Source: Variovorax paradoxus (GTDB taxonomy: Bacteria > Pseudomonadota > Gammaproteobacteria > Burkholderiales > Burkholderiaceae_C). From it: DNA of 64,000 bases. Location of the stretch: NCBI RefSeq assembly GCF_009755665.1, contig NZ_CP046622.1, positions 4,588,001 to 4,652,000 on the forward strand, read 5' to 3'. A model generated the notes under the pieces. The model had not been told where the DNA came from. It saw nothing but the letters and a program-made list of their open reading frames with translations, and did no database searches. Shown piece by piece: positions 1 through 64,000 of the stretch (its first letter is position 1; every line of letters begins with the position of its first letter). The translations under genes were made by a program, and so were the position numbers.

Positions 1-304
1 CCAGGTAAAGGGAGGTGGGCAATGCCGCGATCAGCATGGCGCCGGGCTGGTAGCGCTCCTCGATCGGGGCGGCATTCAGGAAGAAATCGTCCTGTCGGAT
101 GAAGTCGGTGGTGACATCGCCGCTGTCCTCGCTTCCTTGCACCACCACCCGCAGCAGGCCGGTGGCCACGCAGTACACCCGGTCGGTCCAGTCATCCGCA
201 CCCAGCACGACCTCGTTTCGGCGGTAGGAACGAAGTTCGATGCGCTGGACAAACGCTGCCCGTTCTTCCTGGGGAACGCTGGCAATAAGAGGATGCAGAT
301 ACAT
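1..304 (-). CDS. Crp/Fnr-family cyclic-nucleotide-binding regulator, N-terminal part (cut by window edge)
   Basis: The minus-strand frame opens with ATG at 304-302, directly after an in-frame TAG, and runs open to the window edge, so about 101 codons are visible. The product begins MYLHPLIASVPQEER and continues with alternating hydrophobic beta-strand pattern, VYCVATGLLRVVVQG, the jelly-roll signature of a cNMP-binding sensory domain. The Crp/Fnr family joins this domain to a C-terminal winged helix that binds DNA; that half would lie outside the window, so regulator function is inferred. No cysteine cluster of the FNR type is seen at the start, which argues against an oxygen-sensing FNR. The ligand is unknown. 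Confidence 0.7.
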   Translation of the reverse strand, partial: MYLHPLIASVPQEERAAFVQRIELRSYRRNEVVLGADDWTDRVYCVATGLLRVVVQGSEDSGDVTTDFIRQDDFFLNAAPIEERYQPGAMLIAALPTSLYL

Positions 305-332
305 CTATACCGTCCGTGGGCCGTCTTGCCAA
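304..332 (-). promoter_or_regulatory. Possible sigma-70 promoter overlapping the start of the Crp-like gene
   Basis: On the minus strand TTGGCA (332-327) is followed after 17 bases by TATAGA (309-304). The -10 hexamer overlaps the ATG at 304, so a transcript from here would begin inside the frame. Either the real start codon lies further in, or the match is chance. Confidence 0.3.
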
Positions 333-453
333 TGCATGCTCAAGGCAGTTTGCCCAAAATCGTTCTCAAGTGTGAAAAATTACCACCCCAATTAATATAT
401 TAACCTAAGTAACATCTTGACACGCATAGCGTAACAATTGTTTTGCGACCGAC

Positions 454-732
454 CTACTTCCGCCAGCTTTTCGAGACCATCCACTGACTTGTAGCGCAGG
501 CCGCCACGAGCGCTGCGTAGGTGAGCATCGCGCCATCGCGACCAGAAAAGACCAGCCCGCCCAAGAGCGCCAGCACCCCGACGCCGAAGTTGACTGCGCC
601 CTGGATCCACCAGGCCGGCCCACCCGCCACCCGGCGGCCGAAAACCCGGCCCGCCAGTGCGCACAGGAACCCGACGGCCAGCGCAGGCGCCACAAAGTTG
701 AGCAGATGGTTCAAAAGATCCAGCAGGGACAT
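454..732 (-). CDS. Small hydrophobic membrane protein, function unknown
   Basis: The 92-residue product starts MSLLDLLNHLLNFVAPALAV and has about three hydrophobic segments (residues 8-28, 38-62 and 68-82) separated by short basic loops, so it is probably an inner-membrane protein. The frame continues upstream of this ATG without a better candidate; I chose 732 because the hydrophobic protein begins there and upstream residues look like non-coding translation. There is no clear Shine-Dalgarno sequence. It is transcribed away from hemA. I do not recognise a family. Confidence 0.6.
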   Translation of the reverse strand: MSLLDLLNHLLNFVAPALAVGFLCALAGRVFGRRVAGGPAWWIQGAVNFGVGVLALLGGLVFSGRDGAMLTYAALVAACATSQWMVSKSWRK

Positions 733-782
733 GGACGGGGAACGTGAAGGGAGGGATCGAGGCGAGGCCGCCTGAGAAAGCC

Positions 783-803
783 AAGGGCGCCCCGGGCGCC
801 CTT
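783..803. terminator. GC-rich perfect hairpin between divergent genes
   Basis: AAGGGCGCC and GGCGCCCTT form a perfect 9-bp stem with a CCG loop. Three T residues follow on the plus strand and CTTT-like sequence on the minus strand. It lies upstream of both neighbours, so it may block transcription from outside rather than end a known gene. Confidence 0.4.
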
Positions 804-847
804 TGTGTGCTGGCTGTGCGGCAAACCCCTCGGCAGCCGCGCAGCTC

Positions 848-869
848 CTGCTGATTTTATAATCAGCAG
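848..869 (+). promoter_or_regulatory. Perfect inverted repeat containing TATAAT just before hemA
   Basis: CTGCTGATT, a TTAT loop and AATCAGCAG form a perfect 9-bp dyad that ends two bases before the hemA ATG. It contains TATAAT at 858-863. If that is the -10 element, the transcript would start at about 870 and be leaderless or nearly so; there is no Shine-Dalgarno sequence before the ATG. No good -35 hexamer is seen 17 bases upstream, so an operator or RNA hairpin is also possible. Confidence 0.45.
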
Positions 870-871
870 AT

Positions 872-2143
872 ATGTCAGTCTGGACCCTCGGGTTGAACCA
901 CACGACCGCGCCGCTCGATCTGCGCGGTCGTTTTGCGTTCGCGCTCGATCAGCTGGCACCCACGCTGCAGAGTTTGCGCAGTTCGTTCGCCTCCGGACGC
1001 CATCCGCAGGTCGAAGCGGCAATCATCTCGACCTGCAACCGCACCGAGATCTATTGCGCCGCCGAACACGCCGCGCTCGACCACACGGTCGGCTGGCTGG
1101 CTGAAAACGGCGGCGTGGCGCCGGCGCTGCTGCGCTCGCACTCCTACACGCTGCACGACGACGAGGCTGCGCGCCATGCCTTCCGGGTGGCCAGCGGGCT
1201 CGATTCCATGGTGCTGGGCGAAGCGCAGATCCTCGGCCAGATGAAAGACGCCGTGCGCGCGGCCGAAACCGCCGGCGCACTTGGCAGCACGCTCAACCAG
1301 CTGTTCCAGCGTTCCTTCGCGGTCGCGAAAGAAGTGCGTACCGCCACCGAAATCGGCGCGCATTCCATCAGCATGGCGGCCGCCGCGGTCCGGCTGGCGG
1401 GCCAGCTCTTCGAAGACCTGCACCAGACGCGCGTGCTGTTCGTGGGCGCCGGCGAAATGATCGACCTGGCCGCGACGCACTTCGCCGCCAAGGACCCGAA
1501 GTCGATCGCCATTGCCAACCGCACGCTGGAACGCGGCGAAAAGCTGGCCTCGCGCTTCGGCGGCGAGGCCATGCGGCTGGCCGACCTGCCGAGCCGGCTC
1601 GCGGAATTCGACATTGTGGTGAGCTGCACCGCGAGCACGCTGCCCATCATCGGCCTCGGCGCCGTGGAGCGCGCGCTCAAGGCCCGCAAGCACCGCCCGA
1701 TGTTCATGGTCGACCTGGCGGTGCCGCGCGACATCGAGCCCGAGGTGAAGGCGCTCGAAGACATCTATCTCTATACCGTGGACGATCTCGCCCAGGTGGT
1801 GCAGCAGGGCCAGGCCAACCGGCAGGCCGCGGTGGCGCAGGCTGAAGTCATCATTGATGCCGGCGTGCAAAGCTTCATGCACTGGCTGCGCCAGCGCGGC
1901 ACGGTGCCGCTCATTCAGCAGCTCAACGCGCAGACCGACGAGTGGCGCGCCGCTGAGATGGCGCGCGCGCGCAAGCTGCTGGCTAAGGGCGAATCGGTCG
2001 ATGCGGTGCTCGAGGCCATGTCGCGCGGGCTCACGCAAAAAATGCTGCACGGCGCGCTGGCCGAACTGCACGCGGGCGATGCGGCTTCGCGCGAACAGAC
2101 GGCCCAGACGATTTCGCGGCTCTTCCTGCGCAAAGAGCGTTAG
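872..2143 (+). CDS. hemA: Glutamyl-tRNA reductase
   Basis: HemA reduces glutamyl-tRNA(Glu) with NADPH to glutamate-1-semialdehyde, the first committed step of tetrapyrrole synthesis by the C5 route. The 423-residue length is normal for the family. The N-terminal catalytic domain has [10 protein letters not shown] with the nucleophilic cysteine at about residue 55. The segment [16 protein letters not shown] is the family signature, [13 protein letters not shown] at about 190-202 is the NADPH-binding loop, and the C-terminal helical dimerisation domain is complete. It heads a run of same-strand genes (hemA-prfA-prmC-grxD), a common beta-proteobacterial arrangement. Regulation may involve the dyad right before its start. 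Confidence 0.97.
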
Positions 2144-2241
2144 CGACGCTTGCCGCCGCCGGCCCGGCTCCGTTGCCGCGGCCCTCCCGCGCCTTGCCGC
2201 CGCGAGCCGCGCTCCCTCCTTCCTTTTCGGCCCTTCTCGAC

Positions 2242-3330
2242 GTGAAACCTTTTCTGCGCCACCAACTCGAGCGCTACGCGCAGCGTCTCGGCGAACTCGA
2301 CTTCCTGCTGTCGCGCGAAGACATCATGAGCGACATGGCGCAGTACCGCACCATATCGCGCGAGCATGCCGAAATCACGCAGATCGCGGGCCGCTACGAG
2401 CGCTACAAGCAGCGCGAAGCCGACATTGCCGGCGCGCGCGAAATGCTGGACGACCCCGACATGGCCGAGATGGCGCGGGAAGAAATCGCGGGTGCCGAAG
2501 CCGAGCTGATCCAGCTCGAGGAAGAACTGCAGCGCCTGCTGCTGCCCAAGGACCCGGACGATGCGCGCAATGCATTCCTCGAAATCCGCGCGGGCACGGG
2601 CGGCGACGAATCGGCCCTGTTCGCGGGCGACCTGCTGCGCATGTACACGCGCTATTGCGAGCGCGCCGGCTGGCGCTGCGAGGTGGTGAGCGGAAGCGAA
2701 AGCGAACTCGGCGGCTACAAGGAAGTGGTGATCCGCATCGTCGGCAACGACGTGTTCGGGCACCTGCGCTTCGAGTCGGGCGGGCACCGCGTGCAGCGGG
2801 TGCCGGCGACCGAAACCCAGGGCCGCATCCACACCAGCGCCTGCACGGTGGCCGTGCTGGCCGAGCCTGACGAGACGGTGGCGGTGCAGATCAACCCCGC
2901 CGACCTGCGCATCGACACCTACCGCGCGAGCGGCGCCGGCGGCCAGCACATCAACAAGACCGATTCGGCAGTGCGCATCACGCACATTCCGACGGGCATC
3001 GTGGCCGAGTGCCAGGACGACCGCAGCCAGCACCGCAACAAGGCCAAGGCGCTGCAGGTGCTCTCCGCGCGCATCCAGGAGAAGGAGCGCAGCGAGCGCG
3101 CCGCCAAGGACGCCGCCATGCGCAAGGGCCTCATCGGCAGCGGCGACCGCTCGGACCGCATTCGCACCTACAACTTTCCGCAGGGCCGGCTGACCGACCA
3201 CCGGATCAATCTCACGCTCTACAAGCTGCTGGCGATCATGGAGGGCGACCTAGGCGACGTGCTGGACGCCCTGCGCGCCGCGCGCGAGGCCGAGCAACTG
3301 GCCGAGCTCGAATCGAGCCTGCCGGCTTGA
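2242..3330 (+). CDS. prfA: Peptide chain release factor 1
   Basis: RF1 recognises UAA and UAG in the ribosomal A site and triggers peptide release. I chose the GTG at 2242 because the product then begins [16 protein letters not shown], the usual RF1 N-terminus, and is 362 residues long, close to the standard 360. Codons upstream in the same frame (from 2173) are low-complexity Pro/Ala/Arg sequence. The catalytic GGQ lies at residues 233-235 within [16 protein letters not shown]. It is followed after two bases by prmC, whose product methylates the glutamine of this motif, so the two are probably co-transcribed. Confidence 0.96.
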
Positions 3331-3332
3331 CG

Positions 3333-4181
3333 ATGACGACCGCCACCACACCGACCACCGTGGCGCAGGCGCTGGCCGCTGCGGTGGCGCTGGGCGTCGA
3401 CAGGCTAGACGCCCAGTTGCTGCTGCTGCACGCGCTGGGCCGTCCGCCGCACGAACGCGCGTGGCTGCTGGCGCACGACACCGATGCCATGCCGGCGTCG
3501 GCGTGGACTGCGCTGGCGGAACGGCTGTCTCGTCGGCTGAAGGGTGAACCAGTGGCCTACCTGCTTGGGGAAAAGGAATTCCACGGCCTGGCGCTGCAGG
3601 TGGACGCGCGGGTGCTGGTGCCACGCCCCGACACCGAAACGCTGGTCGACTGGGCACTGGAATGCCTCGACGGCCACAATGCGCCGCGCGTGCTCGACCT
3701 GGGCACCGGCAGCGGGGCCATCGCGCTGGCGCTGCAGCATGCGCGTCCGGACGCGCAGGTCGATGCGGTCGATGCCAGCGCCGATGCCCTGGCTGTAGCC
3801 CAAGCCAATGCCGAGCGCCTCGGCCTGCCGGTGCGCTTCAGCCAGGCTCATTGGCTGGAGAGCGCTGGCAGCGGCTACACGGTCATCGCCAGCAATCCGC
3901 CTTACATCGCCATCGGCGATCCCCATCTGCCCGCGCTGCGGCACGAGCCCCCGGCCGCGCTGGTTTCAGGGGCCGACGGGCTCGACGACATCCGCCAGAT
4001 CGTTCAGAACGCGCCGTCGCACCTCGCCGAAGGCGGCTGGCTGCTGCTGGAACACGGCCACGACCAGGCCGCCGCGGTGCGCCAGTTGCTGGAAACACGC
4101 GGGTTCGCGGAAGTTCAAAGCCGCGATGACCTTGCCGGCATCGCGCGCTGTTCCGGCGGAATCTGGCGCCCGGTGAAATAA
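3333..4181 (+). CDS. prmC: Release factor glutamine methyltransferase
   Basis: PrmC (HemK) transfers a methyl group from S-adenosylmethionine to the GGQ glutamine of RF1 and RF2. The 282-residue product has an N-terminal helical domain, the SAM-binding motif LDLGTGSGAIALAL at about residues 123-136, and the substrate-amide motif NPPY at 188-191. The ATG two bases after the prfA stop gives the expected N-terminus and tight coupling with prfA. Confidence 0.95.
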   Translation: MTTATTPTTVAQALAAAVALGVDRLDAQLLLLHALGRPPHERAWLLAHDTDAMPASAWTALAERLSRRLKGEPVAYLLGEKEFHGLALQVDARVLVPRPDTETLVDWALECLDGHNAPRVLDLGTGSGAIALALQHARPDAQVDAVDASADALAVAQANAERLGLPVRFSQAHWLESAGSGYTVIASNPPYIAIGDPHLPALRHEPPAALVSGADGLDDIRQIVQNAPSHLAEGGWLLLEHGHDQAAAVRQLLETRGFAEVQSRDDLAGIARCSGGIWRPVK

Positions 4182-4212
4182 TCCCCTCAAGCCCACTTTT
4201 TCAGGAGTCCCC

Positions 4213-4542
4213 ATGTCCGACGCTCAACAACGCATCGACGATCTCGTCAAGACCAACGACCTCGTGCTCTTCATGAAGGGCAACGCGAGCTTTCCGATGT
4301 GCGGCTTTTCGGGCCGTGCAATCCAGATCCTCAAGGCGGTCGGCGTCGACACCAAGACGCTCAAGACAGTCAACGTGCTCGAAGACGACGGCATCCGCCA
4401 GGGCATCAAGGAATACAGCAACTGGCCGACGATTCCCCAGCTCTATGTGAAGGGCGAATTCGTGGGCGGCTCGGACATCATGATGGAGATGTACGAGTCG
4501 GGCGAACTGCAGCAGGTGCTGGGCGGCAGCAACCCCGCCTGA
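4213..4542 (+). CDS. grxD: Monothiol glutaredoxin Grx4 type
   Basis: The 109-residue protein carries the monothiol active site CGFS at residues 30-33 and a glutathione-binding WPTIPQLYV segment near 75-83. Such proteins bind [2Fe-2S] clusters as homodimers and pass them to apo-proteins. AGGAG at about 4203 is a good ribosome site for the ATG at 4213. It lies 31 bases after prmC. Confidence 0.95.
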   Translation: MSDAQQRIDDLVKTNDLVLFMKGNASFPMCGFSGRAIQILKAVGVDTKTLKTVNVLEDDGIRQGIKEYSNWPTIPQLYVKGEFVGGSDIMMEMYESGELQQVLGGSNPA

Positions 4543-4559
4543 TTTTCTTCAGGCCCGCC

Positions 4560-5063
4560 ATGAGCCACGACCACGAAGGCCACTCGCACGATGGCGCTTC
4601 GGCGCCGGCCTGGAAGCACGATGGCGTGCGCGTGGTCGCGGCCAACCAGCTCGACGTCAACACGGCCCAGACGCCCGGCATGAACCGGGCGGCGGCCATC
4701 AACTTTGCCCGTGTCGGTGCGCAGAAGCTGTGGGCCGGCACCGTCACCATTCACGCAGACGCCAAGACCGGCGCCCATCACCACGGGCCTCTTGAATCGG
4801 TGATCTATGTCGTGCGCGGACGCGCGCGCATGCGCTGGGGTGAAAAGCTCGAGTTCACGGCCGAAGCCGGACCGGGCGATTTCATCTACGTGCCGCCCTA
4901 CGTGCCACACCAGGAAATCAACGCCAGCGCGACCGAGCCGCTCGAGTGCGTGCTGTGCCGCAGCGACGGCGAGGCGGTGGCCGTCAATCTCGACATCGAG
5001 CCGGTGGAAAAACCGGAATCGGTGCTCTGGGTCGATCCAACCCACCCCAACGGCGGCGTCTAG
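4560..5063 (+). CDS. Cupin-domain protein with His-rich N-terminus
   Basis: The 167-residue product has one double-stranded beta-helix domain. Cupin motif 1 is seen as GAHHHGPLESVIYVVRGRAR at about residues 75-94, and motif 2 as PGDFIYVPPYVPHQEIN near 110-126, giving three to four histidines for a metal site. The N-terminus MSHDHEGHSH also has a metal-binding look. It starts 17 bases after grxD and is probably in the same transcript. The substrate is unknown. Confidence 0.8.
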   Translation: MSHDHEGHSHDGASAPAWKHDGVRVVAANQLDVNTAQTPGMNRAAAINFARVGAQKLWAGTVTIHADAKTGAHHHGPLESVIYVVRGRARMRWGEKLEFTAEAGPGDFIYVPPYVPHQEINASATEPLECVLCRSDGEAVAVNLDIEPVEKPESVLWVDPTHPNGGV

Positions 5064-5075
5064 GCTTCACGGCAG

Positions 5076-5089
5076 CCGGGCAAGCCCGG
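5076..5089 (+). terminator. Weak hairpin after the cupin gene
   Basis: CCGGG, loop CAAG and CCCGG form a short stem right after the cupin stop. There is no T-run, so termination would be weak or Rho-assisted. Confidence 0.25.
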
Positions 5090-5131
5090 TTCCGCGGCAG
5101 TCGCCGGAATGGGCGCCATGTCATGGCACCA

Positions 5132-5151
5132 TGGCACTCTTCAAAGTGCCA
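5132..5151 (+). promoter_or_regulatory. Hairpin abutting a start codon
   Basis: TGGCACT, loop CTTCAA and AGTGCCA form a perfect 7-bp stem that ends two bases before the ATG at 5154. It occupies the place of a ribosome binding site, and no Shine-Dalgarno sequence is visible. It may limit initiation or move the true start upstream to the in-frame ATG at 5109. Confidence 0.3.
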
Positions 5152-5153
5152 CC

Positions 5154-6437
5154 ATGACCCTGACCCAAAGCCTGCTCATCATCGTCTTTCTGATCGCGAT
5201 GAGCGCATTCTTCTCACTTGCCGAGATCACTCTTGCCGCCTCGCGGCGCCTGCGCCTGCGCCAGATGGCCGACGAAGGCGATGCCCGGGCCGAGCGCGTG
5301 CTGCGCGTGCAGGAGCAGCCGGGCCACTACTTCACGGTGGTGCAGATCGGCCTCAACGCGGTGGCCATCCTCGGCGGCGTGGTGGGTGAGGGCTCGCTCA
5401 GCCCGTACTTCGCACGCTTCTTCGAGAACTGGATGAGTGTGGAAGCCTCGGCGAACGTGGCTTTCCTGTGCTCGTTCGTGATCGTCATTGCGGTATTCCT
5501 GGTTTTTGCCGACCTGTTCCCCAAGCGGCTCGGCATGAGCGACCCGGAGCGCATTGCCGTGCGCATGGTCGGGCCGATGCTGCTGCTGATCACGGCGTTC
5601 AAGCCGCTGGTGTGGCTGTTCACCCGTTCGACCGACATGCTCTTCAAGGTGCTGGGCATGCCGCTGGTGCGCGACGACAAGATCACCTCGGCCGACATCC
5701 TGGCCATGACCGAGGCCGGCGCGCGCGCGGGCGTGCTCGCGGTACGAGAGCAGCAGGTGATCGCCAATGTGTTCGAGCTGGACACGCGCCTGGTCAGCAG
5801 CGTGATGACGGTGCGGGACAACATCGCCTGGTTTCTGCACGACGATCCGGAGTCGGTGCTGCGCGCGCGCATCGTGGCCGAGCCTTTCTCGGCCTACCCG
5901 GTGTGCGACGGCGACATCGACCACGTGCTCGGCTACGTCGACGCGAAGGACATGTTCCAGCGCGTGCTCAGCGGCCAGCCGCTGGCCTTCGACAAGGGGC
6001 TGCCGCTGCACAAGGCGCTGGTCATCCCCGACCGGCTGTCGCTCACCGAAGTGCTCGAGCAGTTCCAGCAGGCGCATGAAGACTTCGCGATCATCGTCAA
6101 CGAGTACAGCCTGGTGGTGGGCGTGATCACGCTCAACGACGTGATGAGCACGGTGATGGGCGACCTGGTGTCGCTGCCGGACGAAGAGCAGATCGTGAAG
6201 CGCGACGAGAACTCGTGGCTGATCGACGGCGTGACGCCGATCCAGGATGTGCAGCGTGCACTGCATATCGACGAGCTGCCGCATTCGGATGAATACGAAA
6301 CCTTGGCGGGCTTCTTGATGGTGATGCTGCGCCGGGTGCCCAAGCGCACCGACAGCGTGAGCTGGGGCGGCTACACCTTCGAGGTGATGGACGTCGACAG
6401 CTACCGCATCGACCAGGTGATGGTGACAAGAACTTAG
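5154..6437 (+). CDS. Hemolysin C / CorC-type membrane protein with CBS pair
   Basis: The product from this ATG is 427 residues and begins MTLTQSLLIIVFLIAMSAFF, a membrane segment. It has a DUF21 (CNNM) domain of four membrane helices (about 5-190), two CBS domains (about 205-335) that sense adenosine nucleotides in this family, and a C-terminal CorC_HlyC domain (about 350-425). Family members are implicated in magnesium or cobalt efflux and tolerance; the name hemolysin is historical. An in-frame ATG at 5109 would add 15 residues without family likeness. Confidence 0.85.
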   Translation: MTLTQSLLIIVFLIAMSAFFSLAEITLAASRRLRLRQMADEGDARAERVLRVQEQPGHYFTVVQIGLNAVAILGGVVGEGSLSPYFARFFENWMSVEASANVAFLCSFVIVIAVFLVFADLFPKRLGMSDPERIAVRMVGPMLLLITAFKPLVWLFTRSTDMLFKVLGMPLVRDDKITSADILAMTEAGARAGVLAVREQQVIANVFELDTRLVSSVMTVRDNIAWFLHDDPESVLRARIVAEPFSAYPVCDGDIDHVLGYVDAKDMFQRVLSGQPLAFDKGLPLHKALVIPDRLSLTEVLEQFQQAHEDFAIIVNEYSLVVGVITLNDVMSTVMGDLVSLPDEEQIVKRDENSWLIDGVTPIQDVQRALHIDELPHSDEYETLAGFLMVMLRRVPKRTDSVSWGGYTFEVMDVDSYRIDQVMVTRT

Positions 6438-6462
6438 CTCGCCCCCAGTCTGCGCGAAGTGG

Positions 6463-7115
6463 TCAGGCGGCTGCGCGGTCCCTGTCCACGAAGGTCCAGA
6501 GGCGCTGGTTGGCAAACACGGCGTTGGGGTACGGCGACTTGCCGCGGCTGCCGTTGTAGCGGCCGAGAGTCATGTACAGATCGCCCTTCTCGCGGTCGAG
6601 GTAGTGGCGCAGGATGACGCAGCCGAAGCGCAGGTTGGTCTGCATGTGGAACAGCTTGGCGGGATCACTGTCGCCGATCACGCGGGTCCAGAACGGCATG
6701 ACCTGCATGTAGCCCCGCGCACCGGCGCTGGACACCGCGAACTTGCGGAAGTTGCTTTCGACCTGGATCAGCCCGAGCACCAGGCTCACGTCGAGGCCCG
6801 AGCGCTTGCTCTCGTACCAGACGGTCTGCAGGAACTCCTTGCGCGTGGGCCAGTCGGCAATCTTCTTCTTGAGGCGCTCGCTCATTTCGCCGAGCCAGCG
6901 CAGGTAGTTCAGCCGGGCTTCGGTGCTCGAAAACTCGGGAACCGGCGGCGCCTTGTTGTGGATGGCCGAACTCAGCGCGGTGCGCACCGAGTCGATCAGC
7001 GGCTCTTCGATCTGCGCGCCGGCATGGGCGGCCTGCGGCAGCGACAGCGCCGCCAGCGCGCCCGCCGCTGCGGCGCCGCCCAGACATCGGCGTCGCGAGA
7101 GGCCGCCCTCCACGC

Positions 7116-7119
<4 letters not shown>
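6463..7119 (-). CDS. Lytic transglycosylase, SLT domain, exported
   Basis: The 218-residue product begins with a twin-arginine-like signal, SRRRCLGG followed by an alanine-rich hydrophobic core ending near AHA (about residue 33). The SLT domain follows: [20 protein letters not shown] at about 116-136 holds the catalytic glutamate, and [13 protein letters not shown] near 188-200 is the conserved substrate loop. Such enzymes cleave peptidoglycan to 1,6-anhydromuramic products. Its ATG overlaps the proS stop by four bases, so it is read as the second gene of a proS operon. Confidence 0.9.
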
Positions 7120-8861
<1,742 letters not shown>

Positions 8862-9004
8862 CGGGATCGCGCTGGTGGATTCAAAGTCATGGGGAAAACA
8901 GGCGCCGGGAGAGACCTCCGGGAACCCGTGAGCCTCGAACTGGCCGCTTGCCGAGCGCAACCCGGCATGCATAATCGACTCAGTTCAAAAATTGGGGTTT
9001 GATT

Positions 9005-9673
9005 ATGCTCGACCGGGACGGCTTCAGGCCCAACGTCGGCATCATCCTGCTCAACCAGAGAAACCAGGTTTTCTGGGGCAAACGCATACGCACGCATTCC
9101 TGGCAGTTTCCGCAAGGCGGCATAGACCGCGGGGAAAGTCCCGAACAAGCCATGTTCCGGGAACTGCACGAGGAAGTCGGGCTCCATCCGGAGCACGTGC
9201 GCATCGTGGCCCGTACCCGTGACTGGTTGCGCTACGAGGTGCCGGATCGGTTCATTCGCCGTGACGCACGGGGCCACTACAAGGGCCAGAAGCAAATCTG
9301 GTATTTGCTGCAATTGATCGGTCACGACTGGGACTTGAACCTGCGCGCGACCGACCACCCCGAGTTCGACGCCTGGCGATGGCACGATTACTGGGTGCCG
9401 CTCGATGTGGTCGTCGAATTCAAACGCGGCGTCTACGAGATGGCACTGACCGAGCTCGCTCGCTACCTGCCGCGGCAGGATTTCCGCAACCGTTTTCTGC
9501 GCAGCAATGTGCGCGCTCGCGAGTTCGAGCGCCACACGCCAGACGGCGGCGCGCCCGCGGGGCTGGACCTGCCGCCCGGCGGCAGTTTCGACCCGCATCC
9601 CGACATTCCTTCAGTGAGCGATGAACCTTCTTCTCCCGACAACAAAGCGCCTTTCCTTCCGTCGCAACGCTGA
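9005..9673 (+). CDS. rppH: RNA pyrophosphohydrolase, Nudix family
   Basis: RppH removes pyrophosphate from the 5' end of mRNA and so starts 5'-dependent decay. The 222-residue product begins [17 protein letters not shown], which aligns with the RppH N-terminus. The Nudix box [20 protein letters not shown] lies near residues 36-55 and continues VGL. The C-terminus beyond about residue 165 is a Pro/Gly-rich tail longer than in enteric enzymes. It diverges from proS across 143 bases, and its last 53 bases overlap the next gene. Confidence 0.93.
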
Positions 9674-10214
9674 ACGCGCCCTGCTTCTCCTGTGCGTGGC
9701 CGTGCTTGCCGGATGCGCATCGGGCAAGCACGACACCGACAACCCCGACTGGGCGCAGTCCGGCATGCCGCCGCCGCCCAAGCGGACCGAGTCGGACACC
9801 GAGTGGGCCGAAACCACGGCACCGCCGCCGCCCGCATTCAGCGAGAGCCGTCTGCTGCCGATCGAGATGCCTCCCTACATGACGCTGAAGTTCGGCGTCG
9901 ATCCGAACACCATCGCGATCACGCCGGACGGCATCGTGCGCTACGTGGTGGTGGCACAGAACCGCAACGGCGGAGGCGCCAACGCCTTTTACGAAGGCGT
10001 GCGCTGTTCGACCGGAGAAATGAAGAGCTATGCCCGCTACAACAACGGGACCTGGCAGGAAACCAAGACGCCCGAATGGAAGCGCATCGACGACCTGAAC
10101 TCGCGCTACGCCAAGGCGCTGTCGGTCCAGGCGCTGTGCCGCGGCAATGCGCCGCGCAACTCGGTCGGGGACATGGTGCGAAACCTGCGCAATCCGGTTC
10201 GCGAAGTCCAGTGA
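9621..10214 (+). CDS. CNP1-like lipoprotein
   Basis: The 197-residue product has a basic N-terminus, a hydrophobic core and the lipobox VLAGC (cysteine near residue 31), so it should be lipidated in the periplasm. A proline-rich linker (PPPPKR, APPPPAF) is followed by a compact domain of about 115 residues resembling the CNP1-like family found beside rppH and proB in beta-proteobacteria. Function is unknown. It overlaps rppH, implying translational coupling. Confidence 0.8.
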
Positions 10215-10222
10215 AACAGTAA

Positions 10223-10244
10223 CCGGGCCTTGGGCCCCGTTTTT
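10223..10244 (+). terminator. Intrinsic terminator between convergent genes
   Basis: CCGGGCC, a short loop and GGGCCCCG form a GC stem followed by TTTTT, nine bases after the stop of the CNP1-like gene and before the proB stop on the other strand. Confidence 0.7.
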
Positions 10245-10246
10245 CA

Positions 10247-11386
10247 TCAGCTCGGCATCAGCACCATGTTGTCGCGGTGCACCATCTCTGGCTCCGCAAC
10301 ATAGCCCAGCAAGCGTTCGAATTCCGATGACGGCTTGCGGCACAGCAAGCGCGCCTCGACGCTCGAGTAGTTGGCGAGGCCGCGGGCCAGCTCAACGCCG
10401 TCGGTGTCGCGCACGGCGATCACGTCGCCGCGCGAAAACTCGCCCGAGACGCCCGTCATGCCGATGGGCAGCAGGCTCTTGCCTTCGGCGCGCACCTTGG
10501 CCGCGGCGCCGGCATCGACGGTCACGGAGCCGCGCAGCTGCAGGTGGTCGGCCATCCAGCGCTTGCGGGCCTGGTGCTTGGCCGTCTGGGCGACGAGCAA
10601 AGTGCCGATGGCCTCGCCGCGTGCGAGGCGCAGCAGGGCATCGGGTTCGCGGCCCCAGGCAATCACGGTGGAAGCGCCGGAGCCGGCCGCGCGCTTGGCC
10701 GCCAGGATCTTGGTGATCATGCCGCCGCGGCCGAGGCTGGAGCCCGCTCCGCCCGCCATGGCTTCGAGCGCCGGATCGCCTGCCGCCGCTTCGTGCACGA
10801 ACTTGGCGTCCGGATCTTTGCGCGGATCAGCCGTGAAGAGGCCTTTCTGGTCGGTGAGGATGACCAGCGCATCGGCCTCGACCAGGTTGGCTACGAGCGC
10901 GCCGAGCGTGTCGTTGTCGCCGAACTTGATTTCGTCGTTGACGACGGTATCGTTCTCGTTGATGACCGGCACCACGCCGAGCCTCAGCAGCGTGACGAGG
11001 GTGGAGCGCGCGTTGAGGTAGCGCTCGCGGTCGGCCAGGTCGGCATGGGTCAGCAGCACTTGCGCGCTGCCCATTTCGTTTTCGCGCAGCTTGGTTTCGT
11101 ACATCTGGGCCAAGCCCATCTGCCCGACGGCCGCCGCGGCCTGGAGCTCGTGGACTTCGTGCGGCCGGGTGCGCCAGCCAAGGCGCTTCATGCCTTCGGC
11201 AATTGCGCCGCTAGACACCATCACGACCTCTCGTCCATCGCTAACCAGCGCCGCAAGCTGGCGGCACCATTCGCCGATGGCGCGTTCGTCCAGACCGCGC
11301 CCCTCGTTGGTGACAAGGCTCGAGCCCACCTTGACGACGATTCGGCGGGCGTCCCGCAAGGCAGTGGATCCGGAATTCGAGGTCAT
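10247..11386 (-). CDS. proB: Glutamate 5-kinase
   Basis: ProB phosphorylates glutamate to start proline synthesis and is the feedback-inhibited step. The ATG at 11386 gives 379 residues ([21 protein letters not shown]). The amino-acid-kinase domain carries [11 protein letters not shown] near 16-26, PVINENDTV near 144-152 and the GRGGMITK motif near 220-227. A C-terminal PUA domain follows from about 285. It sits in the usual rplU-rpmA-obgE-proB order. Confidence 0.95.
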
Positions 11387-11452
11387 TTGAGGCTGTGGCG
11401 GTCGGTCTTGAAAGCTGCTTGTTCTGCTATGTGTGGAAAGCTGGCGTCGCAT

Positions 11453-11489
11453 CGGCCTCGAAGCGGGCATCGGATGCCCGAGGAGGCCG
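11453..11489 (-). terminator. Long two-part hairpin between obgE and proB
   Basis: An outer 7-bp stem (CGGCCTC with GAGGCCG) encloses an inner 7-bp stem (CGGGCAT, loop CGG, ATGCCCG). No T-run follows in either direction. It may attenuate read-through into proB or stabilise the upstream message. Confidence 0.4.
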
Positions 11490-11497
11490 CGCGGCTC

Positions 11498-12905
<1,408 letters not shown>

Positions 12906-12917
12906 GGAATCTGCTCC

Positions 12918-13229
12918 TTAGCCGGCGATCGCGCCGATTTGCAGTTCGGTGAACTGCTGGCGATGGCCTTGACGTTTCTGATAGTGCTTACGACGGCGCA
13001 TCTTGAAGATGCCAACCTTGTCGTGCTTGCCGTGCGACAGTACCGTGACTGTCACCGTTGCGCCGGACACCAGGGGCGTACCAACCTTGATTTCGCTGCC
13101 GTTGCCGACTGCGAGAACTTGGTCGATCACGATTTCCTGGCCTACATCCGCAGCAATCTGTTCTACTTTAATTTTTTCGCCGGAAGCAACGCGATACTGC
13201 TTGCCGCCGGTTTTTATGACCGCGTACAT
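12918..13229 (-). CDS. rplU: Ribosomal protein bL21
   Basis: The 103-residue product starts [20 protein letters not shown] and ends with the RNA-binding KRRQGHRQ-like region ([16 protein letters not shown]). AGAGG precedes the ATG. It is first gene of the rplU-rpmA-obgE-proB series. Confidence 0.97.
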
Positions 13230-13279
13230 GTGAACCTCTTGGGAGTATGAGCTCTACGGCGAATTCCGCAGAGCCCAAG

Positions 13280-13285
13280 ATTCTA
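13280..13285 (-). promoter_or_regulatory. Putative -10 element of rplU
   Basis: TAGAAT on the minus strand would place the transcription start about 44 bases before the rplU ATG. The matching -35 region is poor. Confidence 0.4.
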
Positions 13286-13351
13286 GCACGGTTTGCACGC
13301 GCTAACATGGTTTCCGCCCAAGCCGGCCCCGGACGACCTCCCGCTCGTCCC

Positions 13352-13357
13352 TATAAT
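13352..13357 (+). promoter_or_regulatory. Putative -10 element of ispB
   Basis: TATAAT on the plus strand, in the region diverging from rplU. A start near 13364 is consistent with translation of ispB from the TTG at 13421 rather than from the upstream ATG codons. No good -35 hexamer is visible. Confidence 0.4.
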
Positions 13358-13420
13358 CTGCGCCTTCCGGCCTCGTGCCGCCGCTACCTTCCGCACTCAG
13401 ACGCGCCGCGCGCAAACGCT

Positions 13421-14413
13421 TTGCCAGTTCACGCCGCCGATACCTCCCCCACCGCCACTGTGCTGGATTTGATCGCCGGCGACATGGTCGAAGTCGACCA
13501 TGTGATTGCGCGGCGCCTCGATACAGGCGTGCCCCTGGTCAGCCAGGTTTCGAAGTACATCATCTCCGCAGGCGGGAAGCGCCTGCGCCCGGCACTTCTG
13601 CTGCTCATGTCGGGGGCCCTCGGGTACACCGGCGAACAGCGCTTCAACCTGGCGGCGGTGGTGGAGTTCATCCACACCGCCACGCTGCTGCACGACGATG
13701 TTGTCGACGAATCGACCTTGCGGCGCGGGCGCCCCACGGCCAACGAATCGTTCGGAAATCCGGCCAGCGTGCTGGTTGGCGACTTCCTGTACTCGCGCGC
13801 CTTCCAGATGATGTTGGATGCAAACAACATGCGCATCATGCAAATTCTGGCCGAAGCGACCAATGTGATCGCCGAAGGCGAAGTGTTGCAGCTGATGAAC
13901 ATGCATGACGCGTCGCTGGACGAAGCCGCCTACCTGCGCGTGATCCGCTCGAAAACCGCCAAGCTTTTCGAAGCCAGCACGCGGCTTGCCGCCGTTCTGG
14001 CCGGCGCCACCCCGGAAGTCGAGGAGGCCTGCGCCACCTACGGCCAAGCGTTGGGCACGGCCTTTCAGGTGATCGACGACGTGCTCGACTACGCCGGTGA
14101 TGCGCACGAAACAGGCAAAAACGTGGGTGACGATCTTCGCGAGGGCAAGACGACGCTGCCCCTGATCTTTGCCATGCGGCGCGGCAGTGCCGAGCAGGCC
14201 GAACTGGTGCGCGCGGCCATTCAGGCGGGCGATACGGCCCAACTGGGCAAGATCGTGGAAATCGTCCACAGCACCGGGGCGCTGGAAGCATCGCGCGCCG
14301 CGGCAGCGGACGAAGCGAAACGTGCGATTCACGCATTGCGCGACTTTCCGTCCAATTTGCATGCCGACGGTTTGCTACAATTGGCGGCTCAGTTGCTTGA
14401 GCGACGTGCCTGA
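13421..14413 (+). CDS. ispB: Octaprenyl (polyprenyl) diphosphate synthase
   Basis: IspB makes the side chain of ubiquinone from farnesyl diphosphate and isopentenyl diphosphate. The conserved domain has GGKRLRPALLLL near 46-57, the first aspartate-rich motif DDVVD and the second DDVLD. I place the start at TTG 13421 (330 residues): upstream frame to ATG 13247 is low-complexity, overlaps the rplU promoter, and a TATAAT lies at 13352. ATG 13307 remains possible. The start is therefore less certain than the identity. Confidence 0.88.
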   Translation: MPVHAADTSPTATVLDLIAGDMVEVDHVIARRLDTGVPLVSQVSKYIISAGGKRLRPALLLLMSGALGYTGEQRFNLAAVVEFIHTATLLHDDVVDESTLRRGRPTANESFGNPASVLVGDFLYSRAFQMMLDANNMRIMQILAEATNVIAEGEVLQLMNMHDASLDEAAYLRVIRSKTAKLFEASTRLAAVLAGATPEVEEACATYGQALGTAFQVIDDVLDYAGDAHETGKNVGDDLREGKTTLPLIFAMRRGSAEQAELVRAAIQAGDTAQLGKIVEIVHSTGALEASRAAAADEAKRAIHALRDFPSNLHADGLLQLAAQLLERRA

Positions 14414-14462
14414 ACACCTCACAAGAGTTGGCAAGGACGACTTCTCTTTTTCTGCAACCAAT

Positions 14463-14539
14463 CGGGGTGTAGCTTAGCCTGGTAGAGCGCTACGTTCGGG
14501 ACGTAGAGGCCGGAGGTTCGAATCCTCTCACCCCGACCA
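14463..14539 (+). tRNA. tRNA-Pro (anticodon CGG)
   Basis: A full cloverleaf can be drawn: acceptor CGGGGTG pairs with CACCCCG, the anticodon stem CTACG/CGTAG encloses loop TTCGGGA (anticodon CGG, reading CCG), and the T-arm has GGAGG-TTCGAAT-CCTCT. The discriminator A and the encoded CCA end the gene. G37 after the anticodon is typical of tRNA-Pro. Confidence 0.96.
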
Positions 14540-14654
14540 GTCTTTGAGGCTGGCACAAATAATGCCCGTGCCTGTTGCTGTGTAGCGATTTACAGGACGC
14601 GGGTGTTCAGCGATGATCGTGAAGCATTTTTTCACATCTTTTGCAATTCGCTGA

Positions 14655-16394
14655 ATGGCTGCCGCCGAACTTCCTGTTAAAGAAAACACGCAAATCGCCC
14701 TTCCGGGCCTTGCGCGCGCCTTGGTTTCGGCCGGCAAGCTTCCTGCAAAAACAGCGGAAGACATCTACCAGAAGTCGCTGAGCAGCCGGACCAGCTTCAT
14801 TGCAGAGCTGACCGGCAGCGGCGCCGTCTCGGCCGCCGACCTGGCCCACACGCTTTCTTCCGCCTTTGGCGCTCCGCTGCTCGACCTGGACGCGATCGAC
14901 CACCAGCGGCTGCCCAAGGACCTGCTCGACCCGAAGCTGTGCCTTGCATACCGCATCGTGGTGCTCAGCAAGCGCAACAACCGTCTCATCGTTGCGACAG
15001 CGGACCCTTCCGATCAGCAGGCCGTGGAAAAGATCAAGTTCGCGTCCCAGATGGGCGTGGACTGGGTCATTGCCGAGTACGACAAGCTGTCGCGCATGAT
15101 CGAGGCCGCTGCTGTCAGCGCATCGGAAACCCTCAACAATATCGTCGGCGGTGGGGATTTCGAGTTCGATGACGTCACGGCGGACACCTCGGGCGATACG
15201 AACGAACAGGCGGCTATCGCCGAAGTCGAGGATGCCCCGGTCGTCCGGTTCCTGCACAAGATGCTGCTCGATGGCGTCAGCATGCGCGCATCGGACATTC
15301 ACTTCGAGCCGTACGAGCACAACTACCGGGTGCGCTTTCGCATCGACGGCGAACTGCGCGAAATCGCCAGCCCGCCGACGCTCATCAAGGACAAGTTGGC
15401 CTCTCGGATCAAGGTCATTTCCCGGCTCGATATCTCCGAAAAGCGCATCCCGCAAGACGGGCGCATGAAGCTCAAGATCGGCCCGGATCGCGTGATCGAT
15501 TTTCGGGTGAGCACTTTGCCCACGCTGTTCGGCGAGAAGATCGTGATCCGTATCTTGGATCCGAGCAGCGCGCGGCTTGGCATCGATGCGCTTGGTTACG
15601 ACGCGGACGAAAAAGAGCGGCTGCTGAGTGCGATCGGCCGTCCTTACGGCATGGTGCTGGTGACGGGCCCCACGGGTTCCGGAAAGACGGTGTCGCTCTA
15701 CACCTGCCTGAACCTGCTGAACCAGCCCGGCGTCAACATTGCCACGGCGGAAGATCCGTCCGAAATCAACCTGCCCGGGGTGAACCAGGTCAACGTCAAC
15801 GAACGCGCCGGACTCACCTTCGCCGCCGCGCTGCGCGCCTTTCTCCGGCAAGATCCCGACATCATCATGGTCGGTGAAATCCGGGACCTCGAAACAGCCG
15901 ACATCTCGATCAAGGCCGCCCAAACGGGCCACCTGGTGCTTTCGACGCTGCACACGAACGACGCGCCGACCACGCTCACACGCATGCGGAACATGGGCAT
16001 CGCGCCGTTCAACATTGCCTCGAGCGTCATCCTGATCACTGCGCAACGCCTGGCTCGCCGCCTATGCCATCTCTGCCGCGCGCCGGCCGACGTGCCGCGC
16101 CAGGCCCTGCTCGATGCGGGCTTCAAGGAAGAAGAGCTCGACGGCTCCTGGAAGCCCTATCGTCCGATCGGCTGCTCCGCGTGCAACGGCGGCTACAAGG
16201 GCCGCGTCGGCATCTACCAGGTGATGCCGATCTCCGAAGCTATCCAAGCCATCATCCTGCGCGACGGCAGCGCGTTGGACATTGCGCGCCAGTCCGAAGC
16301 CGAGGGCGTTCGCTCGCTGCGGCAGTCCGGTCTCAGAAAAGTCATGCAAGGGCTTACCTCACTCGAGGAAGTGGTGGCGGTCACCAACGAATAA
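14655..16394 (+). CDS. pilB: Type IV pilus assembly ATPase PilB
   Basis: PilB powers pilus extension at the inner membrane. The 579-residue product has an N-terminal MshEN-like region, then the secretion ATPase domain with Walker A GPTGSGKT at about 338-345, an Asp box, Walker B (DPDIIMVGEIRD) near 405-416, His box (TGHLVLSTLHTNDAPT) and a four-cysteine zinc motif, CHLC at about 472-475 and GCSAC about 25 residues later. It opens the pilBCD operon. No pilin gene is in the window, so the substrate pilin is encoded elsewhere. Confidence 0.95.
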   Translation: MAAAELPVKENTQIALPGLARALVSAGKLPAKTAEDIYQKSLSSRTSFIAELTGSGAVSAADLAHTLSSAFGAPLLDLDAIDHQRLPKDLLDPKLCLAYRIVVLSKRNNRLIVATADPSDQQAVEKIKFASQMGVDWVIAEYDKLSRMIEAAAVSASETLNNIVGGGDFEFDDVTADTSGDTNEQAAIAEVEDAPVVRFLHKMLLDGVSMRASDIHFEPYEHNYRVRFRIDGELREIASPPTLIKDKLASRIKVISRLDISEKRIPQDGRMKLKIGPDRVIDFRVSTLPTLFGEKIVIRILDPSSARLGIDALGYDADEKERLLSAIGRPYGMVLVTGPTGSGKTVSLYTCLNLLNQPGVNIATAEDPSEINLPGVNQVNVNERAGLTFAAALRAFLRQDPDIIMVGEIRDLETADISIKAAQTGHLVLSTLHTNDAPTTLTRMRNMGIAPFNIASSVILITAQRLARRLCHLCRAPADVPRQALLDAGFKEEELDGSWKPYRPIGCSACNGGYKGRVGIYQVMPISEAIQAIILRDGSALDIARQSEAEGVRSLRQSGLRKVMQGLTSLEEVVAVTNE

Positions 16395-16423
16395 CGAACA
16401 CACCGTAAGAAATCGGAGATCGA

Positions 16424-17653
16424 ATGGCAACAGTGGCATCCAAGCGCACTTCAAACACGCTCAAGGAATCTGTCTACGAGTGGGAAGGCAAGGACCGCAA
16501 CGGCAAGCTGGTGCGCGGCGAACTCCGCGCGGCCGGCGAGAACCAAGTGCAGGCCGCATTGCGCCGCCAGGGCGTTCTTGCATCCAAGATCAAGAAGCGC
16601 CGCATGCGCTCGGGCAAGACGATCAAGCCCAAGGACATCGCGATCTTCACGCGCCAACTGGCAACGATGATGAAGGCGGGCGTTCCCTTGCTGCAGTCGT
16701 TCGACATCGTCGGCCGGGGCAACGCCAACCCGAGCGTTGCCAAGCTGTTGAACGACATCCGCAGCGACGTGGAGACCGGAACCTCGCTTTCGGCGGCCTT
16801 CCGCAAGTTTCCGAAGTATTTCGACAACCTCTACTGCAACCTGGTGGAGGCTGGCGAGGCCGCCGGTATCCTGGAAGACCTGCTGGACCGCCTTGCCACC
16901 TACATGGAAAAGACCGAGGCGATCAAGTCGAAGATCAAGTCGGCGCTGATGTATCCGACGTCGGTGGTGGTGGTGGCGTTTGTCGTGGTGGCCATCATCA
17001 TGATCTTCGTGATTCCTGCGTTCAAGCAGGTGTTCACTTCCTTCGGTGCCGATCTGCCCGCCCCAACGCTCTTCGTGATGGCCATGAGTGAGTTCTTCGT
17101 CTCGTACTGGTGGCTGATCTTCGGCGGAATTGGCGGGGGCATTTACTTCTTCCTGCAGGCCTGGAAGCGCAACGAAAAAGTGCAACGCGTGATGGACCGC
17201 GCACTGCTGCGCGTGCCGATCTTCGGCACTCTCATCGAAAAATCGTGCGTGGCCCGCTGGACCCGCACCCTGGCCACCATGTTTGCCGCGGGCGTTCCAC
17301 TGGTCGAAGCACTCGATTCCGTGGGTGGCGCATCGGGCAATACCGTTTACGGCGACGCCACGGCCAAGATCCAGCAAGAGGTCTCGACCGGCACCAGCCT
17401 CACCACCGCCATGACCAACGTCAACCTGTTTCCCTCGATGGTGATCCAGATGACGGCCATCGGTGAAGAGTCCGGCTCCATCGACCACATGCTGGGCAAG
17501 GCCGCCGACTTCTACGAATCCGAAGTGGACGACATGGTGGCCGGCCTCTCGAGCCTGATGGAGCCCATCATCATCGTGTTCCTGGGCACGATCATCGGCG
17601 GCATCGTGGTGTCCATGTACCTGCCTATCTTCAAGCTGGGCCAAGTCGTTTGA
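16424..17653 (+). CDS. pilC: Type IV pilus inner-membrane platform protein PilC
   Basis: The 409-residue protein has two GspF/T2SF domains (about 75-200 and 280-400), each ending in membrane helices, matching the PilC platform that couples PilB to pilin insertion. It starts 29 bases after pilB and its TGA overlaps the pilD start. Confidence 0.95.
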   Translation: MATVASKRTSNTLKESVYEWEGKDRNGKLVRGELRAAGENQVQAALRRQGVLASKIKKRRMRSGKTIKPKDIAIFTRQLATMMKAGVPLLQSFDIVGRGNANPSVAKLLNDIRSDVETGTSLSAAFRKFPKYFDNLYCNLVEAGEAAGILEDLLDRLATYMEKTEAIKSKIKSALMYPTSVVVVAFVVVAIIMIFVIPAFKQVFTSFGADLPAPTLFVMAMSEFFVSYWWLIFGGIGGGIYFFLQAWKRNEKVQRVMDRALLRVPIFGTLIEKSCVARWTRTLATMFAAGVPLVEALDSVGGASGNTVYGDATAKIQQEVSTGTSLTTAMTNVNLFPSMVIQMTAIGEESGSIDHMLGKAADFYESEVDDMVAGLSSLMEPIIIVFLGTIIGGIVVSMYLPIFKLGQVV

Positions 17654-18618
17654 TGCTGGTTTCGCGGGAGTTCGACGCCGCTTTCGCGGGCGTCCTGGGC
17701 CTGCTGGTCGGCAGCTTCCTCAACGTGGTGATCTACCGCACCCCGGTGATGATGTACAGGGGCTGGCTGGCGGATGCCGTGGCCAATCTCATGTCGTCCA
17801 AGGATGCACCATCGCTCTGGGCGCTGGTGTTCGGGCCGAAATCAGCGCCTCCTGCCGGGCTTGAAGCCGCTGCGGACAAGGCTGCCTTGGCTATCGAGAA
17901 CTTGCCGCCCTTCAACCTGGCCCAGCCGGCATCGCGTTGCGGGGCTTGCGGGCACAGGATCCGGTGGTACCAGAACATTCCGGTGTTGAGCTATCTCGTG
18001 CTGCGGGGCCGTTGCGGCGCCTGCAAGACGTCCATCAGCCCGCGCTATCCGCTGGTTGAACTGATCACGGGTGCGCTCTTCGCGCTTTGCGCCTATCGCT
18101 TCGGCCTGACGTCCACCGGCGCACTCTGGGCGGCGTTCGCGGCGCTGCTCGTGTGCCAATTCCTGATCGATTTCGATACGCAGTTCCTGCCGGACTCGCT
18201 CAACTACCCGCTGCTCTGGCTGGGACTCGTCGGCGCGGCCATGGGCTGGACGGGCGTTGCGTTGAGTTCCGCGGTCTGGGGCGCCGTGTTCGGCTACCTG
18301 AGCCTCTGGCTTGTGTACCATGGCTATCGCCTGGCCACAGGCAAGGAAGGCATGGGATATGGCGACTTCAAACTACTGGCTGCGTTGGGCGCATGGCTCG
18401 GGGCCGACTACCTCATCGCCATCGTCCTCGTTTCTTCGCTGGTGGGCGCAGTGATCGGCCTCACGCTGCGGCTCGTCGGCAAGCTGGCGCACAAGGACAT
18501 TCCCATGGCGTTCGGCCCCTTCCTCGCCGGGGCGGGCCTGGTCTGCCTTGTCGTGGGCCCTGAAGTCGTGCGGCAGTGGATTCCCTTCGCCTTTCCGCTC
18601 GGCCCATTGATTCGTTGA
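17653..18618 (+). CDS. pilD: Prepilin peptidase / N-methyltransferase PilD
   Basis: PilD cleaves and N-methylates type IV prepilins and type II pseudopilins. The 321-residue product has a cytoplasmic four-cysteine motif (CGACG near 97-101 and CGAC near 122-125), then multiple membrane helices. The two catalytic aspartates lie in [10 protein letters not shown] and [12 protein letters not shown]. The ATG at 17653 shares its A with the pilC stop, a coupled overlap. The loop before the cysteines (about 36-85) is longer than in the shortest PilD proteins. Confidence 0.94.
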
Positions 18619-18628
18619 AGAGCGCGTG

Positions 18629-19231
18629 ATGCGGCGCATCGGCTTGACGGGCGGAATCGGAAGCGGCAAGAGCACTGTCGCGGCGTTGCTGGTCGCCGAG
18701 GGCGCCGTGCTCGTCGACACCGACGCCATCGCGCGCCGCATTGCCGAACCCGGCGGCATTGCAATGCCCGCCATCGAAGCCGCGTTCGGCCGCACCGTGG
18801 TCGCGTCGGATGGCGGCCTCGATCGCGCCGGCATGCGGCAACTCGTGTTCGCCGACAGCAGCGCCAGGAAGCGCCTAGAGTCGATCCTCCACCCGCTGAT
18901 CGGCGCCGAAACGGAACGGCTGGCTGCGGCCGCAGGGCAGTCCCCGGTCGTTTTCGATGTGCCGCTTCTGGTCGAATCCGGCCGCTGGCGCGCCAACGTC
19001 GACAGGGTGCTCGTGGTCGATGCGACCGAGGAAACGCAGCTGCGCCGCGTCATGGCGCGCTCGGGCTGGACGCCCGACGCCGTGCGCGCAGTGATCGCCC
19101 AGCAGGCTGCGCGCAGGCTGCGCAGGGCGGCCGCGGATGCGGTCATTTTCAACGAGTCGCTCTCGCTGGAGGAACTCGGCCGAGAGGTACGGAGTCTCTG
19201 GAAGCTGTGGGCTTCGCCCGGCACGCGATAA
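18629..19231 (+). CDS. coaE: Dephospho-CoA kinase
   Basis: CoaE carries out the last step of coenzyme A synthesis. The 200-residue protein has the P-loop GGIGSGKST at about 7-15 and the conserved [11 protein letters not shown] near 108-118. A GTG three bases upstream is the only alternative start. Order pilD-coaE is conserved in beta-proteobacteria; zapD normally follows directly, but here two acylation genes intervene. Confidence 0.95.
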
Positions 19232-19305
19232 TTCGAGACTTGCCGCAGCAGCGGCTGCACAACGATCAAGACAGAGAAGGCGCCACCGGGGTGCCATTCC
19301 CCGCG

Positions 19306-20799
19306 ATGCTTTTCAACTCGTATCCTTTTATTTTTGTCTTCTTTCCGCTGGTCCTGATCGGTTTCTTCCTGATCGGCAAGCGCAATGCTCGGGCCGCTGC
19401 CGGGTTTCTTGCCCTGGCATCGCTGTTCTTCTACGGCTGGTGGAGCGTCAAGGCGCTTCCGCTGCTGCTAGCGTCGATCTGTATTAACTACTGGTTCGGC
19501 CTGCGCCTGACCCCCGCTCCAGGGCGGGACGAACGCAAGCGAAAGTCCCTGCTGATCATCGCGCTGGTGGTCAACCTCGGCGTGCTGGCGATCTTCAAGT
19601 ACGCCAATTTCTTCGTTTCGAATGTGAACGACGGGCTGGCCGCGGCGGGCCTCTCGCAGATCCCGCTGCTGCACATCGTGCTGCCGATCGGCATCTCGTT
19701 TTATACCTTCACCCAGATCGCCTTCCTGGTCGACTGCTGGCAGGGCAAAGTGCATGAGCGCAGCTTCATCCACTACGTGCTGTTCGTCACCTATTTTCCG
19801 CACCTGATCGCCGGCCCGGTGCTGCACCACGCGCAGATGATGCCGCAGTTCGGCAACCCATCCACCTACCGGGTCAACGCCAGCAACATTGCGCTGGGCC
19901 TGGGTATCTTCACTTTCGGCCTGGCCAAGAAGATGCTGATTGCCGACCCGCTCGGGCAGTACGCGGACATGATGTTCAAGGGCGTGCACGAGGGCGTGCT
20001 GCCCTCGCTGTACACCGCGTGGCTCGGCGTGCTTGCCTATACGCTGCAGATCTATTTCGACTTCTCGGGCTATTCGGACATGGCGGTCGGCCTGTCCCTT
20101 TGCATGGGCGTGCAGTTGCCGCTCAACTTCCGCTCGCCGTACAAGTCGACCAACATCATCGAGTTCTGGCGCCGCTGGCACATCTCGCTTTCGAACTTCC
20201 TGCGCGACTATCTCTACGTGCCGCTCGGCGGCAACCGCAAGGGCCCGGCCCGGCGCTACCTGAACCTGTTCCTCACCATGCTGCTGGGCGGCCTGTGGCA
20301 CGGCGCCGCATGGACCTTCGTGATCTGGGGCGCGCTGCACGGCCTCTTCCTCATGGTCAACCACCTCTGGAACGCCACGGTCCGTCGCGGCAAGACAAGC
20401 TCGTCACGCCTCGGCCGCGTGCTCGGGTGGTTCATCACCTTCCTGTGCGTGATGGTGGCGTGGGTGGTTTTCCGCGCCGACAGCATGACGGCGGCCGTCG
20501 AGATCTACAAGGGCATGCTGGGCATGCACGGCGTGATTCCGAGCGCTTTCGGCGAGTTCAAGGTACCGTTCCGCAAACCCGAGTTCTTCCAGACGATGCT
20601 GGCCGGCCTCGTCATCTGCCTGGCGCTGCCTCCGACCATCACGCTCGACCGCTGGATCCCGTCCGTCGCCGCGCTTGCCGGCCGTCCCGCGCTCAACCGC
20701 ATTGCGACGCTGCTGACGGCGTTGGGATGCGTTTTCCTCTTCGGACTGTGCGTGTCGAAATTCGGCAACTACAGTCCCTTCCTCTATTTCCAGTTCTGA
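19306..20799 (+). CDS. MBOAT-family O-acyltransferase, AlgI-like
   Basis: The 497-residue integral membrane protein starts MLFNSYPFIFVFFPLVL, the standard AlgI N-terminus. It has about ten to twelve hydrophobic segments, WRRWHISLSNFLRDYLYVPLGG in the centre, and the MBOAT active-site histidine in GGLWHGAAWTFVIWG near 325-340. AlgI-type proteins move acetyl groups across the inner membrane for O-acetylation of an exported polysaccharide. Its partner is probably the SGNH protein one base downstream. An in-frame GTG at 19291 is an alternative start. Confidence 0.9.
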   Translation: MLFNSYPFIFVFFPLVLIGFFLIGKRNARAAAGFLALASLFFYGWWSVKALPLLLASICINYWFGLRLTPAPGRDERKRKSLLIIALVVNLGVLAIFKYANFFVSNVNDGLAAAGLSQIPLLHIVLPIGISFYTFTQIAFLVDCWQGKVHERSFIHYVLFVTYFPHLIAGPVLHHAQMMPQFGNPSTYRVNASNIALGLGIFTFGLAKKMLIADPLGQYADMMFKGVHEGVLPSLYTAWLGVLAYTLQIYFDFSGYSDMAVGLSLCMGVQLPLNFRSPYKSTNIIEFWRRWHISLSNFLRDYLYVPLGGNRKGPARRYLNLFLTMLLGGLWHGAAWTFVIWGALHGLFLMVNHLWNATVRRGKTSSSRLGRVLGWFITFLCVMVAWVVFRADSMTAAVEIYKGMLGMHGVIPSAFGEFKVPFRKPEFFQTMLAGLVICLALPPTITLDRWIPSVAALAGRPALNRIATLLTALGCVFLFGLCVSKFGNYSPFLYFQF

Positions 20800-20800
20800 C

Positions 20801-21841
20801 ATGGAAGACACGAAACCGGCCCGCATGTGGCTCGCCATCTTCGCTGCAGGCTTTCTTGTCTGCGCCGCGCTGCTGGTCACCAGCCTGCTGACGCCCATCC
20901 CATATGGCGACCTGACACGCATCGGGCGCATTTCCGAACGCGATTTCGGATGGCACCATCCGCCTCCGCCTATTCCGGACGCCAACATAAAGGCCTCATC
21001 GATCCAGGAAGCCGATGTGCTTGTGATCGGCGACAGCTTTTCGGTTCGCTATGCCTGGCAGTCGCCGTTGGTCGGGGCTGGCTATCGCGTCGCCACCACG
21101 CACTGGGACAAGACTGGGCCGATGTGCAGCGACTTCTCGGAATGGGTGCGCAAGTCAGGCTTCAAGGGCAAGGTCGTCATCATCGAGAGCATCGAGCGCC
21201 TGCTCCAGGGACGCATCGAAGACTCGAAGGAATGCGCGGCCATGAAGCACACCTTCGTGCCCTCGCCTCCTCCGTTTGAAAATCCGTCCAAGCAGGCTCC
21301 TACCGAGTTCCGCCTGAACTGGGACGCAGAGCTGCTCAGGGGCTGGCTGACCTATCGCAATACCCGCGCCATCGAGCGTTCCGAGAGCTGGACCAACACG
21401 CCGGACCGCTGGGGTCCGCTCATTGACGCGCGCACCGTTCCCGACGGCTGCAAGCAATTCAGCCACGTCGCTTGCAACAAATTGCTCATGACGGCCGAAG
21501 ACCGCCTGATGGCGCCGCTCACCGCGGACTCCGCCGCTTTCATGGCGAAGTTCACGGAAAAAATGGCGCCATCCCTGCGCATCATCTGGATGGTCGTGCC
21601 CAACAAGAGCACGGTATACCTCGACCAAAACCATGCCGCCGCGTTCCGCAGCACGTTCAACGACCTGAAGATCGGGCCCGATCTTTTTACACTGTCCGAG
21701 CAGAACCGCTTCAAAATCACGGACTTGTATCCTGCCAACGAAACGCACGTTTCCATCGCAGGGTATCTGCTCTTCGGTCAGCGTATGCTGGAGGCTGTGC
21801 GTGAAGTGCAGCCCAACCCGGCGGCCGCGAAATCGCCTTGA
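20801..21841 (+). CDS. SGNH-type periplasmic acetyltransferase-like protein (AlgX/AlgJ-like)
   Basis: The 346-residue product has one N-terminal membrane anchor (about 9-31), then a periplasmic domain with VLVIGDSFS near 73-81, the block I nucleophile motif of SGNH enzymes. The C-terminal ETHVSIAGYLLFG contains the expected histidine, but the acidic partner usually written DxH is ExH here. In alginate and related systems such a protein receives acetyl from the AlgI-type partner and places it on the polymer. It begins one base after that gene, so they form a pair. Target glycan is unknown. Confidence 0.75.
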   Translation: MEDTKPARMWLAIFAAGFLVCAALLVTSLLTPIPYGDLTRIGRISERDFGWHHPPPPIPDANIKASSIQEADVLVIGDSFSVRYAWQSPLVGAGYRVATTHWDKTGPMCSDFSEWVRKSGFKGKVVIIESIERLLQGRIEDSKECAAMKHTFVPSPPPFENPSKQAPTEFRLNWDAELLRGWLTYRNTRAIERSESWTNTPDRWGPLIDARTVPDGCKQFSHVACNKLLMTAEDRLMAPLTADSAAFMAKFTEKMAPSLRIIWMVVPNKSTVYLDQNHAAAFRSTFNDLKIGPDLFTLSEQNRFKITDLYPANETHVSIAGYLLFGQRMLEAVREVQPNPAAAKSP

Positions 21842-21868
21842 ACTCGTCCCTCACATGAACCCGAACGC

Positions 21869-22624
21869 GTGATCCTCTACGAGTACCCATTCAACGAGCG
21901 CATCCGAACCTACCTGAGGCTGGAGCACCTGTTCCGCCGCCTCGGCGAACTGGTGCCGGCGGAATCCGCGCTCTCCCATCATTTCGCCCTGGTCACGATT
22001 TTCGAGATCATGGACGTTGCCGCGCGCGCCGACCTCAAGGCCGACGTCATGCGGGACCTGGAAAAGCACAAGAACGTCTTCAATAGCTACCGCGGCAATC
22101 CAGCAATCGCCGAGGCGGCGCTGGACCAGGTCGTCACCCAACTCGAGCGCAATTTTTCGGCACTCAACAGTGTGTCGGGCAAGGCCGGCCAAGCGTTGAC
22201 CGAGAACGAGTGGCTCATGAGCATTCGCAGCCGTGCCGGCATTCCGGGCGGCACCTGCGAGTTCGACCTGCCCGCGTACTACGCCTGGCAGCACCGCAGC
22301 GCACAGAGCCGGCGCAAGGACCTGGAGCGGTGGTCGAGCACGCTCGCGCCACTGGCCGAATCCATTTACCTGCTGCTCAAGCTGCTGCGCGAGGCCGACG
22401 TGCCCTACAAGGTCATCGCCACCCACGGGCAGTTTCAGCAGAACCTGCCGCAGGGGCGCAGCTTTCAGCTGCTGCGCCTGCGGATTGACCCGGCACTCGG
22501 GCTGGTGCCCGAAATCAGCGGCAACCGGCTCATGGTTTCGGTGCGAATGATGCGCCATGAGGCCGACGACCGCCTGCACCAGAGCACGGAAGACGCCGCC
22601 TTCGAACTCACGCTCTGCGCCTGA
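21869..22624 (+). CDS. zapD: Cell division protein ZapD
   Basis: ZapD cross-links FtsZ filaments at mid-cell. The 251-residue product starts at GTG 21869 with MILYEYPFNERIRTYLRLEH, aligning with the family N-terminus, and the LLKLLREA and QLLRLRID-type segments are conserved. The only nearby ATG (21854) is out of frame after five codons. yacG follows as usual. Confidence 0.92.
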   Translation: MILYEYPFNERIRTYLRLEHLFRRLGELVPAESALSHHFALVTIFEIMDVAARADLKADVMRDLEKHKNVFNSYRGNPAIAEAALDQVVTQLERNFSALNSVSGKAGQALTENEWLMSIRSRAGIPGGTCEFDLPAYYAWQHRSAQSRRKDLERWSSTLAPLAESIYLLLKLLREADVPYKVIATHGQFQQNLPQGRSFQLLRLRIDPALGLVPEISGNRLMVSVRMMRHEADDRLHQSTEDAAFELTLCA

Positions 22625-22652
22625 GCGCAGCAGCGCGCCAAAAACATACGCC

Positions 22653-22874
22653 ATGAGCAACGGCAGGACCCACAACGACATCGGCGAGCGGATCGTCCGC
22701 TGCCCCGCCTGCGGCGGAGACAGCATCTACGCCGCCAGCAACCTCTATCGGCCTTTTTGCAGCGCACGCTGCAAGGGCATCGATCTCGGCGCGTGGGCCA
22801 ACGAGGAATTCAGGATGCCCGCCGAAGAGCCGCCGGACGAAGAGACCTTCGGCGACCCCAAGCTGAAGCAGTAG
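22653..22874 (+). CDS. yacG: DNA gyrase inhibitor YacG, zinc protein
   Basis: The 73-residue product has a zinc-binding CPAC...FCSARC pattern (C-x2-C and C-x3-C) in residues 17-40, followed by GIDLGAWANEEFRMP, the family signature. YacG binds GyrB and blocks DNA binding in E. coli. Frame also extends upstream into zapD, but the start at 22653 gives the normal length. Confidence 0.93.
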   Translation: MSNGRTHNDIGERIVRCPACGGDSIYAASNLYRPFCSARCKGIDLGAWANEEFRMPAEEPPDEETFGDPKLKQ

Positions 22875-22908
22875 CAGGCGCCGCAGCCGCCGCAGCGCCT
22901 CCTCCGCG

Positions 22909-24876
22909 CTACTTCTTGGGCGCCGCGCCGCCGTCGTTCAGCAGCGCGCGATCCATGTAGGTTGCGAACGAGCGGGTGTACTTGGGCCGCAAGTGGCCCG
23001 CGTCCTTGTATGCGGGAGCACCGTCGGACATGGTGCGCAGGCACTGGCCATCCGCCGTGCACAGGTTCGCAACCGCGTCGATCACTTCCACGCCGCTCGC
23101 AATGCCGATCTGCCGAAGGCGATCGTTCAACTCGCGCTGGTCCTGCGGTATCGGCAGCGTCGGGGTTGTCGTCGAGACCTTCATGGAGGTCAATCGGCTG
23201 CCTTCGAGCAAGCGCTTCGGCTCGAAATCGGGTGCTACCGGAATATCGAGCAGCAGAAAAACCTTCTTGCCCTTGCCCGTCAGTTCTCGCAGCAACTGGC
23301 CGAGCGAGTCGAACGCCAGGGCCATGCCATCGCCGCCCCGGAACTGATGGGCCGCGCCTGCCGCATCGCGGAAGTAGTAGCCCGGTGCGCCGCCCGCGAT
23401 GAAGTAGCAGTTCCAGCAGCCACCGATCACCACCGTGTCGATCTCAGGGCTCCGGGCGAATTCGAGCACTGCCGTGCGCCGCTCGGCGCAGCCAATGTTC
23501 GCATCCGCGTAAACACCGGGAATCGGCGGGCAAGACCCCTGCGTTGCAAAGTAGATGGTGTTGGCCTTGTCAGGCACCGTCCGCGCAAGCTCCTCGGCAC
23601 GCGGGCCATACTGCTGCACATGGCTGTCGCCGATCAGCAGGCTCTTACGCGAACCCTTACCCACCTGGTAGAGCAAGTGCCGCCCTAGTTCGTAGTTCTT
23701 GAAATCGTCGTAGTACCCCACGTCGGCCGCGGCCTCGGAGATCTGCTGAAGGCGAATGTCGTGATGGCGCGGTTGCAGCACGCCAGAGAAGACCACCAGG
23801 CCCACGACCACCAGCGCAATGCCCAGGCCAGCCAGCCAGCGCAGCAGGCCGGGGCTGGTGCGCGTGCGCGTGTAGCGCTCGACGAACCTGTAGGTCAGCC
23901 ACGCCAGCACCACGCTCGCGACCACCGCGCCCGCACGCACGGGCAGCGACGGCAATCCGTCGCTCAGAACGCGCGCATAAGCGAGCAGCGGCCAATGCCA
24001 CAGATAAAGCGGATAGCTGATGAGCCCGATCCACACCATCACCCGGTTCGACAGCAGGTACTTGTTCAGGAAGCCCGTGGGCCCGGCCGCAATGCAGCTC
24101 ACCGCACCCAGCGTGGGCAGCAGCGCCCACCAGCCCGGAAAAGCCTTGTCGCCGCGGATCATCACCAGTCCGAGTCCGAGCAGGCCCACGCCGACGACGG
24201 ACTGCACGTGGCTGCGCAAGCGGCTCGGCACTGCGGGCTTCAGCCGCATGCACGCCAGGATGCCCCCCACCATCAACTCCCAGAAGCGCGAAGCCGGCGA
24301 ATAGAAAGCCGCCGTGCGAAACGGATGGATCGTGAGCACATTGACGAGAAACGACACCACCGCAATCGCCAGGATCACGCGGATCATCGGCCAGCGGCGG
24401 CGCCAGGCCACGCCCAGCAGCACCGGCCAGAAAATGTAGAACTGCTCTTCGATGCCGAGCGACCACAGATGCAGCAGCGGCTTGGTTTCGGCGGCCGAAT
24501 CGAAATAGCCGGCATCCGCCCAGAACACGAAATTGGCAAAGAAGGCCGCGCCACCCGTGACCTGCTTGCCCAGCTGCGCGAACTCGTCGGACAGCAGCAT
24601 GTACCAGCCGAAGCACAAGGTGGCCAAGAGCACCAGGATGAGGGCCGGGAAGATGCGCCGGATGCGCCGCGCGTAGAAGTCGCGATAGCTGAAATCACCC
24701 GCCACCTGGCTCTGCAGAAGAATGGTCGAGATCAGGTAGCCCGAGATCACGAAGAAGATGTCGACGCCGATGAAACCGCCGGGCAGCACGCCCGGAAACG
24801 CGTGATAGATCACCACGGAGGCCACGGCAATGGCACGCAGGCCGTCTATGTCCGGTCGGTACTTGGGATGCAGCAT
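22909..24876 (-). CDS. Acyltransferase 3 with C-terminal SGNH domain (OafA/YrhL type)
   Basis: The 655-residue product begins MLHPKYRPDIDGLRAIAVAS, the typical Acyl_transf_3 start, with about ten membrane helices to residue 380 and the EEQFYIFWP motif near 142-150. An extracytoplasmic SGNH domain follows (about 410-650), with LIGDSHVQQYGPRA for the nucleophile block and DAGHLRPKYTRSF for the Asp/His pair. Proteins of this type O-acetylate surface glycans. It faces yacG convergently, the third acylation gene within 6 kb. Confidence 0.9.
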   Translation of the reverse strand: MLHPKYRPDIDGLRAIAVASVVIYHAFPGVLPGGFIGVDIFFVISGYLISTILLQSQVAGDFSYRDFYARRIRRIFPALILVLLATLCFGWYMLLSDEFAQLGKQVTGGAAFFANFVFWADAGYFDSAAETKPLLHLWSLGIEEQFYIFWPVLLGVAWRRRWPMIRVILAIAVVSFLVNVLTIHPFRTAAFYSPASRFWELMVGGILACMRLKPAVPSRLRSHVQSVVGVGLLGLGLVMIRGDKAFPGWWALLPTLGAVSCIAAGPTGFLNKYLLSNRVMVWIGLISYPLYLWHWPLLAYARVLSDGLPSLPVRAGAVVASVVLAWLTYRFVERYTRTRTSPGLLRWLAGLGIALVVVGLVVFSGVLQPRHHDIRLQQISEAAADVGYYDDFKNYELGRHLLYQVGKGSRKSLLIGDSHVQQYGPRAEELARTVPDKANTIYFATQGSCPPIPGVYADANIGCAERRTAVLEFARSPEIDTVVIGGCWNCYFIAGGAPGYYFRDAAGAAHQFRGGDGMALAFDSLGQLLRELTGKGKKVFLLLDIPVAPDFEPKRLLEGSRLTSMKVSTTTPTLPIPQDQRELNDRLRQIGIASGVEVIDAVANLCTADGQCLRTMSDGAPAYKDAGHLRPKYTRSFATYMDRALLNDGGAAPKK

Positions 24877-24931
24877 CGAATGGGGTCGTTGAACGCGCTG
24901 TGGCGGTCCTGGTTGTTTCTCTTGAAGGCGC

Positions 24932-25381
24932 CTATGCCGCCGACCCGGCGGCATGAGGAAGTCCGCGCTCCTCGGCCAGCCATTCGAGCACCGGCATGGC
25001 GCCGGGCAGCACAGGCGTCACATCCAGCGGCAGCTGCTGCCAACGCATTTCCTGCCCTTCGCGCATTTCGAACTCACCGCTCCAGGCCGTGACCTTGCAC
25101 CAATGCAGCCGCACCAGCGCATGCGGATAGTCGTGCTCGGTGACTTTCCAGACCTCGGCGCCCGCAATGGTGATGCCGAGTTCTTCCTGCAGCTCGCGCC
25201 GCAGCGCTTGCTCGACCGTTTCGCCGGCCTCGATCTTGCCGCCCGGAAACTCCCAGAAGCCTGCGTACGCCTTGCCGTCGGGCCGGGTCGACAGCAGCAA
25301 TGCGTCGTCCGCCAGACGGATCAGCACGCCGACGGCGACTTCAGTGTGCTTGCGGCCCTGGGGCTGCGGCTGCGCGCTCAT
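24932..25381 (-). CDS. mutT: MutT-like Nudix hydrolase
   Basis: The 149-residue product has the Nudix box GGKIEAGETVEQALRRELQE at about 48-67, continuing ELGI, with the MutT feature FWEFPGGK just before it. MutT hydrolyses 8-oxo-dGTP to prevent A:T to C:G transversions. The ATG at 25381 overlaps the stop of the ATPase gene by four bases, and the order secA-argJ-ATPase-mutT is common in Burkholderiales. Confidence 0.88.
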   Translation of the reverse strand: MSAQPQPQGRKHTEVAVGVLIRLADDALLLSTRPDGKAYAGFWEFPGGKIEAGETVEQALRRELQEELGITIAGAEVWKVTEHDYPHALVRLHWCKVTAWSGEFEMREGQEMRWQQLPLDVTPVLPGAMPVLEWLAEERGLPHAAGSAA

Positions 25382-26253
25382 GCGCTGGCCCGCCCCGCGT
25401 AGTCGCGCGCAAACTGGTAGGCCACGCGGCCGCTGCGCGAGCCACGCTCGAGTGCCCACACCAGCGCCTCGGGCCGTGCCGCTTCGATGGCAGCCTCGCC
25501 GACGCCGAACGACGACAACCACTGCGCAACGATGGCCAGGTATTCGTTCTGGCTGAACGGATAGAAGCTGACCCACAGGCCGAAGCGCTCCGACAGCGAA
25601 ATCTTCTCTTCGATCACTTCGCCGGGATGCACTTCGCCGTCCTCGGTGTGGGTGTACGAAAGGTTGTCCTTCATGTATTCGGGCAACAGGTGGCGCCGGT
25701 TGCTGGTCGCGTAGATCAGCACATTGGGCGTGGCCGCCGCGATCGAGCCGTCGAGAATCGACTTCAGCGCCTTGTAGCCCGGCTCGCCTTCGTCAAAGCT
25801 CAAATCGTCGCTGAACACGATGAATTTTTCGGGCCGCTGCGACACCACTTCGACGATGTCCGGCAGGTCGGTCAGTTCGGCCTTGTCGACTTCGATCAGG
25901 CGCAGGCCCTGCGGCGCATAGGCCTGCAGGCAGGCGCGAATGAGCGACGACTTGCCCGTGCCGCGCGCGCCGGTCAGCAGCACGTTGTTGGCCGGCTTGC
26001 CTTCAACGAACTGGCGCGTGTTGCGCTCGATCTTTTCCTTCTGGACGTCGATTTCCTTCAGTGAATCGAGCGCCATTGCGGCCACATGCTTCACCGGTTC
26101 GAGCACGCCGTGGCCCGAACTGCGGCGCCGATAACGCCATGCGATCGACGCGTTCCAGTCGGCGGGTGCAGCCAGCGGCTGCGGCAGGATCGACTCGATG
26201 CGGCCGATCAGCTGCTCGGCGCGCTCGATCAGCTTCTGGAATTGCTCATTCAT
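25378..26253 (-). CDS. DUF815-family AAA-type ATPase
   Basis: The 291-residue product has [14 protein letters not shown] (Walker A near 88-101) and [11 protein letters not shown] (Walker B near 143-153), followed by [11 protein letters not shown] near 186-196, a sensor-1 segment. DUF815 proteins are AAA-like ATPases with unknown substrate. Both ends overlap neighbours by four bases (argJ upstream, mutT downstream). Confidence 0.9.
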
Positions 26254-27479
26254 GACCTGTAGTCGGCGTTGATGGTCACGTAGTCGTGGCTCAGGTCGCA
26301 GGTCCAGACCGTCTCGCTCGCATTGCCGCGGCCCAGGCCGATGCGCACTGTGATCTCGCTCTGCTTCATCACGCGCTGGCCGTCTTCCTCGCGGTACGAC
26401 GGATTGCGCCCGCCCTTCACCGCCACGTGCACGTCGTCCAGGAACAGGTCGATGCCGGTCTGGTCCAGGTCGGCAATGCCCGCGTACCCCACGGCCGCCA
26501 GGATGCGGCCCAGGTTCGGATCGCTCGCAAAGAAAGCCGTCTTGACCAGCGGCGAATGCGCCACGGCATAGGCCACTTGCCTGCACTCTTCCGGATTGCG
26601 GCCGCCATCGACCTGGATGGTGATGAACTTGGTGGCGCCTTCGCCGTCGCGCACGATGGCCTGCGCGAGCTGGCGCGCCACGTTCTGCATCGCAGCAACG
26701 AGCGCTTGCCCTTCGGGCGAATCGAGCGAGGTGATGGTTGCGTGCGCGGCCTTCTGCGTCGCGATGACCACGAACGAGTCGTTGGTCGAGGTGTCGCCGT
26801 CGATGGTCACGCGGTTGAACGAAGCATCGGCCAGGCGCTTGGCCAGCGGCTGGATCAGCGACGGATCGATCTTCGCGTCGGTGGCCATGAAGCCCAGCAT
26901 GGTCGCCATGTTCGGGCGGATCATGCCCGCGCCCTTGCTGATGCCGGTGATGGTGACAGTGGCGCCGCCGACCTGAGCCTGCTGGCTGAACGCCTTGGGA
27001 ATCGTGTCGGTGGTCATGATGCCTTCGGCCGCACGCGCCCAGTGGTTCTCCGAAGCATCGGCCAGCGCGGCGGGCAGGCCAGCTTCGATGCGGTCCACCG
27101 GCAGCGGCTCCATGATCACGCCGGTGGAGAACGGCAGGATCTGCTCGGGTGCGATTTCCAGGTGCCGCGCCAGCGCGATGCAGGTGGAGCGCGTGCGCAT
27201 CAGGCCGTCTTCGCCGGTGCCGGCGTTGGCGTTGCCGGTGTTGATGACCATCGCGCGAATGCCGTAGCTGGCCGCCAGGTGGTCGCGGCAAACCTGCACC
27301 GGCGCCGCGCAGAAACGATTCTGGGTGAACACCCCGCCGACCGCCGATCCTTCGTCGATCAGCACGACGGTCAGGTCCTTGCGGTTGGCCTTGCGCACGC
27401 CCGCTTCGGCCACGCCGATGCGGACGCCAGGCACCGCGAACAAGGCGGCAGGATCAGGAGCGGACAGGTTCACGGGCAT
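26250..27479 (-). CDS. argJ: Bifunctional ornithine acetyltransferase / N-acetylglutamate synthase
   Basis: ArgJ recycles acetyl from N-acetylornithine to glutamate in arginine synthesis. The 409-residue precursor has the self-cleavage site at [10 protein letters not shown], where the chain is cut before the threonine that becomes the nucleophile. [14 protein letters not shown] is also conserved. The ATG at 27479 ([14 protein letters not shown]) was preferred over upstream frame without likeness. Confidence 0.95.
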
Positions 27480-27507
27480 GGGAGTTTCTCTTCTGGAGTT
27501 TTCTGGG

Positions 27508-30300
<2,793 letters not shown>

Positions 30301-30490
30301 TGGCGTGGAGATGGGCGTGCACCTGACCAGGCAGGCACTGCGACCGGATTCCCTAAGATATGGTGAAAGCAGTTGGGCGCGCCTTCTTCGAATGCAAGCC
30401 TCGAAAGCAAGCGGCTCAGACCGGATCTGCCGGCGCAAGCGTCGGCAAACCGGGCATTTTAGCTGCCTTGTTCCACCCTTCGGATTACCC

Positions 30491-30799
30491 ATGAATCGCC
30501 GCTCCGTCCCGCCCGTCACGCTGCACCAGGCCGCCGAAGGTTCGCCCACCCTGGCAAGCCTGATTGCGCGCGCGCGCGACTCTGGCGACCGGCTGCGGGC
30601 GGTCGAGGGATTGATTCCGCCGGCCATGCGCCCGGCCGTGCAGGCCGGCCCGGCCGAAGGGGATGTGTGGTGCCTGCTGGTCAATGGCAGCGCCGCCGCC
30701 GCCAAGTTGCGCCAGCTGTCGCCCATGCTTGTCACCCGGCTGCGAAACCGGGGTTGGGACGTGAACACGATCCGGATCAAGGTGCAATCCGGGCGCTGA
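30491..30799 (+). CDS. DUF721 (DciA-like) small protein
   Basis: The 102-residue product contains a DUF721-like core ([17 protein letters not shown], then [25 protein letters not shown] and a C-terminal strand [13 protein letters not shown]). The related DciA loads the replicative helicase; whether this short form does is not known. It is divergent from secA, a usual beta-proteobacterial position. Confidence 0.75.
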
Positions 30800-30833
30800 A
30801 AGAAAAAGGCGGCCGGCCGGGCCCCGGGCCGCC
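30799..30833 (-). terminator. Intrinsic terminator after the Bug-family gene
   Basis: On the minus strand GGCGGCC/GGCCGCC arms (30808-30833) form a GC-rich stem followed by TTTTTCTTT. It sits 19 bases after the stop of the Bug-family gene and overlaps the stop codon of the convergent DUF721 gene. Confidence 0.8.
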
Positions 30834-30851
30834 GATCCGGCCAATCTCTAT

Positions 30852-31835
30852 CTATTGCGGCTGAAGCCCGATGTCGTGCGCCACCTTCTGCCAGCGCTCG
30901 GCCTCCGCGCGCATGAAGGCCCGCAGCTCGCCTGTGGTGGAACCCTTCAGCTGCACCCCCAGCGCCGTCATGCGCTCCCTCACCGCCGGATGGTCCAGCG
31001 CCGCGATGGCTTCGCGCCGCAGCCGCTCGATCACCTCCAGCGGCGTGGTGGCTGGCGCGACCAGGGCCCACCACTGGTCGATCTCGAGCCCCTTGAGCCC
31101 GCTCTCCGCCAGGGCAGGCACCTCCTTCAGCCCCGGAAGGCTCACGCGTTGCGCGCTCGTCACCAGTAGCGGACGGATCCGGTTGGCTCCCATCAGGCTG
31201 GAGCCGCTGGCCAGGGTCGCGAAATGCCCGCCCACCGTGCCCGCCGCCACATCGGTGAGCGCCGGCGCCGATCCGCGGTAGGGAACCATGTTGAACTTGA
31301 TCCTGGTGCGGTTCGCCAGCAGTTCGGCCGCCAGGTGGCTCACCGTGCCCGCGCCGCTGTGGGCGATGGCCGGTGGCATCGGGCGCGTGCCGGCGGTCTT
31401 GACGAAAGTCTTGAAATCCCGGCTGTCGTCGTCCATGCCCGCAAAGAAGACGAGGGGCGAGGTGCCGATCATCGTCACCGGCGTGAAGTCGCGCAGCAGG
31501 TCGTAGGGCAGCCGCGCCGTTACCGCGGGCGCAATGGCGTGCGGCAATTCGACAATGGCCAGCGTGTAGCCGTCGGGCGCGGCCTTGGCCGCCGCCTCGG
31601 TGCCGATCTGGCCAGCGGCGCCAGGCCGGTTGTCGACGATCACCGAGCTGCCGAGCGTCTGGCTCATGCGCTGCGCCATGGCGCGCGCAATGGCATCGGT
31701 GCTACCGCCCGCCGCCCAGGGCACGATCAGCTTGATCGGTTTGTCGGGAAAGGCCGCCCAGGCGCGCTGCGCCGTGGTGCAGAAAAGAGCGGCCGATCCG
31801 GCAGCCAGGAAGGCGCGGCGTTGCATTGCTTGCAT
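30852..31835 (-). CDS. Bug-family tripartite tricarboxylate-type periplasmic binding protein
   Basis: The 327-residue product has an export signal ([20 protein letters not shown], cleavage near AWA) and the TctC/Bug fold with [19 protein letters not shown] near 30-48 and [13 protein letters not shown] near 71-83. These proteins bind small carboxylates. No membrane TctA/TctB partner is in the window, which is usual for the many orphan Bug proteins of Burkholderiales. It lies 30 bases after the PLP-enzyme gene and probably shares its transcript. Confidence 0.9.
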
Positions 31836-31865
31836 GGTTTCGATTCCTTTGGGCAACTGGAGGGC

Positions 31866-33077
31866 TCAGGCGGCCGGGTCGGGCCAGCTCGGGTCGCGCG
31901 AGGCGTTGGCAGTCAGCATCAGCACCACGTGGGCATCGCCTGCAATGGCGCCGCCTTCGCGCAGCTGGCGCACGGCGTCGAGTCCGCCCGCGGCGCAAAG
32001 CTCGGCACTCATGCCGGCTGCCGTGAGCTTCTGCCTCGCGGCGCGGGCCTGGTCGTCGTTGACCACCACCGCACCGCCCCCAGAGGCAGTGGCGGCCTGC
32101 CACTGCAAAAAGGTCACGGTCGACCCAGCGGTGGAAAACTGCGCGGTATGGCCCGGATACACCCCGTTGAGTGCGCCGCCGGCCAGCACGCGCGAGAGCC
32201 GCGCAAAAGGTTCCACCAGCCAGAGCCGCGGCAGGCGCGCAATGCGCCCCGCAGCCAGCAAATCGCCAAAGCCCGCGTAGATGCCCCAGGCCAAGTCGCC
32301 GCGCGCCGTGGGAATCACGATGTGATCGGGCAGGCCGCCCTCGTTCAGGCACTCCAGGGCAATGGGCTTGTAGCCCTCGATCGCCAGCGGCGCGCTGCCC
32401 AACGCGGGCAAACGGTAATTCGTCAGCGCGAAATAGCCCGCATGCTGTGAGCGCTCACACACGAAAGCCCAGCGGCCGGCGTTGTCGGCAAAGGTGTAGC
32501 GCCGGGCACCAAGGGCGTCGAGCTGCCGTGCATAGGCCGCCGGCAGGCCTTCGTACGTTGCCACTTCGCAGCCCAGGCCTGCGGCCCACGCATAGTGCGC
32601 CGCGGAGATCGCGGCGTTGCCCGACGAGGCCAGCACCAGCGTGTGGGCGCCGAAGTCCAGCGCCTGGGCTACGCCCACAGCCGTCATCCGATCTTTATGC
32701 GAGCCGGTGGGGTTGGACGATTCGTCCTTGAGCGCGAGACGTGCCACGCCGAACTCGCGCGCCAGTTCCGGCATCTCCAGCAGCGGCGTGCCGCCCTCGC
32801 CCAGCGTGAACCCTGGCGTGTAAGGCATGGGCAGCGGGCTGCCGCGGTCGGGCAGGTAGCTGGCACGCAACCCGGCGTGGACGCCCATGGCACGGCAGGC
32901 GGGGCAGCCCTCGTTCGCCAGGGTGAGCGGATAAGGAGCCTCGCAGCGCAGGCAGCGAAAGCCCTGCAAACGGGGGTTTCTCACCGGCTGCGGCGGGCGC
33001 GCCCGCGCGGTGTTCGCCGAATCGGCGGGCGGCTCGGAAGGCGAGGCGAACTTGAAGTGCATTACGGGCGCGGGCAT
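31866..33077 (-). CDS. Threonine synthase-like PLP-dependent enzyme
   Basis: The 403-residue fold-type II enzyme has an N-terminal zinc-ribbon-like segment (CLRC near 42-45, CPAC near 58-61), the PLP lysine in GSHKDRMTAVG near 123-133, and LASSGNAAISAAHYA as the phosphate-cradle loop. Family members include threonine synthase and threonine/diaminopropionate lyases. Linkage to a LysR regulator and a Bug protein suggests a catabolic role in place of threonine synthesis. Substrate is not determined by the sequence. Confidence 0.8.
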   Translation of the reverse strand: MPAPVMHFKFASPSEPPADSANTARARPPQPVRNPRLQGFRCLRCEAPYPLTLANEGCPACRAMGVHAGLRASYLPDRGSPLPMPYTPGFTLGEGGTPLLEMPELAREFGVARLALKDESSNPTGSHKDRMTAVGVAQALDFGAHTLVLASSGNAAISAAHYAWAAGLGCEVATYEGLPAAYARQLDALGARRYTFADNAGRWAFVCERSQHAGYFALTNYRLPALGSAPLAIEGYKPIALECLNEGGLPDHIVIPTARGDLAWGIYAGFGDLLAAGRIARLPRLWLVEPFARLSRVLAGGALNGVYPGHTAQFSTAGSTVTFLQWQAATASGGGAVVVNDDQARAARQKLTAAGMSAELCAAGGLDAVRQLREGGAIAGDAHVVLMLTANASRDPSWPDPAA

Positions 33078-33142
33078 GTTTCAGGCGGTCTCGGGTAGGA
33101 AGTCGTGCCGAAATCTTAGGCATCTGCAAATAAAATCATCTA

Positions 33143-33176
33143 GCTTGAAATACTCAAGCGATAAGAAAACTTATCG
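33143..33176. promoter_or_regulatory. Two adjacent dyads, probable LysR operator
   Basis: GCTTGA-AATAC-TCAAGC (33143-33159) contains the T-N11-A pattern (33145-33157) of LysR-type binding boxes. CGATAAG-AAAA-CTTATCG (33159-33176) follows immediately and touches the LysR ATG at 33177. Both lie in the 99-base region between the divergent PLP-enzyme and LysR genes, fitting control of both promoters. Confidence 0.6.
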
Positions 33177-34097
33177 ATGCGCTTCACCGAAATAGAAACA
33201 TTCCGGGCCCTGATGCGCGCCGGCTCTACCCGCAAGGCCGCTGCGTTGCTGCATGTGACGCAGCCCGCCATCAGCCAGTCGCTCAAGCGGCTCGAGGCCC
33301 AGGCCGGCATGGTCCTGTTCCAGCGCACCGGGGGCCGGCTGGTGCCCACGCCCGAGGCGCGCGCGCTGTTGACGGAGGTGGAGCGGGTCTTCATCGGCAT
33401 GGAAGCCATCGAGCACCGCATGCGCAGCCTGCGCGACTTCGGCACCAACCAGCTTGAACTCAGCTGCTATCCGGCTTTTGGGCTGGGCTTCATGCCGCGT
33501 GCGCTGGAGCGCCTGAAGGCGCAGCGCGGCGACAGCCCGTGGCCGCAGGTGTCGTTGCAGGTTCTCAGCTCCAAGGACGTGCGCGACCGCGTGGCCAAGG
33601 GCATTTCAGACTTCGGCCTGATGGCCGACGAACTGTCGCTTGAAGGCATCGACCACTCGACCTTCGCGCGCTTTCCCGGGGTGGTCGTGATGCCGCAGGG
33701 CCATGCGCTGGCCCGTTTCAAGCGCATCGAGCCCGAGCAGCTCGCGCAAGCGCCTTTCCTGGCGCTGAACCCCGAGGACCCTTCGCACCGCGGCCTCGAA
33801 GCCGCACTTGCCGAACGCGGCGTCCCGCTCCGGGTGATGGTGCAAACGCCCTACGCGGCCAGCGTGTGCGAAATGGCCCTGCGCGGCTTGGGCGTGGGAC
33901 TCGTCAACCCGATCACCGCGCTCGACTACGCCGAACGCGGCCTCGTGGTGCGCCGGCTCTCGGTCGACGTGTTCTTTTCATGCGTGCTGGCCATGCCCGC
34001 AGGCAAGGTGCTTTCGACCACCGCCCGCGACTTTCTTTCGCTCATGCGCCAGCAGTTGGCGGAAGACGAGAAACGCATCCAGCGCTACCTGCGCTGA
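33177..34097 (+). CDS. LysR-family transcriptional regulator
   Basis: The 306-residue product begins MRFTEIETFRALMRAGSTRK, with the winged helix at about 1-60 (AAALLHVTQPAISQSLKRLE recognition region) and a ligand-binding domain from about 90 to 295. It is transcribed divergently from the PLP enzyme, the standard layout for a LysR regulator and its target. The ligand is unknown, probably related to the substrate of that operon. Confidence 0.93.
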   Translation: MRFTEIETFRALMRAGSTRKAAALLHVTQPAISQSLKRLEAQAGMVLFQRTGGRLVPTPEARALLTEVERVFIGMEAIEHRMRSLRDFGTNQLELSCYPAFGLGFMPRALERLKAQRGDSPWPQVSLQVLSSKDVRDRVAKGISDFGLMADELSLEGIDHSTFARFPGVVVMPQGHALARFKRIEPEQLAQAPFLALNPEDPSHRGLEAALAERGVPLRVMVQTPYAASVCEMALRGLGVGLVNPITALDYAERGLVVRRLSVDVFFSCVLAMPAGKVLSTTARDFLSLMRQQLAEDEKRIQRYLR

Positions 34098-34111
34098 TCC
34101 CCGCGGCCTAC

Positions 34112-34825
34112 TTACTTCCAGCCGAACTCTTGGTTCAGCCCCACGACGAAGCCGTTCACGCCGCGGGAGCCTGCCCCAGTACGCGAAGCGCTCACATCCA
34201 GGCTGATCAGCGGCGTGAGGCCGAAGCGCCAACCGATGCGTGAAGTCCACACGCCCGATGCGCGGCTGCGCTCTGCAATCAGCGAGACCTTTTCATCGAG
34301 CGCCCACTCCGCCGCCAAACCGCCGCGCGGCGTTCGGGCGCCGGTGCCCGTGGCCCAGTCGGCACCGATGTTGGCGTGAACCTGCAGGCGGTCCAGCGGG
34401 CGCCACGTGACCGGCAGCACCAGTTGCCCGCCGGCACGGCCGCCGCGCGTCACGTCGAACACGGCACCGAGCGAAATTGCCGCGCTCAGCGGCGCATCGG
34501 CCGCCGGCCCGAAGAAGTTCCATTTGAGCTGCGGCCCCACGGTGACCGAATGCACGCCCTCCACCGAGAACCGGTCGATGTTCAGCCCCAGTTCGACAGG
34601 CCCGACGCGGCAGGACGGGCCGGCGTGCAGCACCGTCACCGGTTCCGGGCCGGTACGGCCCCACCAGGCTTCGTACTGGCATCGGCCCGCGTCGAGAGTG
34701 CCGGCATCGTCGATGTCGAAATGGCCGCCGGCCTGGGCACCCGCGCTTGCCAGGGCGCAGGCGGCCAGGGGCAACCACGCGAGCCGGGGCCATTGAATCG
34801 TTGTTGTGAGTCTGTTCTTCTTCAT
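34112..34825 (-). CDS. Exported protein, probable outer-membrane beta-barrel, function unknown
   Basis: From the ATG at 34825 the product is 237 residues (MKKNRLTTTIQWPRLAWLPL), with a signal peptide ending near AGAQA (about 33). The mature part has repeated amphipathic strands (VGPVELGLNIDRFSV, LKWNFFG, SLGAVFDVT, GLAAEWALDEKVSLIAE) and ends in EFGWK, an aromatic-rich C-terminal strand. That pattern suggests a beta-barrel. An ATG three codons upstream (34834) is equally possible. I do not recognise the family. It converges with the LysR gene and lies 80 bases after the response regulator start region's end. Confidence 0.65.
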   Translation of the reverse strand: MKKNRLTTTIQWPRLAWLPLAACALASAGAQAGGHFDIDDAGTLDAGRCQYEAWWGRTGPEPVTVLHAGPSCRVGPVELGLNIDRFSVEGVHSVTVGPQLKWNFFGPAADAPLSAAISLGAVFDVTRGGRAGGQLVLPVTWRPLDRLQVHANIGADWATGTGARTPRGGLAAEWALDEKVSLIAERSRASGVWTSRIGWRFGLTPLISLDVSASRTGAGSRGVNGFVVGLNQEFGWK

Positions 34826-34905
34826 CGCCTGCATCCCGGGGATCGGGCATTCTAGGGACGATGAAAGTGGCCGCGGCGACGCGGCAGCGCCCCGGGCAGA
34901 TTGCC

Positions 34906-35910
34906 TCAGATCTCGAACTGCGGCTGCAGCTCGCGGATGCGTTTGATGGCTACCCCGGCGGCGGCCGTGCGCGTCTCCACGCCGAGCTTCACGTACACCC
35001 GCTCCAGGTGCTTCTTGGCCGTGGCGGGGCTGCTGCCGAGGATCTCGCCGATGTCCTTGTTGGTCTTGCCTTTCACCACCCAATAGAGCACCTCGGCCTC
35101 GCGTGCCGTGAGCTTCAGGCTCAGGCTCATGGCCTCGATCACGCCCGTGTCCGAGATCTCGCGCATGACGATCATCCATTCGTCGCCGTCCTCGTCCTGC
35201 CCTGTTTGCCGGTGCAGCCGAAGACTGAGACTGCTTGCACCTTGCACCACCGAAAGCGCCGGCGGCTCGATGCCCTGTTGCCGGGCATCGGGCGCATGGC
35301 GTCGCAGCCATTCCAGTATGGCCGGCGGTGTTTCGGGCGCACGGGTGTCGCAGTAGCGCTGCAGCAGGTCGCGCGCGAGCGCCGTCTGCCAGATCAGCCT
35401 GCCCTCGGGCAGCCGCACGGTAATGCTGGCGTAGCCGAAGGCGTCGAGCGCATTGCGCGCCTGGCCGGCCTGGCGTGCGTCCTGCCGGGCGCGGCGGGCG
35501 CCCTGCAGGTGCACGTTCATGCGCGCCAGCACTTCCTTTGGCTTGATCGGCTTGGTGACGTAGTCGACCCCACCCGCCTCGAGCGCGGCCACCAGGTGCT
35601 CGGTTTCGGTGAGCCCGGTCATGAACACGATGGGAATATGCGCCGTCGCGGCATCGGCCTTGAGGCGGCGCGCGACCTCGAAACCGTCGATGCCCGGCAT
35701 CATCGCGTCGAGCAGCACGATGTCGGGGCGGGCCTGCGCGGCGCGCTGCAGCGCCTGTTCGCCGTTGGTGGCAATGAGCACCGTGTAGCCGGATTCATCG
35801 AGCGCGTCGTGCAGCACCGCGAGGTTGTCGGGCACGTCGTCGACGATCAGCACCAGGTCGCTGTTGGCGCCCTGTTCGCGCAACGTTTTCGCAAGCGGTG
35901 TGGTTTCCAT
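34906..35910 (-). CDS. Response regulator with REC and LuxR-type DNA-binding domain
   Basis: The 334-residue product has a REC domain (about 18-135; VLIVDDVPDNLAVL, phospho-acceptor in LLDAMMPGIDGFE, and the conserved lysine in TKPIKP), a central region of about 110 residues that could be PAS-like, and a C-terminal LuxR/GerE helix-turn-helix (LTAREAEVLYWVVKGKTNKD near 266-285, then SSPATAKKHLERVYVKLGV). It starts 23 bases after the permease-kinase fusion, so it is the probable output of that kinase. Its targets could include the divergent urease operon, which is inference from position. Confidence 0.9.
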   Translation of the reverse strand: METTPLAKTLREQGANSDLVLIVDDVPDNLAVLHDALDESGYTVLIATNGEQALQRAAQARPDIVLLDAMMPGIDGFEVARRLKADAATAHIPIVFMTGLTETEHLVAALEAGGVDYVTKPIKPKEVLARMNVHLQGARRARQDARQAGQARNALDAFGYASITVRLPEGRLIWQTALARDLLQRYCDTRAPETPPAILEWLRRHAPDARQQGIEPPALSVVQGASSLSLRLHRQTGQDEDGDEWMIVMREISDTGVIEAMSLSLKLTAREAEVLYWVVKGKTNKDIGEILGSSPATAKKHLERVYVKLGVETRTAAAGVAIKRIRELQPQFEI

Positions 35911-35933
35911 GGGGTTGATGTCCGCCGCGATTT

Positions 35934-38900
35934 TCAGGCCGCGCTCACGGCCGCGGCCAGCGCGCGGCTCATGGCCTCGAACTGGAACTGACGGGCGAGC
36001 ACGCGCTGCGCCTCGGTCCATGCCCTGCATTCGGGCTCTTCGGCGTCGATCTCGTCGAGCTGGTTCATGATGCCGCGAAAGTAGCCCAGGCTTACGGCTT
36101 CGTCGAGTGCGCGCAGCCGCGAAAGCGAAGGCGCCTGCACGGCGCGCGGCGCGGCGGCGGGCAACGGCTTGGCGGCCGTGTCCGTCCATTGCAGGCCGAG
36201 CCGCCGTTCGAGCCAATCGAGCAGCTCTGAGTGCCGCACCGGCTTGACGAAGAAATCTTCGGGGGCAATGCCCACATCGTTCTCCAGCCCCTTGTCGAAG
36301 GCATTGGCCGAGACGATGGCCACCGGCGCATCGACCAGGCCCAGCTTGCGCGCACGGCGGATCGTCTCCCATCCGTCGATGCCCGGCATGGCCAGGTCGA
36401 TGAACATCGCGTCCGGCCGGTAGCCGGCTGCGATGAGGTCGAGCGCGTCGTGCCCGCTTGCGGCGGTGCGCAGGCCAAAGCCGAGCGGCGCCAGCACATG
36501 GCCGAGCAGATCGCGGTCGGCCTCTTCGTTGTCGACCACCAGCAGTTGCCGCCGGCGCCCTTCATAGCCGCGCCGCGCGCGCTGCACCTGCGCCGGCTGG
36601 CCCGTCGCGCCCGCAGTCTCGTGCACGCGCGGCAGGAAAAGCCGCACGCGGAACAGCGAGCCCTCCCCCGGCGTGCTGCGCACCTTCATCTCGCCGCCCA
36701 TCAGGTCGGTCAGCATCTTGGCGATGGTGAGACCCAGCCCGGCGCCGGGCGTCGCAGCAGCTGCCGCATCGCCGCGCGTAAAAGGCTCGAAGATCCGCTC
36801 GATGTCCTCGGCCGTCATGCCTGGCCCGGTGTCTTCTATTTCGACCGACGCGAACTCGCGTGCATAGGAAAGCCGCAGCGTCACCTCACCTGCCGCCGTG
36901 AACTTGATGGCATTGCCCAGCAGGTTGATAAGAATCTGGCACACCCGCTTTTCATCGGCGCGCACCACCTCGGGCAAGGTGCCTGTCGTCTCGAAGCGGA
37001 ACCGCAGGCCCTTCTCGGCCGCCTGCAGCTCGAACATGTCCGCCAGCTCGCGCAGGGTGTCCGCAAAGCGCATGGGCCGGGCGTGCAGCGTGAGCTTGCC
37101 GGCCTCGATGTGCGCAATGGCCAGCGTGCCCTCGATGAGCGACAGCAGATGCTCGCCGCCCCGCTTGATCACCGCCACCGCCTGCTGGCGGTGCGGCGGC
37201 ACCGATGCGTCTTCGCCCATGAGCTGCGCGTAGCCAAGAATGCTGTTGAGCGGCGTACGCAGCTCGTGGCTGATGGCGCTGATATAGCGGCTCTTGGCCT
37301 GGTTGGCCTGGTCCGCGGCGCGCCGCGCTTGCTCCGCCGCGAGCTTGGCCTGCTCGGCCACCTCGCGCGCCTCTTCCGCCGTTTGCTTGGCGGACTGCAG
37401 CGCCCGGTCGGTGGCGCGGTGCAGCTCGATCTCGCGCATCAGCAAGTGGGTCTGGCGGTTCGATTCTTCTTGCGCCACCTTGCGGCTCTGGTGCGCCAGC
37501 ACCAGCCACCAGGCCACGACGCCGGCAATGACCAGCAGCGCCATGTACGCCTTCAGAAAGCCAGAGCGCAGCGACGAACGCTGCACCCCGGCCAGCGCTT
37601 CGGCCAGTTCCGATTGCGATGCGAGCTGCAGTGCGCTTTCGCCCAATGCGCGCAGCTCCTGCTGGTAGAGCACGCCGAACACCACCGCCAGCACCGGCAC
37701 GATGATCAGCATCAGCAGCAGAAAATGTCCAAGCCCCGTGTCCAGATAGCGCCAGCTGAGGCGCGGCAGCAGCCACCGCAGCGCCGACGACCATTGCGCC
37801 GAAAGGCTCGCATGCGGCTTGCACAAATCGCCGCAGCGCGCATCGAGCGTGCAGCACAGCGAGCAGATCGCCCCCTGGTAGGCCGGGCAATGGGCCATGT
37901 CCGGGCCTTCGTATTCGCGCTCGCAGATCACGCAGTGCTGCACCTTGAGGCGCTGGTAGCTGCCATCGGCGCCGCGCTCGTCCACGTCGTTCTCCACACG
38001 CGCCCACCGGACCGCGCGCGAGCCCGAGCCCGGTGCAAAAGGCACCGCGCCATGGCACACCGAACCCCGCGCCAGGTAGTACTTGCCGCCAGTGGCCCAG
38101 GCAATCAGCGGCGAAACCACCAGCGCCGTACCGAGCGCGATGAGCGCCGAAAAAGCCTGGGCCAGCGGCCCGAAGACACCGAGGTGCGCGGTGATGGAAA
38201 GCAGCGAAGCCAGCGCTATCGCCCCCACGCCCACCGGGTTGATGTCCCACAGGTGCGCCCGCTTGAACTCGATGCCCGGCGGCGAAAGGCCCAGCGGCTT
38301 GTTGATGACCAGGTCGGCCACCACGGCCATCATCCAGGCGATGGCGATGTTGGCGAACAGGCCGAGCACGTCGCCCAGCGCCTCGAACACGTTCATCTCC
38401 ATCAGCATGAAGGCGATGAGCGCGTTGAACACCACCCAGACCACCCGCCCCGGGTGGCTGTGCGCCACGCGCGAGAAAAAATTGCTCCACGCCAGCGAAC
38501 CCGCGTACGCGTTGGTCACGTTGATCTTGAGCTGCGAAATCACCACGAACAGCGCAGTTGCGGCCACGGCCCAGCCGTAGTTGGGAAACACGTATTCATA
38601 GGCCGCCAGGTACATCTGGTTGGGATCGACGGCGCGATCGACCGGCACCATGTGCGTGATGGCCAGGTAGGCCAGCAGCGCGCCGCCCAGCATCTTGAGC
38701 ACCCCCAGCACCACCCAGCCCGGCCCGCCGGCCAGCACGCCCGCCCACCAGCGCCTGGCGCTCACGGCAGTGCGCGCGGGCATGAAGCGGAGGTAGTCGG
38801 CCTGCTCCCCCATTTGGGTGATCAACGCGATGCCGACGGTCAAGGCGGCGCCAAACAGGTGCAAATCGAAGCCCTTCGCACCCGCTTTCACACCGTTGTA

Positions 38901-39563
38901 GTGCACGATGCCGGCAAATGCACCAGGATCGCGCACCAATACAAAAACAAACGGAACCACCAGCATCACCAGCCACAGCGGCTGGGTCCAGAGCTGCAGC
39001 CGGCTGATGGCCGACACGCCGTGGGTGACCAGCGGAATCACCACCAGCGCGCACACCAGGTAGCCCCAGACCGGCGGCACGCCCAGCGCCAGCTCCAGCG
39101 CGTAGGCCATTACCGCCGCCTCGAGCGCGAAGAAGATGAAGGTGAACGAGGCGTAGATGAGCGATGTGAGCGTGGAGCCGATGTAGCCGAAGCCCGCGCC
39201 GCGCGTGAGCAGGTCCATGTCGACGCCGTAGCGCGCGGCATACACGCTGATTGGCAGGCCCGCCAGAAAGATGATGAGGCCGGTAACCAGGATGGCCCAG
39301 AACGCGTTGGCAAAGCCGTACTGCACCAGCAGCGTGGCGCCGACCGCCTCCAGGATGAGGAACGACGCCGCGCCGAAAGCCGTGTTGGCCACCCGCCATT
39401 CGGACCATTTGCGAAAGCGCTGCGGCGTGTAGCGCAGCGCGTAGTCCTCGAGTGTTTCGCTCGCCACCCAGCTGTTGTAGTCGCGCCGCACCTTGACGAT
39501 GCGCTGCGGCGCGTCGTCGGGGTTGGAGGAAGTCTCGGCGGGGTTCACACCGTTTCGGTGCAT
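35934..39563 (-). CDS. NCS1-family permease fused to hybrid histidine kinase
   Basis: One 1209-residue frame. Residues 1-500 match an NCS1 (purine/cytosine/allantoin/hydantoin) transporter with about 12 membrane helices (start SLEDYALRYTP-like: ETLEDYALRYTPQRFRKWS). Residues 544-581 form a Cys-rich module with eight cysteines (C544, C547, C559, C567, C570, C571, C577, C581). Two further membrane helices (about 612-632 and 671-690) and an Ala/Glu coiled coil (695-757) lead to HisKA with ISHELRTP (His766), HATPase (NLLGNAIKF, DTGPGM, GAGLGLTI, about 870-980), and REC (phospho-Asp1056 in FIDLAMPGIDGW). It should sense a nitrogenous solute through its permease half. The ATG at 39563 overlaps sigma-54-like sequence, so a GTG at 39491 is a possible alternative start. 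Confidence 0.92.
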   Translation of the reverse strand: MHRNGVNPAETSSNPDDAPQRIVKVRRDYNSWVASETLEDYALRYTPQRFRKWSEWRVANTAFGAASFLILEAVGATLLVQYGFANAFWAILVTGLIIFLAGLPISVYAARYGVDMDLLTRGAGFGYIGSTLTSLIYASFTFIFFALEAAVMAYALELALGVPPVWGYLVCALVVIPLVTHGVSAISRLQLWTQPLWLVMLVVPFVFVLVRDPGAFAGIVHYNGVKAGAKGFDLHLFGAALTVGIALITQMGEQADYLRFMPARTAVSARRWWAGVLAGGPGWVVLGVLKMLGGALLAYLAITHMVPVDRAVDPNQMYLAAYEYVFPNYGWAVAATALFVVISQLKINVTNAYAGSLAWSNFFSRVAHSHPGRVVWVVFNALIAFMLMEMNVFEALGDVLGLFANIAIAWMMAVVADLVINKPLGLSPPGIEFKRAHLWDINPVGVGAIALASLLSITAHLGVFGPLAQAFSALIALGTALVVSPLIAWATGGKYYLARGSVCHGAVPFAPGSGSRAVRWARVENDVDERGADGSYQRLKVQHCVICEREYEGPDMAHCPAYQGAICSLCCTLDARCGDLCKPHASLSAQWSSALRWLLPRLSWRYLDTGLGHFLLLMLIIVPVLAVVFGVLYQQELRALGESALQLASQSELAEALAGVQRSSLRSGFLKAYMALLVIAGVVAWWLVLAHQSRKVAQEESNRQTHLLMREIELHRATDRALQSAKQTAEEAREVAEQAKLAAEQARRAADQANQAKSRYISAISHELRTPLNSILGYAQLMGEDASVPPHRQQAVAVIKRGGEHLLSLIEGTLAIAHIEAGKLTLHARPMRFADTLRELADMFELQAAEKGLRFRFETTGTLPEVVRADEKRVCQILINLLGNAIKFTAAGEVTLRLSYAREFASVEIEDTGPGMTAEDIERIFEPFTRGDAAAAATPGAGLGLTIAKMLTDLMGGEMKVRSTPGEGSLFRVRLFLPRVHETAGATGQPAQVQRARRGYEGRRRQLLVVDNEEADRDLLGHVLAPLGFGLRTAASGHDALDLIAAGYRPDAMFIDLAMPGIDGWETIRRARKLGLVDAPVAIVSANAFDKGLENDVGIAPEDFFVKPVRHSELLDWLERRLGLQWTDTAAKPLPAAAPRAVQAPSLSRLRALDEAVSLGYFRGIMNQLDEIDAEEPECRAWTEAQRVLARQFQFEAMSRALAAAVSAA
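39546..39562. promoter_or_regulatory. NtrC-like palindrome
   Basis: CACACC-GTTTC-GGTGCA resembles the NtrC site TGCACC-N5-GGTGCA: the right half is perfect, the left matches four of six. It lies about 36 bases upstream of the ureA -24 element and overlaps the start of the permease-kinase gene. Confidence 0.4.
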
Positions 39564-39574
39564 CTTTCGTGCCA
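39559..39574 (-). promoter_or_regulatory. Sigma-54-like -24/-12 element toward the permease-kinase gene
   Basis: On the minus strand TGGCACG-AAAG-ATGCA matches TGGCACG-N4-TTGCA at all but one position, with the required GG-N10-GC spacing. It overlaps the ATG at 39563, so if functional the frame would start further in, for example at GTG 39491. Confidence 0.4.
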
Positions 39575-39597
39575 CACATACGTCTTTTGGCGAACAG

Positions 39598-39613
39598 CGG
39601 CACGACTGTTGCA
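39598..39613 (+). promoter_or_regulatory. Sigma-54-like -24/-12 promoter of the urease operon
   Basis: CGGCACG-ACTG-TTGCA matches the sigma-54 pattern TGGCACG-N4-TTGCA except for the first base and keeps GG-N10-GC. A start at about 39625 would give a leader of about 45 bases before ureA. A weaker sigma-70 reading (TTGCAA at 39609, AATAAT at 39630, spacing 15) overlaps it. Confidence 0.55.
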
Positions 39614-39668
39614 AAGCTGAAGCCTGCCCAATAATGGCCGACCTCCACGCATCCGACGCCGCCCCCTC

Positions 39669-39971
39669 ATGGAACTGACCCCGCGCGAAAAAGACAAGCT
39701 GCTGATCTTCACCGCAGCATTGCTGGCCGAACGCCGCAAGGCGCGGGGCCTGAAGCTCAACTACCCGGAAGCCGTCGCGCTGATTTCCGCTGCCGTAATG
39801 GAAGGCGCGCGCGACGGAAAGAGCGTCGCGGCGCTCATGAGCGAAGGCCGCACCGTGCTCACCCGCGCCGACGTGATGGACGGCATCGCCGAGATGATTC
39901 CGGACATCCAGGTGGAAGCCACTTTCCCCGACGGCACCAAGCTGGTCACCGTCCACCAACCCATCGTCTGA
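39669..39971 (+). CDS. ureA: Urease gamma subunit
   Basis: The 100-residue product begins [20 protein letters not shown] and has the family's normal length and its [10 protein letters not shown] and VTVHQPI segments. With UreB and UreC it forms the (abc)3 urease that splits urea to ammonia and carbamate in the cytoplasm. It is first in the operon here; ureD, which often precedes it, is absent. Confidence 0.97.
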
Positions 39972-39999
39972 CCCTCCTCCAGAACAAGAAAGCCCTGTC

Positions 40000-40599
40000 A
40001 TGCGCCACAACGCTTCCAAGACTCTTGCCCTCCTTGCCATGCTGCTGCCGCTCGCGGCCAGCGCCCACACCGGCGCCGACGGCGGCGTGCACCACGGTTT
40101 CGCCACCGGTTTTCTGCACCCGCTGACCGGCGCCGATCACCTGGCTGCCATGGTCGCGGTCGGCCTCTGGAGCGCGCTGGCCGCACGCCGTGCCTGGCCC
40201 GATCTGCTGTGGGCGCCGCTGGCTTTCGCGGGCATGCTGCTGGCCGGCGCGCTGATGGGGCTGGCGGGCATGCAGTTGCCGGCCGTCGAGCCGATGAGCG
40301 CGGCCTCGCTGCTGGTGCTGGGCCTGCTGGTGGCCACCCGCATCCACCTGCCTGCTGCGGCGGCTGCGGCGGTGGTCGGTGTGTTTGCCGTCTTCCACGG
40401 CGTGGCGCACGGCCAGGAACTCGCAAGCGAGCAAGGCGCGGCCCTGACGCTGGCCGGCATGGTGGCCGCCACCGTGCTGCTGCATCTCGCGGGCATCGGC
40501 ATCGGCTGGGCGCTGCGCCATGCCAACGCGTGGCTGCCGCGCGCGGCAGGCGCCGCGGTGGTGGCGCTGGGCGCTGCGCTGCTCTCGCAGGCGGTCTGA
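40000..40599 (+). CDS. ureJ: HupE/UreJ-type membrane protein, probable nickel carrier
   Basis: The 199-residue protein has a cleavable signal (ends near ASA-HTG, about 23) and six membrane helices. The motif [16 protein letters not shown] (about 40-55) is the metal-binding signature of HupE/UreJ, and FHGVAHGQE near 131-139 is also conserved. It lies between ureA and ureB, as in other beta-proteobacterial urease operons, and probably supplies nickel for the active site. Confidence 0.92.
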
Positions 40600-40618
40600 T
40601 CACAGTCGCCGCGACACC

Positions 40619-40924
40619 ATGATCCCCGGAGAATTCATTACCGACGAGGGCGAGCACACGCTCAACCCCGGCCGCCGCACGCTCACGCTGGTGGTGCAGA
40701 ACACCGCCGACCGGCCGATCCAGGTCGGTTCGCACTATCACTTTGCCGAGACCAACGGCGCGCTCGGCTTCGACCGCGAGGCCGCGCGCGGCATGCGGCT
40801 CAACATTGCCTCTGGCGCGGCGGTGCGATTCGAACCGGGCCAGCAGCGCACGGTGGAACTGGTCGATTTTTCGGGCGACCGCGTCGTCTACGGCTTTCGC
40901 GGCCTCGTTCAAGGAAAGCTCTAA
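40619..40924 (+). CDS. ureB: Urease beta subunit
   Basis: The 101-residue product begins [19 protein letters not shown] and contains [11 protein letters not shown] near 38-48 and the C-terminal [12 protein letters not shown] region. Both length and sequence are standard. It ends three bases before ureC. Confidence 0.97.
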
Positions 40925-40927
40925 GCC

Positions 40928-42670
40928 ATGGCAACGATCGGAAGGCGTGCATACGCCGAGATATTCGGCCCGACCGTGGGCGACCGGGTTCGTCTTGCGG
41001 ACACCGATCTGCTGATCGAGGTCGAGGCCGACTACACGCTGCGCGCCGGCGGCTACGGCGAAGAAGTGAAGTTCGGCGGCGGCAAGACCATTCGCGACGG
41101 CATGGCGCAGTCGCAGCGCACGCGCGACGGCAAGGGCACCGGACCGACCGCCGGCGGCGCCGTCGACACCGTGCTGACCAATGCGCTCATCCTGGACCAC
41201 TGGGGCATCGTCAAGGCCGACATCGGCCTGAAGGGTGGCCGCATCGCCGCCATCGGCAAGGCCGGCAATCCCGACGTTCAGCCGGGCGTGGACATCGTCA
41301 TCGGCCCGGGCACCGAGATCATCAGCTGCGAAGGCAACATCGTCACGGCCGGCGGCATCGACAGCCACATCCACTTCATCTGCCCGCAGCAGATCGAAGA
41401 AGCGCTTGCTTCGGGCGTGACCACCATGCTCGGCGGCGGTACCGGCCCCGCCACTGGCACCTTTGCAACCACCTCGACTCCCGGCCCTTGGCACATCGAG
41501 CGCATGCTCCAGGCGGCCGACGCGTTCCCCATGAACCTGGGCTTCCTGGGCAAAGGCAACGCCAGCCTGCCCGATGCGCTGCACGAGCAGATCGAAGCGG
41601 GGGTCATGGGCCTGAAACTGCACGAAGACTGGGGCACCACGCCCTCGGCCATCAGCAACTGCCTGGACGTGGCCGACGCCACCGACACGCAGGTGGCAAT
41701 CCACAGCGACACGCTCAACGAATCGGGCTTTGTCGAGAACACCATTGCCGCCGTGGGCGGCCGTTCGATCTGCGCCTTTCACACCGAAGGCGCGGGCGGC
41801 GGCCATGCGCCGGACATCCTGCGCGTGGTGGGCGAAGAAAACTTTCTCCCATCTTCCACCAACCCCACCATGCCCTACACCGTGAACACGCTCGACGAAC
41901 ACGTCGACATGCTCATGGTGTGCCACCACCTGGACGCCGGCATTGCCGAAGACCTGGCCTTTGCCGAGTCGCGCATCCGCAAGGAAACCATTGCCGCCGA
42001 AGACGTGCTGCACGACCTGGGCGCCATCAGCATGTTCAGCTCCGACAGCCAGGCCATGGGCCGTGTGGGCGAGGTGGTGCTGCGCTGCTGGCAAACGGCG
42101 CACAAGATGAAGCTGCAGCGCGGCAAGCTGCCGGAAGACAACGAGCGCAACGACAACTTCCGCGCCAAGCGCTACGTGGCCAAGTACACGATCAACCCCG
42201 CCATTGCGCACGGCATTGCGCACGAGGTGGGCTCGCTCGAAGTCGGCAAGTGGGCCGACATCGTCATCTGGAAGGCCGCCTTCTTCGGCGTGAAGCCCTT
42301 CACCCTAATCAAGGGCGGCACCATTGCGATGGCAGCCATGGGCGACCCCAACGCGTCCATTCCCACGCCGCAGCCGGTGCACTATCGCCCGATGTTCGGC
42401 AGCTATGGCGGCTCGCTCGCCAAAAGCTCGCTGACCTTCGTCTCGCAGGCCGGCCTGGCCGCGGGCATCAAGGAACGCTACGGCCTGGCCAAGCACCTCA
42501 GCGCAGTAAAGAACATCCGCAACGTGCGCAAGAAAGACCTGATCCACAACAGCTACGCGCCGAAGATGGAGATCGATGCGCAGACCTATGCCGTGCGCGC
42601 CGACGGGCACTTGCTGACCTGCGACCCGGCGGTGCAGTTGCCGCTGACGCAGCGCTACTTCCTGTTCTGA
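40928..42670 (+). CDS. ureC: Urease alpha subunit (catalytic)
   Basis: The 580-residue product carries the nickel centre: HIHFICPQQ (the two N-terminal histidines), the lysine to be carbamylated at Lys230 in [10 protein letters not shown], later histidines in AIHSD and [14 protein letters not shown], and the flap histidine region VCHHLD. It is about ten residues longer than the shortest UreC proteins, with no missing catalytic residue. AAGGAAAG precedes the start. Confidence 0.97.
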
Positions 42671-42779
42671 GCGGAGCCCTCAGGGTCTTGCACAAGAGGC
42701 CCGGCGCCCGCTTGACAGGCTGCGTATCCTCGAAGGTATCCATCCTGTCGTTTCACGCCTTTGGCGTTCCATTCGCACC

Positions 42780-43358
42780 ATGCTCACCGCCAACAAACTC
42801 ATGCCCCAGGGCCGGGGCCTTGCGCCCGTGCTACTCAAGCGCGCCGCCACCATCGAACTCGACTGGGACGTGCGCCAGAAAAGCCGCTTCGACGCCACCG
42901 ATTCGCACGGCCGGCAGATCGGCGTGTTTCTGCCGCGCGGCACCGCAGTGCGCGGCGGCGACGTGCTGGTGGCGGAAGACGGCTCGCTGGTTCGCGTGAT
43001 CGCCGCGCCGCAGCCGGTGCTGCGCATCACGCATTGCACGGCCCACGGCACTCCGTTCGACCTGACGCGCGCGGCCTATCACCTGGGCAACCGGCATGTG
43101 CCGATCGAGCTCAAGCCCGACCACCTGAAGATCGAGCCCGACCATGTGCTGGCCGACATGCTGCGCTCGATGCACCTGATCGTCGTTGCGGTCGAGGAAG
43201 CTTTCGAGCCTGAAGGCGGCGCCTATGGGTCGCATGAGCATTCGCATGGCGGTGGGCACAGTCATGACCATGCGCATGATCATGGTCATTCGCATTCGAA
43301 GAGTCCGAAGCCGCTCGTGCTTGCACCTGAGTTGCTTGACGATCACGACCATGGGTGA
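42780..43358 (+). CDS. ureE: Urease accessory nickel-binding protein UreE
   Basis: The 192-residue protein has the UreE N-terminal peptide-binding domain and a metal-binding domain with GNRHVPIEL near 107-115. Its C-terminal tail (about 145-192) is very rich in histidine (clusters such as [20 protein letters not shown]), so it can store several nickel ions. It is separated from ureC by 109 bases that contain TTGACA at 42712 without a convincing -10, possibly an internal promoter. Confidence 0.95.
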
Positions 43359-43422
43359 TTCAGGGCGCGCACCCGCCCCGAACAGAAGCGCCCCACAAAA
43401 CAGCGCCAAGCACAGAGTTGAC

Positions 43423-44094
43423 ATGCCCGACGCACAAAGCCTCCTGCAGCTCATCTGGCTTGCCTCTCCCGCCCTCCCCGTAGGCGGCTTCTCCTATTCG
43501 GAAGGGGTTGAAGCAGCCGTCGAATGGGCCGGCATCGATTCAGAATCAAAAGCCATCGAGTGGCTCTCCGACCAGCTCTATCTGAGCTTCGCGCGCGGCG
43601 ACCTTGCACTGGTAGCGCAAGCCATTCCGGCTTGGCGCGAAGGCGATTCAGCACGCATCCGGCAACTCAACGAGTGGGTGATGACCACTCGCGAATCGGC
43701 CGAGTTCTTTTTGCAGACTGAACAGATGGGCCGTTCCTTCGTCGAATGGCTCAAGCTGCACCACGACGACACCGCGGCCGTTTTTGCCGACCTGCCCGCG
43801 AGCTACCCCGTCGCCTTTGCCTTTGCCGCAAGCCGCACCGGTGCCTCAGTGCACGACGGCTGCCTTGCCTTCGCCTTCGGCTGGGCCGAGAACATGGTCG
43901 CCGCGGCAGTGAAAGCCGTTCCGCTCGGCCAAAGCGCGGGCCAGCGCATTCTTGCCCGCCTTGCGAACGAAATTCCGAACGCCGTCGAACGTGCCATGCA
44001 GCTCGGCGACCACGAGCGCCAGGCCTTCGCACCCCTCTTGGCCGTGCTGTCGGCACGCCATGAAACACAATACTCGCGCCTCTTCAGAAGCTGA
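43423..44094 (+). CDS. ureF: Urease accessory protein UreF
   Basis: The 223-residue product begins [20 protein letters not shown] and has the family motif [16 protein letters not shown] near 19-34. UreF acts with UreD and UreG to load nickel and gate GTP hydrolysis. An in-frame ATG at 43351 that overlaps ureE would add 24 unlikely residues. Confidence 0.94.
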
Positions 44095-44112
44095 CCCAAT
44101 CGGACCTTTGCC

Positions 44113-44763
44113 ATGACCTCCGCCCTGCACCACATTCCTCATCGCACCAAGAAACTGCCTCCGCTGCGCGTGGGCATCGGCGGCCCCGTCGGCTCGGGCA
44201 AGACCACCCTGCTCGAAATGCTCTGCAAGGCTATGCGCGACAAGTACGACCTTGTCGCCATTACCAACGACATCTACACCAAGGAAGACCAGCGCCTGCT
44301 CACCGTGGCCGGCGCGTTGCCCGCCGAGCGCATCATGGGCGTGGAAACCGGCGGCTGCCCGCACACCGCCATCCGCGAAGATGCATCCATCAACCTGGAG
44401 GCCATCGACCGCATGCTCGAGGACTTTCCCGATGCCGACGTGGTGTTCGTCGAATCGGGCGGCGACAACCTTGCAGCCACCTTCAGCCCCGAGCTCTCGG
44501 ACCTGACCATCTACGTGATCGACGTGGCGGCCGGCGAGAAGATTCCGCGCAAGGGCGGCCCCGGCATCACCAAGAGCGATTTGTTCGTCATCAACAAGAC
44601 CGATCTCGCGCCGTACGTGGGCGCGAACCTCGACGTGATGGAGCAGGACACGCAGCGCATGCGCCGCCAGCGGCCGTACGTGATGACCAACCTCAAGACC
44701 CATACCGGCGTGGCCGAGGTGGTCGCCTTCATCGAGAAGCGCGGCATGCTCACCGCCGCCTGA
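44113..44763 (+). CDS. ureG: Urease accessory GTPase UreG
   Basis: The 216-residue G protein has the P-loop [13 protein letters not shown] near 24-36, [15 protein letters not shown] with the metal-binding CPH motif near 78-92, [15 protein letters not shown] near 115-129 and [10 protein letters not shown] near 157-166. It supplies energy for nickel insertion into UreC. It is the last urease gene here. Confidence 0.97.
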
Positions 44764-44916
44764 CCTCCGCGCGTCGTTGGTAGCCGTGCCGCGCCTTGCG
44801 TCGGCATCGGATGACACGCGCATGCGCCCAACTTCCTCATGGCGCCGGCTTTCGGCCGCCTACGGTGGTGCCTTCGATTTTCGACCACGTGACGAACAAC
44901 GGAGAGCAAGCAAACC

Positions 44917-45417
44917 ATGACCACCACCGACGAACACGCCAAGCTCTGGGACCTGATCAAGGACACCCGCTACGGCATGCTGACCCACCGCCACGACGAC
45001 GGCCAGCTGCACAGCCATCCGCTCACCACACAGAGCAAGAACATCGACGAAGGCTCGACGCTCTACTTCTTCGTGCCCAAGAATGGCGACATCGCGCGCC
45101 ATGTGGCAAGCGACCCCAGCGTGAACATCGCCTACGCCAACACCGACGACGACAGCTATGTGTCCGTGACGGGCCGCGCCACGCTGCGGGAAGACCAGGA
45201 CAAGAAGGAAGCTCTTTTCAATCCCGCGGCCAAGGCTTGGTTTCCAGGCGGCGCGACCGATCCGAACCTGGCGCTGCTCGCGGTCGAGATCGTCGGCGCC
45301 GAATACTGGGACGTGAAGGAAAGCAAGATGGTGCAATTGCTGAAGATGGCCAAGGCGGCCATCACCGGCAATCAGCCGCCGTCGCTGGGCGAACACAAGA
45401 AGCTGGATCTCGGCTGA
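44917..45417 (+). CDS. Pyridoxamine 5'-phosphate oxidase-like general stress protein
   Basis: The 166-residue product has a split-barrel flavin-binding fold (YGMLTHRHDDGQLHSHPL near 19-36, YFFVPKNGDIARHV near 50-63, YVSVTGRATL near 80-89). It resembles general-stress protein 26 of plant-associated bacteria. It is separate from the urease operon by 153 bases; cofactor (FMN, FAD or F420) is not decided by sequence. Confidence 0.85.
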   Translation: MTTTDEHAKLWDLIKDTRYGMLTHRHDDGQLHSHPLTTQSKNIDEGSTLYFFVPKNGDIARHVASDPSVNIAYANTDDDSYVSVTGRATLREDQDKKEALFNPAAKAWFPGGATDPNLALLAVEIVGAEYWDVKESKMVQLLKMAKAAITGNQPPSLGEHKKLDLG

Positions 45418-45428
45418 GAAGCGCGAAG

Positions 45429-45450
45429 AAGCGCCGCTAGTCCGGCGCTT
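45429..45450 (+). terminator. Hairpin after the stress-protein gene
   Basis: AAGCGCCG, loop CTAGTC and CGGCGCTT form a perfect 8-bp stem 12 bases after the stop. No T-run follows. Confidence 0.45.
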
Positions 45451-45554
45451 GCGATTAGAGGCGGCCGCCCAGCTCCCTGCCTTGTAGGCCCGCTTGCCGG
45501 GTACTAGACTGGACTGTGAAGGCACCCGCAGTGCCGGGGGCCAAGGAGCAGGCC

Positions 45555-46001
45555 ATGTACAAGCGCATCCTCGTCGCAACCGATGGCTCTTCACTCTCCG
45601 ACAAAGCGGTCGATGCCGCCATCGACCTGGCCTTGCTGGCGCGGGCCGAACTGGTGAGCGTGACAGTCACGCACCTGCTGCCCTATGGCTACTTCGAAGG
45701 CTCGATGGTGATGAACCAGCGCGAAATCGAAGCCTCGCAGGAACAGGTGGATAACGACGCCCAGCGTCTGGTAGATGCGGTGCGGACCACCGCGGCGGCC
45801 AAGGGCGTGCGCAGCGCTCAGGCCATCGTGATCAAGTCCAACCAGGTGGCCGAGGCCATCATCTCGACGGCCAAGAACCAGCAATGCGATCTGATCGTGA
45901 TGGCCTCGCACGGCCGGCGCAGCCTTGCGCGCCTGCTGATGGGAAGTGAAACGCTGCATGTACTGACGCACTCGCACATCCCGGTGCTTGTGCTGCGGTA
46001 G
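45555..46001 (+). CDS. Universal stress protein, UspA family
   Basis: The 148-residue protein starts MYKRILVATDGSSLSDKAVD and ends with the ATP-binding motif MASHGRRSLARLLMGSETLHVLTHSHIPVLVLR-type region (G-x2-G-x9-GS pattern). It belongs to the nucleotide-binding subclass of Usp proteins. A 13-codon upstream extension to 45516 exists, but the chosen ATG gives the family N-terminus. Confidence 0.93.
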   Translation: MYKRILVATDGSSLSDKAVDAAIDLALLARAELVSVTVTHLLPYGYFEGSMVMNQREIEASQEQVDNDAQRLVDAVRTTAAAKGVRSAQAIVIKSNQVAEAIISTAKNQQCDLIVMASHGRRSLARLLMGSETLHVLTHSHIPVLVLR

Positions 46002-46222
46002 GGGCCGCTGCGTTTCTTCGGCAACAAAGCACAAGTTCACAGTTCGACTTGATCGTTTCCGGGCGATTGCCCGCACCGCTGATACCCTTGCCGCTCATGG
46101 CCATGCTGGCCGATCCAGGGAGCAGGTTTCACAAACCTCGCGAATGCGGCGCCGATTGAAGCCGCACTTCTCGCGCCGCTCTCCCGAGCCCGAACAATGG
46201 GCATCGTTTCAAGGGAGTCAGA

Positions 46223-48229
46223 TTGAAATCATTATTCCCACGCATTGCCGCCTGGACCCTGCTTTTCCTGCTGGGCCTGGCGGCCATCGGCATCGCACTT
46301 GTCCTGTGCCTTGATTGGAATCGGGCACGGCCATGGATCAACCAACGCGTGAGCGAAGCGACTGGCCGCCCGTTTGCCATCCGTGGCGACCTGGTCTTGC
46401 AATGGAACAACCCGGAGACTGAAACAGGCTGGCGCCGTTGGGTGCCCTGGCCGAGGTTGAGCGCGCACGACATCACCCTGGGCAATGCCGATTGGAGCAA
46501 GACCGGTCCACACCTGGCGGAAATCAAGCAGCTGACTTTCTCGCTGAACCCGCTGCCGCTGCTGGATCACACGATCCGTATCCCCACGCTGGAACTCGCG
46601 GGCCCCGTTCTTTCGCTGGAACGCACCGCGGACGGCAAGAACAACTGGACGCTGGCTTCCGGCGACACAGCGCCGTCGGCGTGGAAGCTCGACTTGCAGC
46701 GGCTGGTGCTGAACCACGGCACGATAAAACTCGCCGATGCGCAGGCAAAGCTCAATCTCAAGATCGACGTCGAGAGCCTGCCGCGCGAGACCGCCGAAGG
46801 CTACGGCATCGGATGGAAGCTTGGCGGCACGTTCCGCCAGACACCTCTGCACGGAAGCGGCCGGGCCGGCGCGGTGCTGTCGCTCCAGCAGGACAAGAAG
46901 CCCTATCCGCTGCAGGCAGGCGTGCAGATCGGCACCACGCGCATCGACATCGCAGGCACGTTGACCAAGCCGGATGCGCTCGCTGCACTGGACCTGCGGC
47001 TGAAGCTCTCTGGCGCGAGCATGGCGCACCTATACCCGATCACGGGCATCACACTGCCCAACACACCGCCGTTCAGCACCGAAGGCCATCTGGTCGGCAA
47101 GCTCGACAAGGCCGGCGGGCGTTGGCTGTACGAACACTTCAAGGGCAGCGTGGGTGAAAGCGACATCGGCGGCACGCTCGAATACATTTCGCATCAGCCT
47201 CGTCCGCTGCTGCGCGGGCAGGTGCAATCCAACCAGTTGCGGCTGGAAGACCTGGCACCGCTGATCGGTGCGGACTCCAATGCCAACAAGGCCAAGCGAG
47301 GCGCCGCCGCCGTTCAGCCGACAGACAAAGTGCTGCCGGTGGAAAAGTTCGACACGGCAAGCTGGGGCAGCATCGACGCCGACGTGAAGTTTGCCGGCCG
47401 CAAGATCATCCACGCCAAGGACCTGCCCATCGACAGCCTGGTGGCCGATTTGCACCTGAAGGACAGCGTGCTGTCGCTCACGCCCTTGAGCTTTGGCGTG
47501 GCCGGCGGCAACCTGGCGGCCACCGTGAAGCTCGACGGCAGGCAAGACCCGATTCGCGCGGACGTGCGTTTTTCGGCACGCCGTTTGAAGATCAAGGAGC
47601 TTTTTCCAACGCTGAACACCATGCAAGCCAGCCTGGGCGAAGTCGGCGGCGATGCCGCGTTGTCCGCGGCCGGCAACTCGGTTGCGAGCTTGCTGGGCAC
47701 TTCGAACGGCGAGGTGAAAGCGCTGGTCAGCAAGGGCACGATGAGCAAGTTCTTGCTCGAAGCCATGGGGCTGAACATCGGCAACGTGGTGGCAACCCAG
47801 ATCTTCGGCGACAGGCAAGTTCAACTGAACTGCCTGGCAAGCGACTTCAAGGTGACGCAAGGCCTGATGCAAACGCGATCGTTTGTGCTGGACACCGATG
47901 AATCGATCATCAACGTGACAGGGCAAATCAACTTGTCCAGCGAGCAGCTTGCGCTGGAGATCCAGCCACGGAACAAGGCACTGCGCGTGCTTTCGCTGCG
48001 CTCGCCGCTTTACGTGAAAGGCAGTTTCAAGAACCCCGCTGTCGGCGTCGACAAGGCCGCGGTAGCGCTCAAGCTGGGTGCCGCCATCGCCTTGGGTGCC
48101 GTGGCTCCCGCCGCGGCATTGCTGCCACTGTTGAATGTGGGATCGGAGGAGTTTGCGGGCTGCGCGCCGCTCGAGGCCGCCGCAAGCGCAAAGCCGCAGG
48201 CGCCTTCGGCCAGGAGCCGCAAGCGCTGA
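46223..48229 (+). CDS. AsmA-family inner-membrane-anchored periplasmic protein
   Basis: The 668-residue product has a single N-terminal membrane anchor (about 9-29) followed by a large beta-rich periplasmic part. The DUF3971/AsmA-like region from about 330 to 620 contains repeated strands such as SFGVAGGNLAATVKLDGRQD and FVLDTDESIINVTGQINL. AsmA-like proteins are thought to move phospholipids or affect outer-membrane assembly. Translation must start at TTG 46223, since no ATG is near; AAGGGAG lies seven bases upstream. Confidence 0.85.
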   Translation: MKSLFPRIAAWTLLFLLGLAAIGIALVLCLDWNRARPWINQRVSEATGRPFAIRGDLVLQWNNPETETGWRRWVPWPRLSAHDITLGNADWSKTGPHLAEIKQLTFSLNPLPLLDHTIRIPTLELAGPVLSLERTADGKNNWTLASGDTAPSAWKLDLQRLVLNHGTIKLADAQAKLNLKIDVESLPRETAEGYGIGWKLGGTFRQTPLHGSGRAGAVLSLQQDKKPYPLQAGVQIGTTRIDIAGTLTKPDALAALDLRLKLSGASMAHLYPITGITLPNTPPFSTEGHLVGKLDKAGGRWLYEHFKGSVGESDIGGTLEYISHQPRPLLRGQVQSNQLRLEDLAPLIGADSNANKAKRGAAAVQPTDKVLPVEKFDTASWGSIDADVKFAGRKIIHAKDLPIDSLVADLHLKDSVLSLTPLSFGVAGGNLAATVKLDGRQDPIRADVRFSARRLKIKELFPTLNTMQASLGEVGGDAALSAAGNSVASLLGTSNGEVKALVSKGTMSKFLLEAMGLNIGNVVATQIFGDRQVQLNCLASDFKVTQGLMQTRSFVLDTDESIINVTGQINLSSEQLALEIQPRNKALRVLSLRSPLYVKGSFKNPAVGVDKAAVALKLGAAIALGAVAPAAALLPLLNVGSEEFAGCAPLEAAASAKPQAPSARSRKR

Positions 48230-48242
48230 CAATGCATTGCTT

Positions 48243-48509
48243 TTATCTGACGGGGGTTCCGCTTGCGGCGGCTGACGCATGCGCTGCACGGCACGCCTCA
48301 GTTGCGCGATGCGATGCCAGTGCAAAGCAACGCGTTTCTGCTTCGCGCGCGAGTCCCTCGAGAGAGCGGCGCTCCTGCGCCGCGTCGACCTGGGACTGCA
48401 CGAGCCATTTCATGAGCACTGCCATCACGATCAGCAGCCCGATAAGGGCTGCGGTGAGTGTGCTTTGCCAGTTCCGCTTGCGAAAGACCGAAGATGCCGA
48501 GTTGTTCAT
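48243..48509 (-). CDS. Small single-span membrane protein, unknown
   Basis: The 88-residue product (MNNSASSVFRKRNWQSTLTA) has one membrane helix near 17-37 and a charged, Ala-rich soluble tail. It is convergent with the AsmA-like gene. Shine-Dalgarno is not apparent and an in-frame GTG lies at 48563, so both start and reality are moderately uncertain. Confidence 0.5.
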   Translation of the reverse strand: MNNSASSVFRKRNWQSTLTAALIGLLIVMAVLMKWLVQSQVDAAQERRSLEGLAREAETRCFALASHRATEACRAAHASAAASGTPVR

Positions 48510-48777
48510 TGTGTGGGTACGCAAGCCGGCAACATCAGCAGTTGCCCATTTTTTGCTGGCCACGAAGATACTTGCTGTACCCGAATTGCTACAGGAATTG
48601 CTTCACGTTCCGAATCGGTTTACGTGGAGAAAACATAACTAGGGTACAACTCTGTCCAGTACGCCACACACCCGACCGCGAAGTTCTCGCCGTGCGGAAA
48701 TTCGGCATTCGCATTCAGTCAAACTCGGGGGCTGTACCAGACTTTTTTCAACCGTTCTATTGAAAGGAACTCCTGTT

Positions 48778-49059
48778 TTGAACAAGACCGACCTCATTGC
48801 CGCAATCGCAGAAGACACCAACCTCAGCAAGGCCGACGCAGGCCGCGCATTCGACTCGGCGCTCGAGCATCTCTCGCGTGCCCTGGTGCGCGGAGAAACC
48901 GTTCAGCTGATCGGCTTCGGCACCTTTACCGTGGCGAGCCGCGCCGAGCGCCAGGGCCGCAACCCGTCGACCGGCGAAGCGATCACCATCAAGGCCAGCA
49001 AGAGCCCCAAGTTCGCCGCCGGCAAGGCGCTGAAGGACGCCATCAACCAGGTGGGCTGA
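48778..49059 (+). CDS. HU-family DNA-binding protein
   Basis: The 93-residue product (LNKTDLIAAIAEDT read with initiator Met) has the HU fold: helices, then VQLIGFGTFTVASRAERQGRNPSTGE near 43-68, the DNA-clamping beta arm with the RNPxTGE motif. I chose TTG 48778 because AAGGA lies nine bases upstream and the N-terminus then matches HU. An upstream TTG at 48760 would begin in that ribosome site. Confidence 0.92.
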   Translation: MNKTDLIAAIAEDTNLSKADAGRAFDSALEHLSRALVRGETVQLIGFGTFTVASRAERQGRNPSTGEAITIKASKSPKFAAGKALKDAINQVG

Positions 49060-49062
49060 TCC

Positions 49063-49082
49063 ATCGGGGCGCCGGCCCCGAT
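49063..49082 (+). terminator. Hairpin after the HU gene
   Basis: ATCGGGGC, loop GCCG and GCCCCGAT form a perfect 8-bp stem four bases after the stop. There is no T-run, so termination may be partial. Confidence 0.5.
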
Positions 49083-49172
49083 CCAAGGCCGGCGATTCGC
49101 CGGTTCGAATACATCTTCGGGCCGGCGCGTCGACCTGCAACGCACCGCGCTGCATGAGGCCCGATACCAGTG

Positions 49173-49811
49173 TCAACCATCGCCTTCAGGCAAAAAGCTG
49201 AAATACGCGCGCGCAGGCTGCTTCTCGGGCAAGACGTAGACCACCCCACGCGCACTGCCGAACACCGGCTTCACATAGGTGTCGTAAAACGCCGTGGGCA
49301 CATTGATGCAGCCGTAGGAAATGCGGTGATCTTCCGCATTTGCCGACGCAAGCCGCTCCAGCCGCCGCTCTGATTTGTTGTTCGTTCGAACGCGATGCAT
49401 GGACACCGCCGCGCTGTAGTCCACCCAAACGATGTCTTCGCCTTGCAGGTTGATGCCAGGCTCCGAAAGAAAACGTCCGGCGGGTGTGGTGCGTTCATCA
49501 GGGCGTATGTCGGACAGCTTTCGCTCGCCGATGCCCGGCACCGATCCGTCTCCTTGCGCGAGCCCCAGCAGCACGGGCGATGCGCCTTGCAGGGTTCCCT
49601 CGGCACCAAAAACAAAGACGCGCGCGTTCATCTTGTCGACGATTGCGAAAGGAAGGCCTCGGTTGTCTTGCGTGCTGGTGGCTGCCTGCGCCAGCTGCCA
49701 CACATCAGCTGATGCTTCGGTGCTTGCGAAGGCCTCGACAGCACCTGCTGCCGCATGAATGAAAGTGGCCCCACATGCAATCGCAAAAGACAGGAGCAGG
49801 GAGTTCTTCAT
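49173..49811 (-). CDS. L,D-transpeptidase-like (YkuD) exported protein
   Basis: From the ATG at 49811 the product is 212 residues with a signal peptide (MKNSLLLSFAIACGATFIHA). A YkuD-like domain follows, with the catalytic cysteine in HRISYGCINVP near 170-180. The usual motif has HGC; here tyrosine replaces histidine (SYGC). Upstream SMHRV supplies the likely catalytic histidine. Such enzymes cross-link peptidoglycan or attach lipoproteins, but this variant's activity is unproven. Confidence 0.75.
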   Translation of the reverse strand: MKNSLLLSFAIACGATFIHAAAGAVEAFASTEASADVWQLAQAATSTQDNRGLPFAIVDKMNARVFVFGAEGTLQGASPVLLGLAQGDGSVPGIGERKLSDIRPDERTTPAGRFLSEPGINLQGEDIVWVDYSAAVSMHRVRTNNKSERRLERLASANAEDHRISYGCINVPTAFYDTYVKPVFGSARGVVYVLPEKQPARAYFSFLPEGDG

Positions 49812-49904
49812 GGGCAGCAGGAAAACATGGCACGAGAACCCGGCTCGAAGCGCGGCCGCCAAACAGCATTGGCGGCCGCGTTCAGGCGCCGGAGGCGCAG
49901 TCGA

Positions 49905-50282
49905 TCAGCCTCGGTCGGCGCGGGCGCGGCGCACTTGCGGTGCGGGCGCCGGCTCGGGCGCGGGTGTGGGCATTGGTGCGGCAACAGGTGCCGGTGCCGG
50001 CGCCGCCACCATGCGCACCGGCTCGGGTGCGGGTGCCGGGGCAACCACGCGCACAGGTGCGGGCGCGGGTGCAGTGGGCGTTGCAACTTGCAGCGTCGTG
50101 CCGGTTTCGCCCATGGGGCCGCCTGTCTGGTTTTGTTGGCCGGCGGGCATGTACACGTTGCCCGAAACGGCAGGTGCGTCGCTCGTCGCCGTTTGTGCAA
50201 CGCCTTGCGCCATTGCCGGCGCAATTGCAAAGGCCATGGCGGTGGTCACAAGAACGCGAGCGATCGAGTGCTGAATCTTCAT
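49905..50282 (-). CDS. Exported Ala/Pro-rich low-complexity protein
   Basis: The 125-residue product (MKIQHSIARVLVTTAMAFAI) has a signal peptide ending at AMAQ (about 28) and a C-terminal half made of Ala-Pro repeats with valine and methionine (APAPAPVRVVAPAP, and so on). Such tails often span the periplasm or cell wall. GGAGATT precedes the ATG. It may be transcribed with the L,D-transpeptidase gene 93 bases downstream. Confidence 0.65.
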   Translation of the reverse strand: MKIQHSIARVLVTTAMAFAIAPAMAQGVAQTATSDAPAVSGNVYMPAGQQNQTGGPMGETGTTLQVATPTAPAPAPVRVVAPAPAPEPVRMVAAPAPAPVAAPMPTPAPEPAPAPQVRRARADRG

Positions 50283-50455
50283 TTGTAATCTCCCTGGAGT
50301 CTGATTTCGACCGGCAACCCGGGGGCGGATGCCCAGCGCGAGCGCAGTCTGCAATCAAGAACGCAGGGAGCGGCCCGAAGACGACAGCGCGCGGTCGACG
50401 ATCCGCACAAGTCGTGAAATTTGACGCGCTTGCATGCGGCGCTGCTGCGACGCCA

Positions 50456-53400
50456 TTACGCGCTGCGCCAGCCACCCCCAAGCGCTTTGTAAAGGTTCAC
50501 CATGTTCACAGCCTGCTTGAGTTGCATCTCGATCAGCTGCTGTTGCTCCGAATAGAGCTCGCGCTGCGCGTCCTGGCTCGAAAAATAATCTTCCAGGCCG
50601 CCGCGGAATCGCGTGCGCGAAATGCTCGCCACCTTTTCGAGCGCCTGCACGCGGGCGTGCTGTGCCTCGAGTTGCGGGCGCATGTGGTCATCGGCAATCA
50701 GCGCATTGGCAGTCTCGCGGAACGCCACCTGCGCGGCGTACTCATACGATGCCATTGCAGCAGCCAGCCGCTCTTCGTTGCCGGTGATGTTCGCCGAGCG
50801 GCGGCCCCAATCGAAGATGGGCAGCGACACGCCCAGCACGCCGGCCCAGCTCCGATTGCCGCTGCTCAGCAGCGTCGACAAGTCTCCGCTGATGCCACCT
50901 GCCAATGCCGTGAGCGAAATGGTGGGCAGCATGGCGGCCTTTGCTGCCCCCACACCGGCATTGGCGGCCTCAACCCGTGAATAGGCCGCCAGAAGATCCG
51001 GGCGCCTTTGAAGCAGGCTGGACGGCAGGCCTGCCGCAACCGATGCCGTCGAGCTCTGAGGCCAGGGCCGTGCGCTGCCTGTGTCGGGCGGCACCGGTTG
51101 GCCGACCAGCACGTTCAGCCATTGCAGGTCTTGTGCAACGCGCATGCGGAATTCTTCTTGCCGCACCCGCGCGTTCTGCAGCAGCGACTGCGCGCGAAAC
51201 ACGTCGAGCTGCGCCGCACCGCCGGCCGCCTTGGCGCGGCCGATCATGTCGGCGTTGGAGGCCAGGCCGCTTTCGTTGGCATTTGCCAGCGCAAGCAATG
51301 CGCGGTCGGCGCGCAGCGTGAGATAGGCGTTCGACACCTCGCCCACCAGGTTCATGCGTGCCGCGGCAAAGTCCTTGTCGCCCGCCTCGGCCAACGCGCC
51401 GGCTTGCTGCGCCGTGCTCTGCTGGCGGCCGAAGAAGTCGAGCTCGTACGACGTGACGCCCGCCTGAATGTCGAAGCTGTTCGACACACGCCCGTCGGAC
51501 GGCACATTGCCGACCGGGCTGAGCGAGCCCTGCGGCGTGGTTTGCGCGCGCTGCGCATGGCCCGACAAACCGATTTGCGGGAACAGCGAGGCGCGGCTAC
51601 CCGCATACACGGCGCGCGCTTCGCGGGCCTTCGCGGCATAGGCGCGCAGGTCGCGGTTCTGGGTGAGCGCGGTGGCGATGAGCCCGCGCAGTTCTTCGTC
51701 TTGAACAAAGTTGCGCCATTCGACGGGCTCGGCATTGGGCGCCATGGTACCGGCGGGCCATTGCGACGGCAGCGCCAGGTCGGGCTGCTTCATGGGCGGC
51801 GTCAGGTTGCAGCCGCTCACCACCAGCACCACGCACACGGCCAGCAACATCAATATCAGCCGCAGGGACAAGCGCACGAAACCCGCTCCAGGCGCGCCGA
51901 AGCCCGCGCTCGCGAGCAAGGCCGAGGCCGCGCGCCATGGCCGCACCTGAACCGCGACGTGGCTCGGAGGCACGTTGAACACATGGCTCACCAGATGTTC
52001 GCGCTGCGCCTCGGTGCCGGCAAACCGCAGTTCGGCCCCAGCGGAGCTTTTGCCGGCAAGCTTCGCAGGCAACCAGCCGACCGGATCGATATACACCTCC
52101 AGCGGCTGCCCGATGTGCATGCGCTTGAGAGCGCGCGATTCGAGCAGTGCGCCGTCCGCGGCAATGTTGACGAAGCGCGAATCGCTTTCGCCCGCCGCTG
52201 TTCGCACGCGGGTGCGCGCGTGCCACGGAAAACGTTCTTCCTGGTCTGGCCGCGGCAGATCGATGCAGGCGATGAGCGCCGCCAGGCAAAGAATGAGCGC
52301 AATGCCGGTCCACACGAGGTTGAGCTCGTCGCCCGGCGTGAGCGCTTCACCGCTCAAGGCCACCGATGCGCCACCCAGCTGCAGCGCCACCAGCAGACCG
52401 CCGAAGACGGCCACCAGCTTCCAGTGCACCACGGTCTTGGAGCGGTCGAGCCCCTTGTTCGTTACCTTGAATGGGCGCCCGAATGGCCGCAGCATTGCGC
52501 TGGCGAGCGTGCCTGTTACCGCCATGGCGGCCACGAGCTGGCTCACCTCGCTGAACACCGGCAGGCAGCGCCGCTGGCTGATCCAATAGCTGTAGGCCCA
52601 GAACATCATGAGCGGCGGCAACCCGAACGAGGCAAAAGCTTGCGGCGTGGCGTGGAACACCGACACGCCCGCATACCAATAAAGCGCGGGCGCCAGCATG
52701 ATCATTGCCATGAAGGGCTTGCCCAGCCAATGCAGCAGCCCGTGCAAGAAGTGCAGCCGCGCCGAGAAGCTGTAGCCCTTGCCGCGCAGCGGGCCGTTGG
52801 GCAGCAGCGCGAGTTGCACGGTGCCAAGGCACCAGCGGCTGCGCTGGTTGATGTAGTCGATGATGCTCTCGGCCGACAAGCCGTTCGACAGGCGCTCGCC
52901 CAGCCAGCGCGTGACGTGGCCCTTGCGCAGCAGCAGGTAGGTAGTGTGGATGTCTTCGCACACGCTGCCCACCGGAAAGCCGCCCGCCGCGGTGATCAGG
53001 TCGCGCCGCACGATGAACGAGGTGCCTACGCAAAAAGCCGAGTCCGCCGCGTCCTTGGCGGGTTGCAGCACGTCGAAGAACACGCGCTGCTCGTCGACCC
53101 AGCTGTCGGTCGCGCGCAGGTTGTGCTGGATGGGGTCGGCGTTGTAATAGAACTGCGGCGTTTGCACCAGCCCGACCTTGCGGTCCGCGAAGAGGCCGAG
53201 CATGCGATAGATGATTTGCCGCTGCGGCGCAAAGTCGGCGTCGAGCACCAGGATGTACGGCGCGTTGGTTACGCCCGCAGAAATGCTCAGCCCGTTGTTC
53301 ATGTTGCCCGCCTTGGCGTGGCTGTTGTCGGGCCGGCGCGCGTAGTGCACGCCCTTGCGCTCGCAATAGTCGCGCAGCCAGTCGCGCCGGGTGTCATCGA

Positions 53401-53854
53401 GCACCCAGACGTTCACTCGCGGATAGTCGATGGCCTGCGCGGCGATGATGGTTTTTTCGAGCACCGCCAGTTCTTCGTTGTAGGTGCAGATGAACACGTC
53501 CACCGCCGGCACCTTGTCACCGCGGCGGCGCAACTCGGCCTCGCCCACGTCGGCCAGCGGCGTGTTGTCGCGCCGGCCCACCAGCATGTGAATGGACATC
53601 AGCGTGTAGACGATGGCCGTGAGCTCGAAGGCCAAAAAAACCCATGCAAACAGCGTTTCAAAGCCCAGGTCCGAAGGCGGCATGGTCGCCACCACGCGCC
53701 ACACGGCATAGCGCATCAGCAGCAGCGCGGTGAGGGCGCCAAACACCATGCGATGGCTGGTGCGATCGACCCGCGCCAATGACATGAGGAGAAGCGCGAG
53801 GCCCGCAACAAGGGCGTTGAGCTGGAACTCCGGCGTAGCGATCAGGTTGGACAT
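50456..53854 (-). CDS. Cellulose-synthase-like GT2/PilZ protein in frame with NodT/TolC-type outer-membrane channel
   Basis: One uninterrupted 1132-codon frame. Residues 1-530 are a BcsA-like processive glycosyltransferase: Asp119, DD153-154, DAD205-207, ED300-301 and QRSRW337-341, flanked by about eight membrane helices. Residues 540-630 are PilZ-like (Arg547/Arg551; NIAADG563-568, with Ala where Ser is usual). Residues 660-1132 form a complete outer-membrane efflux factor of the NodT lipoprotein class, with lipobox VVSGC ending at Cys682 and coiled-coil/barrel repeats. No stop separates them. GGAG lies eight bases before an in-frame GTG at 51877 that would start RLSLRLILMLLAVCVVLVVS, a full lipoprotein signal, so the channel may also be made alone by internal initiation. 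Confidence 0.85.
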   Translation of the reverse strand: MSNLIATPEFQLNALVAGLALLLMSLARVDRTSHRMVFGALTALLLMRYAVWRVVATMPPSDLGFETLFAWVFLAFELTAIVYTLMSIHMLVGRRDNTPLADVGEAELRRRGDKVPAVDVFICTYNEELAVLEKTIIAAQAIDYPRVNVWVLDDTRRDWLRDYCERKGVHYARRPDNSHAKAGNMNNGLSISAGVTNAPYILVLDADFAPQRQIIYRMLGLFADRKVGLVQTPQFYYNADPIQHNLRATDSWVDEQRVFFDVLQPAKDAADSAFCVGTSFIVRRDLITAAGGFPVGSVCEDIHTTYLLLRKGHVTRWLGERLSNGLSAESIIDYINQRSRWCLGTVQLALLPNGPLRGKGYSFSARLHFLHGLLHWLGKPFMAMIMLAPALYWYAGVSVFHATPQAFASFGLPPLMMFWAYSYWISQRRCLPVFSEVSQLVAAMAVTGTLASAMLRPFGRPFKVTNKGLDRSKTVVHWKLVAVFGGLLVALQLGGASVALSGEALTPGDELNLVWTGIALILCLAALIACIDLPRPDQEERFPWHARTRVRTAAGESDSRFVNIAADGALLESRALKRMHIGQPLEVYIDPVGWLPAKLAGKSSAGAELRFAGTEAQREHLVSHVFNVPPSHVAVQVRPWRAASALLASAGFGAPGAGFVRLSLRLILMLLAVCVVLVVSGCNLTPPMKQPDLALPSQWPAGTMAPNAEPVEWRNFVQDEELRGLIATALTQNRDLRAYAAKAREARAVYAGSRASLFPQIGLSGHAQRAQTTPQGSLSPVGNVPSDGRVSNSFDIQAGVTSYELDFFGRQQSTAQQAGALAEAGDKDFAAARMNLVGEVSNAYLTLRADRALLALANANESGLASNADMIGRAKAAGGAAQLDVFRAQSLLQNARVRQEEFRMRVAQDLQWLNVLVGQPVPPDTGSARPWPQSSTASVAAGLPSSLLQRRPDLLAAYSRVEAANAGVGAAKAAMLPTISLTALAGGISGDLSTLLSSGNRSWAGVLGVSLPIFDWGRRSANITGNEERLAAAMASYEYAAQVAFRETANALIADDHMRPQLEAQHARVQALEKVASISRTRFRGGLEDYFSSQDAQRELYSEQQQLIEMQLKQAVNMVNLYKALGGGWRSA

Positions 53855-55161
53855 GATGGGATAGCTCCTGCGGCAATGGTCTTGCCGGTGAAGGGGTTGA
53901 AGCCGGTTGCGGCAAGCGCAATCCAGGCGGTAGCGCCCAAGTGGGGCCAGCGGTAGTAGTAAAAGTCGGCGCCCGTCGAATCCGGCCCTATGGCCAGGCC
54001 GGTGGAAATGCGGGTGCTCGGGGTTGCGTAATACAGGCCGTTGTCGGCACGCTGCGATGCAAGCAGCTGCCACAGCGCCTCGGGCGCCGTGCCCTTGCGC
54101 GCCACCAGCGTTGCGGCGGCCTGCGCGCTGCCCTCGGTCCAGATGCCGTCGGGGTTGCGCGAGAAACCGTATCCTTCGGCGAAGCGATGGTTCTTTTCGA
54201 CCCAATCGAGCGCCCGGGTCCACACGCATGAACCTTCAGGCGCCGCCAGCACGGGCCACAGCTGTGCATCGAGGCCCGAGGCTTCGGTGGAGACGGTGGC
54301 ACCGTCTTCTTTTGTGCCGATATTGAAGCGCTGCTCCTGCGCATTCCACATGCGGTTGACGAACTCGAGCGCGGTGCGCGCTTGCTGGCGCTCGGCTTCA
54401 TTGGGCCCGCCCGCGCGCGCGGCCCAGGCTGCCGCCATGGCAATGTCGATGTTGTGCTCGGTGGACTTCCAGGTCTGCGCGCGCTGCGCGTTGTCCCAGC
54501 CGTACCAGCCGCCGTTGTAGCCGTCGGGCGCATTCTTGGCGCGCGTGCGCTGCTCGATCCAGCCCAGCAGCTTGCGCGCGCTGGCCAGGTAGGCCGGCGA
54601 CCGCTCCGCCTCCGACAGGTTCAGCAGCAGCAAGGCGGCCCACGCCACGTTGCCGGTGGCGGTGCTCACCTGGTAGGCATCGGCAATCCATTGCTTCTTG
54701 CCCGCATCCCAGCGGCCCGGCAGCGCGGCCTTGTCTTCGGTCATGGGACCTGCGCGATAGGCGTTGCGCACGCGGCCGTCGGGCATGCCTGGGTCGCGCT
54801 CCATTGCGCGCACCACGGCATCGCCAATGCGCTTGGCCGAAGCCGTGTCGCCGCAGGCCAGCAGCGCAATGCCGGCCAGTGCGTTGTCGTAAGTGAAGGC
54901 TGCGCCGGCCAGCGCGGGCTCCAGCGGCGGGCCCTGCTTGTTGTCCGCAAGCCGGTAGCTGGCCAGAAACAGCGGCCCCGAGGCCGCGCCCTTCTGGTCT
55001 TCAGCCACCGCGCGGCGCAGCCCCTCGCAGCTTTGGCGCGCGAGCTGTTGCTGCGTGGCACCAGGCTTTTGCGCATGGGCCGCGGGCATCAGCAACATCG
55101 ACACCATCGATGCGACGGCGCAATGCGCCAAGGTGCGCGGAATGGAGGAGAGAACCTGCAT
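53842..55161 (-). CDS. Exported six-hairpin glycosidase-like protein of the polysaccharide locus
   Basis: The 439-residue product has a signal peptide (MQVLSSIPRTLAHCAVASMV, cleavage near AHA, about 30) and an alpha-helical body with YDNALAGIALLACGD near 90-104, YNGGWYGWDNAQRAQTWKST near 225-244 and EHNIDIAMAAAWAA after it. That helical, aromatic pattern fits an (alpha/alpha)6 toroid hydrolase acting in the periplasm. In cellulose operons such a place is taken by the GH8 enzyme BcsZ; I do not see the GH8 signature clearly. Its stop overlaps the glycosyltransferase start by 13 bases. Confidence 0.7.
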   Translation of the reverse strand: MQVLSSIPRTLAHCAVASMVSMLLMPAAHAQKPGATQQQLARQSCEGLRRAVAEDQKGAASGPLFLASYRLADNKQGPPLEPALAGAAFTYDNALAGIALLACGDTASAKRIGDAVVRAMERDPGMPDGRVRNAYRAGPMTEDKAALPGRWDAGKKQWIADAYQVSTATGNVAWAALLLLNLSEAERSPAYLASARKLLGWIEQRTRAKNAPDGYNGGWYGWDNAQRAQTWKSTEHNIDIAMAAAWAARAGGPNEAERQQARTALEFVNRMWNAQEQRFNIGTKEDGATVSTEASGLDAQLWPVLAAPEGSCVWTRALDWVEKNHRFAEGYGFSRNPDGIWTEGSAQAAATLVARKGTAPEALWQLLASQRADNGLYYATPSTRISTGLAIGPDSTGADFYYYRWPHLGATAWIALAATGFNPFTGKTIAAGAIPSCPT

Positions 55162-55202
55162 GGGCTTTTTTCGGTTGCCGGGCGGTGCATTTCTGCCTGC
55201 GC

Positions 55203-56507
55203 TCAAGATCTTTGAAGGGTGGCCGTCACCACCTTGCCGGGCGCGCACATGTTGCTGCCCCCGTCGGCCGGAGCGGCTGGCGCCTCTTTGCTTTCGATGC
55301 GCGCCACGGCGTAGAGGGAGCCCTGCTCCGCATAGGGGAACGGCACGCTGTAGGTGCTTTGCAGCTCTTCTGAAGCCACGGGCAGCAATTGCTCGACCCG
55401 CGCCGGCATCGACTTGGAGTTTTCGCCGATCTTCACGTCCAGCATGGAGCCGATGCCCAGCCGCTTGGCCACGCGCGCCGGAAACACCGCCACCACGCCA
55501 AGCCGGCTGCAGTCGGTTACGCGCACGAGCGAGGCACCGGCCGTAACGTAAGCGCCCTCAGGCGCGAGCACCGAGTGAACCTGCCCCGCCTGCGTGGCCT
55601 TGATCTCGTAGGAAGACAACTTTTCGACCCGGCGACGCTCTTCGTCTTCGAGCTGAATGACTTGCTTGAGCTGCTGGAGAATGGCCGCGCCGTCTTGCTG
55701 GGCGCGGCCCACGCTGTTGCGCAGCGCCTCGCGGCGGCTTGCCAGCGTCTGGAAAAGGCTGTTGCCGCTGGTGCCCACAAAAGCGCCCTGCCCCGCGCTT
55801 GCCACCGTTTGGGCCTGGCCGGCAAACGCCTGCTCTGCCACCGCCGCAGTGGCGCGCGCCGTGTTCAGCTGCGCCACCGATGCGTTCATCACCTGCTCGC
55901 TGATGGCGCCTTCCGCCAGCAAGGCCTGGTTGGTCTTGACCTTGTTTTCTTGCTCTTCGACCATGCTGTGCGCCGCGTCGCGCTGCCGGCGCGCAACCTG
56001 CCAGGCCTCCCAGGCCTGGGCCACCGAGGCCTGGCGGTGAACGTTGGCCTCCTGGCCAACGGACCTCATCTCCTGGTTGTCGGCCTTGAACTGGTTGCCG
56101 AGCTGCGCCAACTGGCTTTGCAGCGCCAGGTGCTGCGAGCGAAGCGTGGTCAGGATCTCCTGGTTGACCGTCGGGTTGCGCACCGTGGCCACCACCGTGC
56201 CGGGCTCCACCATGTCACGCGAATGCACCACCATTTGCGTGACCACGCCGTTGATGGGCGATGTGATCAACCCCACCGGCGCCTGCAGTACCGCGCGGGT
56301 GGCCTGCGAAGACAACAGCGGCTGAACCAGCGTTGAGACCATCAGCCACAGCACAAAGGCCAGCAGCACATAGCCAGCCAGCTTGGGAACGAAGGCGCCA
56401 GATTGCCCGCCCCGGCAGCCGCCCCGCCAAACGCGGCGCGCCCTGCTGCTGCCGGTGCGGCGCTGGCCGCGAAAGAAAACGAATGAAGGCAGTTTCGACA
56501 CACGCAT
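55203..56507 (-). CDS. HlyD/MFP-type periplasmic adaptor
   Basis: The 434-residue protein has a basic N-terminus, one membrane anchor (about 42-62), a lipoyl-like half (LQAPVGLITSPINGVVTQMV), a long alpha-hairpin (about 110-290), the second lipoyl half (IKATQAGQVHSVLAPEGAYV) and a beta-barrel. Proteins of this design bridge an inner-membrane unit to a TolC-type channel. It is first in the same-strand series adaptor-glycosidase-synthase/channel. AGAGGTGAGG precedes the ATG. Confidence 0.9.
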   Translation of the reverse strand: MRVSKLPSFVFFRGQRRTGSSRARRVWRGGCRGGQSGAFVPKLAGYVLLAFVLWLMVSTLVQPLLSSQATRAVLQAPVGLITSPINGVVTQMVVHSRDMVEPGTVVATVRNPTVNQEILTTLRSQHLALQSQLAQLGNQFKADNQEMRSVGQEANVHRQASVAQAWEAWQVARRQRDAAHSMVEEQENKVKTNQALLAEGAISEQVMNASVAQLNTARATAAVAEQAFAGQAQTVASAGQGAFVGTSGNSLFQTLASRREALRNSVGRAQQDGAAILQQLKQVIQLEDEERRRVEKLSSYEIKATQAGQVHSVLAPEGAYVTAGASLVRVTDCSRLGVVAVFPARVAKRLGIGSMLDVKIGENSKSMPARVEQLLPVASEELQSTYSVPFPYAEQGSLYAVARIESKEAPAAPADGGSNMCAPGKVVTATLQRS

Positions 56508-57160
56508 ACCTCACCTCTTGATGCGAAGGCGTGCGCCGAAGCGACCGGCGCAACACTCGTGGATAAAAAGGGAACTTGCCTGAAGCTGGCGGAGCAGCCC
56601 GCCCCTTGAGGGCGCCTCCGCAATGCTGCAGTGCAATAAGAAGGTACGGTGATTGGCGGATTACCACTGCTTCCGTGAGCAACAAGATGTGCGGACTTCA
56701 CATTCCCGCGACACATATCAGTCGAGCAAAGGTCCTACACGGCTGTCCGCTCCGGCAGCATTGACAACAAAAGGTCTCATACAACAGGCGACGTGCTTTT
56801 TCGCCAGAGGGGCCCCAGTAAGCCGGCAAGAGGAGCCCCGAATGGCAGTGCGCCCAAAAGTTCAACCGCCGGCATGTCACGGCCGTTTCGCGCAGCGTGG
56901 CGAAACATATCCGGTAACCAAGCTGATCCAAGTCTGACGGTTTTGGGCAACGCGGGGCGACTGGTCGCCCGTGGCAAATCCACTGAATAACAGAAAGAGC
57001 TCAGTTGACGATGCGCCCGGCACGGCGCGCCGAAAAAAGTGCGTATTCGCTCATGCGCTTGTCCGCCCTCCAGCGCTGGTCGCGCTCGATGTGGCTGAAT
57101 CGCCCGCCCGGATCAGCCACGCTGGCGCGGCACATGGAAGATGGCAACCAGGCCTTCAGC
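56508..57160. other. 653-base gap without a convincing gene
   Basis: I see no frame with protein-like composition. The region should hold the promoter of the polysaccharide operon at its low-coordinate end. It contains two inverted repeats: GTTTCGC-N8-GCGAAAC (56885-56906) and GGGCGA-CTGG-TCGCCC (56955-56970). TTGACA at 56761 on the plus strand lacks a well-placed -10 and a plus-strand gene. Confidence 0.6.
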
Positions 57161-57685
57161 TCAACACCAGCTCAGCGGCTGTGCCGTCAGCTTGTAATTG
57201 CGGCCGGAGAGCCGAAGCAACTTGAATTCGTTCTCGCGATCGAGGCTCAGACGCGTACGGATTTGCGACACGCACGTGGCAAGCGCGCGCGAGGGATCGG
57301 AGGCTCGGGAACTTCTCCAATACGAACTCAGCAGAAACTCCTGGGAGACGGCCTGCTCCAGGTTGCAGAAAAACGTAAAGGCGACGGCGAACTGCCGCGG
57401 GTGCAGGTGAAATCGCTGGCCTTTCACGAGAACAAGATTGCTGCCATTCAAAGCGAATTGATAGTCGCCCCAAGTCGCTGCCTGTATCAGACTGGGTCCG
57501 AACGTCCCTGCCGCAGAGGGCCCAGCGACGGAGCGATGCCCACAGATGTCCAGGAGACGCTGAAGCGTCTCGTTCTCGGTAGCACAAGCGTCCTGAATGG
57601 TGTTCTCCTTGGGGCCCACGTGCAAGCAGCAATGCGACGGTCTCTTCTCACGACCGATCGCCCCACAGGCTCGGCGGAAGGTCAC
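57161..57685 (-). CDS. Winged-helix (OmpR/PhoB-type) DNA-binding protein without receiver
   Basis: The 174-residue product has a C-terminal trans_reg_C-like domain of about 100 residues (YQFALNGSNLVLVKGQRFHL, then HPRQFAVAFTFFCNLEQAVS, and ATCVSQIRTRLSLDRENEFK ending with GRNYKLTA). No REC domain precedes it; the first 70 residues lack recognisable features. It ends the type I secretion gene series and may control it. The start at 57685 is the longest option and is uncertain. Confidence 0.7.
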   Translation of the reverse strand: MTFRRACGAIGREKRPSHCCLHVGPKENTIQDACATENETLQRLLDICGHRSVAGPSAAGTFGPSLIQAATWGDYQFALNGSNLVLVKGQRFHLHPRQFAVAFTFFCNLEQAVSQEFLLSSYWRSSRASDPSRALATCVSQIRTRLSLDRENEFKLLRLSGRNYKLTAQPLSWC

Positions 57686-57790
57686 AGCCGGCCCGCGTGT
57701 CCCGAGGTGCTCCCCGGGGCTCTCCTGTCAAAAGAAGCATGCAGGCCAGTTGCAATCGCCACGCCGCGCCAACTGAGGGTTGCCGGCGGG

Positions 57791-58258
57791 TTACTTGGCC
57801 GTCGCTCTGGACACCAGGTCCATGCACTGCTTGCGGCGCCAGACGGTCTCCCGCACGGCTTTCTTTCCCTCGTCGAACACGACCTTGTATTGGCACACGA
57901 GGTAGTTGCTGGATTCGGGCAGTCGGAACTTGAAGTTGTAGTCCCACTCCGGACCACGCGGTCCCTGCGATTCACGCAGCGGTTGCCCCAGAAGGCTTTG
58001 CACCTGGGCTGCTGCCAGACCGGCTGTGATCTGCCGGAATGCCGACGGTTGCGTCCCCACACCGTCGCGCAAGAAGGGCTCACGGAAGTCGGGGCGCCGC
58101 GCATCGACGTCCCGGTATTCAAGCTTGTTCGGGTTGCTGACCGGATCGACCGGATTGTCCCGTGCAGCAGCCGGAAGCGCTCCTGCGACCAGCGTGAGGC
58201 TCAGCACGAGGGCGGACACGGGGTTGGTTCGGAAAGAATGCATGGAAAAGGTCCTCAT
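57791..58258 (-). CDS. Exported BamE/SmpA-like protein
   Basis: The 155-residue product has a signal peptide (MHSFRTNPVSALVLSLTLVA, cleavage near AAARD) without a lipobox cysteine. A BamE-like fold follows: ITAGLAAAQVQSLLGQPLRE (helix pair) then WDYNFKFRLPESSNYLVCQY and VVFDEGKKAVRETVWR. BamE belongs to the outer-membrane assembly machine, but many such domains occur outside it. Location inside an adhesin secretion locus suggests help with outer-membrane steps. ATG 58243 is an alternative start. Confidence 0.75.
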   Translation of the reverse strand: MRTFSMHSFRTNPVSALVLSLTLVAGALPAAARDNPVDPVSNPNKLEYRDVDARRPDFREPFLRDGVGTQPSAFRQITAGLAAAQVQSLLGQPLRESQGPRGPEWDYNFKFRLPESSNYLVCQYKVVFDEGKKAVRETVWRRKQCMDLVSRATAK

Positions 58259-58283
58259 TTTTCAGGGTGGTTGCTGGAATGGA

Positions 58284-59513
58284 TCAACGCTCTCGCAGCG
58301 CTTCCCGCGCGCGGTTCAGTGGTTTGGTCAGGTAGTCCCAGACGGTTTTCTGGCCGGTCCGGATGTCGGCCGTGGCGACCATCCCCGGCACGATGGGAAA
58401 TCGCTGCCCGTTCTTGCTGACCAGCGCGTCCGAATCGGTGCGCACCAGCACAGGGTAGTAAACGACTTCGGGCTTGACCTCATCGCGCAGGGTGTCGGGC
58501 GCGATGTTCACGACCTTGCCGTCCAGGCCGCCGTAGATTGAGTAGTCGTATGCGGTGATCTTCACCAGCGCGTTCTGGCCGGGATGAATGAAGGCGATGT
58601 CGCGTGGCGAGATGCGCACTTCCACCAGCAATTGGTCGTCGAGCGGTACCAGCGTCAACAACGAACCGTTGGGCGGCACCACACCACCGATCGTGGTGAC
58701 GTCCAGACTCTTGACGATGCCACGCACGGGCGACTGCAGTGTCAGTCGATCCAGCATGTCCGCCCGCCCCCGCACCACGGAAGACAGCGACTTGACTTCG
58801 GCGTCTGCCTTGGCGAGCTCCTCGCGACTGCGCACCATATAGCTGGAGCGCGCCTCGGCAATCTTGAGTTCGAGTTCGGCACCCTGGCGCTGCAAGCGGA
58901 TCAACTCGACATTGCTGGCGGCGCCGCTGGCAACCAGAGAGCGGGTGATCTCCAGCTCGCGGCGCACCAGCCCCAACGCTTGACTCAAGCCGCCCACGGT
59001 CTCGGCGAGGCCCGCACGCCGCGAACGGAACAGGGCCGCCTCCGAGGATGTCAGCTGCGGCCACTCCTTGAGCTCATCCGGAAAATTGATCTCGCTCTGC
59101 CCGTTGACTTCCGCGCGCAGGCGCGCACTGCTGGCGAGCGCCGCGCGGTATCGCGCCGCGGACTCTTCCACGTTCGACTCGCCGCGGGTTGGATCGAGCT
59201 GGGCCAGCACCTCGCCCTTCTCGACGATCTGACCTTCACGCACGCGCAGTTCGGTCAAGATCCCGCCTTCGAGGGACTGGATGCGCTGCTCGCGCGAACT
59301 GGGGATCACCTTGCCTGTACCGCTGGATACCTCGTCGATCTGGAAGTACCAGGCCCAGGCGAAGAACGCCGCCAGGAACACCGCTGTCAACCACACGATC
59401 CGACCGGACTTGCTGGCGCGAACTTCATCGTAGTCGTCCAGGTTCGCAACGCTCGCGGCCCGGCGCGCCGCATCTGCAGCCGGGTGAGGCCTGGTCTTCA
59501 GACCTGCGTTCAT
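58284..59513 (-). CDS. Type I secretion membrane fusion protein (HlyD/LapC-like)
   Basis: The 409-residue protein has a cytoplasmic N-terminus, one membrane helix near 45-63, a lipoyl domain (RIQSLEGGILTELRVREGQI), a long coiled-coil hairpin (about 110-260), the second lipoyl half (LQSPVRGIVKSLDVTTIGGV) and a C-terminal beta domain ending near LNRAREALRER. That matches type I secretion adaptors. Its ATG overlaps the ABC gene stop by four bases. Confidence 0.93.
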   Translation of the reverse strand: MNAGLKTRPHPAADAARRAASVANLDDYDEVRASKSGRIVWLTAVFLAAFFAWAWYFQIDEVSSGTGKVIPSSREQRIQSLEGGILTELRVREGQIVEKGEVLAQLDPTRGESNVEESAARYRAALASSARLRAEVNGQSEINFPDELKEWPQLTSSEAALFRSRRAGLAETVGGLSQALGLVRRELEITRSLVASGAASNVELIRLQRQGAELELKIAEARSSYMVRSREELAKADAEVKSLSSVVRGRADMLDRLTLQSPVRGIVKSLDVTTIGGVVPPNGSLLTLVPLDDQLLVEVRISPRDIAFIHPGQNALVKITAYDYSIYGGLDGKVVNIAPDTLRDEVKPEVVYYPVLVRTDSDALVSKNGQRFPIVPGMVATADIRTGQKTVWDYLTKPLNRAREALRER

Positions 59514-61798
59514 GATGCATCTCTCCCCGTGTGTTCGTCCTGCGTGCGCGCGGCCTGGCCCTGCGCTTGCATGCGATGGATGACCCGCGGCGACTCGGGC
59601 TTGGCACCCGTTTCCGAAGAACTCGCGGACGCACCTTTGCGCAGTTGAGCCAGCACGTCGTCGCGCCTGCCGTCTATCACGACGGTGCCACGGTCGACCA
59701 CGATGACCCGGTCGACTGCATCGAGCACGGCGGGGCGGTGGGTTGCCACGACCAGCGTTCGACCGGGCGCCATGGAACGCAGCGTTGCGATGACCTCGCG
59801 TTCTGACACTTCGTCCAGCGTGGCAGTCGGCTCGTCGAGCAGCAGCACGCGCGGCTCTCGCAGCATCAGGCGTGCGAGAAGCAGACTCTGCCGCTGACCG
59901 CCGGATAGGCCGAGGCCGCCCTCTTGCACTGGATGGTCCATGCCCGTCGCGAGCTGACACACGAAGGACCATGCGCCCACGGCGCGCAATGCATCGATCA
60001 GCTGGGCGTCGGTGGCATGCGGTGCGCCCAGCGTGAGATTTTCCCGCAGCGTGCCGTGAAAGAGCCGGGCATTCTGCGTCAGGAGGGCCACGTCCCGCCG
60101 CACGTCGGCAGGATCGATATGAGACAGGGCCACGCGATCCAGCAGCACCATGCCGGCTGTGGGCTCGAGCAACCCCGACAGCGCCTGCAGCAGCGTGGAC
60201 TTGCCTGCGCCGTTGCGTCCGAGTATGGCGATGCGCTCGCCCGCACGGATATTCAGCGTCTTTACGCTGAGCACTGGCGTTCGGCCATCATGCGTGAACG
60301 CGGCCTCCCGGAGCTCGTAGTCGCCTTGCAGAGAGGGGCGATGGATGCGCGTGCTGTCGGGCGCGTGGTCGACCGGCAATTGCATCAATTGGTCCAGACC
60401 CTGGCTCGCCACGCGGGCCTGCTGCCACCTATTGAGCACCTGGGTCACGCCCGCCAGCGGTGCGAGCATGCGGCTCACCAGGATCGACGCGGCCACCAGC
60501 ACACCCGTGCTCATCTCGCCGGCAATCACCATCGGGGCTCCGAAGAAGATCACGACGGCGAAGGCGCCCCCCTGGACCGTTTGCAGCCAATTGTTCAGAC
60601 CGTTGAGCAGTGCGCGCAGCTTCAGGCCGGATTCGGCGTTGACGGCGTTGTAGTGATTCCATTGATTCTGGAACCGGGGTTCCGCCTGGAGCACCTTGAT
60701 GTCCTCGATGCCCTGCACCGCCTCGACCAGCATGGCACTGCGCAGCGACGACTCGCGCATGCTGGCCTGTGCGAGCTCCCGCAGTCGGCGCTGAGCCAGC
60801 AGGCTGGGAAGCAGCAGCAGCACGAACGCCGCCAGCGGCACCAGAACCAGCGGGCCGGCGATGAACCAGAACACCACGCTGAACAGCAGGAAGAACGGCA
60901 GATCCGCCGCCGCCGTCACGGTCGTGGAGGTGAGCATTTCGCGCACCGGTTCCAGCTCCCTGATCTGCGAGATGAAGGTGCCGGTCGCGCGAGGGCGCGC
61001 CGTGTTCCGCACGCGCAATGCGTGCCCGAAGACGCGGTCCGAGATCCGCAGGTCGGCGCGCTTTCCAAGCGCATCGGTGATGTGCATGCGCGCACCGCGC
61101 ATCATCGATGCGAAGAGCAGCGACAGCAGGACGCCACCGAACAATACCCAGAGCGTCGGCGTGGACTGGGCCGGCACCACGCGGTCATAGACCTGCATGG
61201 AGAACAGCACACCACCCAGGGCCATCAGGTTCGTGATGAACGACGCGATCAGAATGTGCGCGAAGGGCCGCAGGTCGGCGAGCACGATGCGGCGCAGCCA
61301 ATGGCGTTCGACAGGCTTGATATAGCCGTCCACACGCGAATCGGGTGCCGACTGCAAGGGGCGAAGCACGGCCATCGCCTGCACATGGGGCTGAAGTTCC
61401 TCGACGGTGCGCGTACTTTCCGCCCCCTGATCTCCGCAGAAGGCCAGACGCAGCCCCTCGGCCGTGATGGCCGTGACCACGGCCACCTGATCGCCGTCGA
61501 GCTGAACGACCACAGGGAGGCGCCAGGGACTGAGTGCATCGAGGCGAGGCGCCATGTGGCGCAGTGCGAGCCCGGCCTGCTGCGCCATCCGGCGCACGCT
61601 CTCTTCCAGCGTCAGGCTGCTGTCCCAGTCCGCCGCGACGCGGATGCGTTCGCGCGACGCATCGAGCTGGTAGTGAGCGGCCACGGTCAGCACCGCGTCC
61701 ATCCATCCCTGCGCGAGGCCGGAGAGTCCGCGCGCGGCCGCCGCCGGGGAAGACTCCACTGCCTCGTTGTTCCAGCTGGGCGAGACGATGGCACTCAT
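59510..61798 (-). CDS. Type I secretion ABC transporter (LapB-like, with degenerate C39 domain)
   Basis: The 762-residue protein has an N-terminal C39-like domain (about 25-155) without the catalytic cysteine, a six-helix ABC membrane domain (about 175-430) and a nucleotide-binding domain with GRNGAGKST near 534-542, LSGGQRQS near 641-648 and VLLLDEPTATLD near 661-672. In RTX and adhesin systems this inactive C39 domain holds the unfolded substrate. It overlaps both neighbours by four bases. Confidence 0.94.
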   Translation of the reverse strand: MSAIVSPSWNNEAVESSPAAAARGLSGLAQGWMDAVLTVAAHYQLDASRERIRVAADWDSSLTLEESVRRMAQQAGLALRHMAPRLDALSPWRLPVVVQLDGDQVAVVTAITAEGLRLAFCGDQGAESTRTVEELQPHVQAMAVLRPLQSAPDSRVDGYIKPVERHWLRRIVLADLRPFAHILIASFITNLMALGGVLFSMQVYDRVVPAQSTPTLWVLFGGVLLSLLFASMMRGARMHITDALGKRADLRISDRVFGHALRVRNTARPRATGTFISQIRELEPVREMLTSTTVTAAADLPFFLLFSVVFWFIAGPLVLVPLAAFVLLLLPSLLAQRRLRELAQASMRESSLRSAMLVEAVQGIEDIKVLQAEPRFQNQWNHYNAVNAESGLKLRALLNGLNNWLQTVQGGAFAVVIFFGAPMVIAGEMSTGVLVAASILVSRMLAPLAGVTQVLNRWQQARVASQGLDQLMQLPVDHAPDSTRIHRPSLQGDYELREAAFTHDGRTPVLSVKTLNIRAGERIAILGRNGAGKSTLLQALSGLLEPTAGMVLLDRVALSHIDPADVRRDVALLTQNARLFHGTLRENLTLGAPHATDAQLIDALRAVGAWSFVCQLATGMDHPVQEGGLGLSGGQRQSLLLARLMLREPRVLLLDEPTATLDEVSEREVIATLRSMAPGRTLVVATHRPAVLDAVDRVIVVDRGTVVIDGRRDDVLAQLRKGASASSSETGAKPESPRVIHRMQAQGQAARTQDEHTGRDAS

Positions 61799-63195
61799 CG
61801 CACGCCCCCCGCCACGCTGGCGCTCAGATCGTCGATGCCGAACGTCGTGCGCAACCGGCCAGTCTGATAGAGGCATTGCACCGAGAGGCGCTGCAGCTCG
61901 TGCGCGCTTTCGACCTGCTCGAAGCGCACGGCGTGGTACTCCTGCTCGGCGTTGAGCAAGTCAAGGAGCGAGCGCGTTCCCAGCTGCAGGTACTGTTGCT
62001 TGTACAGATCCCGCGTGGAGCGGATGCTGTCGGCCCGGGCGGCCAGCACGGGCAACCGCTGAACCTGGCCCTGCGATTGAGCCAGCGCATCCTCCAGCGA
62101 CTGACGTGCTGCCAGCTCTGCCTGGGCCCGCGCTGCGTCTGCCGCACTCAGCGCGTACGCAGCAGCGCGCTTGCGCGCCTGATTGCCGCCGCCCTCGTAC
62201 AGCGGCGCCGAGAAGTTCAATCCCACGCTGGTGTTCAAGCCGTTTTCGCCCGGCAGGCGAGAGCGAGCATCCAGGCCTCGGCCCACCGAACCGTCCAGCG
62301 ACAGCGTGGGCAGGAGCTGCGCCTCGGCCGCGCGAAGGTCCGCCTTGGCGATCTCGCGCTGAGCGTCGGCAAGCTGCACAGCGGGTGGATTGATCTGTTG
62401 CGTGTCGGTGCCCGCGCGGCAAGCCCCGTCGAGCGCGGCCGGAGTCGCATCGGCGATGTCGACCGGCGAGCGAGAGCCCGTGAGATGCATCAGATTCACG
62501 CGCCAGCGGGCGAGTTGCGCGTCCGCCGTCAGCTGTTGGGCACGGGCCGCCTCCACACGAGATTGGGCCTGGACCACATCCGAGCGCGAACTCGCGCCCA
62601 TCCGGCCGCGTTCCAGCACCAGATCGGTCAATGCCTGAACACCCTGGATTTGTTCGCGTGCGATCTGAGCCAGTTCCTTCTGCCGGTGGATCTCGATCCA
62701 CGAGAAGGCCGTCTCGCGCGCGACCTCATCCGCGGACAACAGGGACTGCGCCTTGGTGGCGGCCACCGAAGCCTCCGCCTGTTCCACCGCGCTTGCGACT
62801 TTCCCGAAGTCGTAGAGCATTTGAGACACGGACAGTTCGACCGTATGCAGCCGGCGGCTCTCGTAGGAGCCGATGTTCCGGTTGCTCAGCTGCGAGTTGA
62901 TGCCGCCGCGCACTTGGGGGTAGTACCCCGCACGCGCGGTTTCGATGCCTTCGGCCGCCTGCAGGATCTGCTGCGCGGTCGTCCGCACACTGGGATGCCA
63001 TTCGACCGCTGCCCGCATCGCCTGGGGCAGACTCAATCGAATGGATTGCACTGCGCCGGCTGGCACCTGCGGATGTCCGGGTGAGGCTGGCGGGACCTGC
63101 GCCTGTACCACGCCCGATAGCGCCAGCAGGCAGGCTCCGACCGCCGCGGAAGCAGTCGCACGCTTGCGCCGAGCGCCTATGAGAAAAGGAAGCAT
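61795..63195 (-). CDS. TolC-family outer-membrane channel of type I secretion
   Basis: The 466-residue product has a signal peptide (cleavage near VVQAQV, about 33) and two TolC-like repeats (about 55-250 and 265-440), with motifs such as LSVSQMLYDFGKVASAVEQA and LNFSAPLYEGGGNQARKRAA. There is no lipobox, unlike the NodT-type channel at 50.5-51.9 kb. It leads the operon channel-ABC-adaptor. Confidence 0.92.
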   Translation of the reverse strand: MLPFLIGARRKRATASAAVGACLLALSGVVQAQVPPASPGHPQVPAGAVQSIRLSLPQAMRAAVEWHPSVRTTAQQILQAAEGIETARAGYYPQVRGGINSQLSNRNIGSYESRRLHTVELSVSQMLYDFGKVASAVEQAEASVAATKAQSLLSADEVARETAFSWIEIHRQKELAQIAREQIQGVQALTDLVLERGRMGASSRSDVVQAQSRVEAARAQQLTADAQLARWRVNLMHLTGSRSPVDIADATPAALDGACRAGTDTQQINPPAVQLADAQREIAKADLRAAEAQLLPTLSLDGSVGRGLDARSRLPGENGLNTSVGLNFSAPLYEGGGNQARKRAAAYALSAADAARAQAELAARQSLEDALAQSQGQVQRLPVLAARADSIRSTRDLYKQQYLQLGTRSLLDLLNAEQEYHAVRFEQVESAHELQRLSVQCLYQTGRLRTTFGIDDLSASVAGGVR

Positions 63196-63290
63196 GGAAT
63201 GAGAAGGAAAAAAATGAACCCGGACGAATGACGTGCAGAAAACGGGTGAACTCCTCGACTTTCATCGCGATCCACCAAAGTAGCCTCGCT

Positions 63291-63368
63291 GCCACCTGCC
63301 GAGCGGATACTCGGCGAGGTGGCATCCGTCCTTAGTGGCGCGACACTGCGGAGCAGCGCCGCGCCACT
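63291..63368 (-). terminator. Two tandem hairpins between the adhesin and the secretion operon
   Basis: AGTGGCGCG/CGCGCCACT (63334-63368, perfect 9-bp stem) and GCCACCTGCCGAG/CTCGGCGAGGTGGC (63291-63323, 13 bp with one bulge) follow the adhesin stop. Neither has a T-run on the minus strand. They may reduce, but not abolish, read-through into the channel gene, or protect the adhesin message's 3' end. Confidence 0.5.
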
Positions 63369-63378
63369 TGGTCAACTG

Positions 63379-64000
63379 CTAGGCGTACATCGCCGAAGCG
63401 TGGTGCAGCTCGTCGTCAAGCGCAGTCGCCACCGGCGGAACGAAGGTCGGCGAATCTGCGCTGAACGACCCTTCGCCGGTCACCGTGTGTACGCCCATCG
63501 CCGTCTGCGCTGGAAGGAAGGCGGCGTTGAGCAGACCATCGAAGGACGACGCGGAACTGTCTTCCGAGCTCAGCAGATCCGCCTTCCACGCGGCGTAGTT
63601 CCTTTCGCCCGCGTCGTCCTGCGCTTCGAGACCATCCACAGCCTGCAGCCCCAGTGCGTCGGCGCCCATGAAACTGAAAGCGGTCGGTGGCGCAGCATTG
63701 CCGAATGTGACGTTCAGCGTCTGGGTCGCTACGTTGCTCACATCGCCGTCGCGGTCCGTGACCTGATAGGTGATGGTCTCCGTGTAGTTGGCCGGCAGTG
63801 CCTGGTAGTTGAATTCGCCCGTCTCGAGTTCCACGAGCAGCGTCCCGCCTGCCGCTGTGGTCACGGTCAGCGTTTTCGCGATCGCATCGAAGGCGTAGTC
63901 AGGGGGGCTTCCATCCGGCGTCACGATCAGCTGGCCGGTGGCGGTGTCGTAGGCATAGACATCGCCGTCGATGCTCAACGTCGAGACATAGCCGCCATCT
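63379..64000 (-). CDS. C-terminal end of a large cadherin/VCBS-type repeat adhesin (cut by window edge)
   Basis: The frame is open to the window edge and ends at 63379, giving about 206 residues. It contains an Ig/cadherin-like repeat (VYAYDTATGQLIVTPDGSPP, then YTETITYQVTDRDGDVSNVA and TQTLNVTFGN), typical of VCBS or BapA-type adhesins. The final 100 residues are acidic and low in lysine, as expected of a type I secretion signal region. Position right before the channel-ABC-adaptor operon marks it as the substrate. Classic RTX nonapeptides are not in the visible part. Confidence 0.8.
   Translation of the reverse strand, partial: DGGYVSTLSIDGDVYAYDTATGQLIVTPDGSPPDYAFDAIAKTLTVTTAAGGTLLVELETGEFNYQALPANYTETITYQVTDRDGDVSNVATQTLNVTFGNAAPPTAFSFMGADALGLQAVDGLEAQDDAGERNYAAWKADLLSSEDSSASSFDGLLNAAFLPAQTAMGVHTVTGEGSFSADSPTFVPPVATALDDELHHASAMYA

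Follow-up and report, generated by a model that had tools for sequence, protein, structure and literature searches.

A gene fusion of a cellulose-synthase-like GT2-PilZ protein and an OprM/NodT-type outer-membrane channel, conserved in the genus Variovorax

The analyzed window is a stretch of 64,000 nucleotides from the Variovorax paradoxus contig NZ_CP046622.1. The following features were found in it, all on the minus strand:

55203..56507, minus strand: HlyD-family periplasmic adaptor, 434 aa (profile matches, conserved neighbourhood)
53842..55161, minus strand: protein herein referred to as GHx, 439 aa, a predicted (alpha/alpha) barrel like those of glycosidases and cellobiose epimerases
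50456..53854, minus strand: fused gene for a GT2-PilZ synthase and a NodT/OprM-type outer-membrane channel, 1,132 codons (reading frame and domain matches)
51890..53854, minus strand: synthase half, residues 1-655 (catalytic motifs invariant, BcsA structures match)
51977..52243, minus strand: PilZ domain, residues 538-626 (profile match; signature degenerate, NIAADG, lacking Ser)
51890..51976, minus strand: residues 627-655, equivalent to the native C-terminus of Rhodanobacteraceae synthases that are not fused (alignment, dN/dS)
51809..51889, minus strand: internal lipoprotein signal peptide, residues 656-682 (n-region with Arg, hydrophobic core, lipobox)
51875..51877, minus strand: in-frame GTG at residue 660 with GGAG eight bases upstream, a possible, non-conserved internal start
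50459..51811, minus strand: mature channel half, residues 682-1132 (NodT match; aligns from residue 1 of mature OprM)

Translation of the minus strand from 53854 to 50456 gives 1,132 residues with a single stop, at the end. This confirms the preliminary description, in which 1132 codons were reported to run without a stop from a BcsA-like start to the end of the channel. An AGGAG lies ten bases upstream of the ATG at 53854; the longest open reading frame in the same frame (1,257 aa) starts farther upstream. The nearest database relatives (P0002 to P0009, 97-98% identity) are likewise 1,132 aa long. The fused protein contains, in this order, a cellulose-synthase-like GT2 domain, a degenerate PilZ domain, and an OprM/NodT-type channel with a lipobox. 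The Glycos_transf_2 match covers residues 120-287, the OEP match is divided into two stretches (139 bits), and the match to TIGR01845 (NodT) covers residues 675-1128 with a score of 296.7 bits, above the curated cut-off of 210.05. A model of the whole fused protein has a mean pLDDT of 66.3 and a pTM of 0.55, with the linker and much of the channel half below 50; as 13 of the 34 alignment rows lack the channel, this low-confidence model was used only for noting a predicted helix at residues 660-679.

Catalytic motifs of BcsA include D, DxD, a TED-like motif, QxxRW, and the gating loop. The BcsA-type catalytic residues and the gating loop are all present in the synthase half, where D119, D153/D154, D205xD207, E300-D301, Q337xxR340W341, and FKVTxKG (462-468) are invariant in 34 aligned rows. 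BcsA structures match the fused protein at residues 14-521. The score for TIGR03030, the family of canonical BcsA/CelA, is below the cut-off (351.7 bits vs. 699.1 bits), and no match to PF03170, representing the BcsB partner, was found anywhere in the genome. The PilZ domain scores 25.2 bits over the whole protein against a cut-off of 22.5, with no single stretch above the cut-off alone. PilZ domains that bind c-di-GMP have the signature [D/N]xSxxG and an RxxxR motif ahead of the barrel. The Ser of this signature is missing in all 21 fused rows, and DxSxxG was found in all 13 unfused rows. Residues 535-541 contain no conserved RxxxR, the spacing there being R-5-R; a literal RxxxR at residues 547-551 is not conserved across the rows. 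For residues 627-655, dN/dS, calculated as a simple pairwise average, is 0.11 (25 sequences) and 0.21 (7 sequences); for the catalytic half it is 0.13 and 0.13.

The lipobox VSGC is located at residues 679-682, with the Cys682 codon at 51809-51811, and Cys682 aligns with Cys1 of mature OprM. The earlier statement that the channel part has an intact lipoprotein signal was thus borne out: the lipobox Cys is retained in all 32 distinct fused Variovorax genes and in both Pseudomonas fusions, and is visible in 42 of 42 database rows. The n-region has a net charge of +1 to +3 in all 32 fused genes, and the hydropathy of the core is 2.4-3.2. The signal core is fast-evolving (dN/dS 0.49 and 0.85); dN/dS for the channel half is 0.13 and 0.19, near that of the catalytic half. 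By sequence, the channel half is a normal member of the OprM/NodT outer-membrane factors, lipobox included. It differs from them in a 681-residue N-terminal extension, the synthase, and in a shorter arm after the lipobox Cys. Counted from this Cys to the first conserved Trp, the arm is 31 residues long in all 32 Variovorax fusions vs. 35-57 in 58 unfused channels (L132, having no aligned Cys, was excluded from the spacer counts), and it is also shorter than in OprM. In the two Pseudomonas fusions the arm is 36 residues long, the same as in most unfused relatives.

The genes for GHx and for the fused protein overlap by 13 bases. GHx has no match in Pfam or NCBIfam at E 0.001, and a sequence search of solved structures gave only two matches, with meaningless E-values (0.85 and 0.92). 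Searches with the predicted fold gave (alpha/alpha) barrel enzymes, including BcsZ and an endoglucanase (Foldseek), as well as dextran dextrinase, a polysaccharide hydrolase, and an epimerase on top, with terpene cyclases also among the matches (VIA-align). Since these matches span hydrolases, an epimerase, and terpene cyclases, the predicted fold leaves the activity undecided. The four-gene order (HlyD adaptor, GHx, GT2-PilZ synthase, and channel) was found in 78 of 80 named loci, which are the best 80 of 145 encoding a relative and were found via six peptide patterns; the remaining two loci end at contig edges. The ancestral state is four adjacent genes, for the HlyD adaptor, the barrel-fold hydrolase-like protein, the GT2-PilZ synthase, and the channel. 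Judging from these sequences, the locus is probably a synthase-dependent polysaccharide export operon whose channel exports a cellulose-like chain.

The junction was found in 34 of the 101 genomes of the genus, scored for seven candidates per genome only, and is open in all 34, including the source genome. The whole frame is unbroken in 31 of the 101 genomes, and the breaks found across the genus (G364, G372, and G285) are all in the channel half. Outside of these 34 genomes, G285 retains a fragment, and no other genome of the genus has a match better than E 5e-82. Additionally, an open junction was seen in each of 18 named Variovorax loci, and fused relatives in the database search reach down to 66% identity. 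The 48 fused Variovorax loci correspond to 32 distinct proteins, including L041 (frameshift near the end) and L061 (ended by a contig edge), with in-frame linkers of 32-51 residues. At the local base composition, 38 codons would stay open by chance with P ~0.65, so an open junction in one genome is unremarkable. The recurrence of the open junction, the varied in-frame linkers, and the dN/dS at residues 627-655 indicate more than chance. The fusion is real and conserved in the genus. The preliminary description had proposed a check for recurrence in related genomes and had stated that a fusion would be refuted if the frame of close relatives were interrupted, by a stop or a frameshift, between residues 630 and 660; the same fused frame recurs in the genus, and no such interruption was found in the 34 genomes.

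Three changes to the fused state were found on the tree. One dates to the base of the sampled Variovorax, and two occurred in Pseudomonas, each in a single genome; the latter two singletons could be recent damage. No other full-length match was found in a sample of 369 genomes of the class, nor, outside of the genus itself, in a sample of 299 genomes of the family (both sorted by E-value). Among the best 120 matches listed, there were no Pseudomonas fusions beyond those already found.

The reading we consider fairly probable from the sequences is that of one translation product divided by signal peptidase II at an internal lipoprotein signal, so that the synthase stays in the inner membrane and the lipidated channel goes to the outer membrane. 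In Variovorax, the last two genes would have merged via loss of the stop/start region between them, and conservation suggests that the product is made as a single chain. The synthase half would reside in the inner membrane, with the PilZ domain on the cytoplasmic side, and the signal peptide of the channel, now internal, would insert with its Arg-bearing end inside. By established lipoprotein biology, Cys682 would be lipidated by Lgt, LspA (signal peptidase II) would cleave the chain just ahead of this residue, and the channel would reach the outer membrane via the Lol pathway. There, as in established efflux pumps, the channel trimer may meet the HlyD adaptor above the synthase. The outcome would be two proteins in two membranes, produced one-to-one from one reading frame. 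Cleavage fits best because the lipobox Cys is kept, the signal core is fast-evolving, the arm is short, and the internal start is not conserved. The three changes to the fused state, the four-gene order in 78 of 80 loci, and the precedent of AcsAB processing also speak for it. LspA normally acts on N-terminal signals, and it would be unusual for it to cut after a multi-pass protein of 681 residues; the arm of the Pseudomonas fusions (36 residues), not shorter than in most unfused relatives, also speaks against cleavage. For the broader proposal, in which the lipoprotein signal peptidase matures a bacterial polyprotein, synthase and channel are fixed one-to-one, and this state arose on three independent occasions (two of them in single Pseudomonas genomes), the chances appear evenly balanced.

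Of the three readings offered in the preliminary description, cleavage at the signal thus fared best. Another was a dual-product gene, in which initiation at GTG 51877, or at another in-frame start, would yield the channel on its own, either in addition to the fused product or instead of it. The GTG and its GGAG at eight bases are indeed present in the source sequence, and the residue-660 codon is a start in 21 of the 32 distinct sequences (GTG in 14, ATG in 7). In the other 11 it is not a start (GCG in 4, CCG in 3, and GTA, CTG, ACG, and GCC in one each; GTA is found in the close relative L039), with the second clade (seven sequences) being loosely aligned at this residue. Only 8 of 32 sequences have GGAG along with the codon, and Val in these genes is anyway encoded most often by GTG (2,916 of 4,394 over 48 loci). 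An in-frame ATG 15-45 codons before the Cys was found in all 58 unfused channels, in 18 of the 32 Variovorax fusions (thus lacking in 14 of 32 vs. 0 of 58), and in neither of the two Pseudomonas fusions; L099 and L092 have an ATG 13 and 8 codons before the Cys, respectively, outside of the counted range. Any of the three kinds of start codons occurs in this range in 32 of 32 fused genes vs. 95% of background windows. Starts with a Shine-Dalgarno-like motif, in the source sequence GTG 51877 with GGAG, are in favour of internal initiation, being found in 10 of 32 fused genes vs. 13% of 1,600 background windows. As related sequences are not independent, start-codon counts overstate both sides. 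Taken together, internal initiation appears unlikely. The Shine-Dalgarno motif itself was dropped as a discriminator: just 21 of the 58 unfused channels have one with their start, so its lack is weak evidence against initiation.

Gene fusions often join partners that act together, and this tendency, as well as the single open frame in the members examined, would suit an uncut protein that spans the envelope and joins the channel to the inner-membrane synthase. This full-length tether, also among the readings of the preliminary description, is disfavoured by the arm after Cys682, which at 31 residues in 32 of 32 fusions is shorter than in unfused channels and OprM. OprM has a length of about 140 Å and is anchored in the outer membrane by its lipidated N-terminus (PMC8277102). 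A tether would have no need of the lipobox Cys, which is nevertheless kept in all 32 genes, and we regard it as very improbable. Neutral or degenerating read-through, with the channel half unused and another channel serving the synthase, appears extremely improbable: the genome has many other OEP channels (28 domain matches in all) and the disruptions in the genus all fall in the channel half, but the dN/dS of this half is near that of the catalytic half, and the whole frame is unbroken in 31 genomes of the 34 with the junction. An assembly or sequencing artefact masking a stop or frameshift near residue 640 is virtually ruled out by the recurrence of the open junction (34 of 34 genus genomes and 18 of 18 named Variovorax loci).

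FbcH, the cytochrome b/c1 precursor of Bradyrhizobium, is a bacterial polyprotein that is likewise processed at an internal signal peptide. It is cut by signal peptidase I, and both its products stay at the inner membrane; in contrast, the signal here is a lipoprotein one and two membranes would be involved. The fusion makes it possible to ask, in a natural system, whether one translation product can be sent to two membranes by an internal lipoprotein signal. AcsB is a periplasmic partner of the inner-membrane synthase. AcsAB/BcsAB of Gluconacetobacter/Komagataeibacter likewise joins a cellulose-synthase subunit and the next partner of the export line, and AcsAB is a single polypeptide proteolytically processed into two (PMC4877109). 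Unlike AcsB, the partner found here is a channel of the outer membrane that bears a lipoprotein signal, in a genome lacking BcsB. BcsAB and BcsZC are known cellulose-system fusions; BcsZC of Zymomonas also involves an outer-membrane pore but joins it to a periplasmic hydrolase in a chain without an inner-membrane synthase (PMC7112194). No fusion of a synthase and an outer-membrane channel was found in the literature searched, which left most subscription journals out of reach. The earlier claim that known synthases and their outer-membrane ports are separate proteins stands for this pair within the literature searched; other fusions, namely BcsAB, BcsZC, and AcsAB, are known from cellulose systems.

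In rhizobia, BgsA-BgsB, the mixed-linkage glucan synthase of a putative bicistronic operon, also combines a GT2 synthase with an HlyD-like protein thought to form an exit channel; these are separate proteins, and the operon, as described, lacks an outer-membrane channel gene (PMC9495663). The closest known systems are the processed AcsAB and the cyanobacterial XcsA-XcsB-TolC model (Maeda 2018), a proposed tripartite exporter with a GT2-PilZ synthase, an HlyD adaptor, an endoglucanase, and a TolC-type channel; the cyanobacterial operons lack BcsB (PMC12430437). According to this review, the genes for the synthase, HlyD, and endoglucanase are adjacent in some species and the TolC gene lies elsewhere; the model is without experimental validation, and doubts on its coherence arise since the three proteins are not in one operon (PMC12430437). 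Here, in contrast to the separate TolC gene of that description, the four genes lie next to each other, and two of them have merged. Parts of these kinds make up an operon that is conserved in beta- and gammaproteobacteria, and fusion of the synthase with the channel is, in genomic terms, a classic indication that the two share a pathway. The synthase, HlyD adaptor, putative hydrolase-like protein, and channel are encoded together in 78 of 80 loci, an Xcs-like gene content, and by analogy the Variovorax operon supports the cyanobacterial XcsAB-TolC model.

The preliminary description had placed a cellulose-synthase-like protein and an outer-membrane channel in a single uninterrupted reading frame, and this was confirmed for the following gene:

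53854-50456, minus strand: fused synthase-channel gene, 1,132 codons without a stop

The N-terminal half of its product (P0001) belongs to the GT2 glycosyltransferases and is a relative of cellulose synthase. Residues 14-521 match BcsA structures, and the score against the curated CelA model (351.7 bits) is below the cut-off of 699.1. The catalytic Asp residues, the DxD and QxxRW motifs, and the FKVTxKG gating loop are invariant across 34 aligned relatives. The PilZ domain (residues 538-626) is barely above the Pfam cut-off. The C-terminal half, a channel of the NodT/OprM type, exceeds the cut-off of the curated model, and its lipobox Cys682 is aligned with Cys1 of mature OprM. In the PilZ signature (residues 535-570), the Ser is gone in all 21 fused sequences examined; DxSxxG is kept in 13/13 unfused ones, and loss of this c-di-GMP signature goes together with fusion.

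The whole fused frame is intact in 31 of the 101 genomes of the genus. One of these, G351, has two copies, L055 and another match, which share 87% and 69% identity with the window's fused gene. Damaged or partial copies were found in four further genomes: the copy runs into a contig edge in G304, has a frameshift near residues 1082-1101 in G364 and a frame break near residue 800 in G372, and retains only residues 882-1132 in G285 (L011), where the upstream DNA is other sequence. The recurrence check proposed in the preliminary description found the junction open in all 34 genomes having it. All 18 loci of the named Variovorax genomes are fused, the lowest identity among fused proteins is 66%, and the tree places the window's sequence inside the Variovorax clade. 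Judged from these comparisons, the fusion is real and old. Database records carry the fused proteins as "cellulose synthase (UDP-forming)" and "efflux transporter outer membrane subunit", among other names.

The gene order HlyD (periplasmic adaptor), GHx (a predicted barrel protein, hydrolase-like), GT2-PilZ, and channel was seen in 78 of the 80 named loci compared, which were the best of 145 found; the remaining two are interrupted by contig ends. These loci belong to Rhodanobacteraceae (11), Pseudomonas and one gammaproteobacterium (30), Burkholderiaceae and an unplaced Burkholderiales bin (21), and Variovorax (18). In the unfused loci where this was measured, the channel Cys codon lies at most 335 bases from the synthase stop, setting aside L133 with its broken synthase frame. 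The channel of Frateuria and many Pseudomonas is already in frame with the synthase, and a stop separates the two. In Variovorax, the end of the synthase matches the natural C-terminus of the unfused Rhodanobacteraceae synthase, and the channel signal peptide begins almost directly after it.

In the tree of 85 sequences, three state changes are needed, each imposed by branches with good support. One falls at the base of Variovorax, the other two at tips inside Pseudomonas. Variovorax synthases cluster with those of Rhodanobacteraceae, not of Cupriavidus/Burkholderia, in this tree with a midpoint root only. Together with the presence of the locus in roughly one in three genomes of the genus (35/101, pieces counted), this grouping suggests horizontal transfer and loss. 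The two Pseudomonas loci, L092 (8000-8180) and L099 (7800-8020), also carry a fusion of these two genes, each with a different junction. Both retain the lipobox and have a Cys-to-Trp arm of 36 residues, as in most unfused relatives. Both are singletons: the best 120 matches of two protein searches include no close fused relatives. Each may have arisen by recent mutation, and alone they carry little weight.

Possible readings of the fused gene are separated by three predictions, concerning the arm and lipobox, a conserved start, and an in-frame linker. For a single translated chain, the frame through the linker is expected to be kept. The distance from the SAG motif to the Cys is 32-51 residues, every length being in frame. 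Purifying selection acts on residues 627-655, with dN/dS of 0.11 in 25 sequences and 0.21 in 7. Signal peptides vary in sequence while hydropathy and a positive flank persist. The signal core here is variable (dN/dS 0.49 and 0.85), and its hydropathy and positive flank are retained in 32/32 distinct fused genes. The cleavage reading agrees with all three predictions: one chain would be translated and then cut at the internal lipoprotein signal.

Separate initiation of the channel should leave a conserved start. At 15-45 codons upstream of the Cys, 58/58 unfused channels have an in-frame ATG, compared with only 18/32 Variovorax fusions and neither Pseudomonas fusion; in the latter two, nearer ATGs lie 13 (L099) and 8 (L092) codons before the Cys. 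At the internal GTG proposed earlier (51877), a start codon is found in 21/32 fused genes, but the accompanying GGAG in only 8/32. One of three start-codon kinds is on hand in all 32, as it is in 95% of background windows. A start accompanied by a Shine-Dalgarno-like motif occurs in 10/32, above the 13% of 1,600 background windows. Extra initiation could still take place in some fused members, the window's gene included. A full-length tether across the envelope, for which a long arm would be expected and the lipobox would be dispensable, is unlikely, because the lipobox Cys is present in 32/32 fused genes, the arm between it and the first conserved Trp has 31 residues in 32/32 Variovorax fusions (35-57 in 58 unfused channels) and is also shorter than that of OprM, and the lipidated N-terminus of OprM, a protein about 140 Å long, lies in the outer membrane (PMC8277102).

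The nearest described cases are AcsAB, a proteolytically processed fused synthase (PMC4877109), the BcsAB and BcsZC fusions (PMC7112194), the bicistronic pair BgsA-BgsB (PMC9495663), and the cyanobacterial XcsAB-TolC model (PMC12430437). The Variovorax fusion is built like AcsAB and its operon seems to work like XcsAB-TolC; it resembles both and is an established member of neither. No synthase-to-outer-membrane-channel fusion turned up in searches of a literature collection of incomplete coverage. The fusion is already in annotation yet, as far as these searches show, undescribed in the literature.

The operon is flanked by the following features:

49173-49862, minus strand: 229-aa protein downstream of the operon, L,D-transpeptidase-like by look only, without a match in the Pfam search
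57161-57685, minus strand: small protein encoded upstream of the operon and carrying a Trans_reg_C winged-helix domain; possible regulator
58284-63195, minus strand: adjoining type I secretion set (HlyD-type adaptor, ABC transporter, and TolC-like protein)
61795-63195, minus strand: the TolC-like protein, with two OEP matches
63379-64000, minus strand: end of a frame leaving the window after the TolC-like protein, resembling, on appearance alone, a large repetitive adhesin
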